A stretch of 57,129 bases of DNA from Verrucomicrobiales bacterium (GTDB taxonomy: Bacteria > Verrucomicrobiota > Verrucomicrobiia > Limisphaerales > UBA1100). Position numbers and translations under genes: made by a program. Shown piece after piece: positions 1 through 57,129 of the stretch; within the stretch, counting starts at the first letter, position 1, and each line of letters starts with the position of its first letter. Where the stretch lies: contig SYLI01000100.1 of NCBI GenBank assembly GCA_005809105.1, positions 1 to 57,129 on the forward strand. Direction: 5' to 3'. The notes under the pieces were generated by a model. That model was given only the letters and a program-made list of their open reading frames with translations. It searched no databases and was not told where the DNA came from.

Positions 1-183
1 ACCGAAACCTACACCGACCTCATCAAGGCCGGCGTGGTGGATCCGACCAAGGTCTGCCGCAGCGCACTGCAGAACGCCGCGTCCATCGCCGCGTTGCTGC
101 TCACGACCGAGTGTCTCATCACCGACATTCCGGAGAAGGAGAAGGCTCCTGCCGGTGGCGGTCATGACCACGACCACATGTAA
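1..183 (+). CDS. groL: Chaperonin GroEL, C-terminal end (partial)
   Basis: This is the last 60 codons of the 60-kDa chaperonin, open at the left edge of the window. The segment [20 protein letters not shown] followed by LLLTTE is the conserved GroEL C-terminal equatorial-domain helix, part of the ring that folds proteins in the cytoplasm with ATP and GroES. The disordered tail ends in GGGHDHDHM instead of the common Gly-Gly-Met repeats. A strong hairpin terminator follows 31 bases after the stop, so this is the end of its transcript. groES and the rest of groL should lie to the left. The family call is very secure; only the tail is unusual. Confidence 0.96.
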
Positions 184-214
184 TCCGGGTCGTCCGGATT
201 GAAGCGAATTGACA

Positions 215-245
215 CGGGGCCGGGCAACCGGCCCCGTTTTGTTTT
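215..245 (+). terminator. Rho-independent terminator after groL
   Basis: A perfect GC-rich stem (CGGGGCCGG / CCGGCCCCG) with a GCAA tetraloop is followed by a T-rich run (TTTTGTTTT). It sits between the groL stop and the stop of the convergent mutarotase gene. Confidence 0.9.
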
Positions 246-247
246 GA

Positions 248-1150
248 TCACGCGCCTACCAAGGGCGCGCTTGCGATCCGCACCGCCATTGTCATCCCCT
301 GCCCTGCCGGCAGCACCATCCGATTGGGGCCGACGTTGCCCACCTCCACACAGAGCATCCGCCGGTATTCCTCCGGCGCCATGTCCGCCAGCCGCCGTGA
401 CTTCTCCACCCACGGATTCCACACCACCGTGGATTGCGACTGCACCTTGGCAACGGTGATACGCCGCTCCCACGCGGGGTCGTCGATGACCACCGTGCTG
501 CACGTATCGCGATAAACTCGGTCGGTTTCTGCAGCGATGCGAAGAGCCACCTCGCCCTGCTGGCCTATCGCGCCGCCCGCCACCTTGTCCATGAACCGCG
601 CGCCCTGCAATCCGTGCAGCTCCACCGAGCCAATGTCCCCCACGGCAAAGTAGGTGTGCAGGCACTGCTCAAACTCCAGCGTCCGGTCTGGTGCGGGGTT
701 GGTGATGCGAAGTTCCAGCGCCAGTTCATCGCGGATGGCTACGCGATACTGAGCGTGGAAAGGGGGATCCCCCTCCGCGGCGAAAAGCTCGAAGGTGGCG
801 CACACCGTTCCATCGGCCCGAGCCTCGCTCGCCACCAACCGCCACGGGCGCGCCCGCGCAAAGCCGTGTGCGGGGCAGCCGGGGCGATCCCCGAACCATG
901 GGAAAATGATCGGCACACCGCCACGGATGGCCTTGCCGCATTCAAAGCGGCTGGCACGGCTTAAAAACAGCAGCGGCTCATCGCCCCGTCGCTGAAAGTG
1001 GGTGACGTGGGCTCCTTGTAGATAAACCTCCGCCGTGCTGGCGTCGCTGGTGAGCACGACCATTGGCAGACCACCGCGACCTTTGGCAAACCGGACACGA
1101 CTTGGAATTTCAAATGCGCTCGACGACGCACCGCTTGGCGGAGTGGACAT
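248..1150 (-). CDS. D-hexose-6-phosphate mutarotase (YeaD-like)
   Basis: This is a galactose-mutarotase-fold protein of the YeaD group, which interconverts the anomers of hexose 6-phosphates in the cytoplasm. The signatures IRGGVPIIFPWFGDR, the His-containing LHTYFAVGD and the C-terminal NPWVEKSRRLADM and CVEVGN are typical of this group. The chosen start (MSTPPSG) gives 300 residues, close to family length. The frame stays open upstream to an alternative ATG at 1189 (MVRALTRG), and neither start has a clear Shine-Dalgarno. It is transcribed divergently from xylose isomerase, with only 83 bases between them, which suggests sugar metabolism. There is no signal peptide with the chosen start. 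The physiological substrate is inferred from the family. Confidence 0.86.
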   Translation of the reverse strand: MSTPPSGASSSAFEIPSRVRFAKGRGGLPMVVLTSDASTAEVYLQGAHVTHFQRRGDEPLLFLSRASRFECGKAIRGGVPIIFPWFGDRPGCPAHGFARARPWRLVASEARADGTVCATFELFAAEGDPPFHAQYRVAIRDELALELRITNPAPDRTLEFEQCLHTYFAVGDIGSVELHGLQGARFMDKVAGGAIGQQGEVALRIAAETDRVYRDTCSTVVIDDPAWERRITVAKVQSQSTVVWNPWVEKSRRLADMAPEEYRRMLCVEVGNVGPNRMVLPAGQGMTMAVRIASAPLVGA

Positions 1151-1233
1151 GAAAGGGACTATGCTGCCGCGTGTGAGGGCGCGCACCATTTTCCACTGTT
1201 CAACGCGCGCAATCTCGGAGAGCCTCCGCGCGC

Positions 1234-2274
1234 ATGTCCAGAAAGACGCGATACCGGTACTGTTTTGGTCCGTGGAATCTCAGCGAGGGACAGGATCCCT
1301 ACGGCCCCACCACGCGCCCCGCCCAATCGTTCGACTGGAAACTGGCCGCACTCAAGAAGCTCGGGTTCGACGCCATGATGTTCCACGACGACGACGCCGT
1401 GCCGGACATTGACACCAAGTCGGAGGCGCAGATTCGAAAGGAGGCCCGTGAATTGAAGAAGCGCCTTGATGGCGAGGGCATCGTGGCCGAAATGGTTGCG
1501 CCGCGGCTTTGGTTCCACCCCAACACGGTGGACGGCGCCTACACCAGCAACGACAAGAAGCACCGTCAGTACGCCATCGACCGCTCGAAGCGCACGCTGG
1601 ACATCGCCCACCTGCTGGGCACGGAACTCATCGTGCTGTGGCTGGCTCGCGAAGGCACCTACATCCGTGAGGCCAAGGACGGGCGACGCAGCATCGAGCT
1701 GCTGGTGGAGGCACTGGACGCCATGCTCTCGCACAACCCGCGCGCACGGCTGGCCATCGAGCCCAAGCCCAATGAGCCAATGGATCACGCCTACGTGCCG
1801 ACCATCGGCCACGCGCTGGCACTGGCTCACCTCACGTGCGATCCAAAGCGCGTGGGTTGCCTCATCGAAAGCGCCCACGCCATTCTCGCCGGCTTGGACC
1901 CCGCCGATGAAATTGATTTTGCCTGCAGCTTCAACAAGCTTTGGTCCGTGCATTTGAACGACCAGAATGGGCTTAAGTACGATCAGGATCGCCCCTTCGG
2001 TTGCACCAACCTGCGCAGCGCCTTTGACCAAGTCCGCGCGCTGGAACGCAACGGCTACGGCACTCGCGGCGAGTACATCTGCTTTGACGTCCACCCCTTT
2101 CGCACAACGAAGGTGGAGCACTGGACGGAGCATCTGGCGAATAGCCGGCGCACCTTCGAGCTCGTTCTGGAGAAGGTGCGCACCTTTGATGAGAAGGGGG
2201 CGCGCGCCCTCATCGCCAACCGCGACTATCAGGCGCTCGACCAGCGGGTCATCGAACATCTGCTGGGGAAATAG
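1234..2274 (+). CDS. xylA: Xylose isomerase (actinobacterial-type, short)
   Basis: This TIM-barrel metalloenzyme converts D-xylose to D-xylulose and often also D-glucose to D-fructose. The catalytic FHDDD (His51, Asp54), the metal ligands in AIEPKPNEP, IESAH and HLNDQ, the YDQD pair and a further Asp in FDVHPFRT all align with the Streptomyces-type enzyme. At 346 residues it is about 40 shorter than those roughly 388-residue enzymes. The C-terminal arm that normally wraps the partner subunit is compressed, yet the last residues (VIEHLLGK) match the usual end. This looks like an internal shortening and not a truncation. It is divergent from the hexose-phosphate mutarotase. No xylulokinase is visible nearby, so the in vivo substrate is uncertain. 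Confidence 0.9.
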   Translation: MSRKTRYRYCFGPWNLSEGQDPYGPTTRPAQSFDWKLAALKKLGFDAMMFHDDDAVPDIDTKSEAQIRKEARELKKRLDGEGIVAEMVAPRLWFHPNTVDGAYTSNDKKHRQYAIDRSKRTLDIAHLLGTELIVLWLAREGTYIREAKDGRRSIELLVEALDAMLSHNPRARLAIEPKPNEPMDHAYVPTIGHALALAHLTCDPKRVGCLIESAHAILAGLDPADEIDFACSFNKLWSVHLNDQNGLKYDQDRPFGCTNLRSAFDQVRALERNGYGTRGEYICFDVHPFRTTKVEHWTEHLANSRRTFELVLEKVRTFDEKGARALIANRDYQALDQRVIEHLLGK

Positions 2275-2286
2275 CCCGGCACCCGC

Positions 2287-2916
2287 TCAATCCAGCAGAC
2301 CGCAGTCCCGCACTTGCGCCAGCGACACTTCGGGCTGGAGGTGGTGAATCACCCGCCAGCCACGGGCGGCGCCGGCGGCGATGTTTTCGGCGCGGTCGTC
2401 CAGATAGAGCAAGTCTGCACCGCAAAGCCCGGTCGCACGCTCCACGACCTCGTACAGCCGCGCCTCAGGCTTCATCGCGCCGTGCTCGAAGGAGTAAATG
2501 CGGACGCCAAAATCTAAGATGAAGGGAAACCTAGCCTCGCAGAGTTTGATCGCCAGCGCATTGGTGTTGGAAAAAAGAACCGTCGCCACGCCGCGCGCCT
2601 GCAACGCCGCGTGGAGCGCAATCATGGGCTCGATGGGCGAGAAGATGTCACCGTAGAACCGGCCGCATTCCTCAAGGGTTCCCTCATAGCCGGTGGCCTG
2701 CTTCAAAGCGTGGAAGAATTCGTCGGTGGAGAGCCGCCCCGATTCATAATCCAAGAGCAACGGCGCCTGTTCAATCAAGCGCGATATTTCCTCATCCGAG
2801 CAGCGCGAGCGCGGCGCCATCGCGCGCGCCAGCAGGCCGTAGTCAAAGTCTAGGAGCACTTTTCCAAGATCGAACACGACGGCCTTGGGAAGAGCGCATG
2901 GGGACACGCACTTCAC
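2287..2916 (-). CDS. HAD-superfamily phosphatase, YihX-like
   Basis: This is a subfamily IA HAD hydrolase of 209 residues. Motif I is VVFDLGKVLLDFD, with a nucleophile Asp and a Gly where many HADs have the second Asp, as in E. coli YihX (glucose-1-phosphate phosphatase). Motif II is LFSNTN, motif III includes the Lys of GAMKPEARLY, and motif IV is LYLDDRAENI. The predicted reaction is dephosphorylation of a small sugar phosphate or nucleotide; the substrate cannot be read from sequence. The GTG start overlaps the recR stop in a GTGA, which implies translational coupling as the last gene of the dnaX-ybaB-recR operon. Confidence 0.85.
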   Translation of the reverse strand: MKCVSPCALPKAVVFDLGKVLLDFDYGLLARAMAPRSRCSDEEISRLIEQAPLLLDYESGRLSTDEFFHALKQATGYEGTLEECGRFYGDIFSPIEPMIALHAALQARGVATVLFSNTNALAIKLCEARFPFILDFGVRIYSFEHGAMKPEARLYEVVERATGLCGADLLYLDDRAENIAAGAARGWRVIHHLQPEVSLAQVRDCGLLD

Positions 2917-3524
2917 CCGCAGATCTCCCGGCGCCCTTCGATTGCGTGTGCCAGCGTCAACTCATCGGCAAACTCCAAACCGCTGCCCGCGGGCAGTCCG
3001 TGAGCGATGCGCGAGACCTTGATGCCCGCACCCGCCAGCCGCCTGGCGAGGTAGTGGCAGGTGGCGTCACCCTCGACATCGGTGGCCAGCGCAAGAATCA
3101 CCTCGCGCACCGCGCCGCCGCGCACGCGCCCCTCGAGTTCATCCAGCCGAAGATCTTCGGGCCCCACGCCGCTGACAGGGGAAAGCCGGCCGCCCAGCAC
3201 GTGAAACCGGCCATGAAAAACGCCCGCCTTGTGGATGCGCAATACGTCCAGCGCACTCTCCACCACACAGATCAAGGTGTCGTCGCGCCCTGGATCGGCG
3301 CAAAGCGCGCAAGGTTGCGACTGGGTGAGCGCGCCGCAGACGCTGCACGGGGCGATGGTGTCGCGCGCGTCGAGCAGACACTGCGCGAGGCTGCGGACCT
3401 GGCTGGCATCGGACTGAACCAAATGCAGCGCCAGCCGCTCTGCCGAGCGCGGCCCCAGACCTGGCAGCCGGCCCAATGCCGCCGCCAGCCGCTCCACGGG
3501 TTCGGGCAGCGACGTCATTCCCAT
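2913..3524 (-). CDS. recR: Recombination mediator RecR
   Basis: RecR acts with RecF and RecO to load RecA at gaps and stalled forks. The 203-residue protein has the N-terminal helix-hairpin-helix (LPGLGPRSAERLALHL), a four-Cys zinc finger (CSVCG then CALC), a Toprim domain beginning at ICVVE, and the C-terminal LPAGSGLEFADELTL motif that replaces a Walker B. The length matches the family. The start lies one base after the YbaB stop, and the stop overlaps the start of the HAD gene. dnaX-ybaB-recR is a widely conserved order. Confidence 0.97.
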   Translation of the reverse strand: MGMTSLPEPVERLAAALGRLPGLGPRSAERLALHLVQSDASQVRSLAQCLLDARDTIAPCSVCGALTQSQPCALCADPGRDDTLICVVESALDVLRIHKAGVFHGRFHVLGGRLSPVSGVGPEDLRLDELEGRVRGGAVREVILALATDVEGDATCHYLARRLAGAGIKVSRIAHGLPAGSGLEFADELTLAHAIEGRREICG

Positions 3525-3525
3525 C

Positions 3526-3837
3526 TCAACCCAATCCCGGCAGGTTCATGCCTGCGGTGATCTTGGCCATCTCGTTTTTCTGGATGTCCTGCGCCTGCGC
3601 GATGGCGCTGCTGACGGCCGAAAGCAGCATGTCCTCCAGCAATTCGGCGTCGTCGGGATTGAGCGCCTTGGGATCCACCTTGATGGACTGCACCGTGCCA
3701 TCGCAGCGCGCAACCACCCGCACCGCGCCGCCTCCGCTGGTGGCCTCGACCGTGCGCGTCGCCAGCTGCCCTTGAAGCGCGCCCGCCTGTTGCTGGGCGC
3801 GCATGGCCTGCTTCATCAGTTTGTTCAGACTGCTCAT
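3526..3837 (-). CDS. YbaB/EbfC-family nucleoid-associated protein
   Basis: This small dimeric DNA-binding protein of 103 residues belongs to the YbaB/EbfC family. It has an N-terminal amphipathic helix (LNKLMKQAMRAQQQ), the conserved strand segment VRVVARCDGTVQSIKVDP and a C-terminal helix. Family members bind DNA as 'tweezers' and affect nucleoid structure or recombination; the precise role here is not defined. It sits between dnaX (9-base gap) and recR (1-base gap), its standard position, and is presumably expressed from the dnaX/SRP RNA side. Confidence 0.95.
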   Translation of the reverse strand: MSSLNKLMKQAMRAQQQAGALQGQLATRTVEATSGGGAVRVVARCDGTVQSIKVDPKALNPDDAELLEDMLLSAVSSAIAQAQDIQKNEMAKITAGMNLPGLG

Positions 3838-3846
3838 GATTCCTTT

Positions 3847-5571
3847 CTAGCTCGTGGCCTTCACGTCAACGATCTGCCCCTTAAACACCTCCAATGCCTG
3901 ACGGATGAGCGGATCATCCTTAAAATCCTTCGCCGCTTGTGCCGCCCGGGGCGCGGAAGATGGCGCGGCAATCGGGGCAACAGTTGGCGCAGCCTTCGCG
4001 GCAGCGGGCGCGGAAGATGGCGCGGCAATGCCACCCACCCATCCCGCCGGACGTTCTGCAATGACCAGCCGCGAAATGGCGTTGGCGTGCCCAAGTTGTG
4101 CTAGGGCTTTGCGCAGTGTCTGATGAAACTGCGGGTTGTCAGCCAAATCCTTCGCGTCGGCAAATTGCGAAGAAAACCCGATGGTGAGACACTTGCCATC
4201 CCACGAGACGGGGTGCGCCTCCGCCAGGAAGCTTTTGGCAAAGGGCTGCAGGACGCTGGCCGCCGCCAGGAGGCTTCGCCAGCCATTTGGGGAATCGGGC
4301 CCCTCGCCGCCGGAGGCCGTCGCGATGACCGCCATCACCGTCGTGGACGCCGCTGCCGTGGGCACCGTGGCACCGGCAGCCTTGAACGCGGGCACGGGAG
4401 TTGAGGGCTGCGAAGGGGACACGGTTGCTCCGGGAGCACGCAGCTGGTTGAGGCGGTCGAGCACCGTGTCCAGGCTGACGGCCCGGGCGGCCTCGATGGC
4501 TTTCATCAGGCTCAACTCCACGAGCGTCTTCTTGGACATCGCATCGCGCAGGCGCAGCTCGCATTCGGTCAGCGCCTCGAGCACGCGAGTGAGGGCGGCT
4601 CCGTCAGCCAAGGGCGATTGACGGGCGAGCGCTTGGGTTTCCTCCTCGGAGAGTTCCAGCAGCGAGAGATCGCCCCGGGCCACCTGATAGACCAGCAGGT
4701 TCCGAAAATGCGCGAGCAAGTCGCCAACGAGCCGTCCCAGGTCCTTGCCGCCGGCCACCAAGGATTGCACCTCGCGCAGGGCCGCCGCAGCGTCGCCTTG
4801 CAGCACAGCTCCAGCAAGGCTGATCACCTGGCCTTGCGACGCCAGCCCAAACATGGAGAGCACGTCCTCCTCGCGCACCTGGCCGTCACAAAAACTGATG
4901 AGCTGGTCCAGCGTGGACTCCGCATCACGCATCCCGCCGTCCGCACCCCGCGCGATGGCGTGCAGCGCAGGCGCCTCGATGCGGACTTGTTCCTGTGCGG
5001 CAATGTGGGAAAGATGCGCCACGATGAGTGCGCTTGGAATACGCCTCAGATCAAAGCGCTGGCACCGGGACAGAATGGTGGGCAGCACCTTCTCAGGATC
5101 GGTGGTGGCGAAGAGAAAAATGACGTGGGCCGGTGGCTCCTCCAGCGTCTTCAACAGCGCGTTGAAGGCGGCGGTGGAGAGCATGTGGACTTCATCAATG
5201 ATGTAGATTTTGTAGCGGGAGGTGGCCGGCGCAAAGCGGCAGGTGTCGCGCAGTTCGCGCACCTGATCCACGCCGTTGTTGCTCGCACCGTCAATTTCCA
5301 GCACGTCGAGCGACCGGCCATCGACAATTTCGCGGCACCGTTCGTCGCCGGACTCGGGCGCCGCCGTGGGGCCGCCCGTCGCATTGAGGCATTGGGCCAG
5401 GATGCGCGCGATGGTGGTCTTGCCCGTGCCACGGGGGCCGCAAAAGAGATAGGCGTGGGCGATGCGGCCGGTGCCGATGGCGTTGGCCAGTGTGCGGGTG
5501 ACATGCTCCTGCCCCACGACGTCCTCGAAACGCTGCGGCCGATACTTGCGCGCCAGAACCTGATAGCTCAC
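3847..5571 (-). CDS. dnaX: DNA polymerase III subunit gamma/tau (DnaX)
   Basis: This is the AAA+ clamp-loader ATPase of the replicative polymerase, 574 residues from the chosen start. It has Walker A GPRGTGKT (about residues 45-52), Walker B IIDEVHML, the SRC arginine-finger motif in ILSRCQRFDL, domain III, and an Ala/Pro-rich linker leading to a tau-like C-terminus. The start is GTG at 5571, preceded by GGAGGGTGAGCAC. A longer frame to 5679 would run into the SRP RNA. Oddity: three of the four zinc-module cysteines are replaced. Aligned with E. coli Cys64/73/76/79, this protein reads Ala64, Glu73, Asp76 and Cys79, with an extra Cys61. No obvious gamma frameshift slippery run was noticed. Confidence 0.96.
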   Translation of the reverse strand: MSYQVLARKYRPQRFEDVVGQEHVTRTLANAIGTGRIAHAYLFCGPRGTGKTTIARILAQCLNATGGPTAAPESGDERCREIVDGRSLDVLEIDGASNNGVDQVRELRDTCRFAPATSRYKIYIIDEVHMLSTAAFNALLKTLEEPPAHVIFLFATTDPEKVLPTILSRCQRFDLRRIPSALIVAHLSHIAAQEQVRIEAPALHAIARGADGGMRDAESTLDQLISFCDGQVREEDVLSMFGLASQGQVISLAGAVLQGDAAAALREVQSLVAGGKDLGRLVGDLLAHFRNLLVYQVARGDLSLLELSEEETQALARQSPLADGAALTRVLEALTECELRLRDAMSKKTLVELSLMKAIEAARAVSLDTVLDRLNQLRAPGATVSPSQPSTPVPAFKAAGATVPTAAASTTVMAVIATASGGEGPDSPNGWRSLLAAASVLQPFAKSFLAEAHPVSWDGKCLTIGFSSQFADAKDLADNPQFHQTLRKALAQLGHANAISRLVIAERPAGWVGGIAAPSSAPAAAKAAPTVAPIAAPSSAPRAAQAAKDFKDDPLIRQALEVFKGQIVDVKATS

Positions 5572-5645
5572 GTGCTCACCCTCCGGCCGGGACGAGTGGC
5601 CGCCGGCGTCGTGCGGCAGATTGCGGTGCGCATCAGGAGCAATGG

Positions 5646-5741
5646 AAAAGCCAGGGTGACCACGGCGGATGCGGAACAAGCTTCCGTTGCTGCCTTCCGG
5701 CCCTGGCGGGGTTCACAAGCCCGCATTCCATGGGCCCTGGC
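5646..5741 (-). ncRNA. ffs: Bacterial SRP RNA (4.5S-like, small type)
   Basis: On the minus strand the conserved apical domain reads CAGGGCCGGAAGGCAGCAAC, with the GGAA tetraloop hairpin and the internal loop that binds Ffh. The ends pair exactly (GCCAGGG near 5741 with CCCTGGC near 5650) and are followed by TTTT, giving a rod of about 96 nt without an Alu domain. Together with Ffh it forms the signal recognition particle that targets nascent inner-membrane proteins. It lies just upstream of dnaX-ybaB-recR, the same arrangement as scr in Bacillus subtilis. The ends are estimated from base pairing. Confidence 0.93.
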
Positions 5742-5803
5742 AAATCCGGCGCGAAGTGTGCGGCTGGCCCACGCAAGCGGCAAGGAGAAAGCCACCATCA
5801 CGA

Positions 5804-6994
5804 CTACTCCGCGCGGAATTTGTGGATGGTGCTGGTGCGGTACGTCTGGCCTTCCTTGTAAATGGTGCTCGGAAACTTAGGCTGATTGACCGAGTCGGGG
5901 AAATGCTGGGTCTCCAGACAAATCGCACTGCGGTGCGGGTAGGTTTTGCCGCCCTTGCCGGTCTGGCCCTTGAGGAAGTTGCCGGTATAAAACTGGATGC
6001 CCGGCTCGCGCGTATGAATTTCCATCACCCGACCGCTGGCCGGATCCTTCACCGTCGCCGCGAGGCGCATCTCACCGGCCTTGCCGTTGACGACAAAGTT
6101 GTGGTCGTAGCCCTTCCACGGCGTGGTGTCGGCGGGGATGCGATCGCCGATACGATGGGGCTTGCCAAAGTCCAGCTCGCTGCCCTTCACCGGTTTCAAC
6201 TCGCCAGTGGGGATGAGCGTGTCGTCGGTGGGAGTGTACTGGTCGGCCTCTAATTTCAGCAGATGATCGAGCACCGTCGCAGACCCCGCCCCAGCTAGGT
6301 TGAAGTACGCGTGGTTGGTGAGGTTGATGGGTGTGGCATCCCCCGGCGCCGCGTCCTGCAGGCGGGCCTCGTAGTCCATCCTGAGTTCGCTTTCACGGGT
6401 GAGCGCGATGGTCACGGTCACCAAGAGTGTTCCCGGATAGCCTTCCTCGCCCGCGGGGCTGGTGTAGGTGAACACCACCCCCTGCTCGACAAGCTCCTTG
6501 CCGCGCCGCGTTTCATAGGGTGCGCCGCGCCACATCACCTTGCTTAAGCTGCGCTCCTTGCCGCCATGCAGATGATTGGGGTCGTTGTTGATGGCCAGCG
6601 TGTACTCCTTGCCATTCAGGGTAAATTTGCCCTTGGCGATGCGGTTGCACACCCGGCCGGTGGTGCAGCCGAAATACTGGTTGTCCCCGCCTTCGTATCC
6701 CGCCACGTCGCCGAAACCCAACACCACATCCGCCAGCTTCCCGGCCTTGTCCGGCACGTGCAATTCCACCAGCGTGGCGCCGTAGTCGGTCACCTTCGCG
6801 ATGAGCCCACGGCTGTTTTTCAAGGTCCACACGGTGGCGCTCTCCCCGGCCTTGGTCTTTCCAAAAGCGGCGGCAGGCGGCAGCGAAGCGGGCGGTTTTG
6901 TGGACATCGGATTGGGAATGGATTTGCAGGCACTGGCCAACGCCGCCAGCGACAGCATGAGAGAGGGCAATAACGCAGACAGGTTGGTCGGCAT
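5804..6994 (-). CDS. galM: Aldose 1-epimerase (mutarotase), predicted lipoprotein
   Basis: GalM interconverts the alpha and beta anomers of aldoses. Conserved segments include TDYGATLVELHVPDK, GRVCNRIAKGKF, HLHGGKE, the catalytic-His segment NLTNHAYFNLAG and the catalytic-Glu region CLETQHFPDSVNQ. The chosen start (MPTNLSALL) gives 396 residues beginning with a hydrophobic segment and a lipobox LASAC, so the enzyme is predicted to be exported and lipid-anchored. The frame is open further upstream to a TTG near 7054, but that would bury the signal peptide. It lies 80 bases downstream of the M16 peptidase on the same strand. Extracytoplasmic mutarotases are common where external polysaccharides are processed; that role is inference. 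Confidence 0.93.
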   Translation of the reverse strand: MPTNLSALLPSLMLSLAALASACKSIPNPMSTKPPASLPPAAAFGKTKAGESATVWTLKNSRGLIAKVTDYGATLVELHVPDKAGKLADVVLGFGDVAGYEGGDNQYFGCTTGRVCNRIAKGKFTLNGKEYTLAINNDPNHLHGGKERSLSKVMWRGAPYETRRGKELVEQGVVFTYTSPAGEEGYPGTLLVTVTIALTRESELRMDYEARLQDAAPGDATPINLTNHAYFNLAGAGSATVLDHLLKLEADQYTPTDDTLIPTGELKPVKGSELDFGKPHRIGDRIPADTTPWKGYDHNFVVNGKAGEMRLAATVKDPASGRVMEIHTREPGIQFYTGNFLKGQTGKGGKTYPHRSAICLETQHFPDSVNQPKFPSTIYKEGQTYRTSTIHKFRAE

Positions 6995-7075
6995 GAGGGG
7001 GCGATTTAATCCCCGAGCCATGGCGATGGCAATCCCAATCGCCCCATGAATCAACGGGGTGGCCCAAAGGGCCAG

Positions 7076-9610
7076 CTAGGCCTTGGGCCCAAGCACCACC
7101 GAGACGCAGTGCGCCGGGCGCAGGAAGCGCTGCGCCGCGCGCCGTGTCGCCTCCAGGGTGAGCGCCCCATAAAGGGCGTCCTCGCGAAGGTGGTAGTCAT
7201 GGCCCAGCCCGTAAAGCTCATCGGCCGCGGCCATCGTGGCAAGGTGCCCGAGATCCTGACGCGCAATCTGGCGCTGGCCCAGCAGCTTGTTGCGGGCCCG
7301 GCGCAGTTCGATCTCGGTCAACCCTTCGTCGCGCAAGGCCGCCACCTCGGCCAGCAGCTCCTGCTCCACGCGCAGGGCGTGCTCGGGCGCCGTGCCGGCA
7401 TAGAGTGCAAAGACACCGGGGATCCAGCCGGCCTGGTGGTGTGCACCCACGTAGTAGGCCATGCCGAGCTTCTCGCGCACGCGCATGAACAGGCGCGACC
7501 CCAAATCGCTCAAGGCTTCCGAGAGCAGATCCAGCGCCGGCCGATCCGCGTCAAAAACCGTGCAGCCTTGATAGGCCACGACCACGACGGCCTGCTCCTT
7601 GTCGCGCGCAAGCGTCACCCGCTTCATGCCTTCCTCCAGTTGCGGAGCCGTTGGGGGCGTTGCGTTTTCACCGCGCGCCCAGAGGGCCAAGGCACGCTCA
7701 ATCTCAACGCGCAGCGCGTCAACCTGGACGTCGCCGTAGATGGCGCACACCGCCTGATTGGGAACCGCCATGCGACGATGGAAAGATCGCGCGTCATCCG
7801 CGCCCAACGCCTGTACAGTCCCTTCCGTACCCAGCACGCTCAGGCCATAGCCTTGCGTTCCAAAGAGCGCCTCGCGAGCCTGTCGAAACGCGCTTTGCAG
7901 AAGGCGATCTTCCTGCGCCCTGATGGCCGCCGTCTGCACCTGCCTCTGACGCTCCACCGCCGCGCCGGGGAAGGACGCGTTGAGCGTGACATCGGCCAGC
8001 ACGTCCACGCCCAAAGCGAGGTCCTCGCTCATGACCTCCATGGACAACCCAAAGCTGTCGCCGCCGGCAAACGCGTCCACCGAGCCACCCACGGCTTCGA
8101 TTTGCTCCGCAAGCTGCTGCCCTGTGCGACGGGCGGTGCCCTTAAGCATGAGCTTGGACATGAACTGCGTGATGCCGCTCTGCGGGGGCGTTTCGGCCAG
8201 CACGCCTCCGCGCCAGGCCATGTGCAGATGAACGAAGGGCAGCCGGTGGTCGGGCTTGACGAGCAGGCGCAGTCCGTTGGGAAGGTCAAACTGCTGCACG
8301 GCTTGGGAGAGCGCACGCGCACGTGTCGCAGGTGCTGCGGTGGTCCGCCCCGGGGGCAAGAGCGCGTAAAGCGTGCGGTTGTCCTCGGTGAGGTACTCGC
8401 GCGCCACGCGCCTCAAATCATCGGGTGTGAGGCGGCGCACGGCTTCCAGATGGCGCTCGGCAAAGGTGAGATCATGGGCGTTGGCCCACGACGCCCCCAG
8501 CGTCTGCGCCTGTCCCTCCATGGTCTTGCGCGAGGCCAGCGTGCCGGCGACAAACTGCTTCACGACCTTCGAAAGCTCCTGGGCCGGCACGGCCGATTCG
8601 CGCACCACATCCAGTTCGGCAAGCAGCGCGCGGCGCGCGGCATCGAACTGGTCGGCGTCCACCACGGCGGTCATGCCAAAGAGACCCGAGTCGGCGTGGG
8701 AGTACGTCCAGGCGTCGGCGGAATGCACCACGCCCTGCTTCTCGCGCACGTGCTGGTAGAGGCGCGAGCTGCGGCCGCTGCCCAGGACGGCCGAGAGCAC
8801 ATCAAGCGCGGGCAAGTCGGGATGGCGCAAGCCAGGCACGTGCCATCCGTAATGCAAATGGCCCAGCTGGATCGCCGCCTCCTCGATCATCTCACGCGGC
8901 GCGGTCTGGCGCGGCTCGACGGGCAGAACCATAGGAGCCAGCGCCCGAGCCTTGGCACCGGCGAACGCGGCCTTCACCTGATCGAGCACGGCGTCGGCAT
9001 CCATGTCGCCCACGATGACGAGGAAGACATTGTTGGGCACGTAACGCTGGCGGTAGTAACGGACGATGTCCTCGCGCTGCAGCTCGTTGAAAATGTCCGG
9101 ATAACCAATGATGGTGTAGCGGTAGGGGCTGAGGGTGTACACCGTCTCGAACAGGCGGCGGCCGGAGCGGCGGCCCGGATCGTCCTGCCCCATGTCGATC
9201 TCGCGGCGGATCACATCCAGCTCCCGCGCCAGTTCGTCCGGCGGCAGTGTGGCGTGTTGGAGGATGTCGCAGAGAATGTCCACGGCCACGCGTGTGCCCG
9301 CTGCGGGCACGTCGATGTAATACACCGTACGGTCGAACGACGTGTAGGCGTTCATGTGCCCACCGGCCTCCTGCACCTCCTGATCGATGCGTCCGGCCAC
9401 ACGGGTTTCGGTGCCCTTAAAGAGCATGTGCTCAAGAATGTGCGAAAGCCCTGCGCCCATCCATGGCCCCTCGTGGATGCTGCCGGTGCGGCACCAAGCC
9501 TGCGCGGAAACCACCGGTGCGGAATGATCCTCACGCAGGATCACGGTCAACCCGTTGGGAAGAGTCACCAGCCGCGTGTCGCCGTGGCGGTTGACTTCGG
9601 CCGAAGGCAT
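7076..9610 (-). CDS. M16-family zinc metallopeptidase, two-unit form
   Basis: This 844-residue protein holds two tandem M16 (pitrilysin) halves. The N-terminal half has the inverted zinc motif HILEH (His57, Glu60, His61) with the third ligand Glu137 in VIRREIDMG, and the R-Y substrate-cradle segment follows in M16_C. The C-terminal half (from about residue 430) repeats the fold (HLHMAWRGGVLAETP) but lacks HxxEH, as in the usual active/inactive pairing. M16 enzymes degrade peptides. No signal peptide is evident from the chosen ATG, so a cytoplasmic location is likely. It is 57 bases downstream of the Minf_1886 gene on the same strand. The substrate is unknown. Confidence 0.93.
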   Translation of the reverse strand: MPSAEVNRHGDTRLVTLPNGLTVILREDHSAPVVSAQAWCRTGSIHEGPWMGAGLSHILEHMLFKGTETRVAGRIDQEVQEAGGHMNAYTSFDRTVYYIDVPAAGTRVAVDILCDILQHATLPPDELARELDVIRREIDMGQDDPGRRSGRRLFETVYTLSPYRYTIIGYPDIFNELQREDIVRYYRQRYVPNNVFLVIVGDMDADAVLDQVKAAFAGAKARALAPMVLPVEPRQTAPREMIEEAAIQLGHLHYGWHVPGLRHPDLPALDVLSAVLGSGRSSRLYQHVREKQGVVHSADAWTYSHADSGLFGMTAVVDADQFDAARRALLAELDVVRESAVPAQELSKVVKQFVAGTLASRKTMEGQAQTLGASWANAHDLTFAERHLEAVRRLTPDDLRRVAREYLTEDNRTLYALLPPGRTTAAPATRARALSQAVQQFDLPNGLRLLVKPDHRLPFVHLHMAWRGGVLAETPPQSGITQFMSKLMLKGTARRTGQQLAEQIEAVGGSVDAFAGGDSFGLSMEVMSEDLALGVDVLADVTLNASFPGAAVERQRQVQTAAIRAQEDRLLQSAFRQAREALFGTQGYGLSVLGTEGTVQALGADDARSFHRRMAVPNQAVCAIYGDVQVDALRVEIERALALWARGENATPPTAPQLEEGMKRVTLARDKEQAVVVVAYQGCTVFDADRPALDLLSEALSDLGSRLFMRVREKLGMAYYVGAHHQAGWIPGVFALYAGTAPEHALRVEQELLAEVAALRDEGLTEIELRRARNKLLGQRQIARQDLGHLATMAAADELYGLGHDYHLREDALYGALTLEATRRAAQRFLRPAHCVSVVLGPKA

Positions 9611-9667
9611 GTGAGTGACGTTAGCGCGGGGTGGCGCCAGCGCGCCAGCGCGGAAAATCCCTTTTCC

Positions 9668-10153
9668 CTAGTTCTTGTCCTCCGACTTGGGCTTGGAAGG
9701 CATCTGGATGCGAACCCGCGCGTCGGCCCGCGGAGGGCGCGGCGGCAAGGAAGCCTTGGTGAGAGCCGGCAGGAATGGCTTGCGGAACACGTCGTCAAAA
9801 TCGTAGCAGCCCTTGAAGTCCTCCCGGCTGTCGGTCTCGGTCTTGGCCAGCAGCTCGTGGTCCACCATGTTGAAGACCACCTCGCCAAAGTCCTCGCAAC
9901 GGCGCACGCCCCATTCATTGAGCACCATGAGGGCCATGGGGCCAAACTGATCCAGCGCGTGATCGCGCAGGCCCAGGAGCAGTTCCTGGCCGCTGATGTG
10001 TCGAAGGGCCCCGCCGCGCTCGCCCTTGGCGATGCGCTGCTGGGTAAAGTCCAGCCCTTCCCTCAAAAAAAGATACGCGCCGCGCGCATAGCGCGGGTCT
10101 GCGGCGATGACGGTGTCCAGCACCACGTCAAGCGTCGGTTTTTCCATGCTCAT
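9668..10153 (-). CDS. Minf_1886-family protein
   Basis: This is a conserved protein of unknown function, 161 residues, recognised by the segments ADPRYARGAYLFLREGLDFT, ISGQELLLGLRDHALDQFG and MVLNEWGVRRCEDFGEVVFN. I recall this family as characteristic of Verrucomicrobia and Planctomycetes. It is soluble, without signal peptide or membrane segment, and the C-terminus is basic and Pro-rich. The start MSMEKP is chosen because its ATGA overlaps the stop of the upstream 50-residue ORF; a second ATG two codons on is possible. Same strand as leuS upstream and the M16 peptidase downstream. Confidence 0.88.
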   Translation of the reverse strand: MSMEKPTLDVVLDTVIAADPRYARGAYLFLREGLDFTQQRIAKGERGGALRHISGQELLLGLRDHALDQFGPMALMVLNEWGVRRCEDFGEVVFNMVDHELLAKTETDSREDFKGCYDFDDVFRKPFLPALTKASLPPRPPRADARVRIQMPSKPKSEDKN

Positions 10154-10302
10154 TTCTTCTGTGCCTTCAACGGCGGCTCTTCCGCCTTCGGGGCGGCCGC
10201 CAGACTCCGTGCCTGACGCCATGTTTGAACCGCCCACCCCACCGCCAGCAACAGGAGCACACTCGCCAGCACCCCGCGCTCCCGCCCGGTGAGAAACTTC
10301 AT
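10150..10302 (-). CDS. Small membrane-anchored hypothetical protein (50 aa)
   Basis: This short reading frame begins MKFLTGRERG and has one strongly hydrophobic helix (VLASVLLLLAVGWAV), then a basic-to-acidic soluble tail ending PPLKAQKK. It is probably a single-pass membrane peptide. Its TGA overlaps the ATG of the Minf_1886 gene (ATGA), and it begins 21 bases after the leuS stop, so it fills the operon gap exactly. The start of a ComEA-like protein can look similar, but no helix-hairpin-helix follows. I do not recognise a function; the coding call rests on the precise fit and the membrane helix. Confidence 0.6.
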   Translation of the reverse strand: MKFLTGRERGVLASVLLLLAVGWAVQTWRQARSLAAAPKAEEPPLKAQKK

Positions 10303-10323
10303 GCGTCAGCCTATCATGCCAGC

Positions 10324-13023
<2,700 letters not shown>

Positions 13024-13199
13024 AAGGCCGGGGATATTGTTCAAACCCGTGTGCCGGGGCAATCGCGGATTTGGGACTGGCGCCCCCTTTCCTCCAGAAA
13101 CAGGGCGGCGTGATTTGAAAGGTAACATTTCGCCGGCTTCCGCCGTATGGTAACCGCGGTTGGCTAGAGTTGGAGTGAAGGAGCCCGACCGCACGGGAG

Positions 13200-14198
13200 A
13201 TGAAACCTACCCTAAAAAAACGCTCTGGCGTTGTGGCGTTCGTGCGCCTGACATTCCTGCTCTGCCTGCTGGCATTGACAGGGTTCACCGTGTCGCTGAT
13301 TCACGCCCAGGCCCGCGAGGCCGCCGCGGAGTCGGAAGCGTCGTACGACAATGTGGTGGTGACGCCCCACCGTGATGCATCGGCCGACCGCGCCATGCCC
13401 TCCGACCTGCGCGAGGTCGAGGCCATCGCCGCCGGCGAAGCCCACATCGTGGCGCTGCGCAAGGACGGAACCGTGGTGGCATGGGGCAACAACGGCGCCG
13501 GACAATGCGAGGTGCCCGCGGATCTCAAGGAGGTTCGCGCCATATCAGCAGGCGGAATGCACACCCTGGCTCTCAAGAGCGACGGCACCCTGGTCGCGTG
13601 GGGCGGCAACAACCACGGCCAGTGCGACGTGCCCGCAGGCTTGAACGGAGTGAAGGCGCTCGCTGCGGGATTCACCCATAACGTGGCGCTCAGAGACGAT
13701 GGCACGATTGTGGCGTGGGGCTGCAATCGATCCGGCCAATGCACCGTGCCCGAAGGGCTCAAGGACGTCACCGCCATCGCCACGGGTGGACTACAGACCA
13801 CCGTGCTCAAAGGCGACGGCACCCCGGATCAGTGGGGCCATTTCCCCATGTTGCCGATATCTACTGAGCGCCTCATTGCCATCGCAGCCTACGCCATGCA
13901 CACCGTCGCACTGCAAAAGGGTGGCCAGGTAGTAGTATGGGGCCGCAACGACTACGGCCAACGCGACGTGCCTGCCGGGCTGGAGGACGTCGTTGCCGTG
14001 GCGGCCGGCAGCTACCATTGCGCAGCACTCAAGGCTGACGGCACTGTGGTTGCCTGGGGCGGCAACAACCTGGGCCAATGCCGGGTGCCGCGCGGCTTAA
14101 ACACCGTGAGGGCCATCGCCGCGGCCGGGTATCAAACCGTCGCGCTTAAGGCCGATGGCACCGTGGTCGCCTGGGGCGGCAACAGCCCCCACCGCTAA
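13200..14198 (+). CDS. Secreted RCC1-repeat protein
   Basis: This 332-residue protein has an N-terminal hydrophobic export segment (about residues 13-36, ending SLIHAQA). About seven RCC1-type repeats of roughly 40 residues follow. Each has the pattern V..IAAG..H..AL..DGTVVAWG.N..GQC.VP, which should form a single beta-propeller. One central repeat is degenerate (TPDQWGHFPML). RCC1 propellers mediate protein or ligand binding; in bacteria the partners are generally unknown. It begins divergently from leuS and is followed by its own terminator, then by the giant cytochrome/DUF1549 gene. A role at the cell surface is inference from the export signal. Confidence 0.88.
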   Translation: MKPTLKKRSGVVAFVRLTFLLCLLALTGFTVSLIHAQAREAAAESEASYDNVVVTPHRDASADRAMPSDLREVEAIAAGEAHIVALRKDGTVVAWGNNGAGQCEVPADLKEVRAISAGGMHTLALKSDGTLVAWGGNNHGQCDVPAGLNGVKALAAGFTHNVALRDDGTIVAWGCNRSGQCTVPEGLKDVTAIATGGLQTTVLKGDGTPDQWGHFPMLPISTERLIAIAAYAMHTVALQKGGQVVVWGRNDYGQRDVPAGLEDVVAVAAGSYHCAALKADGTVVAWGGNNLGQCRVPRGLNTVRAIAAAGYQTVALKADGTVVAWGGNSPHR

Positions 14199-14268
14199 AA
14201 AAGCCCCGGCATCCCGCCGGAGGCCCGCCCCTGCGTTTTCTTTCGTTGGCGTGGGCACGCCGGCGTGG

Positions 14269-14292
14269 CCCCCTTCTCTCAGGGGGGTTTTT
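14269..14292 (+). terminator. Rho-independent terminator after RCC1 gene
   Basis: A CCCCC / GGGGG stem with the loop TTCTCTCA is followed by TTTTT, about 70 bases after the RCC1-protein stop and 99 bases before the next start. Confidence 0.75.
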
Positions 14293-14390
14293 GCCGCAGC
14301 CCTTGTGGCTTCTCCCATGATGGGTGTGCCCTCCATGCGCGGCATGGGCACTGAATTTGCGTTGTCTTGTGTCGTCGAACGGGCTACGAA

Positions 14391-17300
14391 ATGACCATGT
14401 TCTTGCGCATCCTTTGGGGCACCCTGGCGTTGGCAGTCGCGGTGCCGGCCGCCTCAGCGGCGGAAACCCGGCCGGTGAGTTTCTACAAAGACATCCGCCC
14501 CATTTTCCAGGCGCAGTGCCAGGGATGCCACCAACCCGCCAAGGACAAGGGCGGCTATGTGATGACCGACTTCAAGCGGCTGCTGGCCGGCGGCGAGAGC
14601 AAAAAAATGGCGGTGGTGCCCAAGGACGCCGCGAAGAGCCACCTGCTTGAACTCATCCGCCCCGCCAAGGATGGCAAGGCGGAAATGCCCAAGGGGAAGG
14701 AGCCGCTCCACGCGGCAGAGGTGGAGCTCATCACGCGCTGGGTGGCCGAGGGTGCCACGGATGATTCGCCCGCAGCCACGGCGCAGATTTATGATGCGGC
14801 GCATCCGCCGGTGTACACGCTGCCGCCGGTGATCACGGCGTTGGACTGGTCGCCCGACGGCGCGCTGCTGGCGGTGGCCGGATTTAACGAGGTGCTGCTG
14901 CACAAGGCCGACGGCACCGGGCTTTTGGCACGGCTCGTGGGAATTTCCGAGCGCATCGAGTCGGTGCGCTTTTCTCCCGATGGCAAGCGGCTGGCTGTCA
15001 CCGGCGGGCGCCCCGCGCGCATGGGCGAGGTGCAGGTGTGGGATGTGGAGAAGCGGTCGTTGCTGCTCTCCCACGTGGTCAGTTTTGACACCGTCTTTGG
15101 CGCGTGCTGGTCGCCCAACGGGGCCGTCATCGCGTTTGGTTGCGGCGACAATTCCGTGCGCGCCATCGACGCGCTCTCCGGCAAGCAGGTGTTTTTTCAG
15201 GGCGCCCACAATGACTGGGTGCTGGGCACCTCCTTCGACGTGAAAGGCGAGCACGTGATTTCCGTGGGACGCGACATGACGGCCAAGCTCACCCTTTTGG
15301 CCACGGCGAGGTTTATTGACAACATCACCTCCATCACGCCGGGCGCACTCAAGGGCGGCATCGGCGCCATCGACTCGCACCCCAACCGCAACGCGATCCT
15401 CGTGGGCGGATCCGACGGCGCGCCGCAGGTGTTCCGCATCTTCCGCCAGTCCGCGCGGCAGATTGGTGACAACGCCAACCTCATCCGCCGCTACCCGGAC
15501 ATGCCCGGCCGCGTGTGTGACGTGCGCTACCGCCGTGACGGCAAGGCCTTCGCCGCCGCCAGCGCGCTCGACGGCAAGGGGCAGATAGTGATCTGGGCGG
15601 TGGACGGCGCCGCAGCCGTTCCTGCCGACGCCGCCGCTCTCTACGCCAAGCCGGCCGCCGGGCGCACCCCGCAGGAGGAGAACGTGCTGGACAAGTTTGA
15701 GAGCGACCAGATGAAGCAGGTGGCCAAGGTGGACGTGACCGAAAGTGGCATCTACGCGCTCGCCTTCAGCCCCAACGGCAAGACGCTGGCCGCGGCGGGT
15801 TCCGACGGGAAAATCCGCCTGCTCGACACCGCCAACGGAACGATGGTGAAGACGTTCCTGCCCGTGACGGTGGCCCAGAGCGCGCCCCCCGTCCTTGCGG
15901 TGCCGCCCCCCGCCCTCAATGCCGACGAGCTCAAGCTGGAAACCCTGCCCAAGGATTTTGTGGTGGCCTCGCTGGAGGTTTTCCCCAAGGCCATCGAGCT
16001 GCGCGGCCGCACCGACCACGCGCAAGTGCTCGTGACGCTTCGGTCCACCACGGGTGACACCTTGGACGCCACCCGCATGGTGAAGACGACCGTGACCGGA
16101 GGAGTGGCGGAGGTGTCGCTGCGCGGCTGGCTGACGGCACTCAAGGACGGCGAGGGCCGGCTTGAAATCGCCTTCGGCGGCAAGTCGGCGACGGTGCCCG
16201 TGCGCGTGAGCGGGTTTGGCCAGCCCTTCACGGTGGACTACGTGCGCGATGTGATGCCCACGCTTTCCAAGGCCGGCTGCAATGCCGGCACCTGCCACGG
16301 CGCCAAGGATGGCAAACGCGGCTTCAAGCTCTCGCTGCGCGGTTACGATCCCCTCTACGACGTGCGCGCGCTGACCGACGAATTGTCGGCGCGCCGCATC
16401 AACCCCGCCTCGCCCGAAGACAGCCTCATGCTGCTCAAGTCCACCGGCAGTGTGCCGCACGAAGGCGGCCAGGTGGTGCGCCCGGGTTCCGAGGCCTACC
16501 GCATCCTCTACCAGTGGATCGCCGCCGGCGCGAAGCTGGACCTGTCGACGCCGCGCATCAAGGGAATCGAAGTGTTCCCCTCCAACCCGGTGATGCAGCA
16601 GATTGGCGGGCGCCAGCAAATGCAGATCGTGGCCACCTACACCGACGGCCGCAGGCGCGATGTCACCGCCGACGCCTTTGTCGAGAGCAGTAATACGGAC
16701 ATTGCCACGACCGACCGCACGGGGCTCGTCACCGCGCTGCGCCGCGGCGAGGCGGCCATGCTGGCGCGCTACGAAGGCGCGTACGCGGCGACGACCGTCA
16801 CGGTGATGGGCGACCGCAGCGGGTTTGTGTGGCAGGCGCCAGACCAGTGGGGCCGCGTCGACGAACTGGTTTCGGCCAAGTGGCAGCGCATGAAAATCCT
16901 CCCCTCGGACCTGTGCTCGGATGTGGAGTTTCTGCGGCGCGTCTACCTCGACCTCACCGGCCTGCCGCCCTCTTCAGAGCAGGTGCGCGCCTTCATGGCG
17001 GACACCCGGGCAACGCGCATCAAGCGCGACGAAGCCATCGACAAACTCATTGGCGGCGACCTCTACGTTGACCATTGGTCCAACAAGTGGGCCGATCTGC
17101 TGCAGGTGAACGGCAAGTTTCTTGGGGCGGAGGGCGCCAAGACCTTCCGCGATTGGATTCGAAACGAGGTGAAGATGAACACGCCGTACAACGAGTTTGC
17201 CTACAAAATTCTCACCGCCGCCGGCTCCAACAAGGACAACCCGCCCGCGTCGTACTACAAGATTTTGCGCACGCCCGACGCCATCATGGAAAACTCCACG

Positions 17301-19472
17301 CACCTGTGGCTGGCCACGCGCTTTAACTGCAACAAATGCCATGACCACCCCTTCGAGCGCTGGACGCAGGACCAATATTATCAGACGGCCGCGTACTTCG
17401 CGCGCGTGAGCCTCAAGAAGGATCCCGCCGCCGGCGACCGCAACATTGGCGGCACCGCGGTGGAGGGCGCCAAGCCTCTTTACGAGATTGTCGAGGACGC
17501 GGGCCAGGGGGAGGTCAAGCACGACCGCACGGGTGCCCTCACCAATCCGGAATTCCCCTACCCTGCCACGCACGCCGCCAAGGCCGACGCGCCCCGGCGC
17601 TCGCAAATGGCCGCATGGATGACCTCGCCCGATAACCGGTATTTTGCGCGCAGCTACGTCAATCGCCTTTGGGGATACCTCTTGGGAGTGGGACTCATCG
17701 AGCCCTTGGACGACATCCGCGCCGGCAATCCGGCGAGCAACCCTGAACTGCTCGACTGGCTCTCGCAGGAGTTCGTCGCCAGCAAGTTCAACACCCGGCA
17801 CATGATTACGCTCATTTGCAAGTCGCGCGCCTACCAGCTCTCGGTTGCCACTCACAAGTGGAACGCCGATGACACCGTCAACTACTCCCACGCCACGCCC
17901 CGGCGCCTGCCGGCCGAGGTGCTCTTTGACGCCATCTACTTTGCCACCGGCACACAGACCCGGATTCCCGGCGTGCCCCCCGGCACCCGTGCCGCCTCGC
18001 TGCCCGACGCCGGCGGGGGAATGGTCGACGGCTTCCTGGGCACGCTGGGCAGGCCGGCCCGTGAAAGCGCCTGCGAATGCGAGCGCGTCAACGACCTCCA
18101 GCTGGCCCCCGTGCTGGCCATGATCACGGGCCCCACGGTGGACGCGGCCATCTCCGATGCCGACAATGCCATCGTCAAGCTCGTCAAAGCCGAGGCGGAC
18201 GATCGCAAGCTCGTCGACGAGCTTTACGTGCGCATCCTCAACCGTCCGGCGACTGAAAAGGAAGTGGCCGCTGGCTTGAAGCTCATGGGCGCGATCGAGG
18301 CCGACCACAAGGCGGTGCAGCAGGATCTGGCCAAGCGCGAGGAGGACGTCAAGCCCCTCGATGCAAAGCGCCAGACGCAGCGCGACGCCGACATCAAGGA
18401 AGCCCAGGGACACCTTGCTGCCTATCAGGCGCAGACGGCGCCCCGGGAAAAGGAACTGGACCGCCAGCAACAGGAACGCGTTGCGGCGGCGGACAAGGCC
18501 CTCAAGGCCTATGAAGCGACGCTGCCCGTCAAGATTCAGGAATGGGTGTCCACCGGAGGGAAGCAAACCCCTTGGACGGCGGTGTCGATCAAGGAGGCCA
18601 CGTCCACGGCCAAGTCCAAACTGGAAGTCGACGCCAACGGCAGCATTTTTGTCAGCGGCAACCGGGCCAAAGACACCTACACCATCATCGCTGAGACGAG
18701 CCTAAAGAAGCTGACGGGTGTGCGGCTGGAAGCACTGGCCGACGCGCGGCTTCCCAAGAGCGGCCCGGGCCGCGCCGATGACGGCAATTTTGTGCTTACG
18801 GAAGTGGTTCTCGAGTGGGCGCCCAAGTCGAAGCCTGCCGAGAAGAGGCGGATCAGTTTGGAGAATGCGCGGGCGGATTTCAGCCAGCAATCCTACGACG
18901 TGAAGACGGCCATCGATGGACAGGTGCCCGGCGCCAACAACGGCTGGGCCGTGGCGCCTGAGTTCGGGAAGGATCACGTCGCCTCTTTTGAGATCAAGGA
19001 CAAGGTGGAAGATGAAAGCGGCATCATCCTGACCGTGAAGATGCAGCAGCTACTTGACGGCGGCCAACACGCGCTGGGCAAGTTCCGGCTGGGCGTCACC
19101 GACGCCACCAAGCCAATCAGCTTCGGCCATCCGCCCAACATCTCTGCCATCTTCGCCATCGCGCCCGAAAAGCGCGATGAGAAACAACAGAAGGCACTGT
19201 CGGACTACCACCGCGCCCAGGACGGCGAACTGCAAAAGCTCTCCAAGGCGGTAGCCGACGCCAAGCAGCCCAGGCCCGTCGATCCGGAATTGAAGGAATT
19301 TCAAGACAAGGTGGCGCGGGCGCAGCTGCCTCTTGCGCCGGATCCCCTCCTCGTAGAAATGCGGCGCGCGGCAGAACTAAGCGCCAAGCAACTGGCCAAC
19401 CGGCGCCTGTACGGGGCGCAGGACATCGCCTGGGCGCTTCTCAACACGCCGGCATTCCTCTTCAATCACTAG
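14391..19472 (+). CDS. Exported cytochrome-type PSCyt1/WD40/DUF1549/DUF1553 fusion protein
   Basis: This is a 1,693-residue exported protein. The order is: signal peptide (cleavage near ASAAET, residue 24); PSCyt1-like heme domain with CQGCH at residues 43-47; WD40-type propeller (about 130-500, e.g. ITALDWSPDGALLAVAG, YALAFSPNGKTLAAAGSDGK); an Ig-like region; a second cytochrome-like motif CNAGTCHG at residue 630; Big_2-like domain (about 720-800); DUF1549 (SDVEFLRRVYLDLTGLPP, and CNKCHDHPFERW at residue 980); and DUF1553 (PDNRYFARSYVNRLWGYLLG, VNDLQLAPVL). A charged helical insertion near 1300-1380 and a discoidin-like stretch interrupt the C-terminal part, which ends NTPAFLFNH. Such proteins are typical of planctomycetes and verrucomicrobia, often beside sulfatases and polysaccharide genes; their function is not established. 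The DUF1501 gene follows after 51 bases. Confidence 0.93.
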   Translation: MTMFLRILWGTLALAVAVPAASAAETRPVSFYKDIRPIFQAQCQGCHQPAKDKGGYVMTDFKRLLAGGESKKMAVVPKDAAKSHLLELIRPAKDGKAEMPKGKEPLHAAEVELITRWVAEGATDDSPAATAQIYDAAHPPVYTLPPVITALDWSPDGALLAVAGFNEVLLHKADGTGLLARLVGISERIESVRFSPDGKRLAVTGGRPARMGEVQVWDVEKRSLLLSHVVSFDTVFGACWSPNGAVIAFGCGDNSVRAIDALSGKQVFFQGAHNDWVLGTSFDVKGEHVISVGRDMTAKLTLLATARFIDNITSITPGALKGGIGAIDSHPNRNAILVGGSDGAPQVFRIFRQSARQIGDNANLIRRYPDMPGRVCDVRYRRDGKAFAAASALDGKGQIVIWAVDGAAAVPADAAALYAKPAAGRTPQEENVLDKFESDQMKQVAKVDVTESGIYALAFSPNGKTLAAAGSDGKIRLLDTANGTMVKTFLPVTVAQSAPPVLAVPPPALNADELKLETLPKDFVVASLEVFPKAIELRGRTDHAQVLVTLRSTTGDTLDATRMVKTTVTGGVAEVSLRGWLTALKDGEGRLEIAFGGKSATVPVRVSGFGQPFTVDYVRDVMPTLSKAGCNAGTCHGAKDGKRGFKLSLRGYDPLYDVRALTDELSARRINPASPEDSLMLLKSTGSVPHEGGQVVRPGSEAYRILYQWIAAGAKLDLSTPRIKGIEVFPSNPVMQQIGGRQQMQIVATYTDGRRRDVTADAFVESSNTDIATTDRTGLVTALRRGEAAMLARYEGAYAATTVTVMGDRSGFVWQAPDQWGRVDELVSAKWQRMKILPSDLCSDVEFLRRVYLDLTGLPPSSEQVRAFMADTRATRIKRDEAIDKLIGGDLYVDHWSNKWADLLQVNGKFLGAEGAKTFRDWIRNEVKMNTPYNEFAYKILTAAGSNKDNPPASYYKILRTPDAIMENSTHLWLATRFNCNKCHDHPFERWTQDQYYQTAAYFARVSLKKDPAAGDRNIGGTAVEGAKPLYEIVEDAGQGEVKHDRTGALTNPEFPYPATHAAKADAPRRSQMAAWMTSPDNRYFARSYVNRLWGYLLGVGLIEPLDDIRAGNPASNPELLDWLSQEFVASKFNTRHMITLICKSRAYQLSVATHKWNADDTVNYSHATPRRLPAEVLFDAIYFATGTQTRIPGVPPGTRAASLPDAGGGMVDGFLGTLGRPARESACECERVNDLQLAPVLAMITGPTVDAAISDADNAIVKLVKAEADDRKLVDELYVRILNRPATEKEVAAGLKLMGAIEADHKAVQQDLAKREEDVKPLDAKRQTQRDADIKEAQGHLAAYQAQTAPREKELDRQQQERVAAADKALKAYEATLPVKIQEWVSTGGKQTPWTAVSIKEATSTAKSKLEVDANGSIFVSGNRAKDTYTIIAETSLKKLTGVRLEALADARLPKSGPGRADDGNFVLTEVVLEWAPKSKPAEKRRISLENARADFSQQSYDVKTAIDGQVPGANNGWAVAPEFGKDHVASFEIKDKVEDESGIILTVKMQQLLDGGQHALGKFRLGVTDATKPISFGHPPNISAIFAIAPEKRDEKQQKALSDYHRAQDGELQKLSKAVADAKQPRPVDPELKEFQDKVARAQLPLAPDPLLVEMRRAAELSAKQLANRRLYGAQDIAWALLNTPAFLFNH

Positions 19473-19523
19473 GCTGGACAAACCACGTGGAACCCGTACT
19501 TTTTGACTGAAAGGTAGAACACT

Positions 19524-20990
19524 ATGATTCGAATCCCTGGCGAACTGGGCAGAGACTTGTGCGATCCGGGCTTGGGCATGACCCGGCGCGACATCTTGCG
19601 CGTGGGTGGGTCGGGCCTCTTGGGCCTTTCCCTGGGCGGCCTCATGGAGTTGCAGGCCAAGACCAAGGAGACCACGTCGGGCGGGCCCGGCTGGGGCAAG
19701 GTCAAGAGTGTCATCCTTCTCTATCTCCAAGGTGGGCCCTCGCATCTGGACTTGTGGGATCCCAAGCCCGACGCAGCCGACAACGTGCGCTCGGTGTTTA
19801 AGCCCATCCCCACCAAGATTCCCGGCGTCAACTTCACCGAGCTGCTGCCCAAGCTCGCGCAGGTGAACGACAAGTTCACGATGATTCGTTCGGTCAGCTA
19901 CACGCCCAACGGGTTGTTTAATCACACCGCGGCCATCTATCAGATGATGACCGGCTACACGACCGACAAGGTGAGCCCGTCGGGCCAGCTCGAACCGCCC
20001 AGTCCGAAGGACTTCCCCAATTTCGGATCGAACATCGTCCGACTCAAGCCGCAGGAAGAGCCGATGCTGCCCTTCGTCATGCTGCCGCGCCCGCTGCAGG
20101 AGAGCAACGTGGTGGGCAAAGGCGGCACCGCCGGGTTTCTGGGCAAGGCGTTTGATCCTTACTACCTCTACCCCACCGGCGACGACATGGATCTCTCCAA
20201 GATGGACCGCATCAAGGTGGATGACCTGCAGATGCGCCCGGAGGTGTTCAGCCACCGCCTGCGCCGGCGCGCGCAGTTGCGCACGGCCATCAACGATGCC
20301 ATGCCGGACATCGACAAGGCCGTCGCGAAGTACAACCTAAACGAGTACTACGACCGCGCCCTCTCGCTCATCGTCAGCGGCCGCGCCCGCAACGCGTTCG
20401 ACTTGACTCAGGAAACGGACAAGACCCGCGACCTCTACGGCCGGAACACCTTTGGTCAGAGCTGTCTTCTGGCACGGCGGCTGGTCGAGGCTGGAACGCG
20501 CGTGGTGGAGGTGGTGTGGCCCAAGGTGGCCAATTCCGACAATCATTCATGGGACGTGCACGTGGGCCTTGAGGCTCGCATGAAGAACCAGTCGGCACCG
20601 ATGCTCGACCGCGGCCTCGCCGGCCTTTTCACCGACTTGGATCAACGCGGCATGATGGAGAACACGCTCGTGCTGGCGATTGGCGAGTTTGGCCGCAGCC
20701 CGCAGAAAGGTCTCTCTACCAGCGGCAACAGCAACGACGCCAACGGGCGCGACCACTGGCCCTATTGTTACACCTGCGTCATCGGCGGCGCGGGCATCAA
20801 GCGCGGGTATGTCCACGGCAAGTCGGACAAGACCGCCAGCGCGCCTGACGAGAACCCCGTGCATCCCATCGAGCTTTTGGCCAGCATCTATCATGGATTT
20901 GGCATCTCGCCCGAGACCATCGTTTACAACCACCTGAACCAGCCGCGCGAGCTGGTGAAGGCGCAGCCGGTGGACAGGCTCTTCGCCTAG
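19524..20990 (+). CDS. DUF1501 protein with Tat-type signal
   Basis: This 488-residue protein belongs to the DUF1501 (sulfatase-fold-like) family that is almost always encoded next to DUF1549/DUF1553 proteins. The N-terminus has a twin-arginine motif ([11 protein letters not shown], Arg21-Arg22) followed by a hydrophobic stretch, so export by the Tat system is likely; tatA and tatC are in this window. Conserved blocks are [53 protein letters not shown] and [10 protein letters not shown]. The acidic and His residues in these blocks suggest a metal site, but no reaction is proven. It is probably co-transcribed with the upstream cytochrome gene and ends at a clear terminator. Confidence 0.94.
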
Positions 20991-21005
20991 CCGAAGCGAA
21001 TCAAG

Positions 21006-21038
21006 AAACCGGCGCCCGCTTGGGGTGCCGGTTTTTTT
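21006..21038 (+). terminator. Rho-independent terminator after DUF1501 gene
   Basis: The stem AAACCGGC / GCCGGTTT has an inner CCC/GGG pairing and is followed by a T-run. It lies 16 bases after the DUF1501 stop and ends the cytochrome-DUF1501 transcript. Confidence 0.9.
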
Positions 21039-21109
21039 GTTCCCGAGGCAAACCGGCCGCGTGGCAAAGCTTGCGCCTCCGGGCGCCCTTTTGCGAAAGT
21101 CGCGGCCGC

Positions 21110-21883
21110 ATGTTCAAGCTGACAGGAAAAAACGCCGTCGTCACCGGGGGCGGCTCCGGTATCGGTCGGGCCATCGCGCAGACCTTCGCGCGCCAAGGCG
21201 CGCACGTGATCATTCTGGACGCCGACGCGGAAGCAGGATCACGGACGGCAGCTGAGATCCAATCGGCTGGCGGATCGGCCGCTGCGCACGCCTGCGATGT
21301 CACCTCTCAGGAAGCGGTCAAGGCGCTCTTTGAAAAGCTGGTCGCCGGGCGCGGTCAGCTGCACATCCTCGTCAACAACGCTGGCATCGCTCACGTGGGC
21401 AATGTGCTCAATACGAGCGGAGCAGACTTTGACCGGGTGATGGCCGTGAACGTCAAAGGCGTGTACCACTGCATTCAGGCTTGCGCGAGCCACATGGCGC
21501 AGAGCGGCGGAGGCGCCATCGTCAACATTGCCTCCACCGTGAGCGTCATGGCTATTCACGACCGGTTCGCCTACTCCACCAGCAAGGGGGCGGTGCTGGC
21601 CATGACGTACTCCGTGGCCAAGGATTTGTTAAAACATAACGTGCGCTGCAACGCCATCCTGCCGGGCCGCATCCATACTCCCTTCGTGGATGGGTTCATC
21701 GCCAAAAACTACCCGGGGCGCGAGGCGGAGATGTTTAAGAAGCTCTCCGACTACCAGCCCGTGGGGCGGATGGGCGAGCCCGATGAAGTGGCGGCCGTGG
21801 CGCTGTTCCTTTGCAGCGACGAGGCTTCGTTTATTACGGGCAGCCATTACCCGGTGGATGGCGGCACCCTTCACATCCGCTGA
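21110..21883 (+). CDS. Short-chain dehydrogenase/reductase
   Basis: This is a classical SDR of 257 residues using NAD(P)(H). It has the Rossmann motif TGGGSGIG (about residues 12-19), an Asp after strand 2 (IILDAD) that favours NAD(H), NNAG, the catalytic Ser in NIAST, and YSTSKG with the catalytic Tyr and Lys. The C-terminal PVDGGTLHIR is typical. The frame is open upstream to 21020, but that extension overlaps the terminator region, so ATG at 21110 is chosen. It starts a plus-strand trio with a class V aminotransferase (15-base gap) and cstA. The substrate is not evident; the neighbourhood hints at a hydroxy- or keto-acid route. Confidence 0.93.
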   Translation: MFKLTGKNAVVTGGGSGIGRAIAQTFARQGAHVIILDADAEAGSRTAAEIQSAGGSAAAHACDVTSQEAVKALFEKLVAGRGQLHILVNNAGIAHVGNVLNTSGADFDRVMAVNVKGVYHCIQACASHMAQSGGGAIVNIASTVSVMAIHDRFAYSTSKGAVLAMTYSVAKDLLKHNVRCNAILPGRIHTPFVDGFIAKNYPGREAEMFKKLSDYQPVGRMGEPDEVAAVALFLCSDEASFITGSHYPVDGGTLHIR

Positions 21884-21898
21884 CCCTCCCACCCTGCC

Positions 21899-22987
21899 AT
21901 GTCCCACATCAAGCTTCACATTCCCGGGCCGGTCGAGGTCAGCGAATCCACCTTCCGCGCCTTCTGCCGGCCGATGGTCGGCCATCGCGGGCAGGGTTTT
22001 AAGGATCTGGTCGCCAAGGTGCAGCCGCAATTGCAGTCCCTTCTGGGCACGCGGCAGAGCGTCTATCTGGCCACTTCCAGCGCATGGGGGGTCATGGAAG
22101 GCGCGCTGCGCAATCTCACGCGCCGCAAGGTGCTCAATTGCATGAAGGGCGCCTTCTCCGACAAGTGGCTGGAGGTTGCGGGGCGCTGCGGCAAGGCGGC
22201 CGAGCCGCTACAGGTGCCGTGGGGCTCGCCCATTCTGCCCGCGCAGATTGACGCGAAACTTGCCACCGGACAGTTCGACTCGCTCACCCTCATCCACAAC
22301 GAGACGAGCACGGGCACGATGAGCCCCCTTGAAGAAATTGCCGCGCTCAAGCGCAAATACCCGGAGGTGATGTTCATCGTCGACGCCGTGAGCTCCATGA
22401 GCGCCGTGCCCCTCGCCTTCGACGAGCTGGGAATCGACGTCCTTCTGGCCGGCACGCAGAAGGCGTTTGCGCTGCCTCCTGGGCTCACGATATTCACCGT
22501 GTCGCCCGCCGCGCTTGCGAAGGCCTCGGGCACCTCTGACCGCGGCTATTACTTTGACTTCGTCGAGTTTGAAAAATATGCGGCCGAGCACATGACGCCC
22601 AGCACACCCAGCATCAGCCACGTCCATGCCCTCTCAAGCAAGCTTGATGAGTTCTTCGCCGAGGGATTGGAGAGACGCTACGCGCGCCATCGCCAGACCA
22701 ATCAGATGATCCGCGACTGGGCTTTGGGGCACGGCTTTACGCTCTTTCCCGAGGCCGGGCACGAATCGCTCACCCTCTGCTGCATCAACAACGGCGCCAA
22801 GCCGGGCGGGCGCACCGTGGACGCCGCGGGGTTGCAGCGACTCACGAAAGAGGCGGGATTTCTCATCGACGGCGGCTACGGAAAAATCAAGGGCACCACC
22901 TTCCGCATCTCCAACATGGGAGACGAGACCACCGAATCGATGGGGCGGCTCATGGCCGCGCTCGATCACTCGTTGGCGCGTCTCTGA
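21899..22987 (+). CDS. Class V aminotransferase (serine/alanine-glyoxylate type)
   Basis: This 362-residue PLP enzyme is of fold type I, class V. It starts with the family opening HIPGPVEVSESTFRAFCRPM and GHRG. The active-site Lys is in LLAGTQKAFALPPGL, preceded by the PLP-ring Asp in IVDAVSSMSAVPL, and the C-terminal Arg lies in TTFRISNMGD. The closest known functions are alanine-glyoxylate, serine-glyoxylate or serine-pyruvate aminotransferases and the archaeal-type phosphoserine relatives. Exact substrates cannot be fixed. A separate serA is 20 kb away, so a role in serine synthesis is possible but not shown. It is clustered with the SDR and cstA on the same strand. Confidence 0.9.
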   Translation: MSHIKLHIPGPVEVSESTFRAFCRPMVGHRGQGFKDLVAKVQPQLQSLLGTRQSVYLATSSAWGVMEGALRNLTRRKVLNCMKGAFSDKWLEVAGRCGKAAEPLQVPWGSPILPAQIDAKLATGQFDSLTLIHNETSTGTMSPLEEIAALKRKYPEVMFIVDAVSSMSAVPLAFDELGIDVLLAGTQKAFALPPGLTIFTVSPAALAKASGTSDRGYYFDFVEFEKYAAEHMTPSTPSISHVHALSSKLDEFFAEGLERRYARHRQTNQMIRDWALGHGFTLFPEAGHESLTLCCINNGAKPGGRTVDAAGLQRLTKEAGFLIDGGYGKIKGTTFRISNMGDETTESMGRLMAALDHSLARL

Positions 22988-22996
22988 CGCGCACCA

Positions 22997-25363
22997 ATGC
23001 CTCCCATGAAACGTTTTCTCGCGGCCGCCCTTTGGATCGTCGTGGCGTTGCTGGGGGCCGGCTCCTACGCCACGATTGCCATCCAGCGCGGCGAGCCCGT
23101 CCATTCGGGCTACCTGCTCATCGCGGCGCTGTGCACCTACGCCATCGGCTATCGGTTTTACTCGAAGTGGATCGCCGCGCGCGTGCTCATGCTCGATGAC
23201 CGCCGCGCCACCCCCTGCGAAGTGCATGAGGACGGCCGCGACTTCGTGAAGACGAACAAATGGATCGTCTTTGGTCATCACTTCGCGGCGATCAGCGGCC
23301 CGGGCCCGCTGGTGGGTCCGGTGCTGGCGGCGCAGTTTGGCTATCTGCCCGGCGCGCTATGGATTCTCATCGGTGTCGTGCTGGGAGGGGCCGTGCAAGA
23401 CTTTGTGATCCTCTTCTGCTCGCTGCGCCGGGATGGAAAATCGCTGGGCCAGATGGTGAAGGAGGAACTCAACAGCACCGCCGGCGTGATCGGCGTCATG
23501 GCGATCCTCTCCATCATGATCATCCTGCTCGCCGTGCTCGCGCTGGTGGTGGTGAACGCGCTGGCCGAAAGCCCCTGGGGGGTGTTCACCGTGGGTGCCA
23601 CCATCCCCATCGCGCTTCTGATGGGCGGCTACCTTCGGTGGTGGCGCGTGGGCAAGGTGTTGGAAGTCTCGGTGCTTGGAGTGGGGCTGCTGCTCCTCGC
23701 GGTCTGGGGCGGCCAGTTTGTGTCCAGCCACAGCACGATGCGCGGCTGGTTCACGCTGGATGCGCCGGCCTTGGCCTGGTCGGTCATCGGGTATGCCTTC
23801 GCCGCCAGCGTGCTGCCGGTGTGGCTGCTTCTGGCGCCGCGCGATTACTTAAGCACCTTCATGAAACTGGGCACCATTTTCCTGCTGGCGCTGGGCGTGC
23901 TCCTGGTGTTGCCCGAACTCAAGATGCCCGCGCTCACCCCGTTTGTGGATGGCACGGGGCCCGTGGTGCCGGGCAAGCTCTTTCCCTTCTGCTTCATCAC
24001 CATCGCGTGCGGCGCCATCTCGGGATTTCACACGCTCATCTCCAGCGGCATCACCCCAAAAATCCTCACGCGCGAAGGCTACGCGCGCCCGGTGGGCTAC
24101 GGCGCGATGTGCCTGGAATCGCTCGTCGCCATCATGGCGCTCATCGCCGCGTGCACGCTGGAGCCGGGCGTCTACCTTGCCATGAACATCAAGGCTCCCG
24201 GCGCCGACGCCGCAGCCGTGGCCGCCGCGACGGTGGCCAAGGTCAATTCGTTCGGGCCGGAATTCGCCATCACCACCGAGCGCATGAGCGAGCTTGCGCG
24301 CAACGTGGAGGAAGATTCGCTCTATGGCCGCACCGGCGGTGCCGCCACGCTGGCCGTGGGCATGGCGCAGATTTTTTCAAAGGTCGTCGGCGCCTCCTGG
24401 CTGGGCCTTTGGTACCACTTCGCGCTGATGTTCGAAGCACTCTTCATTCTCACCACGCTCGACGCCGGCACGCGCGTGGGCCGCTACCTGCTCCAGGATG
24501 CGCTGGGACAGGTCTGGAAACCCCTGGGCAACGTCCGCAGTATGGGTGCCACCCTGCTCGCCAGCGCGCTGGTCGTGGGCGCCTGGGGCTATTTTCTCAT
24601 CGCCGCCGTACACGATCCCGACGGCGGCATCAAGGCGCTCTGGCCCATCTTCGGCATCGCCAATCAACTGCTCGCCTCCACGGCGCTCTGTCTGGCCACC
24701 ACGATCCTCCTTAAAATGGCGCTGCGTGATGGGGTTGGCCCTTCGCGCCGGTCGCCATGGATTGCGCTGGTGACCCTGGTGCCGCTGGTCTGGCTGCTGG
24801 CGGTGACGGGAACGGCGGCCGTGCAAAAGATCGGGCACGAGGAAACGCGGCCCAATCATCCCACCATTGGCTTCCTGCAGGCGGCGGACAAGCTGGACGA
24901 GCAGCGACCCGCGCTGGAACGCGCCGCGGCCCAAGCGCAGACTGCCGGCAACGCCACCGCCACGGCAGCCGCCTCGGCCGCGCTCAAGAAAAACCGCGCG
25001 CTGGCGTTCAATAATCGTCTGGACGCAGGCGTCACCGCGTTTTTCCTCTTGCTGGTGGCTGCCATCTTTTTCATCAGCGTTCGCGAATGGATTCTCTTAC
25101 TAACGCGAAAGAAAGCGGCGGAGTTGCGCGAGACGCCTCCCACATTTCTGCCCGAACACGCGGTTGCCGAAGGCCGGCCCGTGCGTTGGTTTAACGTCGC
25201 CGGCCTCCTGGTCATGCTGGCCAAGGAATTGACCGGTGAGGCCGAAGCGGAACGGTTGAGCAAGAATACCCCCTGTGCCTCCGAAACTTCGCCCGACTCG
25301 AAGGGCAAACAGTTCGCGCGCCTGACCGAGGAGCGCTACAAAAACGTCCGGCGCTGCTGCTAA
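22997..25363 (+). CDS. cstA: Carbon starvation protein CstA family transporter
   Basis: This 788-residue polytopic inner-membrane protein of the CstA family imports pyruvate or peptides in characterised members. Hallmarks are NKWIVFGHHFAAISGPGPLVGPV and QFGYLPGALWILIGVVLGGAVQDF near the N-terminus, FHTLISSGITPK, and FEALFILTTLDAGTRVGRYLL with FGIANQLLA toward the end. About 16 hydrophobic segments are visible. A soluble stretch (about 620-680) rich in Ala/Gln separates the last helix, and the extreme C-terminus is polar and ends RRCC. It begins 9 bases after the aminotransferase stop, which suggests co-transcription, and ends 10 bases from the convergent Lrp gene. Confidence 0.95.
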   Translation: MPPMKRFLAAALWIVVALLGAGSYATIAIQRGEPVHSGYLLIAALCTYAIGYRFYSKWIAARVLMLDDRRATPCEVHEDGRDFVKTNKWIVFGHHFAAISGPGPLVGPVLAAQFGYLPGALWILIGVVLGGAVQDFVILFCSLRRDGKSLGQMVKEELNSTAGVIGVMAILSIMIILLAVLALVVVNALAESPWGVFTVGATIPIALLMGGYLRWWRVGKVLEVSVLGVGLLLLAVWGGQFVSSHSTMRGWFTLDAPALAWSVIGYAFAASVLPVWLLLAPRDYLSTFMKLGTIFLLALGVLLVLPELKMPALTPFVDGTGPVVPGKLFPFCFITIACGAISGFHTLISSGITPKILTREGYARPVGYGAMCLESLVAIMALIAACTLEPGVYLAMNIKAPGADAAAVAAATVAKVNSFGPEFAITTERMSELARNVEEDSLYGRTGGAATLAVGMAQIFSKVVGASWLGLWYHFALMFEALFILTTLDAGTRVGRYLLQDALGQVWKPLGNVRSMGATLLASALVVGAWGYFLIAAVHDPDGGIKALWPIFGIANQLLASTALCLATTILLKMALRDGVGPSRRSPWIALVTLVPLVWLLAVTGTAAVQKIGHEETRPNHPTIGFLQAADKLDEQRPALERAAAQAQTAGNATATAAASAALKKNRALAFNNRLDAGVTAFFLLLVAAIFFISVREWILLLTRKKAAELRETPPTFLPEHAVAEGRPVRWFNVAGLLVMLAKELTGEAEAERLSKNTPCASETSPDSKGKQFARLTEERYKNVRRCC

Positions 25364-25373
25364 GGCGCGCCCC

Positions 25374-25853
25374 TCACGGCGAGACAGCCAGCTTGGGATC
25401 GGCGGTTGCTGTTTCCATCACGACTCCGAGTTCCTTGTAGGGCTTGAGCATGAAGTGGGTTCCCGTGGACACCACGCCCGGCAGGGTCGCCAGCTTCTCG
25501 GCCACAAAGCTGGCCACGGACTTCAAGTTGCCGCCTTCCACCACCACCAGCAGGTCGTAGCCGCCGCTCATGAGATAACAGGACTGCACTTCGTCAAAGC
25601 GCGAGATGCGCTCGGCCAGACGGTTGAACCCCCCATCGCGTTCGGGAGTGACTTTCACCTCGATCACCGCGCGAACCACGTCCACCCCCAGCGCCTCCTC
25701 GTTGATGACCGTGCGGTAACCCAGAATGACGCCGCTGCGCTCATGTGCGGCAATGCGGTCGGTCACCTGCGACTCGGAAAGATTGAGCAGCGCGGCGATC
25801 TGCGCGGGCTTGAGCGAGGCGTTTTGCCGGAGCAGGCGGAGCAGTTCGTCCAT
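25374..25853 (-). CDS. Lrp/AsnC-family transcriptional regulator
   Basis: This 159-residue protein has an N-terminal helix-turn-helix (LKPAQIAALLNLSESQVTDR, followed by GVILGYRTVI) and a C-terminal RAM effector domain (VVRAVIEVKVTP, SCYLMSGGYDLLVVVEG). Lrp/AsnC proteins bind amino acids and form octamers that control amino-acid or transport genes. It is the last gene of the minus-strand run tatA-tatC-ispE and converges on cstA. Its targets are unknown; the aminotransferase/cstA cluster is a plausible but unproven candidate. The end is slightly extended compared with typical 150-residue members. Confidence 0.92.
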   Translation of the reverse strand: MDELLRLLRQNASLKPAQIAALLNLSESQVTDRIAAHERSGVILGYRTVINEEALGVDVVRAVIEVKVTPERDGGFNRLAERISRFDEVQSCYLMSGGYDLLVVVEGGNLKSVASFVAEKLATLPGVVSTGTHFMLKPYKELGVVMETATADPKLAVSP

Positions 25854-25882
25854 GCGGATTGGAGGCTAGTGCCGCCGCTTCC

Positions 25883-26758
25883 CTAAAGCAAGGCGGTGCG
25901 CGTCCAGCCGGCAGCGCCAAATTGCAGGCGGTACTCCTCTTGGAGTGATTGCGCAGCCTCGAGATTTGCCGTGATGGCGAACATGCAGGATCCGCTGCCA
26001 CACATGAGCGCAGCAGCACCGCGGGCTTGGAAAAACGCCTTGATGACCGGCAGGACCGGATGCTTGGCGAAGGCCGGCACTTCAAGCGTGTTGTACAGAT
26101 GTGCGGCCACCTCTTCCCTGCCTCCGGCACGCAGGGCCTGCGCCATTGCCGTGGCTCTGCCGGGAACGCCCTGCACCTGTTGCGGGTACTGTGCGAGTTG
26201 CCGGTAAGCCCACGGCGTGCTGATGCCAAAGCCCGGATGTACCAAAAGGATTCCGCAGCCGCGCAGTGCCTGCGACTTGGGGACCGGCTCCACCACTTCG
26301 CCACGACCCGATGCGACGGCGGGCTGATCCTGCAGGAAAAAGGGAACATCCGAACCCAGCCTCGCGGCCAGTTCGTGAAGCCTGTCCCCTGGCAACGGGG
26401 TGCCGTACATCTGATTGAGGCCGCGCAGCGTGAACGCGGCATCGGCGCTGCCCCCGCCCAGCCCCGCCGCCATCGGCAGATGCTTTTGAAGATGGATGCT
26501 GACCCCGTGCGGCGCGGCAGGGAAGACCTCGAAAAACGCGGCGGCGGCGAGGTGCACGAGGTTGGTTTCGTCGGCAGCAAGCGCAGGATCGCTGCACGTC
26601 AGCTGCACACCCTTTGGAGCCGGTTCGAAGCTCAGTTCGTCGCCGATGAGAACCGGCAGGAAGAGCGTTTCCAGCTCGTGGAATCCATCGGCGCGCCGGC
26701 CGAGAATGTTGAGCACCAGATTGACCTTGCAAGGGGTGATGAGGCGCAACGTGGGCAT
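25883..26758 (-). CDS. ispE: 4-diphosphocytidyl-2-C-methyl-D-erythritol kinase
   Basis: IspE is the GHMP-family kinase of the MEP isoprenoid pathway that phosphorylates CDP-methylerythritol with ATP. The 291-residue protein has the N-terminal CKVNLVLNILGRRADGFHEL with the catalytic Lys, the glycine-rich ATP loop LPMAAGLGGGSADAAFTL, the catalytic Asp in LGSDVPFFL, and the C-terminal GHMP motif MCGSGSCMFAI. Length matches the family. It is 30 bases downstream of tatC. No other MEP genes occur in the window. Confidence 0.96.
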   Translation of the reverse strand: MPTLRLITPCKVNLVLNILGRRADGFHELETLFLPVLIGDELSFEPAPKGVQLTCSDPALAADETNLVHLAAAAFFEVFPAAPHGVSIHLQKHLPMAAGLGGGSADAAFTLRGLNQMYGTPLPGDRLHELAARLGSDVPFFLQDQPAVASGRGEVVEPVPKSQALRGCGILLVHPGFGISTPWAYRQLAQYPQQVQGVPGRATAMAQALRAGGREEVAAHLYNTLEVPAFAKHPVLPVIKAFFQARGAAALMCGSGSCMFAITANLEAAQSLQEEYRLQFGAAGWTRTALL

Positions 26759-26788
26759 GGGCCGGAAGAAGGCGCAGCGAAGAGGAGG

Positions 26789-28222
26789 CTAATCACCCGC
26801 AGGCTGACTCGCCTTTCGTTTTTCATCGCGCACATGCCAGCGCCAGGCGATGAACACGCTGATCTCGTAGAGCAGCTGCATGGGAATGGCGACCACGCAC
26901 ATGGTAAAGGGATCGGGCGAAGGCGTGACAATGGCGGCGAGAATGAGGTTGGCGATGAGCGCGTACATGCGCCAAGCAGACAGACGCTGGTAATTGAGGA
27001 TGCCAATCTTGACCAGTGAAAGCAGCACCAGCGGCAGCTCAAACGCCAGCCCCATTCCGATCATGAACTTGCATGTGAAACTGATGTACTCGTCAGCCCG
27101 CCACTCGTCGGCGCCAAAGCCCATCCAGTTTGAAAATCCCACGCTGGCCAGAATGGTGACGGTCATCACCACGAAATAGCAGAAGACGACCCCCAGCAGG
27201 AAAAGACCGGAGCCATAGCCGGCGATTTGATAGAGGAACTTCTTCTCGCGCACGCGCAGCGCCGGCAGGATGAACTGCGCGATGTAGTAGATGACGAAGG
27301 GCATCGAGAGCACGAGTCCTCCATAGAGCGCGATTTTGAGCGCGACGATGAAGGCGTTGAGGGGACCGTAGTTTTTGAGCAGCACCAGATTGCGCGAGGA
27401 TCGCTCGGGCGTTTCCACGGGCTTGAGCGCCAGGTAGCGGACGGTGCTGCCATTGCTCTCGGTGAGCGTGATGGGGGTGAACTCAAGCGCGTCCACCTTG
27501 ACCTTGTTCGTGCCGCCAAATGAATTCCAGACGTCCTGCGCCTTGACGGAGAGCACCTCGTTGGTTCCGAACCTCACGGGCACGGGCCGATTGGGCATCT
27601 TGCGCCAATCCAGCGGCGATCCGACGTTGAACACTCTGTGAATGATGTCGGAGGCCGCGCCGCCAGTCTCATGCAAATCCTGCGCGAGCTTCAGCGGCCA
27701 GGTGAGAATTTGAATGATGTAATTACTCGCCACCAAGGCCACCACCATGCCGATCAGCACCGCCGACACCGTCTTAATGAGCACCCAGCGAAGGTCTTCC
27801 AAATGCTCGAGAAACGGCTTGATGGGGCCGCCGAAAGGCTCGCCACTGTCATCCGTGGGAGGGGGATCCTCTGCGCTCTCGGATGGCCCACCATGGGCAG
27901 GGTCGGCCGAGGATTCTGACGAGTGATATTCGCCCCCGCTCGTTCCGTGGTGATATTCGTCCTGGTAGTGGTCGCCGCCGTGCGAGTGGGCATGATAATC
28001 ATGGTACTCGTCATGGTACGGATCGGCGGCACCCGGCGTAGGATCGGTCGTGCCAGAAGCGGCTTCAACCTGACCGGGTGTGGAATCTCCGAGCGGCAGC
28101 TCAGTCTGTTGTGAGTGCCCAGCAGTAGGATCCGATGCAGGACTGCTTGGAGTCTCTGATCCAGCGTCCACGCGTACCTCATCCCCGTGGGGGGAGGGCT
28201 TGCCTTCAGGCCCAGCAGACAT
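26789..28222 (-). CDS. tatC: Sec-independent translocase TatC, with His-rich N-terminal extension
   Basis: TatC is the core receptor for twin-arginine signal peptides in the inner membrane. The conserved core begins at FLEHLEDLRWVLIKTV (about residue 137) and has six predicted membrane helices, ending at FIAWRWHVRDEK. Two departures from typical 250-residue TatC are visible. First, there is a roughly 133-residue hydrophilic N-terminus with nine His between residues 70 and 100 among Tyr/Asp/Glu. Second, the first extracytoplasmic loop spans about 110 residues (about 182-290) instead of about 30. The protein totals 477 residues. It lies 23 bases after tatA on the same strand. The extension lacks an export signal, so it should face the cytoplasm. 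Confidence 0.94.
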   Translation of the reverse strand: MSAGPEGKPSPHGDEVRVDAGSETPSSPASDPTAGHSQQTELPLGDSTPGQVEAASGTTDPTPGAADPYHDEYHDYHAHSHGGDHYQDEYHHGTSGGEYHSSESSADPAHGGPSESAEDPPPTDDSGEPFGGPIKPFLEHLEDLRWVLIKTVSAVLIGMVVALVASNYIIQILTWPLKLAQDLHETGGAASDIIHRVFNVGSPLDWRKMPNRPVPVRFGTNEVLSVKAQDVWNSFGGTNKVKVDALEFTPITLTESNGSTVRYLALKPVETPERSSRNLVLLKNYGPLNAFIVALKIALYGGLVLSMPFVIYYIAQFILPALRVREKKFLYQIAGYGSGLFLLGVVFCYFVVMTVTILASVGFSNWMGFGADEWRADEYISFTCKFMIGMGLAFELPLVLLSLVKIGILNYQRLSAWRMYALIANLILAAIVTPSPDPFTMCVVAIPMQLLYEISVFIAWRWHVRDEKRKASQPAGD

Positions 28223-28245
28223 GGGTCAAGGCTAGGGCCGGACGC

Positions 28246-28530
28246 CTATGCCTTCGGGGCAGAGGTGGAGTCTGAAGGCTTGGTGGCTTCCTTCACCGGT
28301 TCCGTACCCACGGCAGCAGTGGGCTGCGGTTCGATGCGCTGCTGGGGAGGCGTGTAGGGACGATGCATCTCGTCGCCAAAATCGCTGGATGCCCGTTTGA
28401 ATTCACGGATTCCCTTGCCAAGCCCCTGCGCCAGTTCCGGCAACTTCTTGGCACCGAACATAATCAGAATGACCGCCATGATGATGATGGCCTCCCACAT
28501 TCCAATGAACGCCAAAGTCATGTTTTCCAT
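28246..28530 (-). CDS. tatA: Sec-independent translocase TatA/TatE
   Basis: This 94-residue single-span protein forms the Tat conduit. It has an N-terminal membrane helix (EAIIIMAVILIMFGAKKLPEL), the FGAKKLPEL hinge, and an amphipathic helix (AQGLGKGIREFKRASSDF). A polar Pro-rich tail follows. It is the first gene of tatA-tatC; no separate tatB is seen in the window, so a two-component Tat system is possible, although tatB could be elsewhere. It starts about 125 bases after the pal terminator, room enough for its own promoter. Confidence 0.95.
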   Translation of the reverse strand: MENMTLAFIGMWEAIIIMAVILIMFGAKKLPELAQGLGKGIREFKRASSDFGDEMHRPYTPPQQRIEPQPTAAVGTEPVKEATKPSDSTSAPKA

Positions 28531-28629
28531 ATTCTTTGTGACCGAACCATCCCATGGCCGTATTCAACGGCTCTCTTGTGCAGGCTCGCCGGGGTTGGGA
28601 GTCTTGCTTCCCCGGCCAAAGGAGTAAAG

Positions 28630-28655
28630 CAAAAAGGGGCCTCGAACGGCCCCCT
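28630..28655 (-). terminator. Rho-independent terminator ending the Tol-Pal operon
   Basis: On the minus strand, GGGGGCC - GTTCGA - GGCCCC is followed by TTTTT, 25 bases after the stop of the last Pal gene. It separates the Tol-Pal operon from tatA. Confidence 0.9.
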
Positions 28656-28680
28656 CTGCAATGGGTATTCGACCGACGAG

Positions 28681-29346
28681 TTACTGTCCCTTTGGCAGCA
28701 TCAGGACAAACTCGCCCCGGCGGTTCTTGGCCCAAGCCGACTCGCTGTTGCCCTCCACCAGCGGAATTTCCTCGCCGAAACTCAAGGTTCGGACGCGGTC
28801 GGGGCTGATTCCGTACTTCACCAGTTGATCCCGCACCGACTGGGCGCGGCGCTCCCCCAGCGAAAGGTTGTACTGTTCGGTGCCGCGCTCGTCGCAGTGA
28901 CCCTCCAAAACCATCAGGTGCTTGGCTTGCTGTGTCAGGTGGCGTGCCACAACTTCAATTTTCGGCAGGTCCTCGGGGCGGATGACGGCGCTGTCGTAGT
29001 CAAAATGCACCATCTGCGCCAGGAACGCATTGCGATCGGGCGTGTTGTTCTCGAATGAGGAGGGAAAGTCCGCGTTCATCGGATCCCGCCCATTCCCACC
29101 CAATCCGTTGCCACCCGGCGTTGGATTCGGCGTGCCGGTGATCCCGCCGGGATTGGGCACCGTGCCGCCGGGAGGCGGAGTCGTTGGAATTCCCGGCCCC
29201 GCCGGAATGGTCGGTGCCGGGTTTTGCACCACGGTTCTGACCCCGGGAATTGTGGTCAGTTTGTCGGGCTGCTGCGATCTGCATGCCACGCCCCACAAGG
29301 CCAACCCCGTCACTACCACCCACGTGCTAAGGTTCATTTGTTTCAT
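28681..29346 (-). CDS. pal: Peptidoglycan-associated lipoprotein (Pal), copy 1
   Basis: This 221-residue outer-membrane lipoprotein binds peptidoglycan as part of Tol-Pal. The signal peptide MKQMNLSTWVVVTGLALWG ends in a lipobox (GVAC). A Pro/Gly-rich linker and a C-terminal OmpA-like domain follow, with MVHFDYDSAVI, LEGHCDERGTEQYNLSLG and NRRGEFVLM; the Asp and Arg that contact diaminopimelate are present. The GAGGGA ribosome site upstream supports the ATG at 29346. It is the last gene of the operon, directly after a paralogous copy and before a terminator. Confidence 0.93.
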   Translation of the reverse strand: MKQMNLSTWVVVTGLALWGVACRSQQPDKLTTIPGVRTVVQNPAPTIPAGPGIPTTPPPGGTVPNPGGITGTPNPTPGGNGLGGNGRDPMNADFPSSFENNTPDRNAFLAQMVHFDYDSAVIRPEDLPKIEVVARHLTQQAKHLMVLEGHCDERGTEQYNLSLGERRAQSVRDQLVKYGISPDRVRTLSFGEEIPLVEGNSESAWAKNRRGEFVLMLPKGQ

Positions 29347-29371
29347 TGGTTGTTCCCTCGTTCGAATCTGT

Positions 29372-30037
29372 TCACGGAGCGGCCGGCCCCGTTCCTGGTT
29401 TCACCACCACAAACTGCCCGCGTCGGTTTTGGGACCGCTGATCGTCAGTCGTGCCCACCACCACCGGAACCTCCTCGCCATAACTCACGGTCTTGAGCCG
29501 GTCGATGTTGACCCCCATTTGAACCAGCCGGTCGCGGATCGCGATGGCACGCCGCTCGCCCAGCGACATGTTGTACTGCTCGGTGCCGCGTTCATCACAG
29601 TGTCCCTCGATCAACAAAAGATGCGTCGGCTGCTGAAGTAGGTACTGCGCCACGGTGTCCACCTTGGCGACCTCGTTGGGATGGAGACCGGCGCTGTCAT
29701 AATCGAACCGGACCGTCTGGAGCGCCAATGCCCCCCGGTCCACAATGGGATTGCTGTAGTCCGCACTCTCGCCGCCCTTGCCTCCGGGAGAACCGCCGGT
29801 GGCACCTCCGGGCTGGTTGGTGGTGTACACCTTGCCTCCGCCTCCCAAGGTGCCCCCTCCACCGAGGCCACCGGAACCGCCGCCTGTGGGTGTGCTGCCG
29901 CCTCCCCCTCCCGTGACAAGGTTCTTGCCATTTGGTTTAGGGATTGAGGTGACATCCACCGGGCCAGATGTTTTACACCCTGTGACGAGGGCACTTCCAA
30001 CCAAGGTCAGAGTCAACAAATGCAAGTATCCACACAT
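29372..30037 (-). CDS. Peptidoglycan-associated lipoprotein (Pal), copy 2, glycine-rich linker
   Basis: This second OmpA/Pal-type lipoprotein has 221 residues. The lipobox is LVTGC, after MCGYLHLLTLTLVGSA. An unusually Gly-rich linker (about residues 43-75) separates the anchor from the OmpA-like domain, which has TVRFDYDSAGL, LIEGHCDERGTEQYNMSLG and NRRGQFVVV. The start at 30037 is set by AGGAGGTAATC immediately upstream; the longer frame to 30052 would begin inside that site. It is located between tolB and copy 1. The shared GHCDERGTEQYN core shows the two are duplicates that have diverged in the linker. Confidence 0.92.
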   Translation of the reverse strand: MCGYLHLLTLTLVGSALVTGCKTSGPVDVTSIPKPNGKNLVTGGGGGSTPTGGGSGGLGGGGTLGGGGKVYTTNQPGGATGGSPGGKGGESADYSNPIVDRGALALQTVRFDYDSAGLHPNEVAKVDTVAQYLLQQPTHLLLIEGHCDERGTEQYNMSLGERRAIAIRDRLVQMGVNIDRLKTVSYGEEVPVVVGTTDDQRSQNRRGQFVVVKPGTGPAAP

Positions 30038-30067
30038 GATTACCTCCTTCACTCCTTGCTGAACCTT

Positions 30068-31279
30068 TTAGCGGGCCCACTCGGCCTGCGAGGCACTGCC
30101 CGCAAAAGACGGGAGCAATCTAACCTGCTTGGAGGGCGCGTCAAGCAGACCCAAAGCCCTCTTATTCACACCCCGGAAACTGAACAGGAGTGTCCGGCTG
30201 TTGGGCGCCCACGACGGATCCTCCCCGCGCGCCAGCACCCTCGCCTCGCCTCCCTCGGCAGGCACCACGCAGATGTTAAAATCGCCCATCTGGGCGGTGA
30301 AGGCGATCCACTTGCCGTCAGGCGACCACGACGGCTCGGAGGGTGAGAGCACGCCGGTGGTTGAGATTTGCATCATGGGGCCGCCGCGCGAGGACGTTTT
30401 CACCAGCACGCGCCGCTTGTTGACCGTGGTGGCAAAGCACAGCCACTGGCCGTCGGGCGACCAAGTGGGGCTCGACTCCCCCTCAAGCGTGTTCGTGATG
30501 CGCAGCAGTCCGCCCTCGGCCTTGCTGTTCATGAAGTCCCAGCCCTGACTGGCCACATAAACATCCGGGCTGCCTCCCTTGCTGAGCACCAGAGCCACGC
30601 GCCCGTCGGGTGCCACCGCGGCGCCGGTGTTTAACCCCATGAATCTCGCGAACACGCGCCGCCCTCCGCTGGAAAGGTCATGCTCCAGAATCGTCGGGTT
30701 CTCCAGCCCGTTCACTTCCTGGTACGAGGTGTAATACACCTTCTGGTTCCGGGCACCCCACGTGGGCGCCCCGGCCAGACGCTTGTCGGAGGTGATGGCA
30801 AGGGCGTTGTGTCCGTCAAAGTCGGCCACGTAAATTTCGCGCGAGCGCTCGCCGGTCACCATGCGGTAGACCACGCGCGTGCGCGCCACGCCGGCGACTC
30901 CCTGCACCGCCTGCACCACATCATCGGAGAGCGTGTGCGCCTGCAGGCGCATCGCCCCTCCTTCGTAGGATTTGTTGAAGAGGTAGGTCTTGGCGGCGTC
31001 CTGCAGCGCCCCGACCACGTTGCCATTGTTGCTTCCAGAGAGGATGTAGCGCGCCTCCTTCTCCCCCACCACTTTGAATCCCTGCACCTCCAGGTCAAAT
31101 CGAAGCACCGCCGCCGATTCGCCCGTGTAGCCCACGACCGCAATCGGCACCAGCTTCTCCTCGTCCACCTGCCCCACCACCGTCAGTCGCGGTTCGCCGT
31201 CGGCGCCACGCAGCACGGCCCACGCCAGCCCCATCACGATGCACGCCCCACGCTTCATCCACTCATTCCATGGCCTCAT
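30068..31279 (-). CDS. tolB: TolB-like periplasmic beta-propeller protein
   Basis: TolB is the periplasmic propeller of the Tol-Pal complex that contacts Pal. The 403-residue protein has a signal-like N-terminus (GACIVMGLAWAVL), the TolB N-terminal domain (PIAVVGYTGESAAVLRFDLEVQG region), then propeller blades marked by SREIYVADFDGHNA, SSPTWSPDGQWLCFAT and EPSWSPDGKWIAFTAQ. The start at 31279 follows GGAGGATCAA; a TTG four codons earlier overlaps that site and was rejected. It lies between the TonB/TolA-like gene and the two pal genes. Confidence 0.9.
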   Translation of the reverse strand: MRPWNEWMKRGACIVMGLAWAVLRGADGEPRLTVVGQVDEEKLVPIAVVGYTGESAAVLRFDLEVQGFKVVGEKEARYILSGSNNGNVVGALQDAAKTYLFNKSYEGGAMRLQAHTLSDDVVQAVQGVAGVARTRVVYRMVTGERSREIYVADFDGHNALAITSDKRLAGAPTWGARNQKVYYTSYQEVNGLENPTILEHDLSSGGRRVFARFMGLNTGAAVAPDGRVALVLSKGGSPDVYVASQGWDFMNSKAEGGLLRITNTLEGESSPTWSPDGQWLCFATTVNKRRVLVKTSSRGGPMMQISTTGVLSPSEPSWSPDGKWIAFTAQMGDFNICVVPAEGGEARVLARGEDPSWAPNSRTLLFSFRGVNKRALGLLDAPSKQVRLLPSFAGSASQAEWAR

Positions 31280-31306
31280 TTGATCCTCCAATTTTCCCTG
31301 CGCCGG

Positions 31307-32212
31307 TTACCGCCGCATTTCAAAGTCGATGTTGAACGTCTGTTGCGTTTCCTTCACGCCTGCCGGAAAGGGCCTTCCCACCGATTGCACCAGCTGGATG
31401 GCCCGCCGTACCGTGTCATCCAGCGGCGCGCGCCCGGAGGTCTTCACCACGGCCGCCGATTTCACCCGCCCGTCGGCGAGGATCACCACGCGCACCGTCA
31501 CCATCTCCGTGTAGAATTGGCGCGGCCAGCCGCTGGCCCTCCATGCGTCCTGATAAACCTGGATCACCAGACTTTCGTACCCGGCATAACTGGAGGCGCC
31601 GGGATTGAAGGAAATGGGATTGACCCCCGTGGACATCTGCCCGCGCAGCGATCCCACGGCATTGGGATCAATGACTGCGGCAATCTTGGTTGCCTGAGAA
31701 GGCCCGCTGGACTTTGAGTTCGAGCTGGGACTGTGACGGGCCACCACCTTTGTGCTCAGGTTGGGTTTGGAGCGGCCGGATTCCTTGGGGGATGATTTGG
31801 CGGTGGACTTTTCCGGGGGACGAGGAGCTGGCTTGTCCAGCCCCTTGGGCGTGGCCTTCTCGACGGCTCGCGGCGCCGGTGTCGTTGGCGTCGTGGGGGC
31901 GTGCGGCTGCGGCGGCTGTGACGGCTGCGGTTGAACCGCCGGCGGCTGTGACGGCTGCGGTTGAACCGCCGGCGGCTGGGCGGGCGCTGGAGGATCGGGT
32001 TGCGCGGGCTGGGGTGCATCCACCCGGCGCGCGCTTGTGGGATCTGCCGGCCGCCCCAGCGGCAGGCCTCCGTCAATCGTCATGGTGATGACCCGCCCCG
32101 CTTGAGGGATTCGCTGGGTGGTGGCAAACGCCATCCCAAAGACCACCGCCACGAGGAGCAGCAGGTGCATCCCCACGGAGAAGGCGCAGCATTTTTTAAG
32201 GAGGCGACTCAT
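31307..32212 (-). CDS. TonB/TolA-like energy-transducing protein
   Basis: This 301-residue protein has an N-terminal inner-membrane helix (FSVGMHLLLLVAVVFGMAF), a long Pro/Gln/Lys-rich periplasmic spacer and a C-terminal TonB-type domain (MVTVRVVILADGRVKSAAVVK through FNIDFEMRR). It occupies the tolA position and should link the TolQ-TolR motor to TolB/Pal, although the C-terminus resembles TonB more than TolA. The ATG overlaps the tolR stop (ATGA), which fixes the start. The spacer contains a perfect 30-base tandem duplication encoding two QPSQPPAVQP units. Confidence 0.86.
   Translation of the reverse strand: MSRLLKKCCAFSVGMHLLLLVAVVFGMAFATTQRIPQAGRVITMTIDGGLPLGRPADPTSARRVDAPQPAQPDPPAPAQPPAVQPQPSQPPAVQPQPSQPPQPHAPTTPTTPAPRAVEKATPKGLDKPAPRPPEKSTAKSSPKESGRSKPNLSTKVVARHSPSSNSKSSGPSQATKIAAVIDPNAVGSLRGQMSTGVNPISFNPGASSYAGYESLVIQVYQDAWRASGWPRQFYTEMVTVRVVILADGRVKSAAVVKTSGRAPLDDTVRRAIQLVQSVGRPFPAGVKETQQTFNIDFEMRR
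31921..31980. repeat. 30-bp tandem repeat (two copies) in the TonB/TolA-like spacer
   Basis: The 30-base unit at 31921-31950 is repeated at 31951-31980, with differences only in the last two bases. It keeps the reading frame and encodes Pro/Gln-rich decapeptides. Further degenerate Pro-rich units flank it. Confidence 0.9.
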
Positions 32213-32625
32213 CCTGTGCGGGGTCTGGTGCGCAGCGAGAAACGGGAAATCTGGTGGCGCTGGCACATGTCAATCACCTCGTACAAATGCTTGTTGCGGC
32301 CTTCTTCATCCACGCGGATGTAGATCACCATGTTGGTGTTGCCTTGATAGGCCCGCGTGAGTTCCTGCTCCATCGCCGTCATGGCGATGGGCCGGCCGTC
32401 CAGCCGGAACTGGCCGGAAGTGCTGATGTCGATGGTGCGCTTGACTTCAGCCTGGCGCGCTCCCGAGTCGCCGCCCTTGGGAAGGTTCAGTGACATCCCC
32501 TGCTCCATCAAGGGCGTGGCAATGATGAAGATGATGAGCAGCACAAAGGCCAGGTCCAACATTGGTGTGATGTTGATCTCACTCAACGTCACCAGCTCAT
32601 TGCGTTTGGAAATGCGCCGAAGCAT
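32209..32625 (-). CDS. tolR: Biopolymer transport protein ExbD/TolR
   Basis: This 138-residue inner-membrane protein is the TolR/ExbD partner in the proton-driven motor. One N-terminal helix carries the essential Asp (INITPMLDLAFVLLIIFIIATP), followed by a periplasmic domain with VIYIRVDEEGRNKHLYEVIDMC. It starts 3 bases after tolQ and overlaps the next gene's start by 4 bases, so the Tol proteins should be translated in balance. Confidence 0.94.
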   Translation of the reverse strand: MLRRISKRNELVTLSEINITPMLDLAFVLLIIFIIATPLMEQGMSLNLPKGGDSGARQAEVKRTIDISTSGQFRLDGRPIAMTAMEQELTRAYQGNTNMVIYIRVDEEGRNKHLYEVIDMCQRHQISRFSLRTRPRTG

Positions 32626-32628
32626 GGC

Positions 32629-33453
32629 TCACCCCACTTCAAGCCCCGCGGGCTCCATCGCCGGCTCCTGCACGCGCGTCTCATGGGCGCGGTTGCGCGG
32701 CGTGGTGGCGGCAGGAGCACGCTCGGCCTGCCGGGGCCCCTCCTCAAGGTGTTCGGATTCAATCCGGGCAACGAGCTCTTGGGCAAAGTTGTCCAGCCCC
32801 ACGTTCTGCACGCGCAATTGATGCACCAGCCAGTTGTAGCCAAACATCGAGGGAATGGCCACGAGCAGGCCGGCCAGCGTGGTGGCCAGTGCCGAGGCGA
32901 CGCCTGGTGCTACGTGCGTCAGCGACGCGCTGCCCGCCTGGGCGGCGCCGCTAAACACCTCCATCACTCCCCACACCGTGCCGAATAGACCGATGAAGGG
33001 CGATCCGCTGACGGCGACCGACAGCACGATGAGCCCGCTCTCCAAGCGGATGGATTCGCGCGCCACCGACGCCTCGATGACGCCCTTGACGTGCTCCATG
33101 GATTTGAGCGAAAGGGTGCGGGCGCGTCCGCCTTGCGGCAGCTTCAGCCGCTGATCCAGTGCATGACACCCTTCCTGATAAACGCTGAACATCGGACAGC
33201 CTTCCGCCGTGATGCGCTTGTCGTACATCGCGCTCACATTGGACTGGGCGCGGAAGCTCGATTCAAAATACTCGTTGTACTTGCGCGCGCGGCGCATCTG
33301 CAGTGATTTGTAGACCATCACTCCCCACGCGCACATGGAGAAGACCAGCAGCAGCACGATGATGCCGACGCCAACGGGATCCACCGCCTCCCAAACGAAG
33401 CGAATGGTCTGCTGCTTGGCGGCTTCCGCAGCCAATATCAATGGGAAATCCAT
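32629..33453 (-). CDS. tolQ: MotA/TolQ/ExbB proton channel protein
   Basis: This 274-residue protein forms the channel half of the Tol motor. It has three membrane helices: the first at about residues 27-48 (VGVGIIVLLLVFSMCAWGVMVY), and two after the cytoplasmic loop, with GSPFIGLFGTVWGVMEVF and ASALATTLAGLLVAIPSMFGYNWL. The polar C-terminus (about residues 235-274) is longer than usual and charged. GGAGGTGACAGG sits just upstream of the ATG. It is the first gene of tolQ-tolR-tonB/tolA-tolB-pal-pal. The operon promoter should lie in the 175-base gap shared with the divergent oxidoreductase. Confidence 0.94.
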   Translation of the reverse strand: MDFPLILAAEAAKQQTIRFVWEAVDPVGVGIIVLLLVFSMCAWGVMVYKSLQMRRARKYNEYFESSFRAQSNVSAMYDKRITAEGCPMFSVYQEGCHALDQRLKLPQGGRARTLSLKSMEHVKGVIEASVARESIRLESGLIVLSVAVSGSPFIGLFGTVWGVMEVFSGAAQAGSASLTHVAPGVASALATTLAGLLVAIPSMFGYNWLVHQLRVQNVGLDNFAQELVARIESEHLEEGPRQAERAPAATTPRNRAHETRVQEPAMEPAGLEVG

Positions 33454-33628
33454 CCTGTCACCTCCGGTGCTTTTCCTCCTCTGGAAGAGATTTCTACCCC
33501 GCCGCCGTGCGCCAAGTCAAAGTTAATCGCCAGTGATTCCACCCTTTTCAGGGTGATTTCACCGCCCCCAACGCCTCCCGGCAATCAATTGATGTTAACC
33601 GTATTCACTGCCGTCTGTTGACAGATTG

Positions 33629-35221
33629 ATGGCTCAGTCCTGCGACATCCTGTTTCTTGGAAGCGGTCACAATGCGCTCGTTGCGCAGGCGCTGCTCGCG
33701 CGCACCGGATTGACCACCCTCAGCTTGGAGCAGGCAGACGTGGCCGGCGGCGGGCTTGCCACGCTGGAGAACCCAAGGTGTCCTGGCTTCTTCCACAATC
33801 CGCATTCCTTCTTCCACCGCGGCATCAGCGCCATGCCTTGGTATCGCGACTTGGAATTGGAATCCCACGGCGCCCGCTATGTGGAACCCGCCCGCAACGT
33901 CGTCTTGATCCGCCGCGACGGACGCCGGCTGGAATGGTGGGTGGATCCTGAAAGGACGATTGACTCCTTCGCCCAATTCTCCCAAAGCGACGCCTCGACG
34001 CTGCGCCGATGGATGGAAGATTTTCGCCCCATCGTCGAAACCATTCTCGCGCCCGAAGCACAGGCCCCGCCCCTGCCTCCCGAACAGCGCCGCGCCCTGC
34101 TGAAACGCACCGCAGCCGGCCGGCTGCTGCTGGAGGTGGCGCCGCTCTCGCCCTTGGAATTTGTCCTGCGCGAGTTTCAAGACGACACCATTCGCGCCGG
34201 TCTGCTCTTTTTCAACGGACTGCGCGAACTCGACCTTCGCCAGCCCGGTTTTGGCCATGCCATCCCCGCCCTGCTCGCCGCACCGCGCAAGGCCCAGATG
34301 TGCATTGGTGGATCCGCCAGCTTGGCCCGCGCGCTCCTTGCCGTGATTGAGAAGCACCAAGGGGGCGTTCGCTGCGGCGTGAACCTCTCGCGCATTCTCG
34401 TTCAAAACGGCCGGGCGGTCGGAGTGGAGTTGGCAGGCGGGGAAGTCATCCACGCTCAGGTCGTGGTGTCCGGCTTAAATCCCCAGCAGACGTTTTTGAA
34501 TCTGGTGCCGGCCGATTGCCTGCCGGCCGGGTTGCGCACCCTCGCCGCGGGGTTCCAATACAACCTCCTGGCACCGCTCTTTGGACTGCATGTCGCGCTC
34601 GATGCCCCGCCCGATTACGGCGATGGGGGCGCTCCCCCCTTCATGACCATCTTGGGTCTGGAACGATACGGGCAATTTCACGACATCGTTGCCGCGCACG
34701 AGCGCGGGGAAATCCCCGGCACCGTCGGCTGGGGCGCGTGCCCCACGCTCCACGATGCCACGCAGGCACCCAGCGGTAAGCACACCGCCTTCCTTTGGGA
34801 AAAACTTCCCTTCGCCCTGCGCGGCGACTCCTCGAATTGGAAGTCCGAGTCACAGGCCCATGCGGCCCGGCTGCTGGAATTTTGGCGTGGCTATGCGCCC
34901 AACCTGCGCGGCGCAGTGCTCGACCATTTTGCGCTCTCGCCGGCCGACACCGTCAGCGCGCTGCCCAACATGGAGCGCGGCGATCTCTTGGTGGGCTCCT
35001 TCTCGAATGGACAGGTGGGGTATCACCGGCCCTTTCCCGGCGCGGGCACCTATCGCACGGCCATCGGACAGCTCTACCTTTGCGGTGGCTCCACGCACCC
35101 CGGCGGCAACGTCACCGGGTTGTGCGGCTACAACGCGGCCGGGGTCATCGCCGCTGACCTAGGCCTCAAACCGTGGTGGCAGCCGCGCGACATCGCCTCC
35201 CATCTGGAGCAGCTTCGCTAA
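33629..35221 (+). CDS. FAD-dependent oxidoreductase, phytoene desaturase/PYROXD2-like
   Basis: This 530-residue flavoprotein of the amine-oxidase/CrtI superfamily has an N-terminal dinucleotide-binding motif (ILFLGSGHNALVAQALLARTG, ending in an acidic residue, LEQA). A C-terminal FAD-binding motif is also seen (LYLCGGSTHPGGNVTGLCGYNAA). Middle segments such as QMCIGGSASLARALLAVI match COG1233. Family members desaturate or isomerise carotenoids or act on unknown substrates. No other carotenoid gene is near, so the substrate is open. ATG at 33629 is preferred over the adjacent TTG. It is divergent from the Tol-Pal operon. Confidence 0.87.
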   Translation: MAQSCDILFLGSGHNALVAQALLARTGLTTLSLEQADVAGGGLATLENPRCPGFFHNPHSFFHRGISAMPWYRDLELESHGARYVEPARNVVLIRRDGRRLEWWVDPERTIDSFAQFSQSDASTLRRWMEDFRPIVETILAPEAQAPPLPPEQRRALLKRTAAGRLLLEVAPLSPLEFVLREFQDDTIRAGLLFFNGLRELDLRQPGFGHAIPALLAAPRKAQMCIGGSASLARALLAVIEKHQGGVRCGVNLSRILVQNGRAVGVELAGGEVIHAQVVVSGLNPQQTFLNLVPADCLPAGLRTLAAGFQYNLLAPLFGLHVALDAPPDYGDGGAPPFMTILGLERYGQFHDIVAAHERGEIPGTVGWGACPTLHDATQAPSGKHTAFLWEKLPFALRGDSSNWKSESQAHAARLLEFWRGYAPNLRGAVLDHFALSPADTVSALPNMERGDLLVGSFSNGQVGYHRPFPGAGTYRTAIGQLYLCGGSTHPGGNVTGLCGYNAAGVIAADLGLKPWWQPRDIASHLEQLR

Positions 35222-35237
35222 GGCGTCGTCTGCTGCA

Positions 35238-37433
35238 TCAGTCGCAACTGAAGATCACACAGGAGAGAGGAGGCAGGGTCAATTCTGCGGAGAAGGGCTG
35301 CGACTGCCATGGCGCGGCCTGCGCGTGCACCGCCCCAAGGTTGCCGCAATTACTCCCGCCATAGATGGAGGCGTCGCTGTTGAGGCGCTCGCGCCACCAT
35401 CCGGCCCGCGGCAATCCCACGCGATAGGCATGCTGGGGAACGGGCGTCAGGTTCTGGACGATCAATGCGTGCCGCGTTCCGGCGGCGTTGCGACGCAGGA
35501 AGGCGAGGACGCTGTGCGAACGATCCTCGCAGTCCAGCCAGGAGAAGCCGCCCGTGTCATAGTCGGCTTCCCAGAAGGCCGGCTCGGCAACGTAGAGCCG
35601 GTTGAGGTCGGCCACATACTGCTGCAATCCGCAATGATAGGGCCCCTGCCCCAGCAGCATCCAATGCAGCTCGCCATTCTCCTCCCACTCGGCCTGCTGG
35701 CCCAATTCGCCGCCCATGAAGAGCAGCTTTTTCCCGGGCAAGCTCCATTGTCCGCCCAAGAGCGCGCGCAGATTTGCGAAGCGCTGCCATGGGTCGCCGG
35801 GCATGCGGCCCAAAAGCGAGCGTTTGCCATGCACCACCTCGTCGTGCGAGAGCGGGCGCACGTAGCGCTCCTGATGCCGGTAGAGCATGGAGAAGGTGAG
35901 GCTGTCCTGATGCCACGGTCGGTGGATGGGATCGCGCTGGAAGTACTCGAGCGTGTCGTGCATCCATCCCAGATCCCACTTCAAATGAAACCCAAGGCCG
36001 CCCCGCTCGGCGGGCTCGGTGACGTGCGGCCAATTGGTGGATTCCTCGGCGATGGTCACCACGCCAGGGTGTTCGTCGCGAAGAACCTGGTTGGTGTGCC
36101 GAAGAAATTCCACGGCGTCGAGGTTGCGATGGTCGCCCTGGGCGTTGGGGACCCACTGGCCCGGCTGGCGCGAGTAATCCAGATAGAGCATGGAGGCCAC
36201 GGCGTCGGTGCGCAGCCCGTCCACATGGAAGGCGTCGCACCAGTAGAGCGCATTGGCCACGAGAAAATTGCGCGCCTCGTTGCGGGCAAAATCAAACACG
36301 AAGGTGCCCCAGTCGGGATGCTCGCCGCGCCGCGGGTCGGCGTGTTCGTAAAGCGGCGTGCCATCAAATCGCCCCAGCGCCCATTCATCGCGGGGAAAGT
36401 GCGCGGGCACCCAGTCGAGAATCACCCCGATGCCGGCCCGATGCAGCTCGTTCACCAGATGCTGGAAGTCATCGGGCGTGCCGTAACGGCTGGTGGGCGC
36501 GTAAAAACCCGTGACCTGATAGCCCCATGAGGGATAGTAGGCGTGCTCGGCCACCGGCAGGAATTCCACGTGCGTGAATCCCATGCGCCGCAGGTATTCC
36601 ACCAGCGGCGCGGCCAGCTCGCGGTAGGACAACGACTCGGCCCTGCGCTTCTTGCGCCACGAGCCCAGGTGCATCTCGTAAATGCTCATGGGCGCGCGCA
36701 GGGGATCGGCGGCGGCGCGGCGCGCGCACCAATCCTGATCGGTCCACTGAAAGCGGCGAACGTCCCACACGATGGAGGCGTTCTTGGGCGCCAGCTCGAA
36801 GAAGGTGCCGTATGGATCGGTCTTCTCCACCACCGCCCCCTCCGCCGTGATCAGTTCAAACTTGTAGTGATCGCCCGCCTGCACCCCGGGCACGAAGAGC
36901 TCCCAAACCCCGGACGCCCCCAGGCACCGCATCAGGTGACGGTCGGCCCGCCACTGGTTGAAACTGCCCTTGACCGACACCCCCTGCGCGTTGGGTGCCC
37001 ACACACCAAAGGTTGCCCCGTCGGTTCCCTCCACGCGCCGCAGGTGCGCGCCCAGCTTGTCATAGATGCGGCGCTCGTCGCCCTTGCCAAACAGGAACAA
37101 GTCCACCTCCCCCAGCGTCGGCGGGAAGGAGTAAGGGTCGCGCTCGCGCGTCTGCGCGCCATCATCCCACTGCACGGCCAGCTCGTAGGGGCAGACGCGC
37201 TCGGCCCCGGCCGCCACGCCCTCGAAGAGATTGGTGCTGGCGATGCGCCGCAGCGGAATCGGCGCGCCTTGCCCTTCTTGCAATGGCACGGAGAGCACCG
37301 CACGCGCCCCCGGCAGCAGCGCGCGCACCGCCACCCCGCGGCCGCCCTTCAAGAGATGCATCCCCAGAAGGTCATGCGGCGCGGCATGTCGCCGTTGCGT
37401 CAGCGCTGCGACTTCAGTCTCGGAGAGAGTCAT
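35238..37433 (-). CDS. glgB: 1,4-alpha-glucan branching enzyme
   Basis: GlgB introduces alpha-1,6 branches into glycogen. The 731-residue GH13 enzyme has an N-terminal domain, a CBM48 domain (TFGVWAPNAQGVSVKGSFN), then the catalytic barrel. Barrel motifs are GVILDWVPAHFPRDEW, the nucleophile Asp in HVDGLRTDAVASMLYLDY, the acid/base Glu in VVTIAEES, and LSHDEVVHGKRSL. A C-terminal beta domain ends the protein. The ATG overlaps the coaE stop in ATGA, which fixes the start; a longer frame runs inside coaE. No other glycogen genes are adjacent. Confidence 0.96.
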   Translation of the reverse strand: MTLSETEVAALTQRRHAAPHDLLGMHLLKGGRGVAVRALLPGARAVLSVPLQEGQGAPIPLRRIASTNLFEGVAAGAERVCPYELAVQWDDGAQTRERDPYSFPPTLGEVDLFLFGKGDERRIYDKLGAHLRRVEGTDGATFGVWAPNAQGVSVKGSFNQWRADRHLMRCLGASGVWELFVPGVQAGDHYKFELITAEGAVVEKTDPYGTFFELAPKNASIVWDVRRFQWTDQDWCARRAAADPLRAPMSIYEMHLGSWRKKRRAESLSYRELAAPLVEYLRRMGFTHVEFLPVAEHAYYPSWGYQVTGFYAPTSRYGTPDDFQHLVNELHRAGIGVILDWVPAHFPRDEWALGRFDGTPLYEHADPRRGEHPDWGTFVFDFARNEARNFLVANALYWCDAFHVDGLRTDAVASMLYLDYSRQPGQWVPNAQGDHRNLDAVEFLRHTNQVLRDEHPGVVTIAEESTNWPHVTEPAERGGLGFHLKWDLGWMHDTLEYFQRDPIHRPWHQDSLTFSMLYRHQERYVRPLSHDEVVHGKRSLLGRMPGDPWQRFANLRALLGGQWSLPGKKLLFMGGELGQQAEWEENGELHWMLLGQGPYHCGLQQYVADLNRLYVAEPAFWEADYDTGGFSWLDCEDRSHSVLAFLRRNAAGTRHALIVQNLTPVPQHAYRVGLPRAGWWRERLNSDASIYGGSNCGNLGAVHAQAAPWQSQPFSAELTLPPLSCVIFSCD

Positions 37434-38044
37434 CGCACGGAGGGGGCGACGCCCTTCCCCTGCCCGGGCCACAATCGGAAGAGCTGGGAGCGCACCACAT
37501 CGATGCTGCCCTCGGTCCAGATCACCCTGTCGGCGCGCGCCATCTTCTGTTCGACGGGCCACTGGGCATGGATGCGCTGCTCAATTTGCGCGTCGCTCCA
37601 ACCCCGGGCCCGCAGCCTTTGGCGCTGGGTGGCCGGCGTGCAGGCCACGCAGAGAACCTGATCCATCTCGCCCTCGGCCTTCACCTCGTAGAGAAGCGGG
37701 ATGACCACTGCGGCGTGGGGCACTTGCTGCGCGCGCCACCGCGCGGCCTGCGCCATCCAAAGGGCGCGCACCCGCGGATGGATGATGGCTTCCAACGCCT
37801 GCCTGGCGGTCGCGTCGGCGAAAACTTTCCCGGCCATCTTTGCGCGGTCCAGACTCCCATCGGCCGCCATGAATCCAGCGCCAAACGTGCGCCGGATTTC
37901 GTCCATCGCCACGGTGCCCGGCGCGACGACCTCGCGCGCCAGCTCGTCGCTGTCCACCACCGGCATCCCCCCCTCCAAGAGCAGTCCGGCGACCGTGGTC
38001 TTGCCCATGCCCACCCCTCCGGTGATGCCGTAGAGGGTTGTCAC
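37430..38044 (-). CDS. coaE: Dephospho-CoA kinase
   Basis: CoaE phosphorylates dephospho-CoA in the last step of CoA synthesis. The 204-residue protein has the P-loop GGVGMGKTT (Met where Ser is common), VVDSDELAREV, HPRVRALW, the central VVIPLLYEV and the C-terminal VIWTEGSIDVV. The GTG start overlaps the metF stop (GTGA), which gives a family-typical length; the upstream frame extension to 38143 lies within metF and is rejected. It overlaps glgB by four bases. Confidence 0.95.
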   Translation of the reverse strand: MTTLYGITGGVGMGKTTVAGLLLEGGMPVVDSDELAREVVAPGTVAMDEIRRTFGAGFMAADGSLDRAKMAGKVFADATARQALEAIIHPRVRALWMAQAARWRAQQVPHAAVVIPLLYEVKAEGEMDQVLCVACTPATQRQRLRARGWSDAQIEQRIHAQWPVEQKMARADRVIWTEGSIDVVRSQLFRLWPGQGKGVAPSVR

Positions 38045-38928
38045 ACGAGGCCGAGGTTTTGGAGGATGCGCGTGGTGGAATACGACTTGTTGAGGGTGTA
38101 AAAATGCAGGCCGTCCACCCCGGCCGCCAGCAACTCGCGACATTGGGCCGTGGCGAATTCCACGCCGAAGTCGCGCACGGCCGCGTCGTCGGCAGACAGC
38201 GCATCCAGACGGATCTCCAGCTCCGGCGTCAGCCGCGCGCCACAGAGCTTTGTGAATCGGCGGATTTGTGCCGCGCCGAGAATGGGGATGATCCCCGCCT
38301 GGATGGGAACACGCACACCCTGCGCGCGCAGGTAGTCGCGGAACTCGAAAAAATCGCGGTTGTCGAAGAAGAGCTGGGTGATGACGAAGTCGGCTCCACA
38401 GTCCACCTTGGCCTTGAGCCGGTCCCAGTCCACGCGCTTGCCTTGGGCGCAGTCAACGTGGCCTTCGGGAAACCCCGCAGTGCCAATGGAAAAACCGCCC
38501 ATCTTGCGGATGTGCGTCACCAATTCGTGGGAGTACTCAAAGCCGCCTTCGGTCTTTTGAAATCCAATGCCGCCGCCGGGAGGGTCGCCGCGCAGTGCCA
38601 GGATGTTCAGGATGCCCCGGCGGCGAGCCTCTTCGAGGACGCTCTGGATTTCCTCGCGAGTGGCATTGACGCAGGTCAGGTGCGACATCGTGGTGATGCC
38701 CTGCTCGCGCTGGATGCGTTCGGCGATCTCCAGCGTCTTGTCGCGCGTGCTGCCACCGGCACCGTAGGTGACCGAGCAATAATCCGGGCGCAGCCCGGCA
38801 AGCTCGGGCGCCGTGTGCCCCAACAGGGCCGCGTCGCCCTCCACGGTTTTGGGCGGAAAGAATTCAAAGGAAATCACCGGCCGCCCCTCGGCCGACTTCT
38901 CCCGAAAGATGTCTCTAATGAACCGCAC
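38041..38928 (-). CDS. metF: Methylenetetrahydrofolate reductase
   Basis: MetF reduces 5,10-methylene-THF to 5-methyl-THF for methionine synthesis, using FAD. The TIM-barrel protein shows FEFFPPKT near the N-terminus, YCSVTYGAGGSTRDKTLEIAE, LTCVNATREEI, LALRGDPP, DFVITQLFFD and the C-terminal GLHFYTLNKS. The start is unsure: GTG at 38928 gives 295 residues with the usual distance to FEFFPPKT. A GTG at 38991 would overlap the moaA end by 17 bases and add a non-conserved leader. No clear ribosome site favours either. Downstream overlap with coaE is GTGA. Confidence 0.95.
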   Translation of the reverse strand: MRFIRDIFREKSAEGRPVISFEFFPPKTVEGDAALLGHTAPELAGLRPDYCSVTYGAGGSTRDKTLEIAERIQREQGITTMSHLTCVNATREEIQSVLEEARRRGILNILALRGDPPGGGIGFQKTEGGFEYSHELVTHIRKMGGFSIGTAGFPEGHVDCAQGKRVDWDRLKAKVDCGADFVITQLFFDNRDFFEFRDYLRAQGVRVPIQAGIIPILGAAQIRRFTKLCGARLTPELEIRLDALSADDAAVRDFGVEFATAQCRELLAAGVDGLHFYTLNKSYSTTRILQNLGLV

Positions 38929-38974
38929 CGGGGCGACTATGCGCGAAAGTCCGCCGCCAAGACAAGCGGGGGAG

Positions 38975-40030
38975 CTAGCCACCGATGGCACTCATCGGCC
39001 GGTCGGGCTGCTGGAAGTCCGCCTCGCCGATGTGGTGCCGCGCTTCCTTCTTGTAAACCACCCCGCGAAGCCACGCCGCCAGGGTCGCGTCATCAGCCCC
39101 ACCTCGCAGCAGGCCCTTGGCGTCATGCTCATGCAAACTGAAGAGGCAGGTGCGAAACTTTCCATCCGCCGTCAGCCGCAGCCGGTTGCAATGCCCGCAG
39201 AAAGGCTCGGACACGGGCGCGATAAAACCCACTTCACCACGGCCATCGGCGAAACGCCAGCGCGTGGCCGTGGACGAAGCGCTCTCCGCCTGCACGGGTT
39301 CAAGGCGGTGTGCGCGGCGAAGGCGCGCCAACATCTCGTGCGCCGGCACCACATGCTCTTTCTGCCACGCCCGGCGCGAATCCAGCGGCATGAATTCGAT
39401 GAAGCGCATGGCGAGATTCTCCGCGCGTCCAAACTCCGCCAGCGACTCGATTTCATGGTCGTTGACATCGCGGATGATGACGGCGTTGACCCTCAGCGGC
39501 CGGAATCCCAGCTCGCCCGCCAGCCGGATGGCGCTCAAGACCGTGTCGAGCGCGTCGCGACCGGTCATCTTGCGGAAATTGCCGCGATCGAGCGAATCGA
39601 GACTGAAGGTCACGCGCTTCAATCCGGCGCGCCTCAGTTCCTGGGCCTGCTCTGCAAAATAAAAGCCGTTGGTCGTGAGCGCCAAGTCATTCAAGCCCGC
39701 GATTGAGGAGAGTTGCGCTACGAGTGAGGCGACATCGCGCCGCAGCAACGGCTCCCCGCCCGTCAGCCGGATCTTGTCCACGCCGTGCGCCACGGCGATG
39801 CGCGAGAGCCGCACGATCTCCTCGTAAGTCAGAAGCTGCGCCTTCGGCTTCCAGAGATAAGGAATCGCACCGGCATTGTCGGCGCGGCGAAAGCGGAAAA
39901 AATCCGCCGCCTCTTCCGTCTCGGGCAGACAGTAGAGGCAGCGGAAATTGCAGCGGTCGGTGAGGCTGATCCGCAGGTCGCGGATCGTGCGGCCAAAGGA
40001 ATCGTTTAGCGTCTCGCTCGCGGGCGTCAC
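38975..40030 (-). CDS. moaA: GTP 3',8-cyclase MoaA
   Basis: MoaA is the radical-SAM enzyme that starts molybdenum cofactor synthesis from GTP. The 351-residue protein has the N-terminal cluster motif CNFRCLYC, a SAM-binding GGEPLLRR, the C-terminal cluster CGHCNRLRLTADGKFRTC, and the essential C-terminal Gly-Gly (SAIGG). The insertion after the first cluster (about residues 36-66) is longer than in E. coli. The GTG start overlaps the upstream gene's TGA (GTGA). No other moa gene lies within the window, so MoaC and the molybdopterin synthase genes must be elsewhere. Confidence 0.96.
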   Translation of the reverse strand: MTPASETLNDSFGRTIRDLRISLTDRCNFRCLYCLPETEEAADFFRFRRADNAGAIPYLWKPKAQLLTYEEIVRLSRIAVAHGVDKIRLTGGEPLLRRDVASLVAQLSSIAGLNDLALTTNGFYFAEQAQELRRAGLKRVTFSLDSLDRGNFRKMTGRDALDTVLSAIRLAGELGFRPLRVNAVIIRDVNDHEIESLAEFGRAENLAMRFIEFMPLDSRRAWQKEHVVPAHEMLARLRRAHRLEPVQAESASSTATRWRFADGRGEVGFIAPVSEPFCGHCNRLRLTADGKFRTCLFSLHEHDAKGLLRGGADDATLAAWLRGVVYKKEARHHIGEADFQQPDRPMSAIGG

Positions 40031-41265
40031 TTCTTGGGAGTAGACGGCACCGGCGAGGGCGTGACAACTCCTTTGACATCGGCGGGCTTGGGCTCGGTCT
40101 TCGGCGCGGGGGCCGGCACGGCCGGCGCAGGCACGGCCGGAGTAGGAACCGCGGGAACTGCAGGCGCAGACGGAACCGTGGCCTTGGGAGCCTCCGGAAC
40201 GGCAGGAGCCTTCGGCGGCTCGGGCGTCTGGGGCGCTGGCTTGGGCGTTCCCGTGTCGATGGGTTGGATGTTGACGCTTCCGTCATCGCGCAGTTCCACG
40301 CTCAAGCGGCTGGGTTTTTTGGAAGCGGCCGCCGGCGTCGCCGTCTTCTGCTGCTCGGCATATCGCGCAAGCATGGCCTCCACGCCCGGCTTGTCGGCCT
40401 CCTTGGCATAGATGCCCACCCGACGGGTGATCCAGTCGATGCGCTGTTTGACGACAAACTCCTCCTGCAATTTCTTGTACTGGGCGCGCACGTATTCCAA
40501 GTCATTGAGCTGGCGTTCCAGAATGGCCTTCTCATCCTCCATCCGGGTCAATTCCCGGCGAAGGTACGTGGCGTCGCCTTCAGACGATGCCAGTTTTTTC
40601 TTGGTGTCATCGATAGCTTTTTCGACCGTGACCAGCTGGGTCTTCAGCCCACCCACCTGCTGGTTCACCTGATCGAGACTGGTTTCAAGCTTGGCGATCC
40701 TGGCGCGGTCTTCCTCCTGCTTCTTTCCGGCCTCGGTGAGCTCCTTTTTCTTCGCATCCAGTTCCTTGGCGACGTTCTCATGCACATTGAGGGCCGCAGT
40801 ATGACGCTGGATTTGCTCGGCGAGCTTTTGCTCGACGGCGGCCACATTGGCCTTGGTCTGCACCAGGTCCTTCTGGGCGGCAATCAGATTGGTCTTGGTC
40901 TGCACCAGGTCGTTCTGGGCGGCAATCAGATTGGTCTTGGTGGAGGCCAGTTCCGCCTTCGTCTGGTCGCGATCCTTCGCCGTGGTCTGCAGCTCCTGGT
41001 CCACCCTGCCCTTTTCCTGATTTACGGTGGAGAGCTGGCCGCCCAGCGAGGTGATTTCGTTTTCCCTGCCGGCGATTTCCTCCGCCGACTTCTTGAGCTT
41101 GGTGTCGAGGTCGGAAACCTGTCCCTGGAATTGATTGACCTCCTTCGAGTGGCGCGACTCAGCGGAGAGAGTACGTTCCTTGGCCTGATTACTCTGAACC
41201 ACGAGCAGGATTCCCAAGCTCAGCGTGCTGATCAGAAGGAGAATGACGGGAAGTTTTTGTTTCAT
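40027..41265 (-). CDS. Membrane-anchored coiled-coil protein with Pro/Ala-rich tail
   Basis: This 412-residue protein of unknown function has an N-terminal membrane anchor (LPVILLLISTLSLGILLVV). A long predicted coiled coil follows (about residues 30-250, rich in Lys, Glu, Gln and Leu heptads), then a short globular segment with VKQRIDWITRRVGIYAKEAD, and a Pro/Ala/Lys tail. The coiled coil contains two identical-length TKTNLIAAQ(N/K)DLVQ units. The topology suggests a periplasmic rod. It is the first gene of the overlapped moaA-metF-coaE-glgB chain. The frame is open upstream to 41499, but the MKQK start is chosen because the anchor follows directly. Confidence 0.78.
   Translation of the reverse strand: MKQKLPVILLLISTLSLGILLVVQSNQAKERTLSAESRHSKEVNQFQGQVSDLDTKLKKSAEEIAGRENEITSLGGQLSTVNQEKGRVDQELQTTAKDRDQTKAELASTKTNLIAAQNDLVQTKTNLIAAQKDLVQTKANVAAVEQKLAEQIQRHTAALNVHENVAKELDAKKKELTEAGKKQEEDRARIAKLETSLDQVNQQVGGLKTQLVTVEKAIDDTKKKLASSEGDATYLRRELTRMEDEKAILERQLNDLEYVRAQYKKLQEEFVVKQRIDWITRRVGIYAKEADKPGVEAMLARYAEQQKTATPAAASKKPSRLSVELRDDGSVNIQPIDTGTPKPAPQTPEPPKAPAVPEAPKATVPSAPAVPAVPTPAVPAPAVPAPAPKTEPKPADVKGVVTPSPVPSTPKK
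40853..40936. repeat. 42-bp tandem repeat (two copies) in the coiled-coil gene
   Basis: The unit at 40853-40894 is repeated at 40895-40936 with one base difference. Each unit encodes 14 residues (two heptads), so the repeat lengthens the coiled coil in phase. Confidence 0.9.
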
Positions 41266-41419
41266 AAACGCAGGCGCATTGTGCCGTGCAATCCCGATGA
41301 GGCCAGCATGGCTTATTGGCTTTTGCTCAGAACCCATTGACAACTTATTTCCAAGGGAGCGATTGCCTCCCACTTTTTTGGTTCGCACAATGGGAGTGGC
41401 CCCGCGATGATGCCCCGCA

Positions 41420-41902
41420 ATGAGCCAGCCCGACGCCCCCGAGAAATCTTCGCCCCAGGCGAACCGCGAGAAGTTGATGACGGCCCTGTTCGTGAGCATG
41501 GTTCAGCAGCAGGCTGAGTCGGCGCTCATGATGCTCGGCCACCTGCCCCATCCAGAGACCGGCGAGCCCGTCTTCGACTTGGAAACGGCGCGGCTCATGA
41601 TTGAACAGCTTTCGATGTTGGCGGTGAAAACCCGAGGCAACCTGACTGCGGATGAAGACCGGATGCTTAAACAGTGCCTGCACACGGTGCAGATGGCGTT
41701 CGTGAAGGCGACAAAGCAATCCCCCGGTGGAGCTGCCGCACCCTTGATCACGCCCTCGTCCGCCCCTCTTGCCCCGACGATGGCGCCCGCTTCCAATCCT
41801 TTCACGACCTCTGCTCCAACAGCAAAAACTGCAACTCCGGCCGTGGAGCCTGAAGAGGACTCATCGACTCGCAAGCGGTTCGTGAAGAAGTACGACGCCT
41901 GA
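41420..41902 (+). CDS. DUF1844-family protein
   Basis: This 160-residue soluble protein belongs to DUF1844. The conserved part is LMTALFVSMVQQQAESALMM, LGHLPHPETGEPVFDLETAR and QLSMLAVKTRGNL. The second half is a low-complexity Ala/Pro/Thr tail ending in basic residues (RKRFVKKYDA). No catalytic residues are recognisable and the function is unknown. It is divergent from the coiled-coil gene and convergent with the parvulin gene. Confidence 0.88.
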   Translation: MSQPDAPEKSSPQANREKLMTALFVSMVQQQAESALMMLGHLPHPETGEPVFDLETARLMIEQLSMLAVKTRGNLTADEDRMLKQCLHTVQMAFVKATKQSPGGAAAPLITPSSAPLAPTMAPASNPFTTSAPTAKTATPAVEPEEDSSTRKRFVKKYDA

Positions 41903-41928
41903 TGCGGGGACGGCGCCAAGAGAGCGCC

Positions 41929-42927
41929 CTAGTTTTTCACCAGCGTGATCTTGACGGCCGCAGCCTGATACAGGCGCGCGTAATAATCAGGAAGGCGCTT
42001 GCCCGCTTCCTCCTCCATCATGGCGGTGCGGATGGTGGGCTTGAGTTCTTCAAACGGCTTCACCTGCGCGGGCTTGCGCTCCAGAAGGCGCAGGATGTGA
42101 TAGCCCGCGTCGGTCTGCAGCACCTCGCTGACCATCCCCGGCTGCATGGCAAAGGACACGCGCTCGATTTCCGCCGGCATCGCCCCCCGGGCAAATGTGT
42201 AGTCGCCGCCATTGGCCTTGGTCTCCGCGTCGTCCGAGAACTGCGCCATGAGCCGCGCAAAGTCCTCCCCGGCCAGCACCCTGCGCAGCACCGCCTGCGC
42301 CGTTTGAAGCTTCACGGCCTTGTCCGCCGCAGAAAGTTCTGCGCCGGTTCCCGCATTCCGTGTGATGAACAGGATTTGCGACACGCGCACCTGCTCCGGG
42401 GTGGTCCAGCGCGTCAGGTTGTCGTCGTAGAACTTGCGCACCTGCGCGTCGAGGATCACCAATTGCGGCGCCAGTTCGCGCAGCAGAACCCCTTTCGCCA
42501 GGGCCTCGTCGTAGAGCCGCTTGCGAAAGGAATTGGTCGTGATGCCCATCGCGGCGATCCGCACTTCAAAAGCCCGTGCGTTACTGTATTTGCCACGCTG
42601 CCGCTCATAGGCGTCCTTGGCCACCTTGTACGCTCCGGACTTGTCCTCGGCCGTGGCGCGCGCGGCGGCCAGTTTTGAAAAAAGCAATTCGTGCAATAGT
42701 TGCTCTTCCACCGCCCCGGCGCCGCCCACAGCCGCCACGCCCTCGGCGGCGTTGTTCATCAGGAACACCTTGGCCGCCTCATCCAACTCGGAGCGAGTCA
42801 CCTGTACACCCGTCCCCTCAGCCAGCACTTGATCCGCCTTGGGGAAGAGAGCCTGGAGCGGATCCTCGGCGGCGAAGAGCCCGCCGGCGAATGTCCAAAC
42901 CATCGCCCACACCATCGGTATCCTCAT
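41929..42927 (-). CDS. Parvulin-type peptidyl-prolyl isomerase, exported (SurA/PpiC-like)
   Basis: This 332-residue protein has a signal peptide (MRIPMVWAMVWTFAGGLFAAED). A helical SurA-like N-terminal region (about 30-180) precedes a parvulin domain (about 185-300: VRVSQILFI, FARLMAQFSDD, GGDYTFARGAMPAEI, TDAGYHILRLLE). Such proteins assist folding of outer-membrane proteins in the periplasm. It is 16 bases upstream of serA on the same strand. Confidence 0.92.
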   Translation of the reverse strand: MRIPMVWAMVWTFAGGLFAAEDPLQALFPKADQVLAEGTGVQVTRSELDEAAKVFLMNNAAEGVAAVGGAGAVEEQLLHELLFSKLAAARATAEDKSGAYKVAKDAYERQRGKYSNARAFEVRIAAMGITTNSFRKRLYDEALAKGVLLRELAPQLVILDAQVRKFYDDNLTRWTTPEQVRVSQILFITRNAGTGAELSAADKAVKLQTAQAVLRRVLAGEDFARLMAQFSDDAETKANGGDYTFARGAMPAEIERVSFAMQPGMVSEVLQTDAGYHILRLLERKPAQVKPFEELKPTIRTAMMEEEAGKRLPDYYARLYQAAAVKITLVKN

Positions 42928-42943
42928 GGTCGCCTCCCTGGTT

Positions 42944-44533
42944 TTACAATTTCACGACGCGCACATTGGAGATGTCGCCATCGCGCGAGACTTCCTCCAG
43001 CAACGCATCGGGGGGCACGCTGTCCAGGTTTAACACCGTCAAGGCCTCACCGCCCTCCTTGTCCCGGCTCAGGCTCATGCTGGCAATGTTCACCCCATGC
43101 CGCCCCATCAGCGACCCAATATAGCCGACCATCCCCGGCCTGTCCTTATTATTCATGAGGAAGAGCACGCCTTCGGGCACGCATTCCACGCTGCGCCCGT
43201 TGAGGCGCACGATGCGCGGATGCAGGCTGGCGCCAAAGAAGGTGCCGCCCGCCGACACGCGTGTTTCCCCGGCGAAGGCCGCCACGTGCAGCCACTCGTT
43301 GTAATCCGGGCCCTCGGCCGCCTTGACCTCCTCGATCATCAGTCCCAGTTGGCTGGCCATTGCGCGCACGTTGACCTGATTGACGTCCCGGCCACCGGCC
43401 ATTTCCAGGAATCCCTTGAGCACGTGGCGCGTCACGGGATCCGCGGGCACGCCCGTGGCCTTGCCGCCGTAGGTGATCACCAGACGGTCGTTGCGCTTGG
43501 GCGCCAGCTGCGCCACCAGACGCCCCAGCTTTTCACCCAGCTGCAGGTAGGGTTTGACCAGCTGATAGGTGGTGGCATCGAGGCTGGGCATGTTGACGGC
43601 GTTGCACACCGCCCCCTGAATCAGAAAGTCGGTGATGGCCTCGGCCACCTCCACGCCCACGCTTTCCTGGGCCTCCTTGGTGCTCGCACCCAGATGCGGC
43701 GTCATGATGACCTGCGGTAGCAGGCGCAGGGGCGAATCGGCGGGCAGCGGCTCGGTCTCGTACACATCCAGCGCGGCACCGGCCACCTTGCCGCTGCGGA
43801 TGCCCTCAATGAGGTCGGCCTCGTTGATGATCCCACCGCGCGCACAGTTGACCAGATACACACCCTGCTTCATGCGCGCGATCTGCGCCGCGCCAATCAT
43901 ACCGCGCGTCTCGTCAGTAAGCGGCATGTGCACGGTGATGAAGTCCGACCCTTCCACCACCTCGTCGATTTCAGCCAGCTCCACCTGCTGGGCGCGGGCC
44001 TTGCCCAGAGACAGGTAGGGATCGTAGGCCAAAACACGCATTCCAAAGGCGATGGCGCGGCGCGCCACCTGCCCGCCGATGCGGCCCATGCCGCAAATGC
44101 CCATGGTCTTGCCGCTGAGCTCGGTGCCGTCGAAGGATTTCCGATCCCACTCGCCGCGTTTCATGGAAAGGTGCGCCTGCGGGATGCGCCGCGCCAGTGC
44201 CATGATCATCGAGAAGGTCAGCTCTGCGGTGGAGATGGTGTTGCCGCCGGGCGTGTTCATCACCACGATGCCGCGCTCGGTCGCCGCCTCCACGTCCACG
44301 TTGTCCACCCCCACTCCCGCCCGGCCCACGGCGCGCAGTCGCGGCGCTGCGGCCATCACCTCACGGGTGATCCGGGTGGCGGAACGAACGATGATGGCAT
44401 CGGCCGTGGCGGCATGACTCAGAAACTCCGCTTCAGGCACGCGCCCCTCCAGCACGGTGACCCGGAACCGGCTCTGGGCGCGCAACACCGCCACGCCCTT
44501 GGGTGAAACCCCGTCACAAACCAGAATGTGCAT
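42944..44533 (-). CDS. serA: D-3-phosphoglycerate dehydrogenase
   Basis: SerA oxidises 3-phosphoglycerate in the first step of serine synthesis. The 529-residue long form has a nucleotide-binding motif GMGRIGGQVARRA, the catalytic Arg in NCARGGIINE, Glu in YETEPL, and His in TPHLGASTKEAQ. An intervening ASB domain and a C-terminal ACT domain (NKDRPGMVGYIGSLMGRHGV) suggest serine feedback. ATG at 44533 (MHILVCDG) is chosen over an upstream frame extension. It is probably transcribed in the same direction as maf and DUF1802, with a 69-base gap. Confidence 0.97.
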   Translation of the reverse strand: MHILVCDGVSPKGVAVLRAQSRFRVTVLEGRVPEAEFLSHAATADAIIVRSATRITREVMAAAPRLRAVGRAGVGVDNVDVEAATERGIVVMNTPGGNTISTAELTFSMIMALARRIPQAHLSMKRGEWDRKSFDGTELSGKTMGICGMGRIGGQVARRAIAFGMRVLAYDPYLSLGKARAQQVELAEIDEVVEGSDFITVHMPLTDETRGMIGAAQIARMKQGVYLVNCARGGIINEADLIEGIRSGKVAGAALDVYETEPLPADSPLRLLPQVIMTPHLGASTKEAQESVGVEVAEAITDFLIQGAVCNAVNMPSLDATTYQLVKPYLQLGEKLGRLVAQLAPKRNDRLVITYGGKATGVPADPVTRHVLKGFLEMAGGRDVNQVNVRAMASQLGLMIEEVKAAEGPDYNEWLHVAAFAGETRVSAGGTFFGASLHPRIVRLNGRSVECVPEGVLFLMNNKDRPGMVGYIGSLMGRHGVNIASMSLSRDKEGGEALTVLNLDSVPPDALLEEVSRDGDISNVRVVKL

Positions 44534-44602
44534 AAAAACAGGAGCGAGGAGTCTAGTGAGCACCCCGGGTGGGGTCAAACCATCTCCCCGGAGGTGCTGG
44601 GA

Positions 44603-45184
44603 TCACCGCGGCGACTTTAGCCACGACGCCAGCGCCAAAAGCACCCGCTCCATCGGCAGCCCGACAATATTGGTGAAGGAGCCTTCGATGGCTTCGACAA
44701 TCCACTCCCCCCGTTGCTGAATGGCGTAGGCGCCGGCCTTGTCCAGCGGCCGCGTGGCGGCGACGTACCGGCGGATCTGGCGATCGGTCAGCGGGCGGAA
44801 GCGCACGCGCGTGGTGACGTCAAACACCAGACGGTGCCGGGGCTGCGCTCGCAGGAGGCAACAGGCCGTCGTCACCAGATGGGTGCGGCCGCTCAGCCGA
44901 CGCAACATCCGGCAGGCGGCATCCATCGAGGCTGGCTTTCCAAACACGCGCCGATCCAGATACACCTCGGTGTCCGCGCCGAGCACGGTGGCTTCGGGAA
45001 ACTCGCGGGACACGGCTTGGGCTTTGCGAAAGGCGTTGGCGCGGCATAGCTCGCGCGGCGTCATGTGTGCAGCGGAAAGCTCCACCACGGCCGGCACCCG
45101 GCATCGGAAACGAACCCCAGCCTGTGTCAGCAGCTCGCGACGGCGCGGAGAGCCCGATGCAAGGATGAGCACGGCCGCCTTCAT
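44603..45184 (-). CDS. maf: Maf-family nucleotide pyrophosphatase
   Basis: Maf proteins hydrolyse dTTP/UTP or modified nucleotides and influence septum formation. The 193-residue protein starts LILASGSPRRRELLTQAGV, followed by the catalytic-Asp segment VLGADTEVYL, GKPASMDAACRMLRRLSGRTH, and AGAYAIQQRGEWIVEAIEGSFTNIVGLP. TEVYL in place of TVV suggests a variant active-site loop. The ATG overlaps the DUF1802 stop (ATGA), so the two are translationally coupled. Confidence 0.94.
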   Translation of the reverse strand: MKAAVLILASGSPRRRELLTQAGVRFRCRVPAVVELSAAHMTPRELCRANAFRKAQAVSREFPEATVLGADTEVYLDRRVFGKPASMDAACRMLRRLSGRTHLVTTACCLLRAQPRHRLVFDVTTRVRFRPLTDRQIRRYVAATRPLDKAGAYAIQQRGEWIVEAIEGSFTNIVGLPMERVLLALASWLKSPR

Positions 45185-45753
45185 GGCGCGCCCACTCCGG
45201 CCAGCGCCTCGCGCGCCTGAGCACTCCGTTCGGCAAACGTCCCCTCATCGAGCACGGGAGAGGCGCCCTCCGTGTCCACGTCCCGTTCGAGCGTTACCCA
45301 GGACTTGCAGCCGCCGTACGTGGCCGACATCGGTAGCTCCACCGGCGAAGGAATCTGAAAAACACGCACCAAGAGCGCGTGGATGCTCCGGTCGGCACCC
45401 CAGTCAAACCGCTGCGCGATCACCTCGTCGCTCCAGATGTGCATCGGGCGCAGGCGTTGGGCCGCCTCCAGCGATTCCAACCGGTACGTGCCTGTCACCC
45501 GTGCAAAGTGCGCCAGCCGCACGACGCCTGCCTCTGGAAAGTGCGGGGCGATTTCATCGTAGCGCGATTGCGCCGCGGGCAGGACAGAGTCGCGCTGCTG
45601 GTGAAACTGGGTGGGAAAAAGCCAGAACTCTTCATGCTCCGGGCGAAACCCTCCGGCCCCTTCGGCGATGCCGCCCTTTCGCAGGATGAGGATTTGCGCG
45701 CCGCGCGCGAGCGCGTCCACCACCACGGCCCATTCCTTGAAGGCGATCCTCAT
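45181..45753 (-). CDS. DUF1802-family protein
   Basis: This 190-residue soluble protein belongs to DUF1802. It starts FKEWAVVVDALARGAQILIL, RKGGIAEG, with EEFWLFPTQFHQQRDSVLP and a C-terminal part containing QRFDWG and HALLVRVFQIP. The function is unknown. The chosen ATG at 45753 gives a family-typical N-terminus. The frame is open upstream to 45885, but that part is non-conserved and overlaps the divergent transporter. It is coupled to maf. Confidence 0.87.
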   Translation of the reverse strand: MRIAFKEWAVVVDALARGAQILILRKGGIAEGAGGFRPEHEEFWLFPTQFHQQRDSVLPAAQSRYDEIAPHFPEAGVVRLAHFARVTGTYRLESLEAAQRLRPMHIWSDEVIAQRFDWGADRSIHALLVRVFQIPSPVELPMSATYGGCKSWVTLERDVDTEGASPVLDEGTFAERSAQAREALAGVGAP

Positions 45754-45845
45754 GCCACAGGTTCTATCTGGTGTGCGCCCGCGCGTCGAGCGTGCGCGCT
45801 TGCAACCGGGCGCGCCCTTCCGGTAGTTTGTCCTCAACACTTCCC

Positions 45846-47180
45846 ATGAACCATACCCCCGCACCGGCGTCCGCGCCCCCTCCATTGGCCACGGGACTCA
45901 ATGCGCGCCTTTCGCTGATGATGTTCCTGCAATACGCCATCTGGGGGGCGTGGCTGCCCTTGCTCTGGCCTTTCCTGACGGGACACCGTCACTTGTCTGC
46001 TTCTCAAGTGGGGGACATTTTTGCCGTGGGCGCCGTGGGCGCCATCATCGCGCCCTTCATCGCCGGGCAGATTGCCGACCGCTACTTTGCCACTGAGAAA
46101 TTCCTTGGCTTAAGCCACCTGCTTGGCGGCGTGCTCGTGTGGCAGCTGGCCAAGATTGAGACCTACAGTGGCTTCCTGGGCTTCTCGCTGGCCTACTCCA
46201 TCATCTATTCCCCCACCCTTTCGCTCACCAACTCTCTGGCGTTTCATCACCTGCCCGATCGCGACCGCGATTTTGGCCGCGTGCGGGTGTGGGGAACGGT
46301 GGGCTGGATTGCGGTGGGCATCGCGATTGGCCAGTGGCTGCTCTACCAACACACGCCTTCGGGGCCCGACTTGACCCAGGAATTCATCAGCGCGCGGCAG
46401 ACGGCGGGCATGGCGGACGCCTTCAAGCTCAGCGGCGCGCTCGGAATATTGATGGGGGCCTTCTGTTTCTTCCTGCCCCAAACCCCGCCGCAAAAGGGTC
46501 AGAACCGCAGCGCCACGAATGAGGCGCTCGGTGAAATCCGTCACCAGCCCTTGATCACACTTTTCCTGCTCGCGGTGCCGGTGAGCTGCATCCACCAGTT
46601 CTATTTTGTCCACACCGCGGGATTCCTGGGAACCTACCAGGCGCAGGCCAAGGGTTTCATCGAGGCGGTGAACCAAATCGTGGGTGTCGGCGGCGGCGGT
46701 TTGATGACCATCGGTCAGATGTCGGAAATCGCCGTGCTTTCGGTGATGCCTCTTCTCGCCAAGCGCTGCTCGCGCCGCGCCCTGCTCGCTGCAGGACTCA
46801 GTGCGTACGCGCTGCGCATGGCACTCTTCGCGTACGGCCCGGGGCTGCCGGCCGATTGGGTGTTGCCCTCGCTCATTGTCGGGGTCGCCATGCACGGCCT
46901 CTGTTTCGGATGTTTCATCTTCGTCGCCTTCATGATCGTGGACGAGGAAACCACCGGCGACGTGCGCGCCAGCGCGCAAAGCCTCTTTAACCTCGTGATC
47001 GTCGGACTGGGAATCATTGTGGGAAGCAAGATCGCCACCGGCGCGGCGGATTGGGCGAAGGTCAAAGGCGTGGTGGACTACCAAAAGTTGTTCAGTGCCC
47101 CCATGTGGGCCGCGCTGGCCTGCCTTGGCTTGTTGCTGATCTTCTACCCCTCCGGCAAGCGCAGCCGCCCGATTCGTTGA
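45846..47180 (+). CDS. MFS transporter, nucleoside:H+ symporter-like
   Basis: This 444-residue inner-membrane protein has about 12 hydrophobic segments. The start ATG is followed by a Pro/Ala-rich leader and then LSLMMFLQYAIWGAWLPLLW, a signature of the nucleoside-symporter (Nuc_H_symport) branch. GQIADRYFATEKFLGL, FGRVRVWGTVGWIAVG and a C-terminal FVAFMIVDEE segment also fit. Likely a proton-coupled importer of nucleosides or sugars; the substrate is inferred only. It is divergent from DUF1802 (92-base gap). Confidence 0.88.
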   Translation: MNHTPAPASAPPPLATGLNARLSLMMFLQYAIWGAWLPLLWPFLTGHRHLSASQVGDIFAVGAVGAIIAPFIAGQIADRYFATEKFLGLSHLLGGVLVWQLAKIETYSGFLGFSLAYSIIYSPTLSLTNSLAFHHLPDRDRDFGRVRVWGTVGWIAVGIAIGQWLLYQHTPSGPDLTQEFISARQTAGMADAFKLSGALGILMGAFCFFLPQTPPQKGQNRSATNEALGEIRHQPLITLFLLAVPVSCIHQFYFVHTAGFLGTYQAQAKGFIEAVNQIVGVGGGGLMTIGQMSEIAVLSVMPLLAKRCSRRALLAAGLSAYALRMALFAYGPGLPADWVLPSLIVGVAMHGLCFGCFIFVAFMIVDEETTGDVRASAQSLFNLVIVGLGIIVGSKIATGAADWAKVKGVVDYQKLFSAPMWAALACLGLLLIFYPSGKRSRPIR

Positions 47181-47196
47181 AAAGATAAAATTACTC

Positions 47197-47224
47197 TTGC
47201 CGAGTCCCTTAGCGTTGCTAGGAT
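47197..47224 (+). promoter_or_regulatory. Predicted sigma-70-type promoter for initiator tRNA
   Basis: The -35 element TTGCCG and -10 element TAGGAT are separated by 16 bases, and the tRNA 5' end is 12 bases downstream of the -10. Both boxes match four to five consensus positions. Prediction only. Confidence 0.6.
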
Positions 47225-47236
47225 GCGCGCCCTTGA

Positions 47237-47312
<76 letters not shown>

Positions 47313-47318
47313 ATTTAT

Positions 47319-47345
47319 TGCCGGCCAATTTGGTCGGCATTTTTT
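47319..47345 (+). terminator. Rho-independent terminator after tRNA-fMet
   Basis: The stem GCCGGCC / GGTCGGC (one G-U wobble) with an AATTT loop is followed by a T-run, starting 7 bases after the tRNA 3' end. Confidence 0.85.
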
Positions 47346-47352
47346 CTTTTCG

Positions 47353-47946
47353 CTATCGGGGCGGCTTCGCGGTGGGCGACGAGGCCGGGCTTTCTCCCAG
47401 TTGTCGCATCCCCTCAGCCAGATAGATGAGGCCCGACACAATGGTGGCCAGAGCCGCGGCGCCGTACCACCAGGGCAGCCAATGGGGCGACTGCTGCAAG
47501 AGCACCCAGCCCACCGTGATCATCTGAAGCACCGTGGCCGCCTTGCTGATGATGTGCGGCACCACCTTCACCTTGCCATGGAGGTAGTAGATGAGAAGGG
47601 ATCCGGAGATGAGGATGAAATCGCGTCCCAGCACCGTGCCCACCAGCCAGAGCGGCATTTGCGCCAGCGCGCGGCGATCCTCAAAATCAATCGTCAACAA
47701 CACCATCGCCGAGAGGAGCAGGAACTTGTCCGCCAGCGGATCCAGGATGGCGCCCAGCTCGCTGCGCTGGTTGTAGCGGCGGGCGACATAGCCGTCCACG
47801 CCGTCACACACCGCCGCAAGAAAGAAGGCGCCGCAGGCCAGCCAGTAATTGACCTCGTTCCCTGAACGGAAGTGGTAGAGCAGATGCACCGAAAAGAAAG
47901 GGACGAGCAGGATGCGAAAGACCGTGATCTTGTTGGCGGTGGTCAT
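47353..47946 (-). CDS. pgsA: CDP-diacylglycerol-glycerol-3-phosphate phosphatidyltransferase-like protein
   Basis: This 197-residue membrane protein of the CDP-alcohol phosphatidyltransferase family has the full catalytic pattern D-x2-D-G-x2-A-R-x8-G-x3-D-x3-D, seen in DGVDGYVARRYNQRSELG followed by AILDPLADK. It opens with NKITVFRILLVPFF, as in PgsA, which makes phosphatidylglycerophosphate for anionic phospholipids. Five or six membrane helices are evident. It converges on the tRNA terminator. PgsA is the most likely member, but another CDP-alcohol transferase is possible. Confidence 0.92.
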   Translation of the reverse strand: MTTANKITVFRILLVPFFSVHLLYHFRSGNEVNYWLACGAFFLAAVCDGVDGYVARRYNQRSELGAILDPLADKFLLLSAMVLLTIDFEDRRALAQMPLWLVGTVLGRDFILISGSLLIYYLHGKVKVVPHIISKAATVLQMITVGWVLLQQSPHWLPWWYGAAALATIVSGLIYLAEGMRQLGESPASSPTAKPPR

Positions 47947-47994
47947 GTTCCCTTCTTTGGCGGCAAGGTAGCATCCCCTGCCCCACGCGCAAAT

Positions 47995-49293
47995 TCACAA
48001 ACCAATCCACCTCCACACAAGCCCCGCGCTTGCGCCCGCCAGCACCACGCGCGTGACCGGCCACTTCCAATGGACCATCGCGACGCACAACGCCAGCACG
48101 ACAGCCAGCGCAAACACATCCAACGCGCGGCTCCCCCAACCCGTGGCGACCTGCCCTACTTGCACGCCCTTCCCGGCAACGGGAAGCAGCACCTCGCCGG
48201 CAAACCAGACCGCGAGATTGAGCACCACCCCCACCACCGCCGCGTTAATCGCGCCCAGTACGGCGGAGATGGCGCGGTTTTGTCTCAGCGATTCCACGTA
48301 GGGAACGCCCAGTAGGATCCAGAGAAAACACGGCACGAAGGTGACCCAAGTGGTGATGAAGGCCCCGAGTGTCGCCGCGAGCAGAGGCGAAAGCCTGCCG
48401 GGATCCGCCCATGCCCCGAGGAATCCCACAAACTGCAGCACCATGATGAGTGGCCCGGGCGTGCTCTCCGCCAGACCCAGTCCGTCGAGCATCTGCTTCT
48501 GGTTCACCCAACCAAAGTCCACCGACTGCTGCGCCACATACGGCAACACCGCGTACGCGCCGCCGAAAGTCACCACGGCCGTCTTGCTGAAAAACACACC
48601 CTCCTGCACCAGCACGTGTCCGCTTCCCAGCCACCACGCCAGCATCCCCACCGGCACCCACCACAGCGCAAGCCAGATTGCCAGAACCCGCAGCGACCCG
48701 GCCCATGTGGGGCGCGCTGTCGCCTCGACCAGCACGGGGTCGCCGCTCTTTAACGCTTGCAGGAACTGCCCGGGAAAGGCCCAGCCGGCCAGCGCCGCCA
48801 CGGCGATGACGGCAGGGAAAGGAATCTTTAGAAAGAACAAGGCCACGAACGCCGCCACCGCCAGTGCCCAGCGCCCACGCGAGCTGAGGGCTTTGCCTCC
48901 GATTTTCCAAACCGCCATCACCACAATGGCCACGACGGCCATATTGAGCCCCGAAAACACCGACGCCACCCAACCCACGCTGCCCCATGTCACATACACC
49001 CAGGAGAGCAGCCACAGCAGCAGGGCCGCCGGCAGCACAAAGAGCGTGCCCGCCACGATGCCGCCCCAAGTGCCGTGCAGGAGCCAGCCCAGATAGATTG
49101 CCAGCTGCTGAGCCTCCGGCCCCGGCAACAGCGTGCAGAAACTCCACGCATGGAGAAACCGCGCGTCATCCACCCACTTGCGCCGCACGACGACTTCCTC
49201 GTGCATGATGGCAATCTGTCCGGCGGGCCCGCCGAAGCTGATGCAACCCAGCTTGAGCCAGTAGCGCCACGACTCACTGAAGGTGGGGTTCAT
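47995..49293 (-). CDS. chrA: Chromate transporter (ChrA family, two-domain)
   Basis: This 432-residue membrane protein of the CHR superfamily carries two homologous halves. The first has the signature ISFGGPAGQIAIMHEEVV and WSFCTLLPGPEAQQLAIYLG; the second has VVTFGGAYAVLPYVAQQ and LAESTPGPLIMVLQFVGFLG. Bidomain ChrA proteins export chromate by an ion-coupled mechanism. The ATG overlaps the gltX stop in ATGA. Linkage to gltX is unusual, and a substrate other than chromate cannot be excluded. Confidence 0.93.
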   Translation of the reverse strand: MNPTFSESWRYWLKLGCISFGGPAGQIAIMHEEVVVRRKWVDDARFLHAWSFCTLLPGPEAQQLAIYLGWLLHGTWGGIVAGTLFVLPAALLLWLLSWVYVTWGSVGWVASVFSGLNMAVVAIVVMAVWKIGGKALSSRGRWALAVAAFVALFFLKIPFPAVIAVAALAGWAFPGQFLQALKSGDPVLVEATARPTWAGSLRVLAIWLALWWVPVGMLAWWLGSGHVLVQEGVFFSKTAVVTFGGAYAVLPYVAQQSVDFGWVNQKQMLDGLGLAESTPGPLIMVLQFVGFLGAWADPGRLSPLLAATLGAFITTWVTFVPCFLWILLGVPYVESLRQNRAISAVLGAINAAVVGVVLNLAVWFAGEVLLPVAGKGVQVGQVATGWGSRALDVFALAVVLALCVAMVHWKWPVTRVVLAGASAGLVWRWIGL

Positions 49294-50669
49294 GACACCA
49301 TGCGTTTGATCGCGCCATCCAACCGACGCAGGGTGCGTTCGCGGCCGAGAATCGCCATCAGATGGTAGAGGCTCGGTCCCACCAGCGCGCCCGTGCAGGC
49401 GACGCGAACCGGCTGCACCAAGTCCCGTGGCTTGATCCCTGCTTCGGCAGCCGCCGCCTTGAGTGACGCCTCGATCGCGGCGTCGCTGAAGGGTTCCAAT
49501 TTTTCCAATGCGTCACGAAGGGCCTTGACCGCGGGCCTGCGCGCCGACGTGAGCGCTGCAGCCGCTTCCGTATCCGGCGCCACATCGTCAGTAAAGTAGA
49601 ACCTGCAGAACGCGGGAAGGCCCGTGATCTGGCGCACCTTTTCCTGGGCCGTGTGCAGGGCGGCCTCGACGTAGGCCGTGTCAAACGCGCCCAGCTCGAT
49701 GCCGGCGGCGCGAAAGTGAGGAGTCGCAAGCTCGCGCAATTGCGCCAGCGGCAGGCACCGCAGATGCTCGTAGTTCATCCATTGCATCTTCGCGAAATCG
49801 AACCGGGCGTTCGCGCGAAGGATTTGCGGCACGTCGAATCGCCGGATGATTTCCGTCACAGGCATCACCTGCGAATCATCCTTGGGCGACCAGCCCAGAA
49901 GGCACAGGTAGTTCACCACCGCCTCGGGCACGAAACCGTCCTTGAGATACGTCTCCAGCGACGCGCCGGTGTCGCGCTTGCTCATCTTGCTGCCGTCTTG
50001 GTTGAGGATGAGGGGGATGTGCCCGTACTGCGGCGGCGGCGCGCCCAACGCCCGGAACAGAGCCACGTGCTTGAAAGTATTGGAGAGGTGATCCTCACCG
50101 CGCAGCACGTGGGTGATGCCCATCTCCAGATCATCCACCACATTCACGAAATGGAACACCGGCTTGCCGTCGGAGCGAACGATGACAAAATCTGGATCGG
50201 CCGCCTCGCGGTCGGTGAGCGTGCGTGTCACCTCCCCGCACACCAAGTCGTGCAGGGTGATGGCCTCGCGCTCCATGCGAAACCACAGCGCACCCTCCTT
50301 CTCATACACCGCGCCGCGCTCGCGCAACGCCTCGGCGTGCCGGCGATAAATCGCGTGGCGCTGGGATTGAAAATACGGCCCGCGTTCACCGCGGCTGGGC
50401 CCCGCGGGATTCGCAGCCGTTGGGCCTTCGTCCCAGTCAAGTCCCAGCCATTTGAGGCCCTCCAGAATCACCGCGATGGCTTGCTCTGAATTGCGCGCGT
50501 CATCCGTGTCCTCGATGCGCAGGATAAAAGTGCCGCCCCTGTGTCGCGCATAAAGCCAATTGAAAAGCGCCGTGCGGGCGCCGCCAATGTGGAGGTATCC
50601 CGTGGGGCTGGGCGCGAAGCGAACGCGAACGGCGGAGGATTCCGGACTACTCATTGGGGTGCTCAGCAT
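49290..50669 (-). CDS. gltX: Glutamyl-tRNA synthetase
   Basis: This class I synthetase charges tRNA-Glu. It has a HIGH-type motif in RFAPSPTGYLHIGGARTALF, ILRIEDTD, the KMSKS motif in DGSKMSKRDTGASLETYL, and an all-helical anticodon-binding C-terminus. Length is about 459 residues. The start is either ATG at 50669, which overlaps the panE end by 7 bases, or ATG at 50654 (MSSPES); neither has a clear ribosome site. The paralogous gluQ is 2.4 kb away on the other strand. It overlaps chrA downstream. Confidence 0.96.
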   Translation of the reverse strand: MLSTPMSSPESSAVRVRFAPSPTGYLHIGGARTALFNWLYARHRGGTFILRIEDTDDARNSEQAIAVILEGLKWLGLDWDEGPTAANPAGPSRGERGPYFQSQRHAIYRRHAEALRERGAVYEKEGALWFRMEREAITLHDLVCGEVTRTLTDREAADPDFVIVRSDGKPVFHFVNVVDDLEMGITHVLRGEDHLSNTFKHVALFRALGAPPPQYGHIPLILNQDGSKMSKRDTGASLETYLKDGFVPEAVVNYLCLLGWSPKDDSQVMPVTEIIRRFDVPQILRANARFDFAKMQWMNYEHLRCLPLAQLRELATPHFRAAGIELGAFDTAYVEAALHTAQEKVRQITGLPAFCRFYFTDDVAPDTEAAAALTSARRPAVKALRDALEKLEPFSDAAIEASLKAAAAEAGIKPRDLVQPVRVACTGALVGPSLYHLMAILGRERTLRRLDGAIKRMVS

Positions 50670-51658
50670 AGTGAGCCGCCGGCATTGCGGGCAAGCCTGC
50701 GTCCCTCCAATTGGGCCAGCACGGCGCAGAGCGCCGCCAGGCGCGGCGTGGGGACGCCTGCGGCGCGCGCCTGTCGCAGTGGCTCCAAGAACATCGCCTC
50801 CAATTCCATCGGCTGCGCACGCTCAAAGTCGATGAGCGAGGAGGCACGATAAGGGCCCATGCGGTGTGTGTTGGCAATCATGCGCTCGGCCAGATCCGCC
50901 TCCATGCCCAGCCCCTTCGCCTGCGCCGACGCGATGACTTCGGCCATCAACTCCCTCGTGGCGCGCAGCCAACGCGCGTCGGCCAGCAGTCGGTCGGTGG
51001 GCCACGGTTCACCCACGGCGTGGCTGGTCGGAATGGTTCCGTCGTCAAACGCCTGCCATCCCGCAGCGGCGGCGACCCCCAGGCCGTTAAAGGGGATGTT
51101 CCAGACCAGCTTTTCCCACAGGGCGCGCGGCAGGTTTGCCGTCACGACGCACGGCACCCCGGCGTCCTCGAAGAGGCCGGCGATGTCCCGCGTGCGACCG
51201 GAAGGCGGCGCGGCAAACTCCCCCAGCACGATCTTGCCGTAGGCGATGTGCCGCACCACGCCCGGCGCGGTGCGGTTGATGCAGACGAAGCAGAGGCCGG
51301 CAAGGATTTGCGCCGGGTTGAATGTGGCGGCCATGCGCTCGCAGTTTCCAAGGCCGTTTTGCAGGCACAGCAGGCGCGTGTTCGGCCCAACCAGCGGCGC
51401 CACAAGCTGCGCGCACCGGTCATTGGCCGTGGTCTTGAGCGCGATGCAAACCAGGTCTGCCACGCCGATGGACTCAGGATCCTCATGAATCGGCGGCCTC
51501 AGCGTGAAATCGCCCTCCGGGCTTTCGATGCGCAGGCCACGTTCGCGCACCGCCGCCAGATCGCCCCGCATCAGGAAGTGAACCTCGCGGCCCGCGCGCG
51601 CCAGCCGTGCGCCGTACCAGGAACCCAGCGCGCCGCAGCCCACCATCGCGATCTTCAT
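50663..51658 (-). CDS. panE: 2-dehydropantoate 2-reductase
   Basis: PanE reduces ketopantoate to pantoate with NADPH for pantothenate synthesis. The 331-residue protein has the Rossmann opening MKIAMVGCGALGSWYGARLA, LKTTAND, LQNGLGN, the catalytic Lys in LWEKLVWNIPFNGL, and the C-terminal helix region ANTHRMGPYRASSLIDFERA with E..AMFLEPLRQA. It starts just after the HU terminator and overlaps gltX. With coaE also in the window, two CoA-route enzymes are present but unlinked. Confidence 0.94.
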   Translation of the reverse strand: MKIAMVGCGALGSWYGARLARAGREVHFLMRGDLAAVRERGLRIESPEGDFTLRPPIHEDPESIGVADLVCIALKTTANDRCAQLVAPLVGPNTRLLCLQNGLGNCERMAATFNPAQILAGLCFVCINRTAPGVVRHIAYGKIVLGEFAAPPSGRTRDIAGLFEDAGVPCVVTANLPRALWEKLVWNIPFNGLGVAAAAGWQAFDDGTIPTSHAVGEPWPTDRLLADARWLRATRELMAEVIASAQAKGLGMEADLAERMIANTHRMGPYRASSLIDFERAQPMELEAMFLEPLRQARAAGVPTPRLAALCAVLAQLEGRRLARNAGGSLC

Positions 51659-51679
51659 CGGCGTCTCGCGGGAAGGGTT

Positions 51680-51712
51680 AAAAAAAACGGCACTCTGGAA
51701 TCCAGAGTGCCG
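51680..51712 (-). terminator. Rho-independent terminator after the HU-family gene
   Basis: On the minus strand, the perfect 12-bp stem CGGCACTCTGGA / TCCAGAGTGCCG with a one- to two-base apex is followed by eight T. It lies 22 bases after the original HU stop at 51734, not after the internal stop. Confidence 0.95.
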
Positions 51713-51733
51713 GGTTGCTCGCGCAACGAAAAG

Positions 51734-52024
51734 CTACTTCTGCTTGCCGAGGATCGCGTCCTTCGCGGCCTTGGCCACGCGGAACTTCACGACCTTCTTG
51801 GCCTTGATCTGGATCGCTTAGCCGGTCGCAGGATTTCGGCCCATGCGCGCCTTGCGGTTCACCAGCACCAGCTTGCCAATGCCAGGCAGGGTGAAGGTTT
51901 CCTTCGCATGCTTGTAAGCCAGATGGGCAATCTCCTCCAGCGCCTGCACGGCCTGCTTCTTGGTGATGCCGACTTTGTGGGCCAGCTCCGCGGCGGTTTG
52001 CGACTTCGTCAGTTTCTTGGACAT
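51734..52024 (-). pseudogene. HU/IHF-family DNA-binding protein interrupted by in-frame TAA
   Basis: Codons 1-68 encode a typical HU N-terminus: MSKKLTKSQTAAELAHKVGI, the dimer helices, GIGKLVLVNRKARMGRNPATG. The next codon is TAA (51818-51820), exactly where the family has Glu (GRNPATGE). The same frame then continues as AIQIKAKKVVKFRVAKAAKD and AILGKQK to a TAG at 51734, followed by a strong terminator. Restoring one sense codon would give a normal 96-residue HU. As read, the product loses the end of the DNA-binding arm and the last helices. Options are a genuine nonsense mutation, readthrough, or a sequencing or assembly error. No clear ribosome site precedes the ATG. Confidence 0.88.
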
Positions 52025-52039
52025 GATTTATGTTGGGTT

Positions 52040-52066
52040 GGTTGACTGATAAAATGTCAGTTAACT
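52040..52066. repeat. Imperfect inverted repeat upstream of the HU gene
   Basis: Arms GGTTGACTGA and TCAGTTAACT (8 of 10 paired) flank TAAAATG; the right arm overlaps a perfect 10-bp palindrome CAGTTAACTG (52058-52067). It is 16-42 bases upstream of the HU ATG, in the gap shared with the divergent amidase gene. Could be an operator or a 5'-leader hairpin. Confidence 0.45.
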
Positions 52067-52192
52067 GGCCGGAAAGTAAGGCGACCCCAAAAAACTGCGC
52101 AAGGAGAAAACCAACTCCAGCAGGGAAAAGTAATTCACAGCGTCGCACCCGAAGCTTGACACGTGAAATGCCCGCCACACCATGCGCACGCC

Positions 52193-53086
52193 GTGGCCAC
52201 CCGCAAATCCCAATGTGTCACGCTTGGTTTACTGCAGCACGCCTGCGGCAGCCGGCCCGAGGCGAACCTGAAAAAAACCCTCGCTGCTGCCGAACGCGCC
52301 GCACGCGACGGCGCCCGAATCCTCTGTACGCAGGAACTTTTCCGCTCGCAGTACTTTTGCCAGGACGAGGATCATAAAAACTTCCTCCTCGCCGAGTCCA
52401 TCCCCGGCCCCAGCACCAAGGCCTTCCAGCAACTGGCGCGGCGTCGCAAAGTGGTCATCATCGCCTCGCTCTTCGAGAAGCGGGCCGCCGGGTTGTACCA
52501 TAACACCGCCGTCATCATCGACACCGACGGCACCATCCGTGGCATCTACCGCAAGATGCACATTCCTGATGATCCCCTCTTCCATGAGAAGTTCTATTTT
52601 ACACCCGGCGACACGGGTTTTCGCGCGTGGCCAACCAAGCTGGGCAAGGTGGGTGTGCTGATCTGCTGGGATCAATGGTATCCCGAAGCTGCGCGGCTCA
52701 CGGCGCTTGCTGGCGCGGAAATCCTCATCTATCCGACCGCCATTGGCTGGCATCCCAAGGAGAAGGCCAGGCACGGCGCCCACCAGCACGGCGCCTGGGA
52801 AACCATCCAGCGCAGCCACGCCGTCGCCAATGGCTGTTTTGTGGCCGCCGTCAATCGCATCGGTCTGGAGCGCCCCATCGGCGGGGACGGAATCGAATTC
52901 TGGGGCCAGAGCTTCGTGGCCGGCACCAGCGGACAGATTCTCGGCAAGGCCAGCGTGGACCGCGAGGAGAACCTGCTGGTGGAGGTGAACCTTGCCGACG
53001 TGGATGCCACGCGCACTCACTGGCCGTTTCTGCGCGATCGCCGCATTGACGCTTATGGCGGTATCACCCAACGACTGATCGATTGA
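52193..53086 (+). CDS. aguB: N-carbamoylputrescine amidase (nitrilase family)
   Basis: This carbon-nitrogen hydrolase of 297 residues converts N-carbamoylputrescine to putrescine in polyamine synthesis. The Glu-Lys-Cys triad is visible: Glu in LCTQELF, Lys in YRKMHIPDD, Cys in LICWDQWYPEAARL. The segments FFLAES-like FLLAESIPGPST, YHNTAVIIDTDG, and IYPTAIGWHPKEK match AguB. The start is uncertain: GTG at 52193 (VATRKSQ) gives the usual lead into VTLGLLQHAC; a GTG at 52163 is also open. No ribosome site is clear. The stop overlaps the gluQ ATG (TGATG). Agmatine deiminase, the usual partner, is not in the window. Confidence 0.9.
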   Translation: MATRKSQCVTLGLLQHACGSRPEANLKKTLAAAERAARDGARILCTQELFRSQYFCQDEDHKNFLLAESIPGPSTKAFQQLARRRKVVIIASLFEKRAAGLYHNTAVIIDTDGTIRGIYRKMHIPDDPLFHEKFYFTPGDTGFRAWPTKLGKVGVLICWDQWYPEAARLTALAGAEILIYPTAIGWHPKEKARHGAHQHGAWETIQRSHAVANGCFVAAVNRIGLERPIGGDGIEFWGQSFVAGTSGQILGKASVDREENLLVEVNLADVDATRTHWPFLRDRRIDAYGGITQRLID

Positions 53087-53934
53087 TGGACGGCACCTGC
53101 GCGCCATCCCCCTACCGGGGACGCCTCGCTCCGTCTCCCACCGGCTATCTACACTTGGGCCATGCTCGGACCTTCTGGACGGCCCAGCAGCGCGCACGGC
53201 AGCACGGCGGCACGATGATTCTGCGCAATGAGGATCTCGATGGAGCGCGCTGCCGGCCTGAATTCGTCGCCGCGATGTTGGAGGATCTAAAGTGGTTTGG
53301 CTTGGAGTGGAGTGAAGGCCCCGACTGTGGCGGCTCCTGCGGCCCGTACCACCAGAGCGAGCGCGTCGCGATGTACCGCGCCGCCCTCGACCGGCTCCGC
53401 GAGACGCGCCTCGTCTATCCGTGCTGCTGCTCCCGTAAGGATGTGCAGCACGCAGCCTCGGCACCGCACGCGGAGGATGGCGAGCCGCTTTATCCGGGCA
53501 CCTGCCGACCGCCGTCCCCAGCCGCACAGGCTGCATCCAGGGTCTGCTGGCGGTTCCTTGTGCGCGAGGGTGAGGTCGTGGAGTTTGTGGACGGCCAGCG
53601 TGGCCCGCAACGGTTTGTCGCAGGCCGCGACTTTGGCGACTTTCCCGTCTGGCGCACCGATGACCTTCCCAGTTACCAACTGGCAGTGGTGGTGGATGAC
53701 GCGGCGATGGGTATCACCGAGGTGGTGCGCGGAGAGGACCTGCTGCTCTCCACCGCGCGCCAGTTGCTCCTCTACCGCGCCCTTGCGCTCGCGCCGCCAG
53801 CGTTCCTGCATTGTCCGCTGGTGCGCGACACCCACGGGGAACGGCTCGCCAAACGGCACGATGCGCTCAGTCTGCGTGCGCTGCGGGCGGCCGGTGCCGA
53901 TCCTGTGGCGCTACGGACGGGCGGCGCCGCCTAG
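53086..53934 (+). CDS. gluQ: Glutamyl-Q tRNA(Asp) synthetase
   Basis: GluQ is a truncated GltX paralogue that attaches glutamate to queuosine in tRNA-Asp. The 282-residue protein has a HIGH-type motif RLAPSPTGYLHLGHARTF, ILRNEDLD, a zinc site (YPCCCSR and a Cys in YPGTCR), and a KMSKS-like GERLAKRHDALSL. It lacks the anticodon-binding domain, as expected. It is translationally coupled to aguB by TGATG, and its stop overlaps the stop of the convergent pseudopilin-like gene. Confidence 0.93.
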   Translation: MDGTCAPSPYRGRLAPSPTGYLHLGHARTFWTAQQRARQHGGTMILRNEDLDGARCRPEFVAAMLEDLKWFGLEWSEGPDCGGSCGPYHQSERVAMYRAALDRLRETRLVYPCCCSRKDVQHAASAPHAEDGEPLYPGTCRPPSPAAQAASRVCWRFLVREGEVVEFVDGQRGPQRFVAGRDFGDFPVWRTDDLPSYQLAVVVDDAAMGITEVVRGEDLLLSTARQLLLYRALALAPPAFLHCPLVRDTHGERLAKRHDALSLRALRAAGADPVALRTGGAA

Positions 53935-54428
53935 TTGCCCGCGTTGGTGAGGGAATGGTTGGCGACGCTGCAACGCGGCTCCCGACCGACGCCTGAGATC
54001 GAATATTGGCCACCGGCAGGACAGGTGAGCCTTAATTTCACCACCAGTGGATCGAGTTCCTGCTCACCTTTTGCAAAGCGCACTTTCAAGGTTCCGTTGG
54101 ATTCGGAACCGGCGGAGGTAACCGTCCCGCGTCCAAGACCATCGGCCTCCACCACGTTGCCTTGCTTGAAGAGCACACGCGCCATCGCCCGATCCAGCCC
54201 GCTTGCATTGGCGTCACCGGCTGCTGCCGGAGCCAGCCGGCCAAATTCCAGCGCCTGGGAGAGGACGCGAAGGTTGTTAAGACAGCCTGCCTCATCGCCC
54301 TGAAGCTCGTCCACGACGCGCACGTGGAGGAATTCAAATCCAATCAGCAAGAGCGTAACTAAGAGGGCGCACGCAATCAAAGTCGCGTCGATCCACCGGC
54401 GGGCGCGGCGTGTGGGAGAATCAGACAT
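53931..54428 (-). CDS. Pseudopilin-related membrane protein without prepilin site
   Basis: This 165-residue protein has one N-terminal membrane helix (LIACALLVTLLLIGFEFL). A soluble domain carries Cys in CLNNLRVLSQAL and a C-terminal Cys pair in CPAGGQYSISGVGREPRCSV. This C-terminus matches the neighbouring pseudopilin (CPGGGSYTLTTVDELPTCSV), and the first Cys segment resembles its CQQNLDTLHTVM. However, there is no G-FTLVE cleavage site, so it would not be processed by prepilin peptidase. It lies 39 bases downstream of the pseudopilin gene. It is probably a diverged duplicate kept as a membrane-anchored partner; the function is unknown. Confidence 0.72.
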   Translation of the reverse strand: MSDSPTRRARRWIDATLIACALLVTLLLIGFEFLHVRVVDELQGDEAGCLNNLRVLSQALEFGRLAPAAAGDANASGLDRAMARVLFKQGNVVEADGLGRGTVTSAGSESNGTLKVRFAKGEQELDPLVVKLRLTCPAGGQYSISGVGREPRCSVANHSLTNAGN

Positions 54429-54467
54429 GGAGCCCAAGCTGCAGAGGCGGGGACAACTAGGATGGGG

Positions 54468-54842
54468 CTACTTGGACTCGACCGAGCCTTCCTCGGTGTC
54501 CATGCGCCCGTGCACCGAACAGGTGGGCAACTCATCAACGGTGGTCAGCGTGTAAGAGCCGCCGCCGGGGCATCTTGGGAATTTCTTGTTCTTGAGCAGC
54601 GGCTTGATGTCGTCGGGGGAGACCGCGGAGTTGTCGCCCTTCTGGTGATCGACCGCCCACTGCTGCATGACGGTGTGCAGGGTGTCGAGGTTTTGCTGGC
54701 AGGCCTTCTTGGCGGCATCCTTGCGGGCTTGGATGAGATTGGGGATCGCGACGGCCGCCAGCATCCCGATGATGGCAACCACGATCATGATTTCCACCAG
54801 CGTGAACCCGCGTTGTTGTCTTGATCCTAGTCGCATTACCAT
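54468..54842 (-). CDS. Type II secretion/type IV pilin-like pseudopilin
   Basis: This 124-residue prepilin-like protein has a short basic leader (MVMRLGSRQQRG). The cleavage/methylation motif GFTLVEIMIVVAIIGMLAA follows, then an amphipathic helix, and a C-terminal Cys-loop CPGGGSYTLTTVDELPTCS. Such pseudopilins build the short pseudopilus of type II secretion or are surface pilins; PVC genomes carry many copies. The start at 54842 is set by GGAGGAG five bases upstream. Other secretion genes are absent nearby. Confidence 0.9.
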   Translation of the reverse strand: MVMRLGSRQQRGFTLVEIMIVVAIIGMLAAVAIPNLIQARKDAAKKACQQNLDTLHTVMQQWAVDHQKGDNSAVSPDDIKPLLKNKKFPRCPGGGSYTLTTVDELPTCSVHGRMDTEEGSVESK

Positions 54843-54859
54843 AACCACTCCTCCACCCC

Positions 54860-54888
54860 TATGTAGCACAGACCCCCGTGGGTGACAA
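54860..54888 (-). promoter_or_regulatory. Predicted promoter of the pseudopilin pair
   Basis: On the minus strand, -35 TTGTCA and -10 TACATA are separated by 17 bases, 18 bases from the pseudopilin ATG. The -35 sits in an imperfect 17-bp palindrome (GGTGACA-ATA-TGTTACC at 54881-54897), a possible operator. The implied leader is very short. Confidence 0.45.
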
Positions 54889-54918
54889 TATGTTACCGGG
54901 TTTGTCCGCCGCAGGTTC

Positions 54919-56688
54919 TCACTTGAAGTAGAGTTCCTCGGCGTTCCATGTGACACGGTAGCTGCTCAGCGCCGTGGCGCGCACATTGCCGAGGTTGCCG
55001 CGGTAGGCGGAATAGGACTTGGGCGAGGTGGTGTAGATCATCGGCGCCTGTTCGCCCAGGATGTGCTGCACTTCGTCGAAGAGCGCCTTGCGTTTAGCGT
55101 GGTCCAGCTCCTTGATTTGCTGGTTCATGAGCTCGTCAATGCGCGCCTCCCACGCGGTGGCGGGAGACTTCTGCCGGGGATACCATTGATGCGTGAATCC
55201 GCTGGAGAGCAGCACGTTCATGCTCGATGCCGGATCCACGCCGCCTCCGCCCAGTCCCAGCAGGATGCATTCATAGTCCTTCGTGTTGTTGATTTTGCTG
55301 ACGAGCGAGTTGAATTCGATGGGCTGGTACACGAGCTTCACCCCCAGTTTCTTGAGGTCACTGGCGATCATCGTGGCCAGCTTCTCGCGCACGACATTGC
55401 CCGTGTTGGTGTTCATGACAAACTCGATGGGCTTGCCGTCCGCGTCTTCGAGGAGTCCGTCGTTGTTGCGGTCCTCGATGCCGATGGATTTGAGCAGTGC
55501 GCGGGCCTTGTCCAGATCGTACGGATACTTGGGTGTGTCGGCGTTGTACCACTTGCCGTTGGCCTTGGAGACGAAGCTGTAATTGGGCTCGGCGCGATTG
55601 GCGTAGATCGACTTGACGATCGAGGGGCGGTCCAGTGCGAAGGAGATGGCCTGACGAAACTTGGTGTTGCCAAACCATTTCAACTTTGCCGGATCCACCA
55701 GCGGCTTGCCGGCCTTGTCCTTCTCCGGATTCATGTTGAACCAGAGAAAGCCCCGTTCCAGTCCCACTCCCAACTCCGCCAGCTGAAACTTGCCCTTGTC
55801 GGCCTCGGCCCTGAACTTGTCGTACTCGTCGGGGCGGACATTCTCGTGCACGTCGCACTCGTTGTTGAGAAACGCCAGCGACATGGCGTTCATGTCGGGA
55901 ACCACCTTGTACACCACCGCGTCCAGATAGGGCAGCGGCTGGCCCTTGGCATCCACCATGAAGAACCGCGGGTTGCGCTCCAGAAGCGTGTATTCGCCGG
56001 GCTTGAACTGCTTGAGATTGAACGGGCCGCAGGTGACCAGTTCCGCCGGCGGGGTGTTGATGCCGTACGCCGCCTCGAATTCGCCGGCGGCCCGCTTGGA
56101 CTCCAGCACGTGACGGGGGATGATCGCCACGCTTCCAAAATACTCGATGAACGGCGCGTAGGGATCCGGTGTCGTCACCTTCACCGTCCAGTCATCGACC
56201 TTGGCCACCTCAAAATTCTTCCCGTCAATCTTGAAGAGGTCCGCCGTGACATTGTTGATCTTCGGGTCGTAGACCACCTGCCAGGTGAAGACCACGTCAT
56301 CAGCCGTCAGCGGCTTGCCATCGCTCCAAATCACGCCTTTGCGAAGGTGAAAGGTCCACGTCTTTTGGTCGGCCGATACGTCCCACTTGTGCGCCAGCCC
56401 CGGCCGCACATCTTGAGTCTGCGTGTCCACCACCACCAGCCCCATGAACAGCAGGCGGATGATGTCCTGCGAACTGGACTCGTTTTCGGTGATGGGATTA
56501 AACGTCTTGGGATCTCCAAAGGTGGCGATGACAAGCCGCCCTCCCGGCTTGCCCGGCTGACAGGGCACCACCATCGGCGGATCCGTCACCACGGCGGCCG
56601 ACCGCCGGGCCGAGGGCTTTTCCGCCGGCGGTTTGCAACCCAACAATGCCAGCAACAAAACCCCGACAAGCAAGCTAGGGTGTCTCAT
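54919..56688 (-). CDS. Peptide ABC transporter substrate-binding lipoprotein
   Basis: This solute-binding protein of the SBP_bac_5 (OppA/DppA) family has 589 residues. The signal peptide MRHPSLLVGVLLLALLGC ends at a lipobox Cys. Hallmarks are DPKTFNPITENESSSQDIIR, LMGLV-like LLFMGLVVVDTQ, WTFHLRKGVIWSDGKPLTADDVVFTW, TNTGNVVREKLATMI and a C-terminal LGEQAPMIYTTSPKSYSAYR. It captures oligopeptides or similar ligands for the ABC permease. ATG at 56688 is chosen because the signal peptide starts there. It lies downstream of the ATPase gene in the same direction. Confidence 0.93.
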   Translation of the reverse strand: MRHPSLLVGVLLLALLGCKPPAEKPSARRSAAVVTDPPMVVPCQPGKPGGRLVIATFGDPKTFNPITENESSSQDIIRLLFMGLVVVDTQTQDVRPGLAHKWDVSADQKTWTFHLRKGVIWSDGKPLTADDVVFTWQVVYDPKINNVTADLFKIDGKNFEVAKVDDWTVKVTTPDPYAPFIEYFGSVAIIPRHVLESKRAAGEFEAAYGINTPPAELVTCGPFNLKQFKPGEYTLLERNPRFFMVDAKGQPLPYLDAVVYKVVPDMNAMSLAFLNNECDVHENVRPDEYDKFRAEADKGKFQLAELGVGLERGFLWFNMNPEKDKAGKPLVDPAKLKWFGNTKFRQAISFALDRPSIVKSIYANRAEPNYSFVSKANGKWYNADTPKYPYDLDKARALLKSIGIEDRNNDGLLEDADGKPIEFVMNTNTGNVVREKLATMIASDLKKLGVKLVYQPIEFNSLVSKINNTKDYECILLGLGGGGVDPASSMNVLLSSGFTHQWYPRQKSPATAWEARIDELMNQQIKELDHAKRKALFDEVQHILGEQAPMIYTTSPKSYSAYRGNLGNVRATALSSYRVTWNAEELYFK

Positions 56689-56730
56689 GGGCCGTAGCCT
56701 AAACGATGGGCCCCTCAAAGCCAACCGATT

Positions 56731-57129
56731 CTACTTTGCCAGATGGCACGCCGCCCAGCGGCCGGGAGAAAGCTCGCGCAGCGCAGGCACGTCAGTTTTG
56801 CAACGGGCCTCCGCCATCGCGCATCGTGGATGAAACGGGCAGCCCGCCGGCGGGTTGATGGGCGAAGGCACATCACCCGGCAGCATGATGCGCGCGCGCT
56901 TGGATTGCGGGTCCACCACGGGAACGGCTGAAATCAATGCCTGCGTGTACGGGTGCCGCGGATCCCGGCAGAGGGCGCGCGACTCGCCCATCTCCACCAC
57001 CCGCCCCAAGTACATCACCACCACGCGACGGCTGATGTGCTCCACCACCGCCAGATCGTGCGCGATGAACAAATAGGCCACGCCCTCGGCCTTCTGCAAG
57101 TCCCGCAGCAGATTGATCACCTGCGCCTG
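56731..57129 (-). CDS. Oligopeptide/dipeptide ABC transporter ATP-binding protein, C-terminal part
   Basis: This frame runs off the right edge; the visible 132 codons are the C-terminal part of an Opp/Dpp-type ATPase. It contains the H-loop [40 protein letters not shown], and the oligopeptide-specific C-terminal domain with the Cys cluster ([18 protein letters not shown]), which can hold an iron-sulfur or metal site. The Walker A and signature motifs should lie beyond the window. It is 42 bases upstream of the binding-protein gene. Confidence 0.95.

Follow-up and report, generated by a model that had tools for sequence, protein, structure and literature searches.

The question that this locus raises is what is done, and with which partner, by a single bacterial gene in which cytochrome-like, propeller, Ig-like, DUF1549 and DUF1553 domains are joined in one chain. 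The window, by which we mean the whole stretch of 57,129 nucleotides that was analysed, carries this gene on its forward strand at 14391..19472 as an intact frame of 1,693 residues plus stop, with nearly full-length relatives; an alternative TTG start is possible 24 bases 5' of the start. The coordinates and length given by an earlier reading of the letters (the sequence-only reading) were thus correct, and its domain list was borne out by the Pfam search, of which the best 25 of 44 families were listed.

From the N- to the C-terminus the order is PSCyt1, WD40 propeller, CX4CH domain, Big_2, PSCyt2, PSD1, insertion and terminal helix, all on the + strand. A Sec-type signal peptide (residues 1-24, 14391..14462) was recognized by inspection and is followed by cytochrome domain A with C43xxC46H47 (14463..14780), where PSCyt1 (PF07635) covers residues 43-101, including the CXXCH, with 44.6 bits against a cut-off of 22. 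The WD40-type propeller (residues 148-490, 14832..15860) was assigned by Pfam, and cytochrome domain B, with C630x4C635H636 and His690 (16224..16550), by profile comparison and alignment. Then come the Big_2 Ig-like domain (residues 723-807, 16557..16811), located by Pfam (725-788) and by the model, in which this region matches the Ig-like structure 8gyr with Z 15.2; PSCyt2 or DUF1549 (PF07583, residues 823-1006, 16857..17408; 139.2 bits, curated cut-off 29.8), which contains C980xxC983H984-D-H986-P; and, C-terminal of it, PSD1 or DUF1553 (PF07587, residues 1069-1297, 17595..18281; 135.9 bits, curated cut-off 28.5) with C1228-E-C1230. The best 60 of 191 rows of a PDB sequence search with the fused protein matched the propeller or the Ig stretch only, and neither this protein nor its DUF1501 partner had any NCBIfam match above cut-off. 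The promoter and terminator scan at the locus was uninformative.

Two other frames of the window may be mentioned here. An RCC1-repeat protein is encoded upstream of the fused gene (13200-14198, + strand), and it has no match in the 80 related loci described below. At 7046-10216 (+ strand) there is an open frame of 1,056 residues with no Pfam match, which lies opposite another long frame and looks like an antisense frame.

A scan of GTDB contigs yielded at least 574 relatives among at least 584 pattern matches, the best 80 of which were kept as related loci. All 80 match nearly end to end, with 50-78% identity in the best segment (the match of L055 ends at residue 1639, at the contig end). Their labels are those of Verrucomicrobiota and Planctomycetota; L015, L039 and L069 bear the names of other phyla and are probably mislabelled bins, and the closest named relative in the tree is a Pedosphaera sp. 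(L059, 78%). These relatives rule out a fusion unique to this genome; the idea that the assembly had artificially joined two genes was rejected in view of the tree and of another 79 members with a single frame. The near full-length matches and the motifs invariant in 80/80 members exclude chance. The impression of a singular fusion given by the sequence-only reading was not borne out; the family is old and spans two phyla. The full-length fused protein was found in 7 genomes of a 288-genome sample of the window's phylum, plus G189, where it lies at the end of a contig and in two frames, and an ortholog scoring 660 bits or more was found in 58 of the 244 genomes of a second-phylum sample, which was centred on G321 and reached via L034 (Planctomycetales). 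The phylum names of both samples were taken from their centres, and in each genome the searches scored the best 2 candidates for the fused protein and the best 5-6 for DUF1501. In contig C13 of G013 (111061-115555) there is a copy of the fused gene with several stops, yet its DUF1501 matches end to end free of stops.

The same parts also occur apart, as the sequence-only reading had stated for modules of this kind. Besides the fused gene, 46 PSCyt2 frames of the window's genome were examined, and 8 of them have the CX4CH domain, Big_2, PSCyt2 and PSD1 without propeller; four of these adjoin a separate PSCyt1-WD40 gene, one has such a gene about 4.4 kb off, and for the remaining three none was found within the stretch examined. 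Among 15 stretches from other genomes, chosen for frames that seemed short or divided, PSCyt1-WD40 and CX4CH-Big_2-PSCyt2-PSD1 were in separate frames in 14. In nine of the 14, DUF1501, PSCyt1-WD40 and CX4CH-Big_2-PSCyt2-PSD1 follow one another directly as three genes (with frames broken in two for DUF1501 in G521 and for the CX4CH part in G437), and DUF1501 was absent from the stretch examined in the other five (G420, G537, G523, G465 and G189). A midpoint-rooted tree of 66 rows was built with 43 of the 80 fused rows, the 15 stretches and the 8 own paralogs, whose branches are long. With a support of 100/100, these 43 fused rows and G189 form one clade. Outside it fall the 12 split rows that have the insertion, and further out, in an open fork, are G425, which is fused and lacks the insertion, and G465, which lacks it as well and has its two parts split but in the same reading frame. 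This tree suggests a single fusion event basal to the fused clade and, when rooted on the paralogs, that the insertion would have come first and the fusion afterwards; G425 is apparently a second, independent fusion, and G189 looks like a later split or frameshift. Since the same parts were fused repeatedly, the two parts probably touch each other.

The three Cys motifs that had been noticed at residues 43, 630 and 980 are at the right positions; the first and the third are CXXCH, the standard heme c motif, and that at 630 is CX4CH (C-NAGT-CH). In the alignment of 80 members (the window and 79 loci, L013 being left out as its gene is in two frames), C43, C46, H47, C630, C635, H636, C980, C983, H984, H986, C1228 and C1230 are invariant, and M99 and H690 are invariant as well. 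In domain A, Met99 is the likely second heme ligand beside His47. Domain B (residues 600-720) has no Pfam match even at E 10, and the confidence of the model is uneven across it (block means 41-88). Its profile matches the PSCyt1 profile with an hhalign probability of 97.7% (E 1.4e-12) when broad profiles are used and 91.8% with narrow ones. His690 falls two residues past the column of Met99, and an H-x-GG in 9/9 domain B rows has its His two residues after the Met-Pro column of 29 domain A rows. Judging by these alignments, domain A is likely a His/Met and domain B a bis-His heme c domain, that is, two hemes in the chain.

The third motif, in PSCyt2, allows two readings. The site CXXCHDHP, perhaps with the CxC of PSD1, could hold a metal (Zn, Fe or Cu) instead of heme, which would leave only two hemes and is compatible with the main model given below; we consider this quite possible, though a little short of evenly balanced. 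Four Cys and two His are kept in 80/80 members, the pattern CXXCHxH is present in 44 of the 46 own-genome PSCyt2 frames, and the CxCE motif that follows PSCyt2 (window 18072-18080) occurs in 7/8 of the CX4CH-type paralogs and in 0/38 of the other PSCyt2 frames, a restriction by which the Cys pairs of PSCyt2 and PSD1 seem to be linked. On the other hand, CXXCH is what a heme c site would show, and it is presumably on account of this motif that the family was named cytochrome. PMC2754498 also gives the cytochrome name and suggests a redox function. We note besides that the start of PSCyt2 (16857-17408) resembles the end of the PSD1 region (17595-18281) over 51 columns (hhalign 86.5%), perhaps an internal repeat. 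When the PSCyt2-PSD1 core was compared with solved structures, none of the 50 rows listed per search was a clear counterpart, which barely probes this core.

After PSD1 there is an insertion of charged long helices and a beta-sandwich (residues about 1300-1670, 18288..19400), taken from the model, followed by a conserved terminal helix (19401..19469) supported by alignments and model. In the model of residues 602-1693 (mean pLDDT 85.2, pTM 0.67) a helix runs over 1289-1375 and the sandwich over 1393-1573 (18567..19109). A fold search showed a moderate resemblance of this sandwich to CBM32 (discoidin-like) modules (Z 9.0, 136 aligned, rmsd 3.2, 11% identity); among the Foldseek rows for the model the first CBM (6sgf) appears only at E 0.017, and residues 1321-1693 have no CBM32 or discoidin match in Pfam. 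The charged helical and discoidin-like parts that had been proposed are present in the model, but they do not split the Pfam domain DUF1553, both being located after the Pfam PSD1 and before the terminal helix. This position differs from that in five own-genome paralogs, where a related stretch lies between PSCyt2 and PSD1 (L124 has it at 16 bits only). The median identity of the members to the window is 39% in the insertion, 68% in PSCyt2 and 65% in domain B, and the higher variability of the insertion might be that of a part meeting different substrates. The modelled CBM32-like module would be the main hint to the substrate.

Immediately downstream, at 19524..20990 (+), lies the gene of the DUF1501 partner, a protein of 488 residues with a Tat-type signal and an alkaline-phosphatase-superfamily fold, as given by Pfam, model and inspection (PF07394, 345.5 bits, cut-off 27). 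Its twin-arginine motif was recognized by eye, in agreement with the Tat export formerly proposed for it; taking both signals into account, export of the fused protein by Sec and of DUF1501 by Tat is well supported. A DUF1501 gene starts at most 1.5 kb downstream of the fused gene in 59/80 loci (for L013 the distance was measured from its first fragment), and in 7/80 the contig ends within 1.8 kb of the fused gene. The genomes of the 14/80 loci with no adjacent DUF1501 each have exactly one match elsewhere (E<=1e-100, 73-78% identical), a single ortholog among 34-119 first-look DUF1501 candidates. No other neighbour cluster recurs in more than 8 of the 80 loci, the clusters being unannotated, and on this ground a more extended operon that would include RCC1, SDR or further neighbours was rejected; for the same reason the genome context gives no substrate.

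The pairing extends to the genome samples. Among the 288 genomes, the DUF1501 ortholog (more than 800 bits) is in exactly the 7 with the intact fusion, and G189, with its broken copy of the fused clade, is an exception with no partner at E<=1e-80. Sixteen of the 20 genomes of the window's family have both genes (several in pieces at contig ends), 3 have neither, and G003, a genome 56% complete, has DUF1501 only. In the second-phylum sample, where G321 and G327 were found through the fusion, 57 of the 244 genomes have both, 186 neither and one (G549) the fusion only, with 1,568 bases left downstream on its contig. The Fisher values for this co-inheritance ignore relatedness and leave G189 out. 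Usually there is one copy of each per genome. DUF1501 is therefore a nearly obligate, co-inherited partner of the fused protein, and the two-gene unit of the sequence-only reading was borne out by adjacency, by sole recurrence as neighbour and by co-inheritance. A physical complex of the two proteins is a well-supported inference on these grounds.

It was also observed that the window's genome (G000, 3.0 Mb) has 47 PSCyt2 and 71 DUF1501 matches; 45/47 of the former have a DUF1501 match within 4.5 kb and, conversely, 53/71 of the latter have a PSCyt2 match at such a distance. A TatC gene of the window (26789-28222, - strand) has an N-terminal extension of 138 residues with a His-, Tyr- and Asp-rich stretch, and a frame with a similar stretch is found in L009 (13967-15469).

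The model of the DUF1501 partner has a mean pLDDT of only 65.8, with 247/488 residues below 70. Among the 50 rows listed, it matched NPP, PafA and sulfatases with Z 14.4-15.8, the top match being ENPP6 (Z 15.8, 243 aligned, rmsd 3.9). A PDB sequence search with this protein gave two weak sulfatase rows (E 0.56), and in the window's genome three further DUF1501 genes are hit by the sulfatase HMM PF00884 at 6e-4 to 9e-4, below cut-off. By eye, no nucleophile of the alkaline phosphatase superfamily was recognized, and the partner could be a pseudo-enzyme. In that case the pair might have a structural or assembly role in the envelope and no catalytic one, with the hemes as electron sinks or redox sensors and DUF1501 as a scaffold; the propeller, Ig, coil and CBM-like parts are binding modules, and the usual single copy and strict pairing fit a structural unit. 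The residues invariant over 60 DUF1501 rows include H134, D344, H346, E388, R391, D410 and H411, however, and this His/Asp/Glu/Arg set, like the invariant ligand sets for two hemes, looks like chemistry, so we regard a non-catalytic complex as unlikely.

The reading that we prefer, which we hold to be about as probable as all others together, is an exported two-protein complex acting on envelope glycans. The fused scaffold would be exported by Sec and would then receive covalent heme in domain A (His47/Met99) and a second one in domain B at the unusual CX4CH site (His636/His690). It would present the propeller, the Ig spacer and the CBM32-like, glycan-binding-type module between long helices, while the PSCyt2-PSD1 core would hold the Tat-exported DUF1501, with its alkaline-phosphatase/sulfatase fold and enzyme-like invariant residues. 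The pair would bind a glycan (sulfated or phosphorylated) at the cell envelope, DUF1501 would handle its ester group, and the two hemes would pass electrons between the Cys/His site of PSCyt2 and the respiratory chain. The substrate, the catalysis and the direction in which electrons would flow are inferred, as is the choice between heme and another metal at the PSCyt2 site, and the polymer handling and redox activity suggested by the sequence-only reading are likewise putative. Extracellular electron transfer to minerals or humics, in place of glycan chemistry, would make use of the two heme domains, and distinct porin-multiheme systems of Verrucomicrobia are discussed in PMC5615132; for such a function a count of two or three hemes is low, and only DUF1501 recurs as a neighbour in more than 8/80 loci among unannotated clusters. 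We consider it very improbable.

A possible wider relation of the preferred glycan-acting complex came from DUF1800. The broad PSD1 profile matched DUF1800 with 92.4% over 59 columns (hhalign), against 0.1-0.6% in six unrelated comparisons; the narrow family profile gave 2.6% only, and residues 1054-1336 of the fused protein have no DUF1800 (PF08811) match at E up to 10. PSCyt2 itself showed no convincing similarity to DUF1800 (hhalign 6.1%). The DUF1800 search of 30 related genomes also picked up PSCyt2-PSD1 proteins, and four split relatives, chosen because this search had found them and two of them 99% identical, scored E 5.8e-5 to 1.6e-3 (18-23 bits, below the cut-off of 26.1). The sole DUF1800 of the window's genome adjoins a DUF1501 (C73). 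The profile match and the shared partner suggest that PSD1 and DUF1800 may form one superfamily with one partner, DUF1501. A bolder proposal, which we put forward with little confidence, is that PSCyt2-PSD1 and DUF1800 belong as two branches to a single superfamily with a fixed partner, the AP-fold DUF1501, and that the exported complex so formed is widespread and of a new kind. The complex would have become redox-coupled in PVC bacteria, and the fused family would be its most integrated form, an electron-transfer-linked system that cleaves glycans or their esters and contains a Cys/His metal centre and a CX4CH heme with two His ligands. The PSD1-DUF1800 link, if true, ties the fused family to the DUF1800-DUF1501 operons of other bacteria.

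The PSCyt, PSD and DUF1501 domains and this type of module were already known. The literature found, as far as its text was available, gives no tested function for these modules, which can account for many genes in PVC genomes. The nearly obligate pair, usually with a single copy of each, is the simplest handle on that function, and its near-constant co-inheritance makes a joint function testable. Among the titles listed in the literature searches none names the fused family. The texts consulted, which do not include the original study of the DUF1501 module (Kamneva et al. 2012) or most subscription papers, mention neither this orthologous family nor a CX4CH domain with a second, invariant His, the strict pairing or a link of PSD1 to DUF1800.

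Proteins with PSCyt1, PSCyt2 and PSD1 (PF07635, PF07583, PF07587) were described for PVC bacteria in R. baltica and in PMC5615132, which already lists Big_2, WD40 and F5_F8-type modules with them, proposes that they may act in carbohydrate metabolism and mentions sulfatases in their vicinity. They share the domains and, in general, conserved neighbour genes with our family, which differs in being one orthologous family of fixed order, with a CX4CH second cytochrome domain, a C-terminal and not central insertion and a DUF1501 ortholog of its own. The DUF1501 genomic module of PVC bacteria, as cited from Kamneva et al. in PMC4452313 and PMC4960237, likewise joins DUF1501 to exported partners without known function, and PMC5587647 reports DUF1501 beside WD40 genes in Planctomycetes. 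In bacteria with chitin synthase genes, DUF1800 is the operon partner of DUF1501, according to PMC5122149; DUF1501 is thus common to both systems, and part of PSD1 resembles DUF1800. Unlike the fused family, DUF1800 proteins have no heme motif by eye in 15 aligned rows and no propeller in six scanned (L105 and L106 carry other extra domains). With the alkaline phosphatase/sulfatase/NPP superfamily DUF1501 shares its predicted fold, and the C/S-x-P-x-R signature of sulfatases was not recognized in it by eye.
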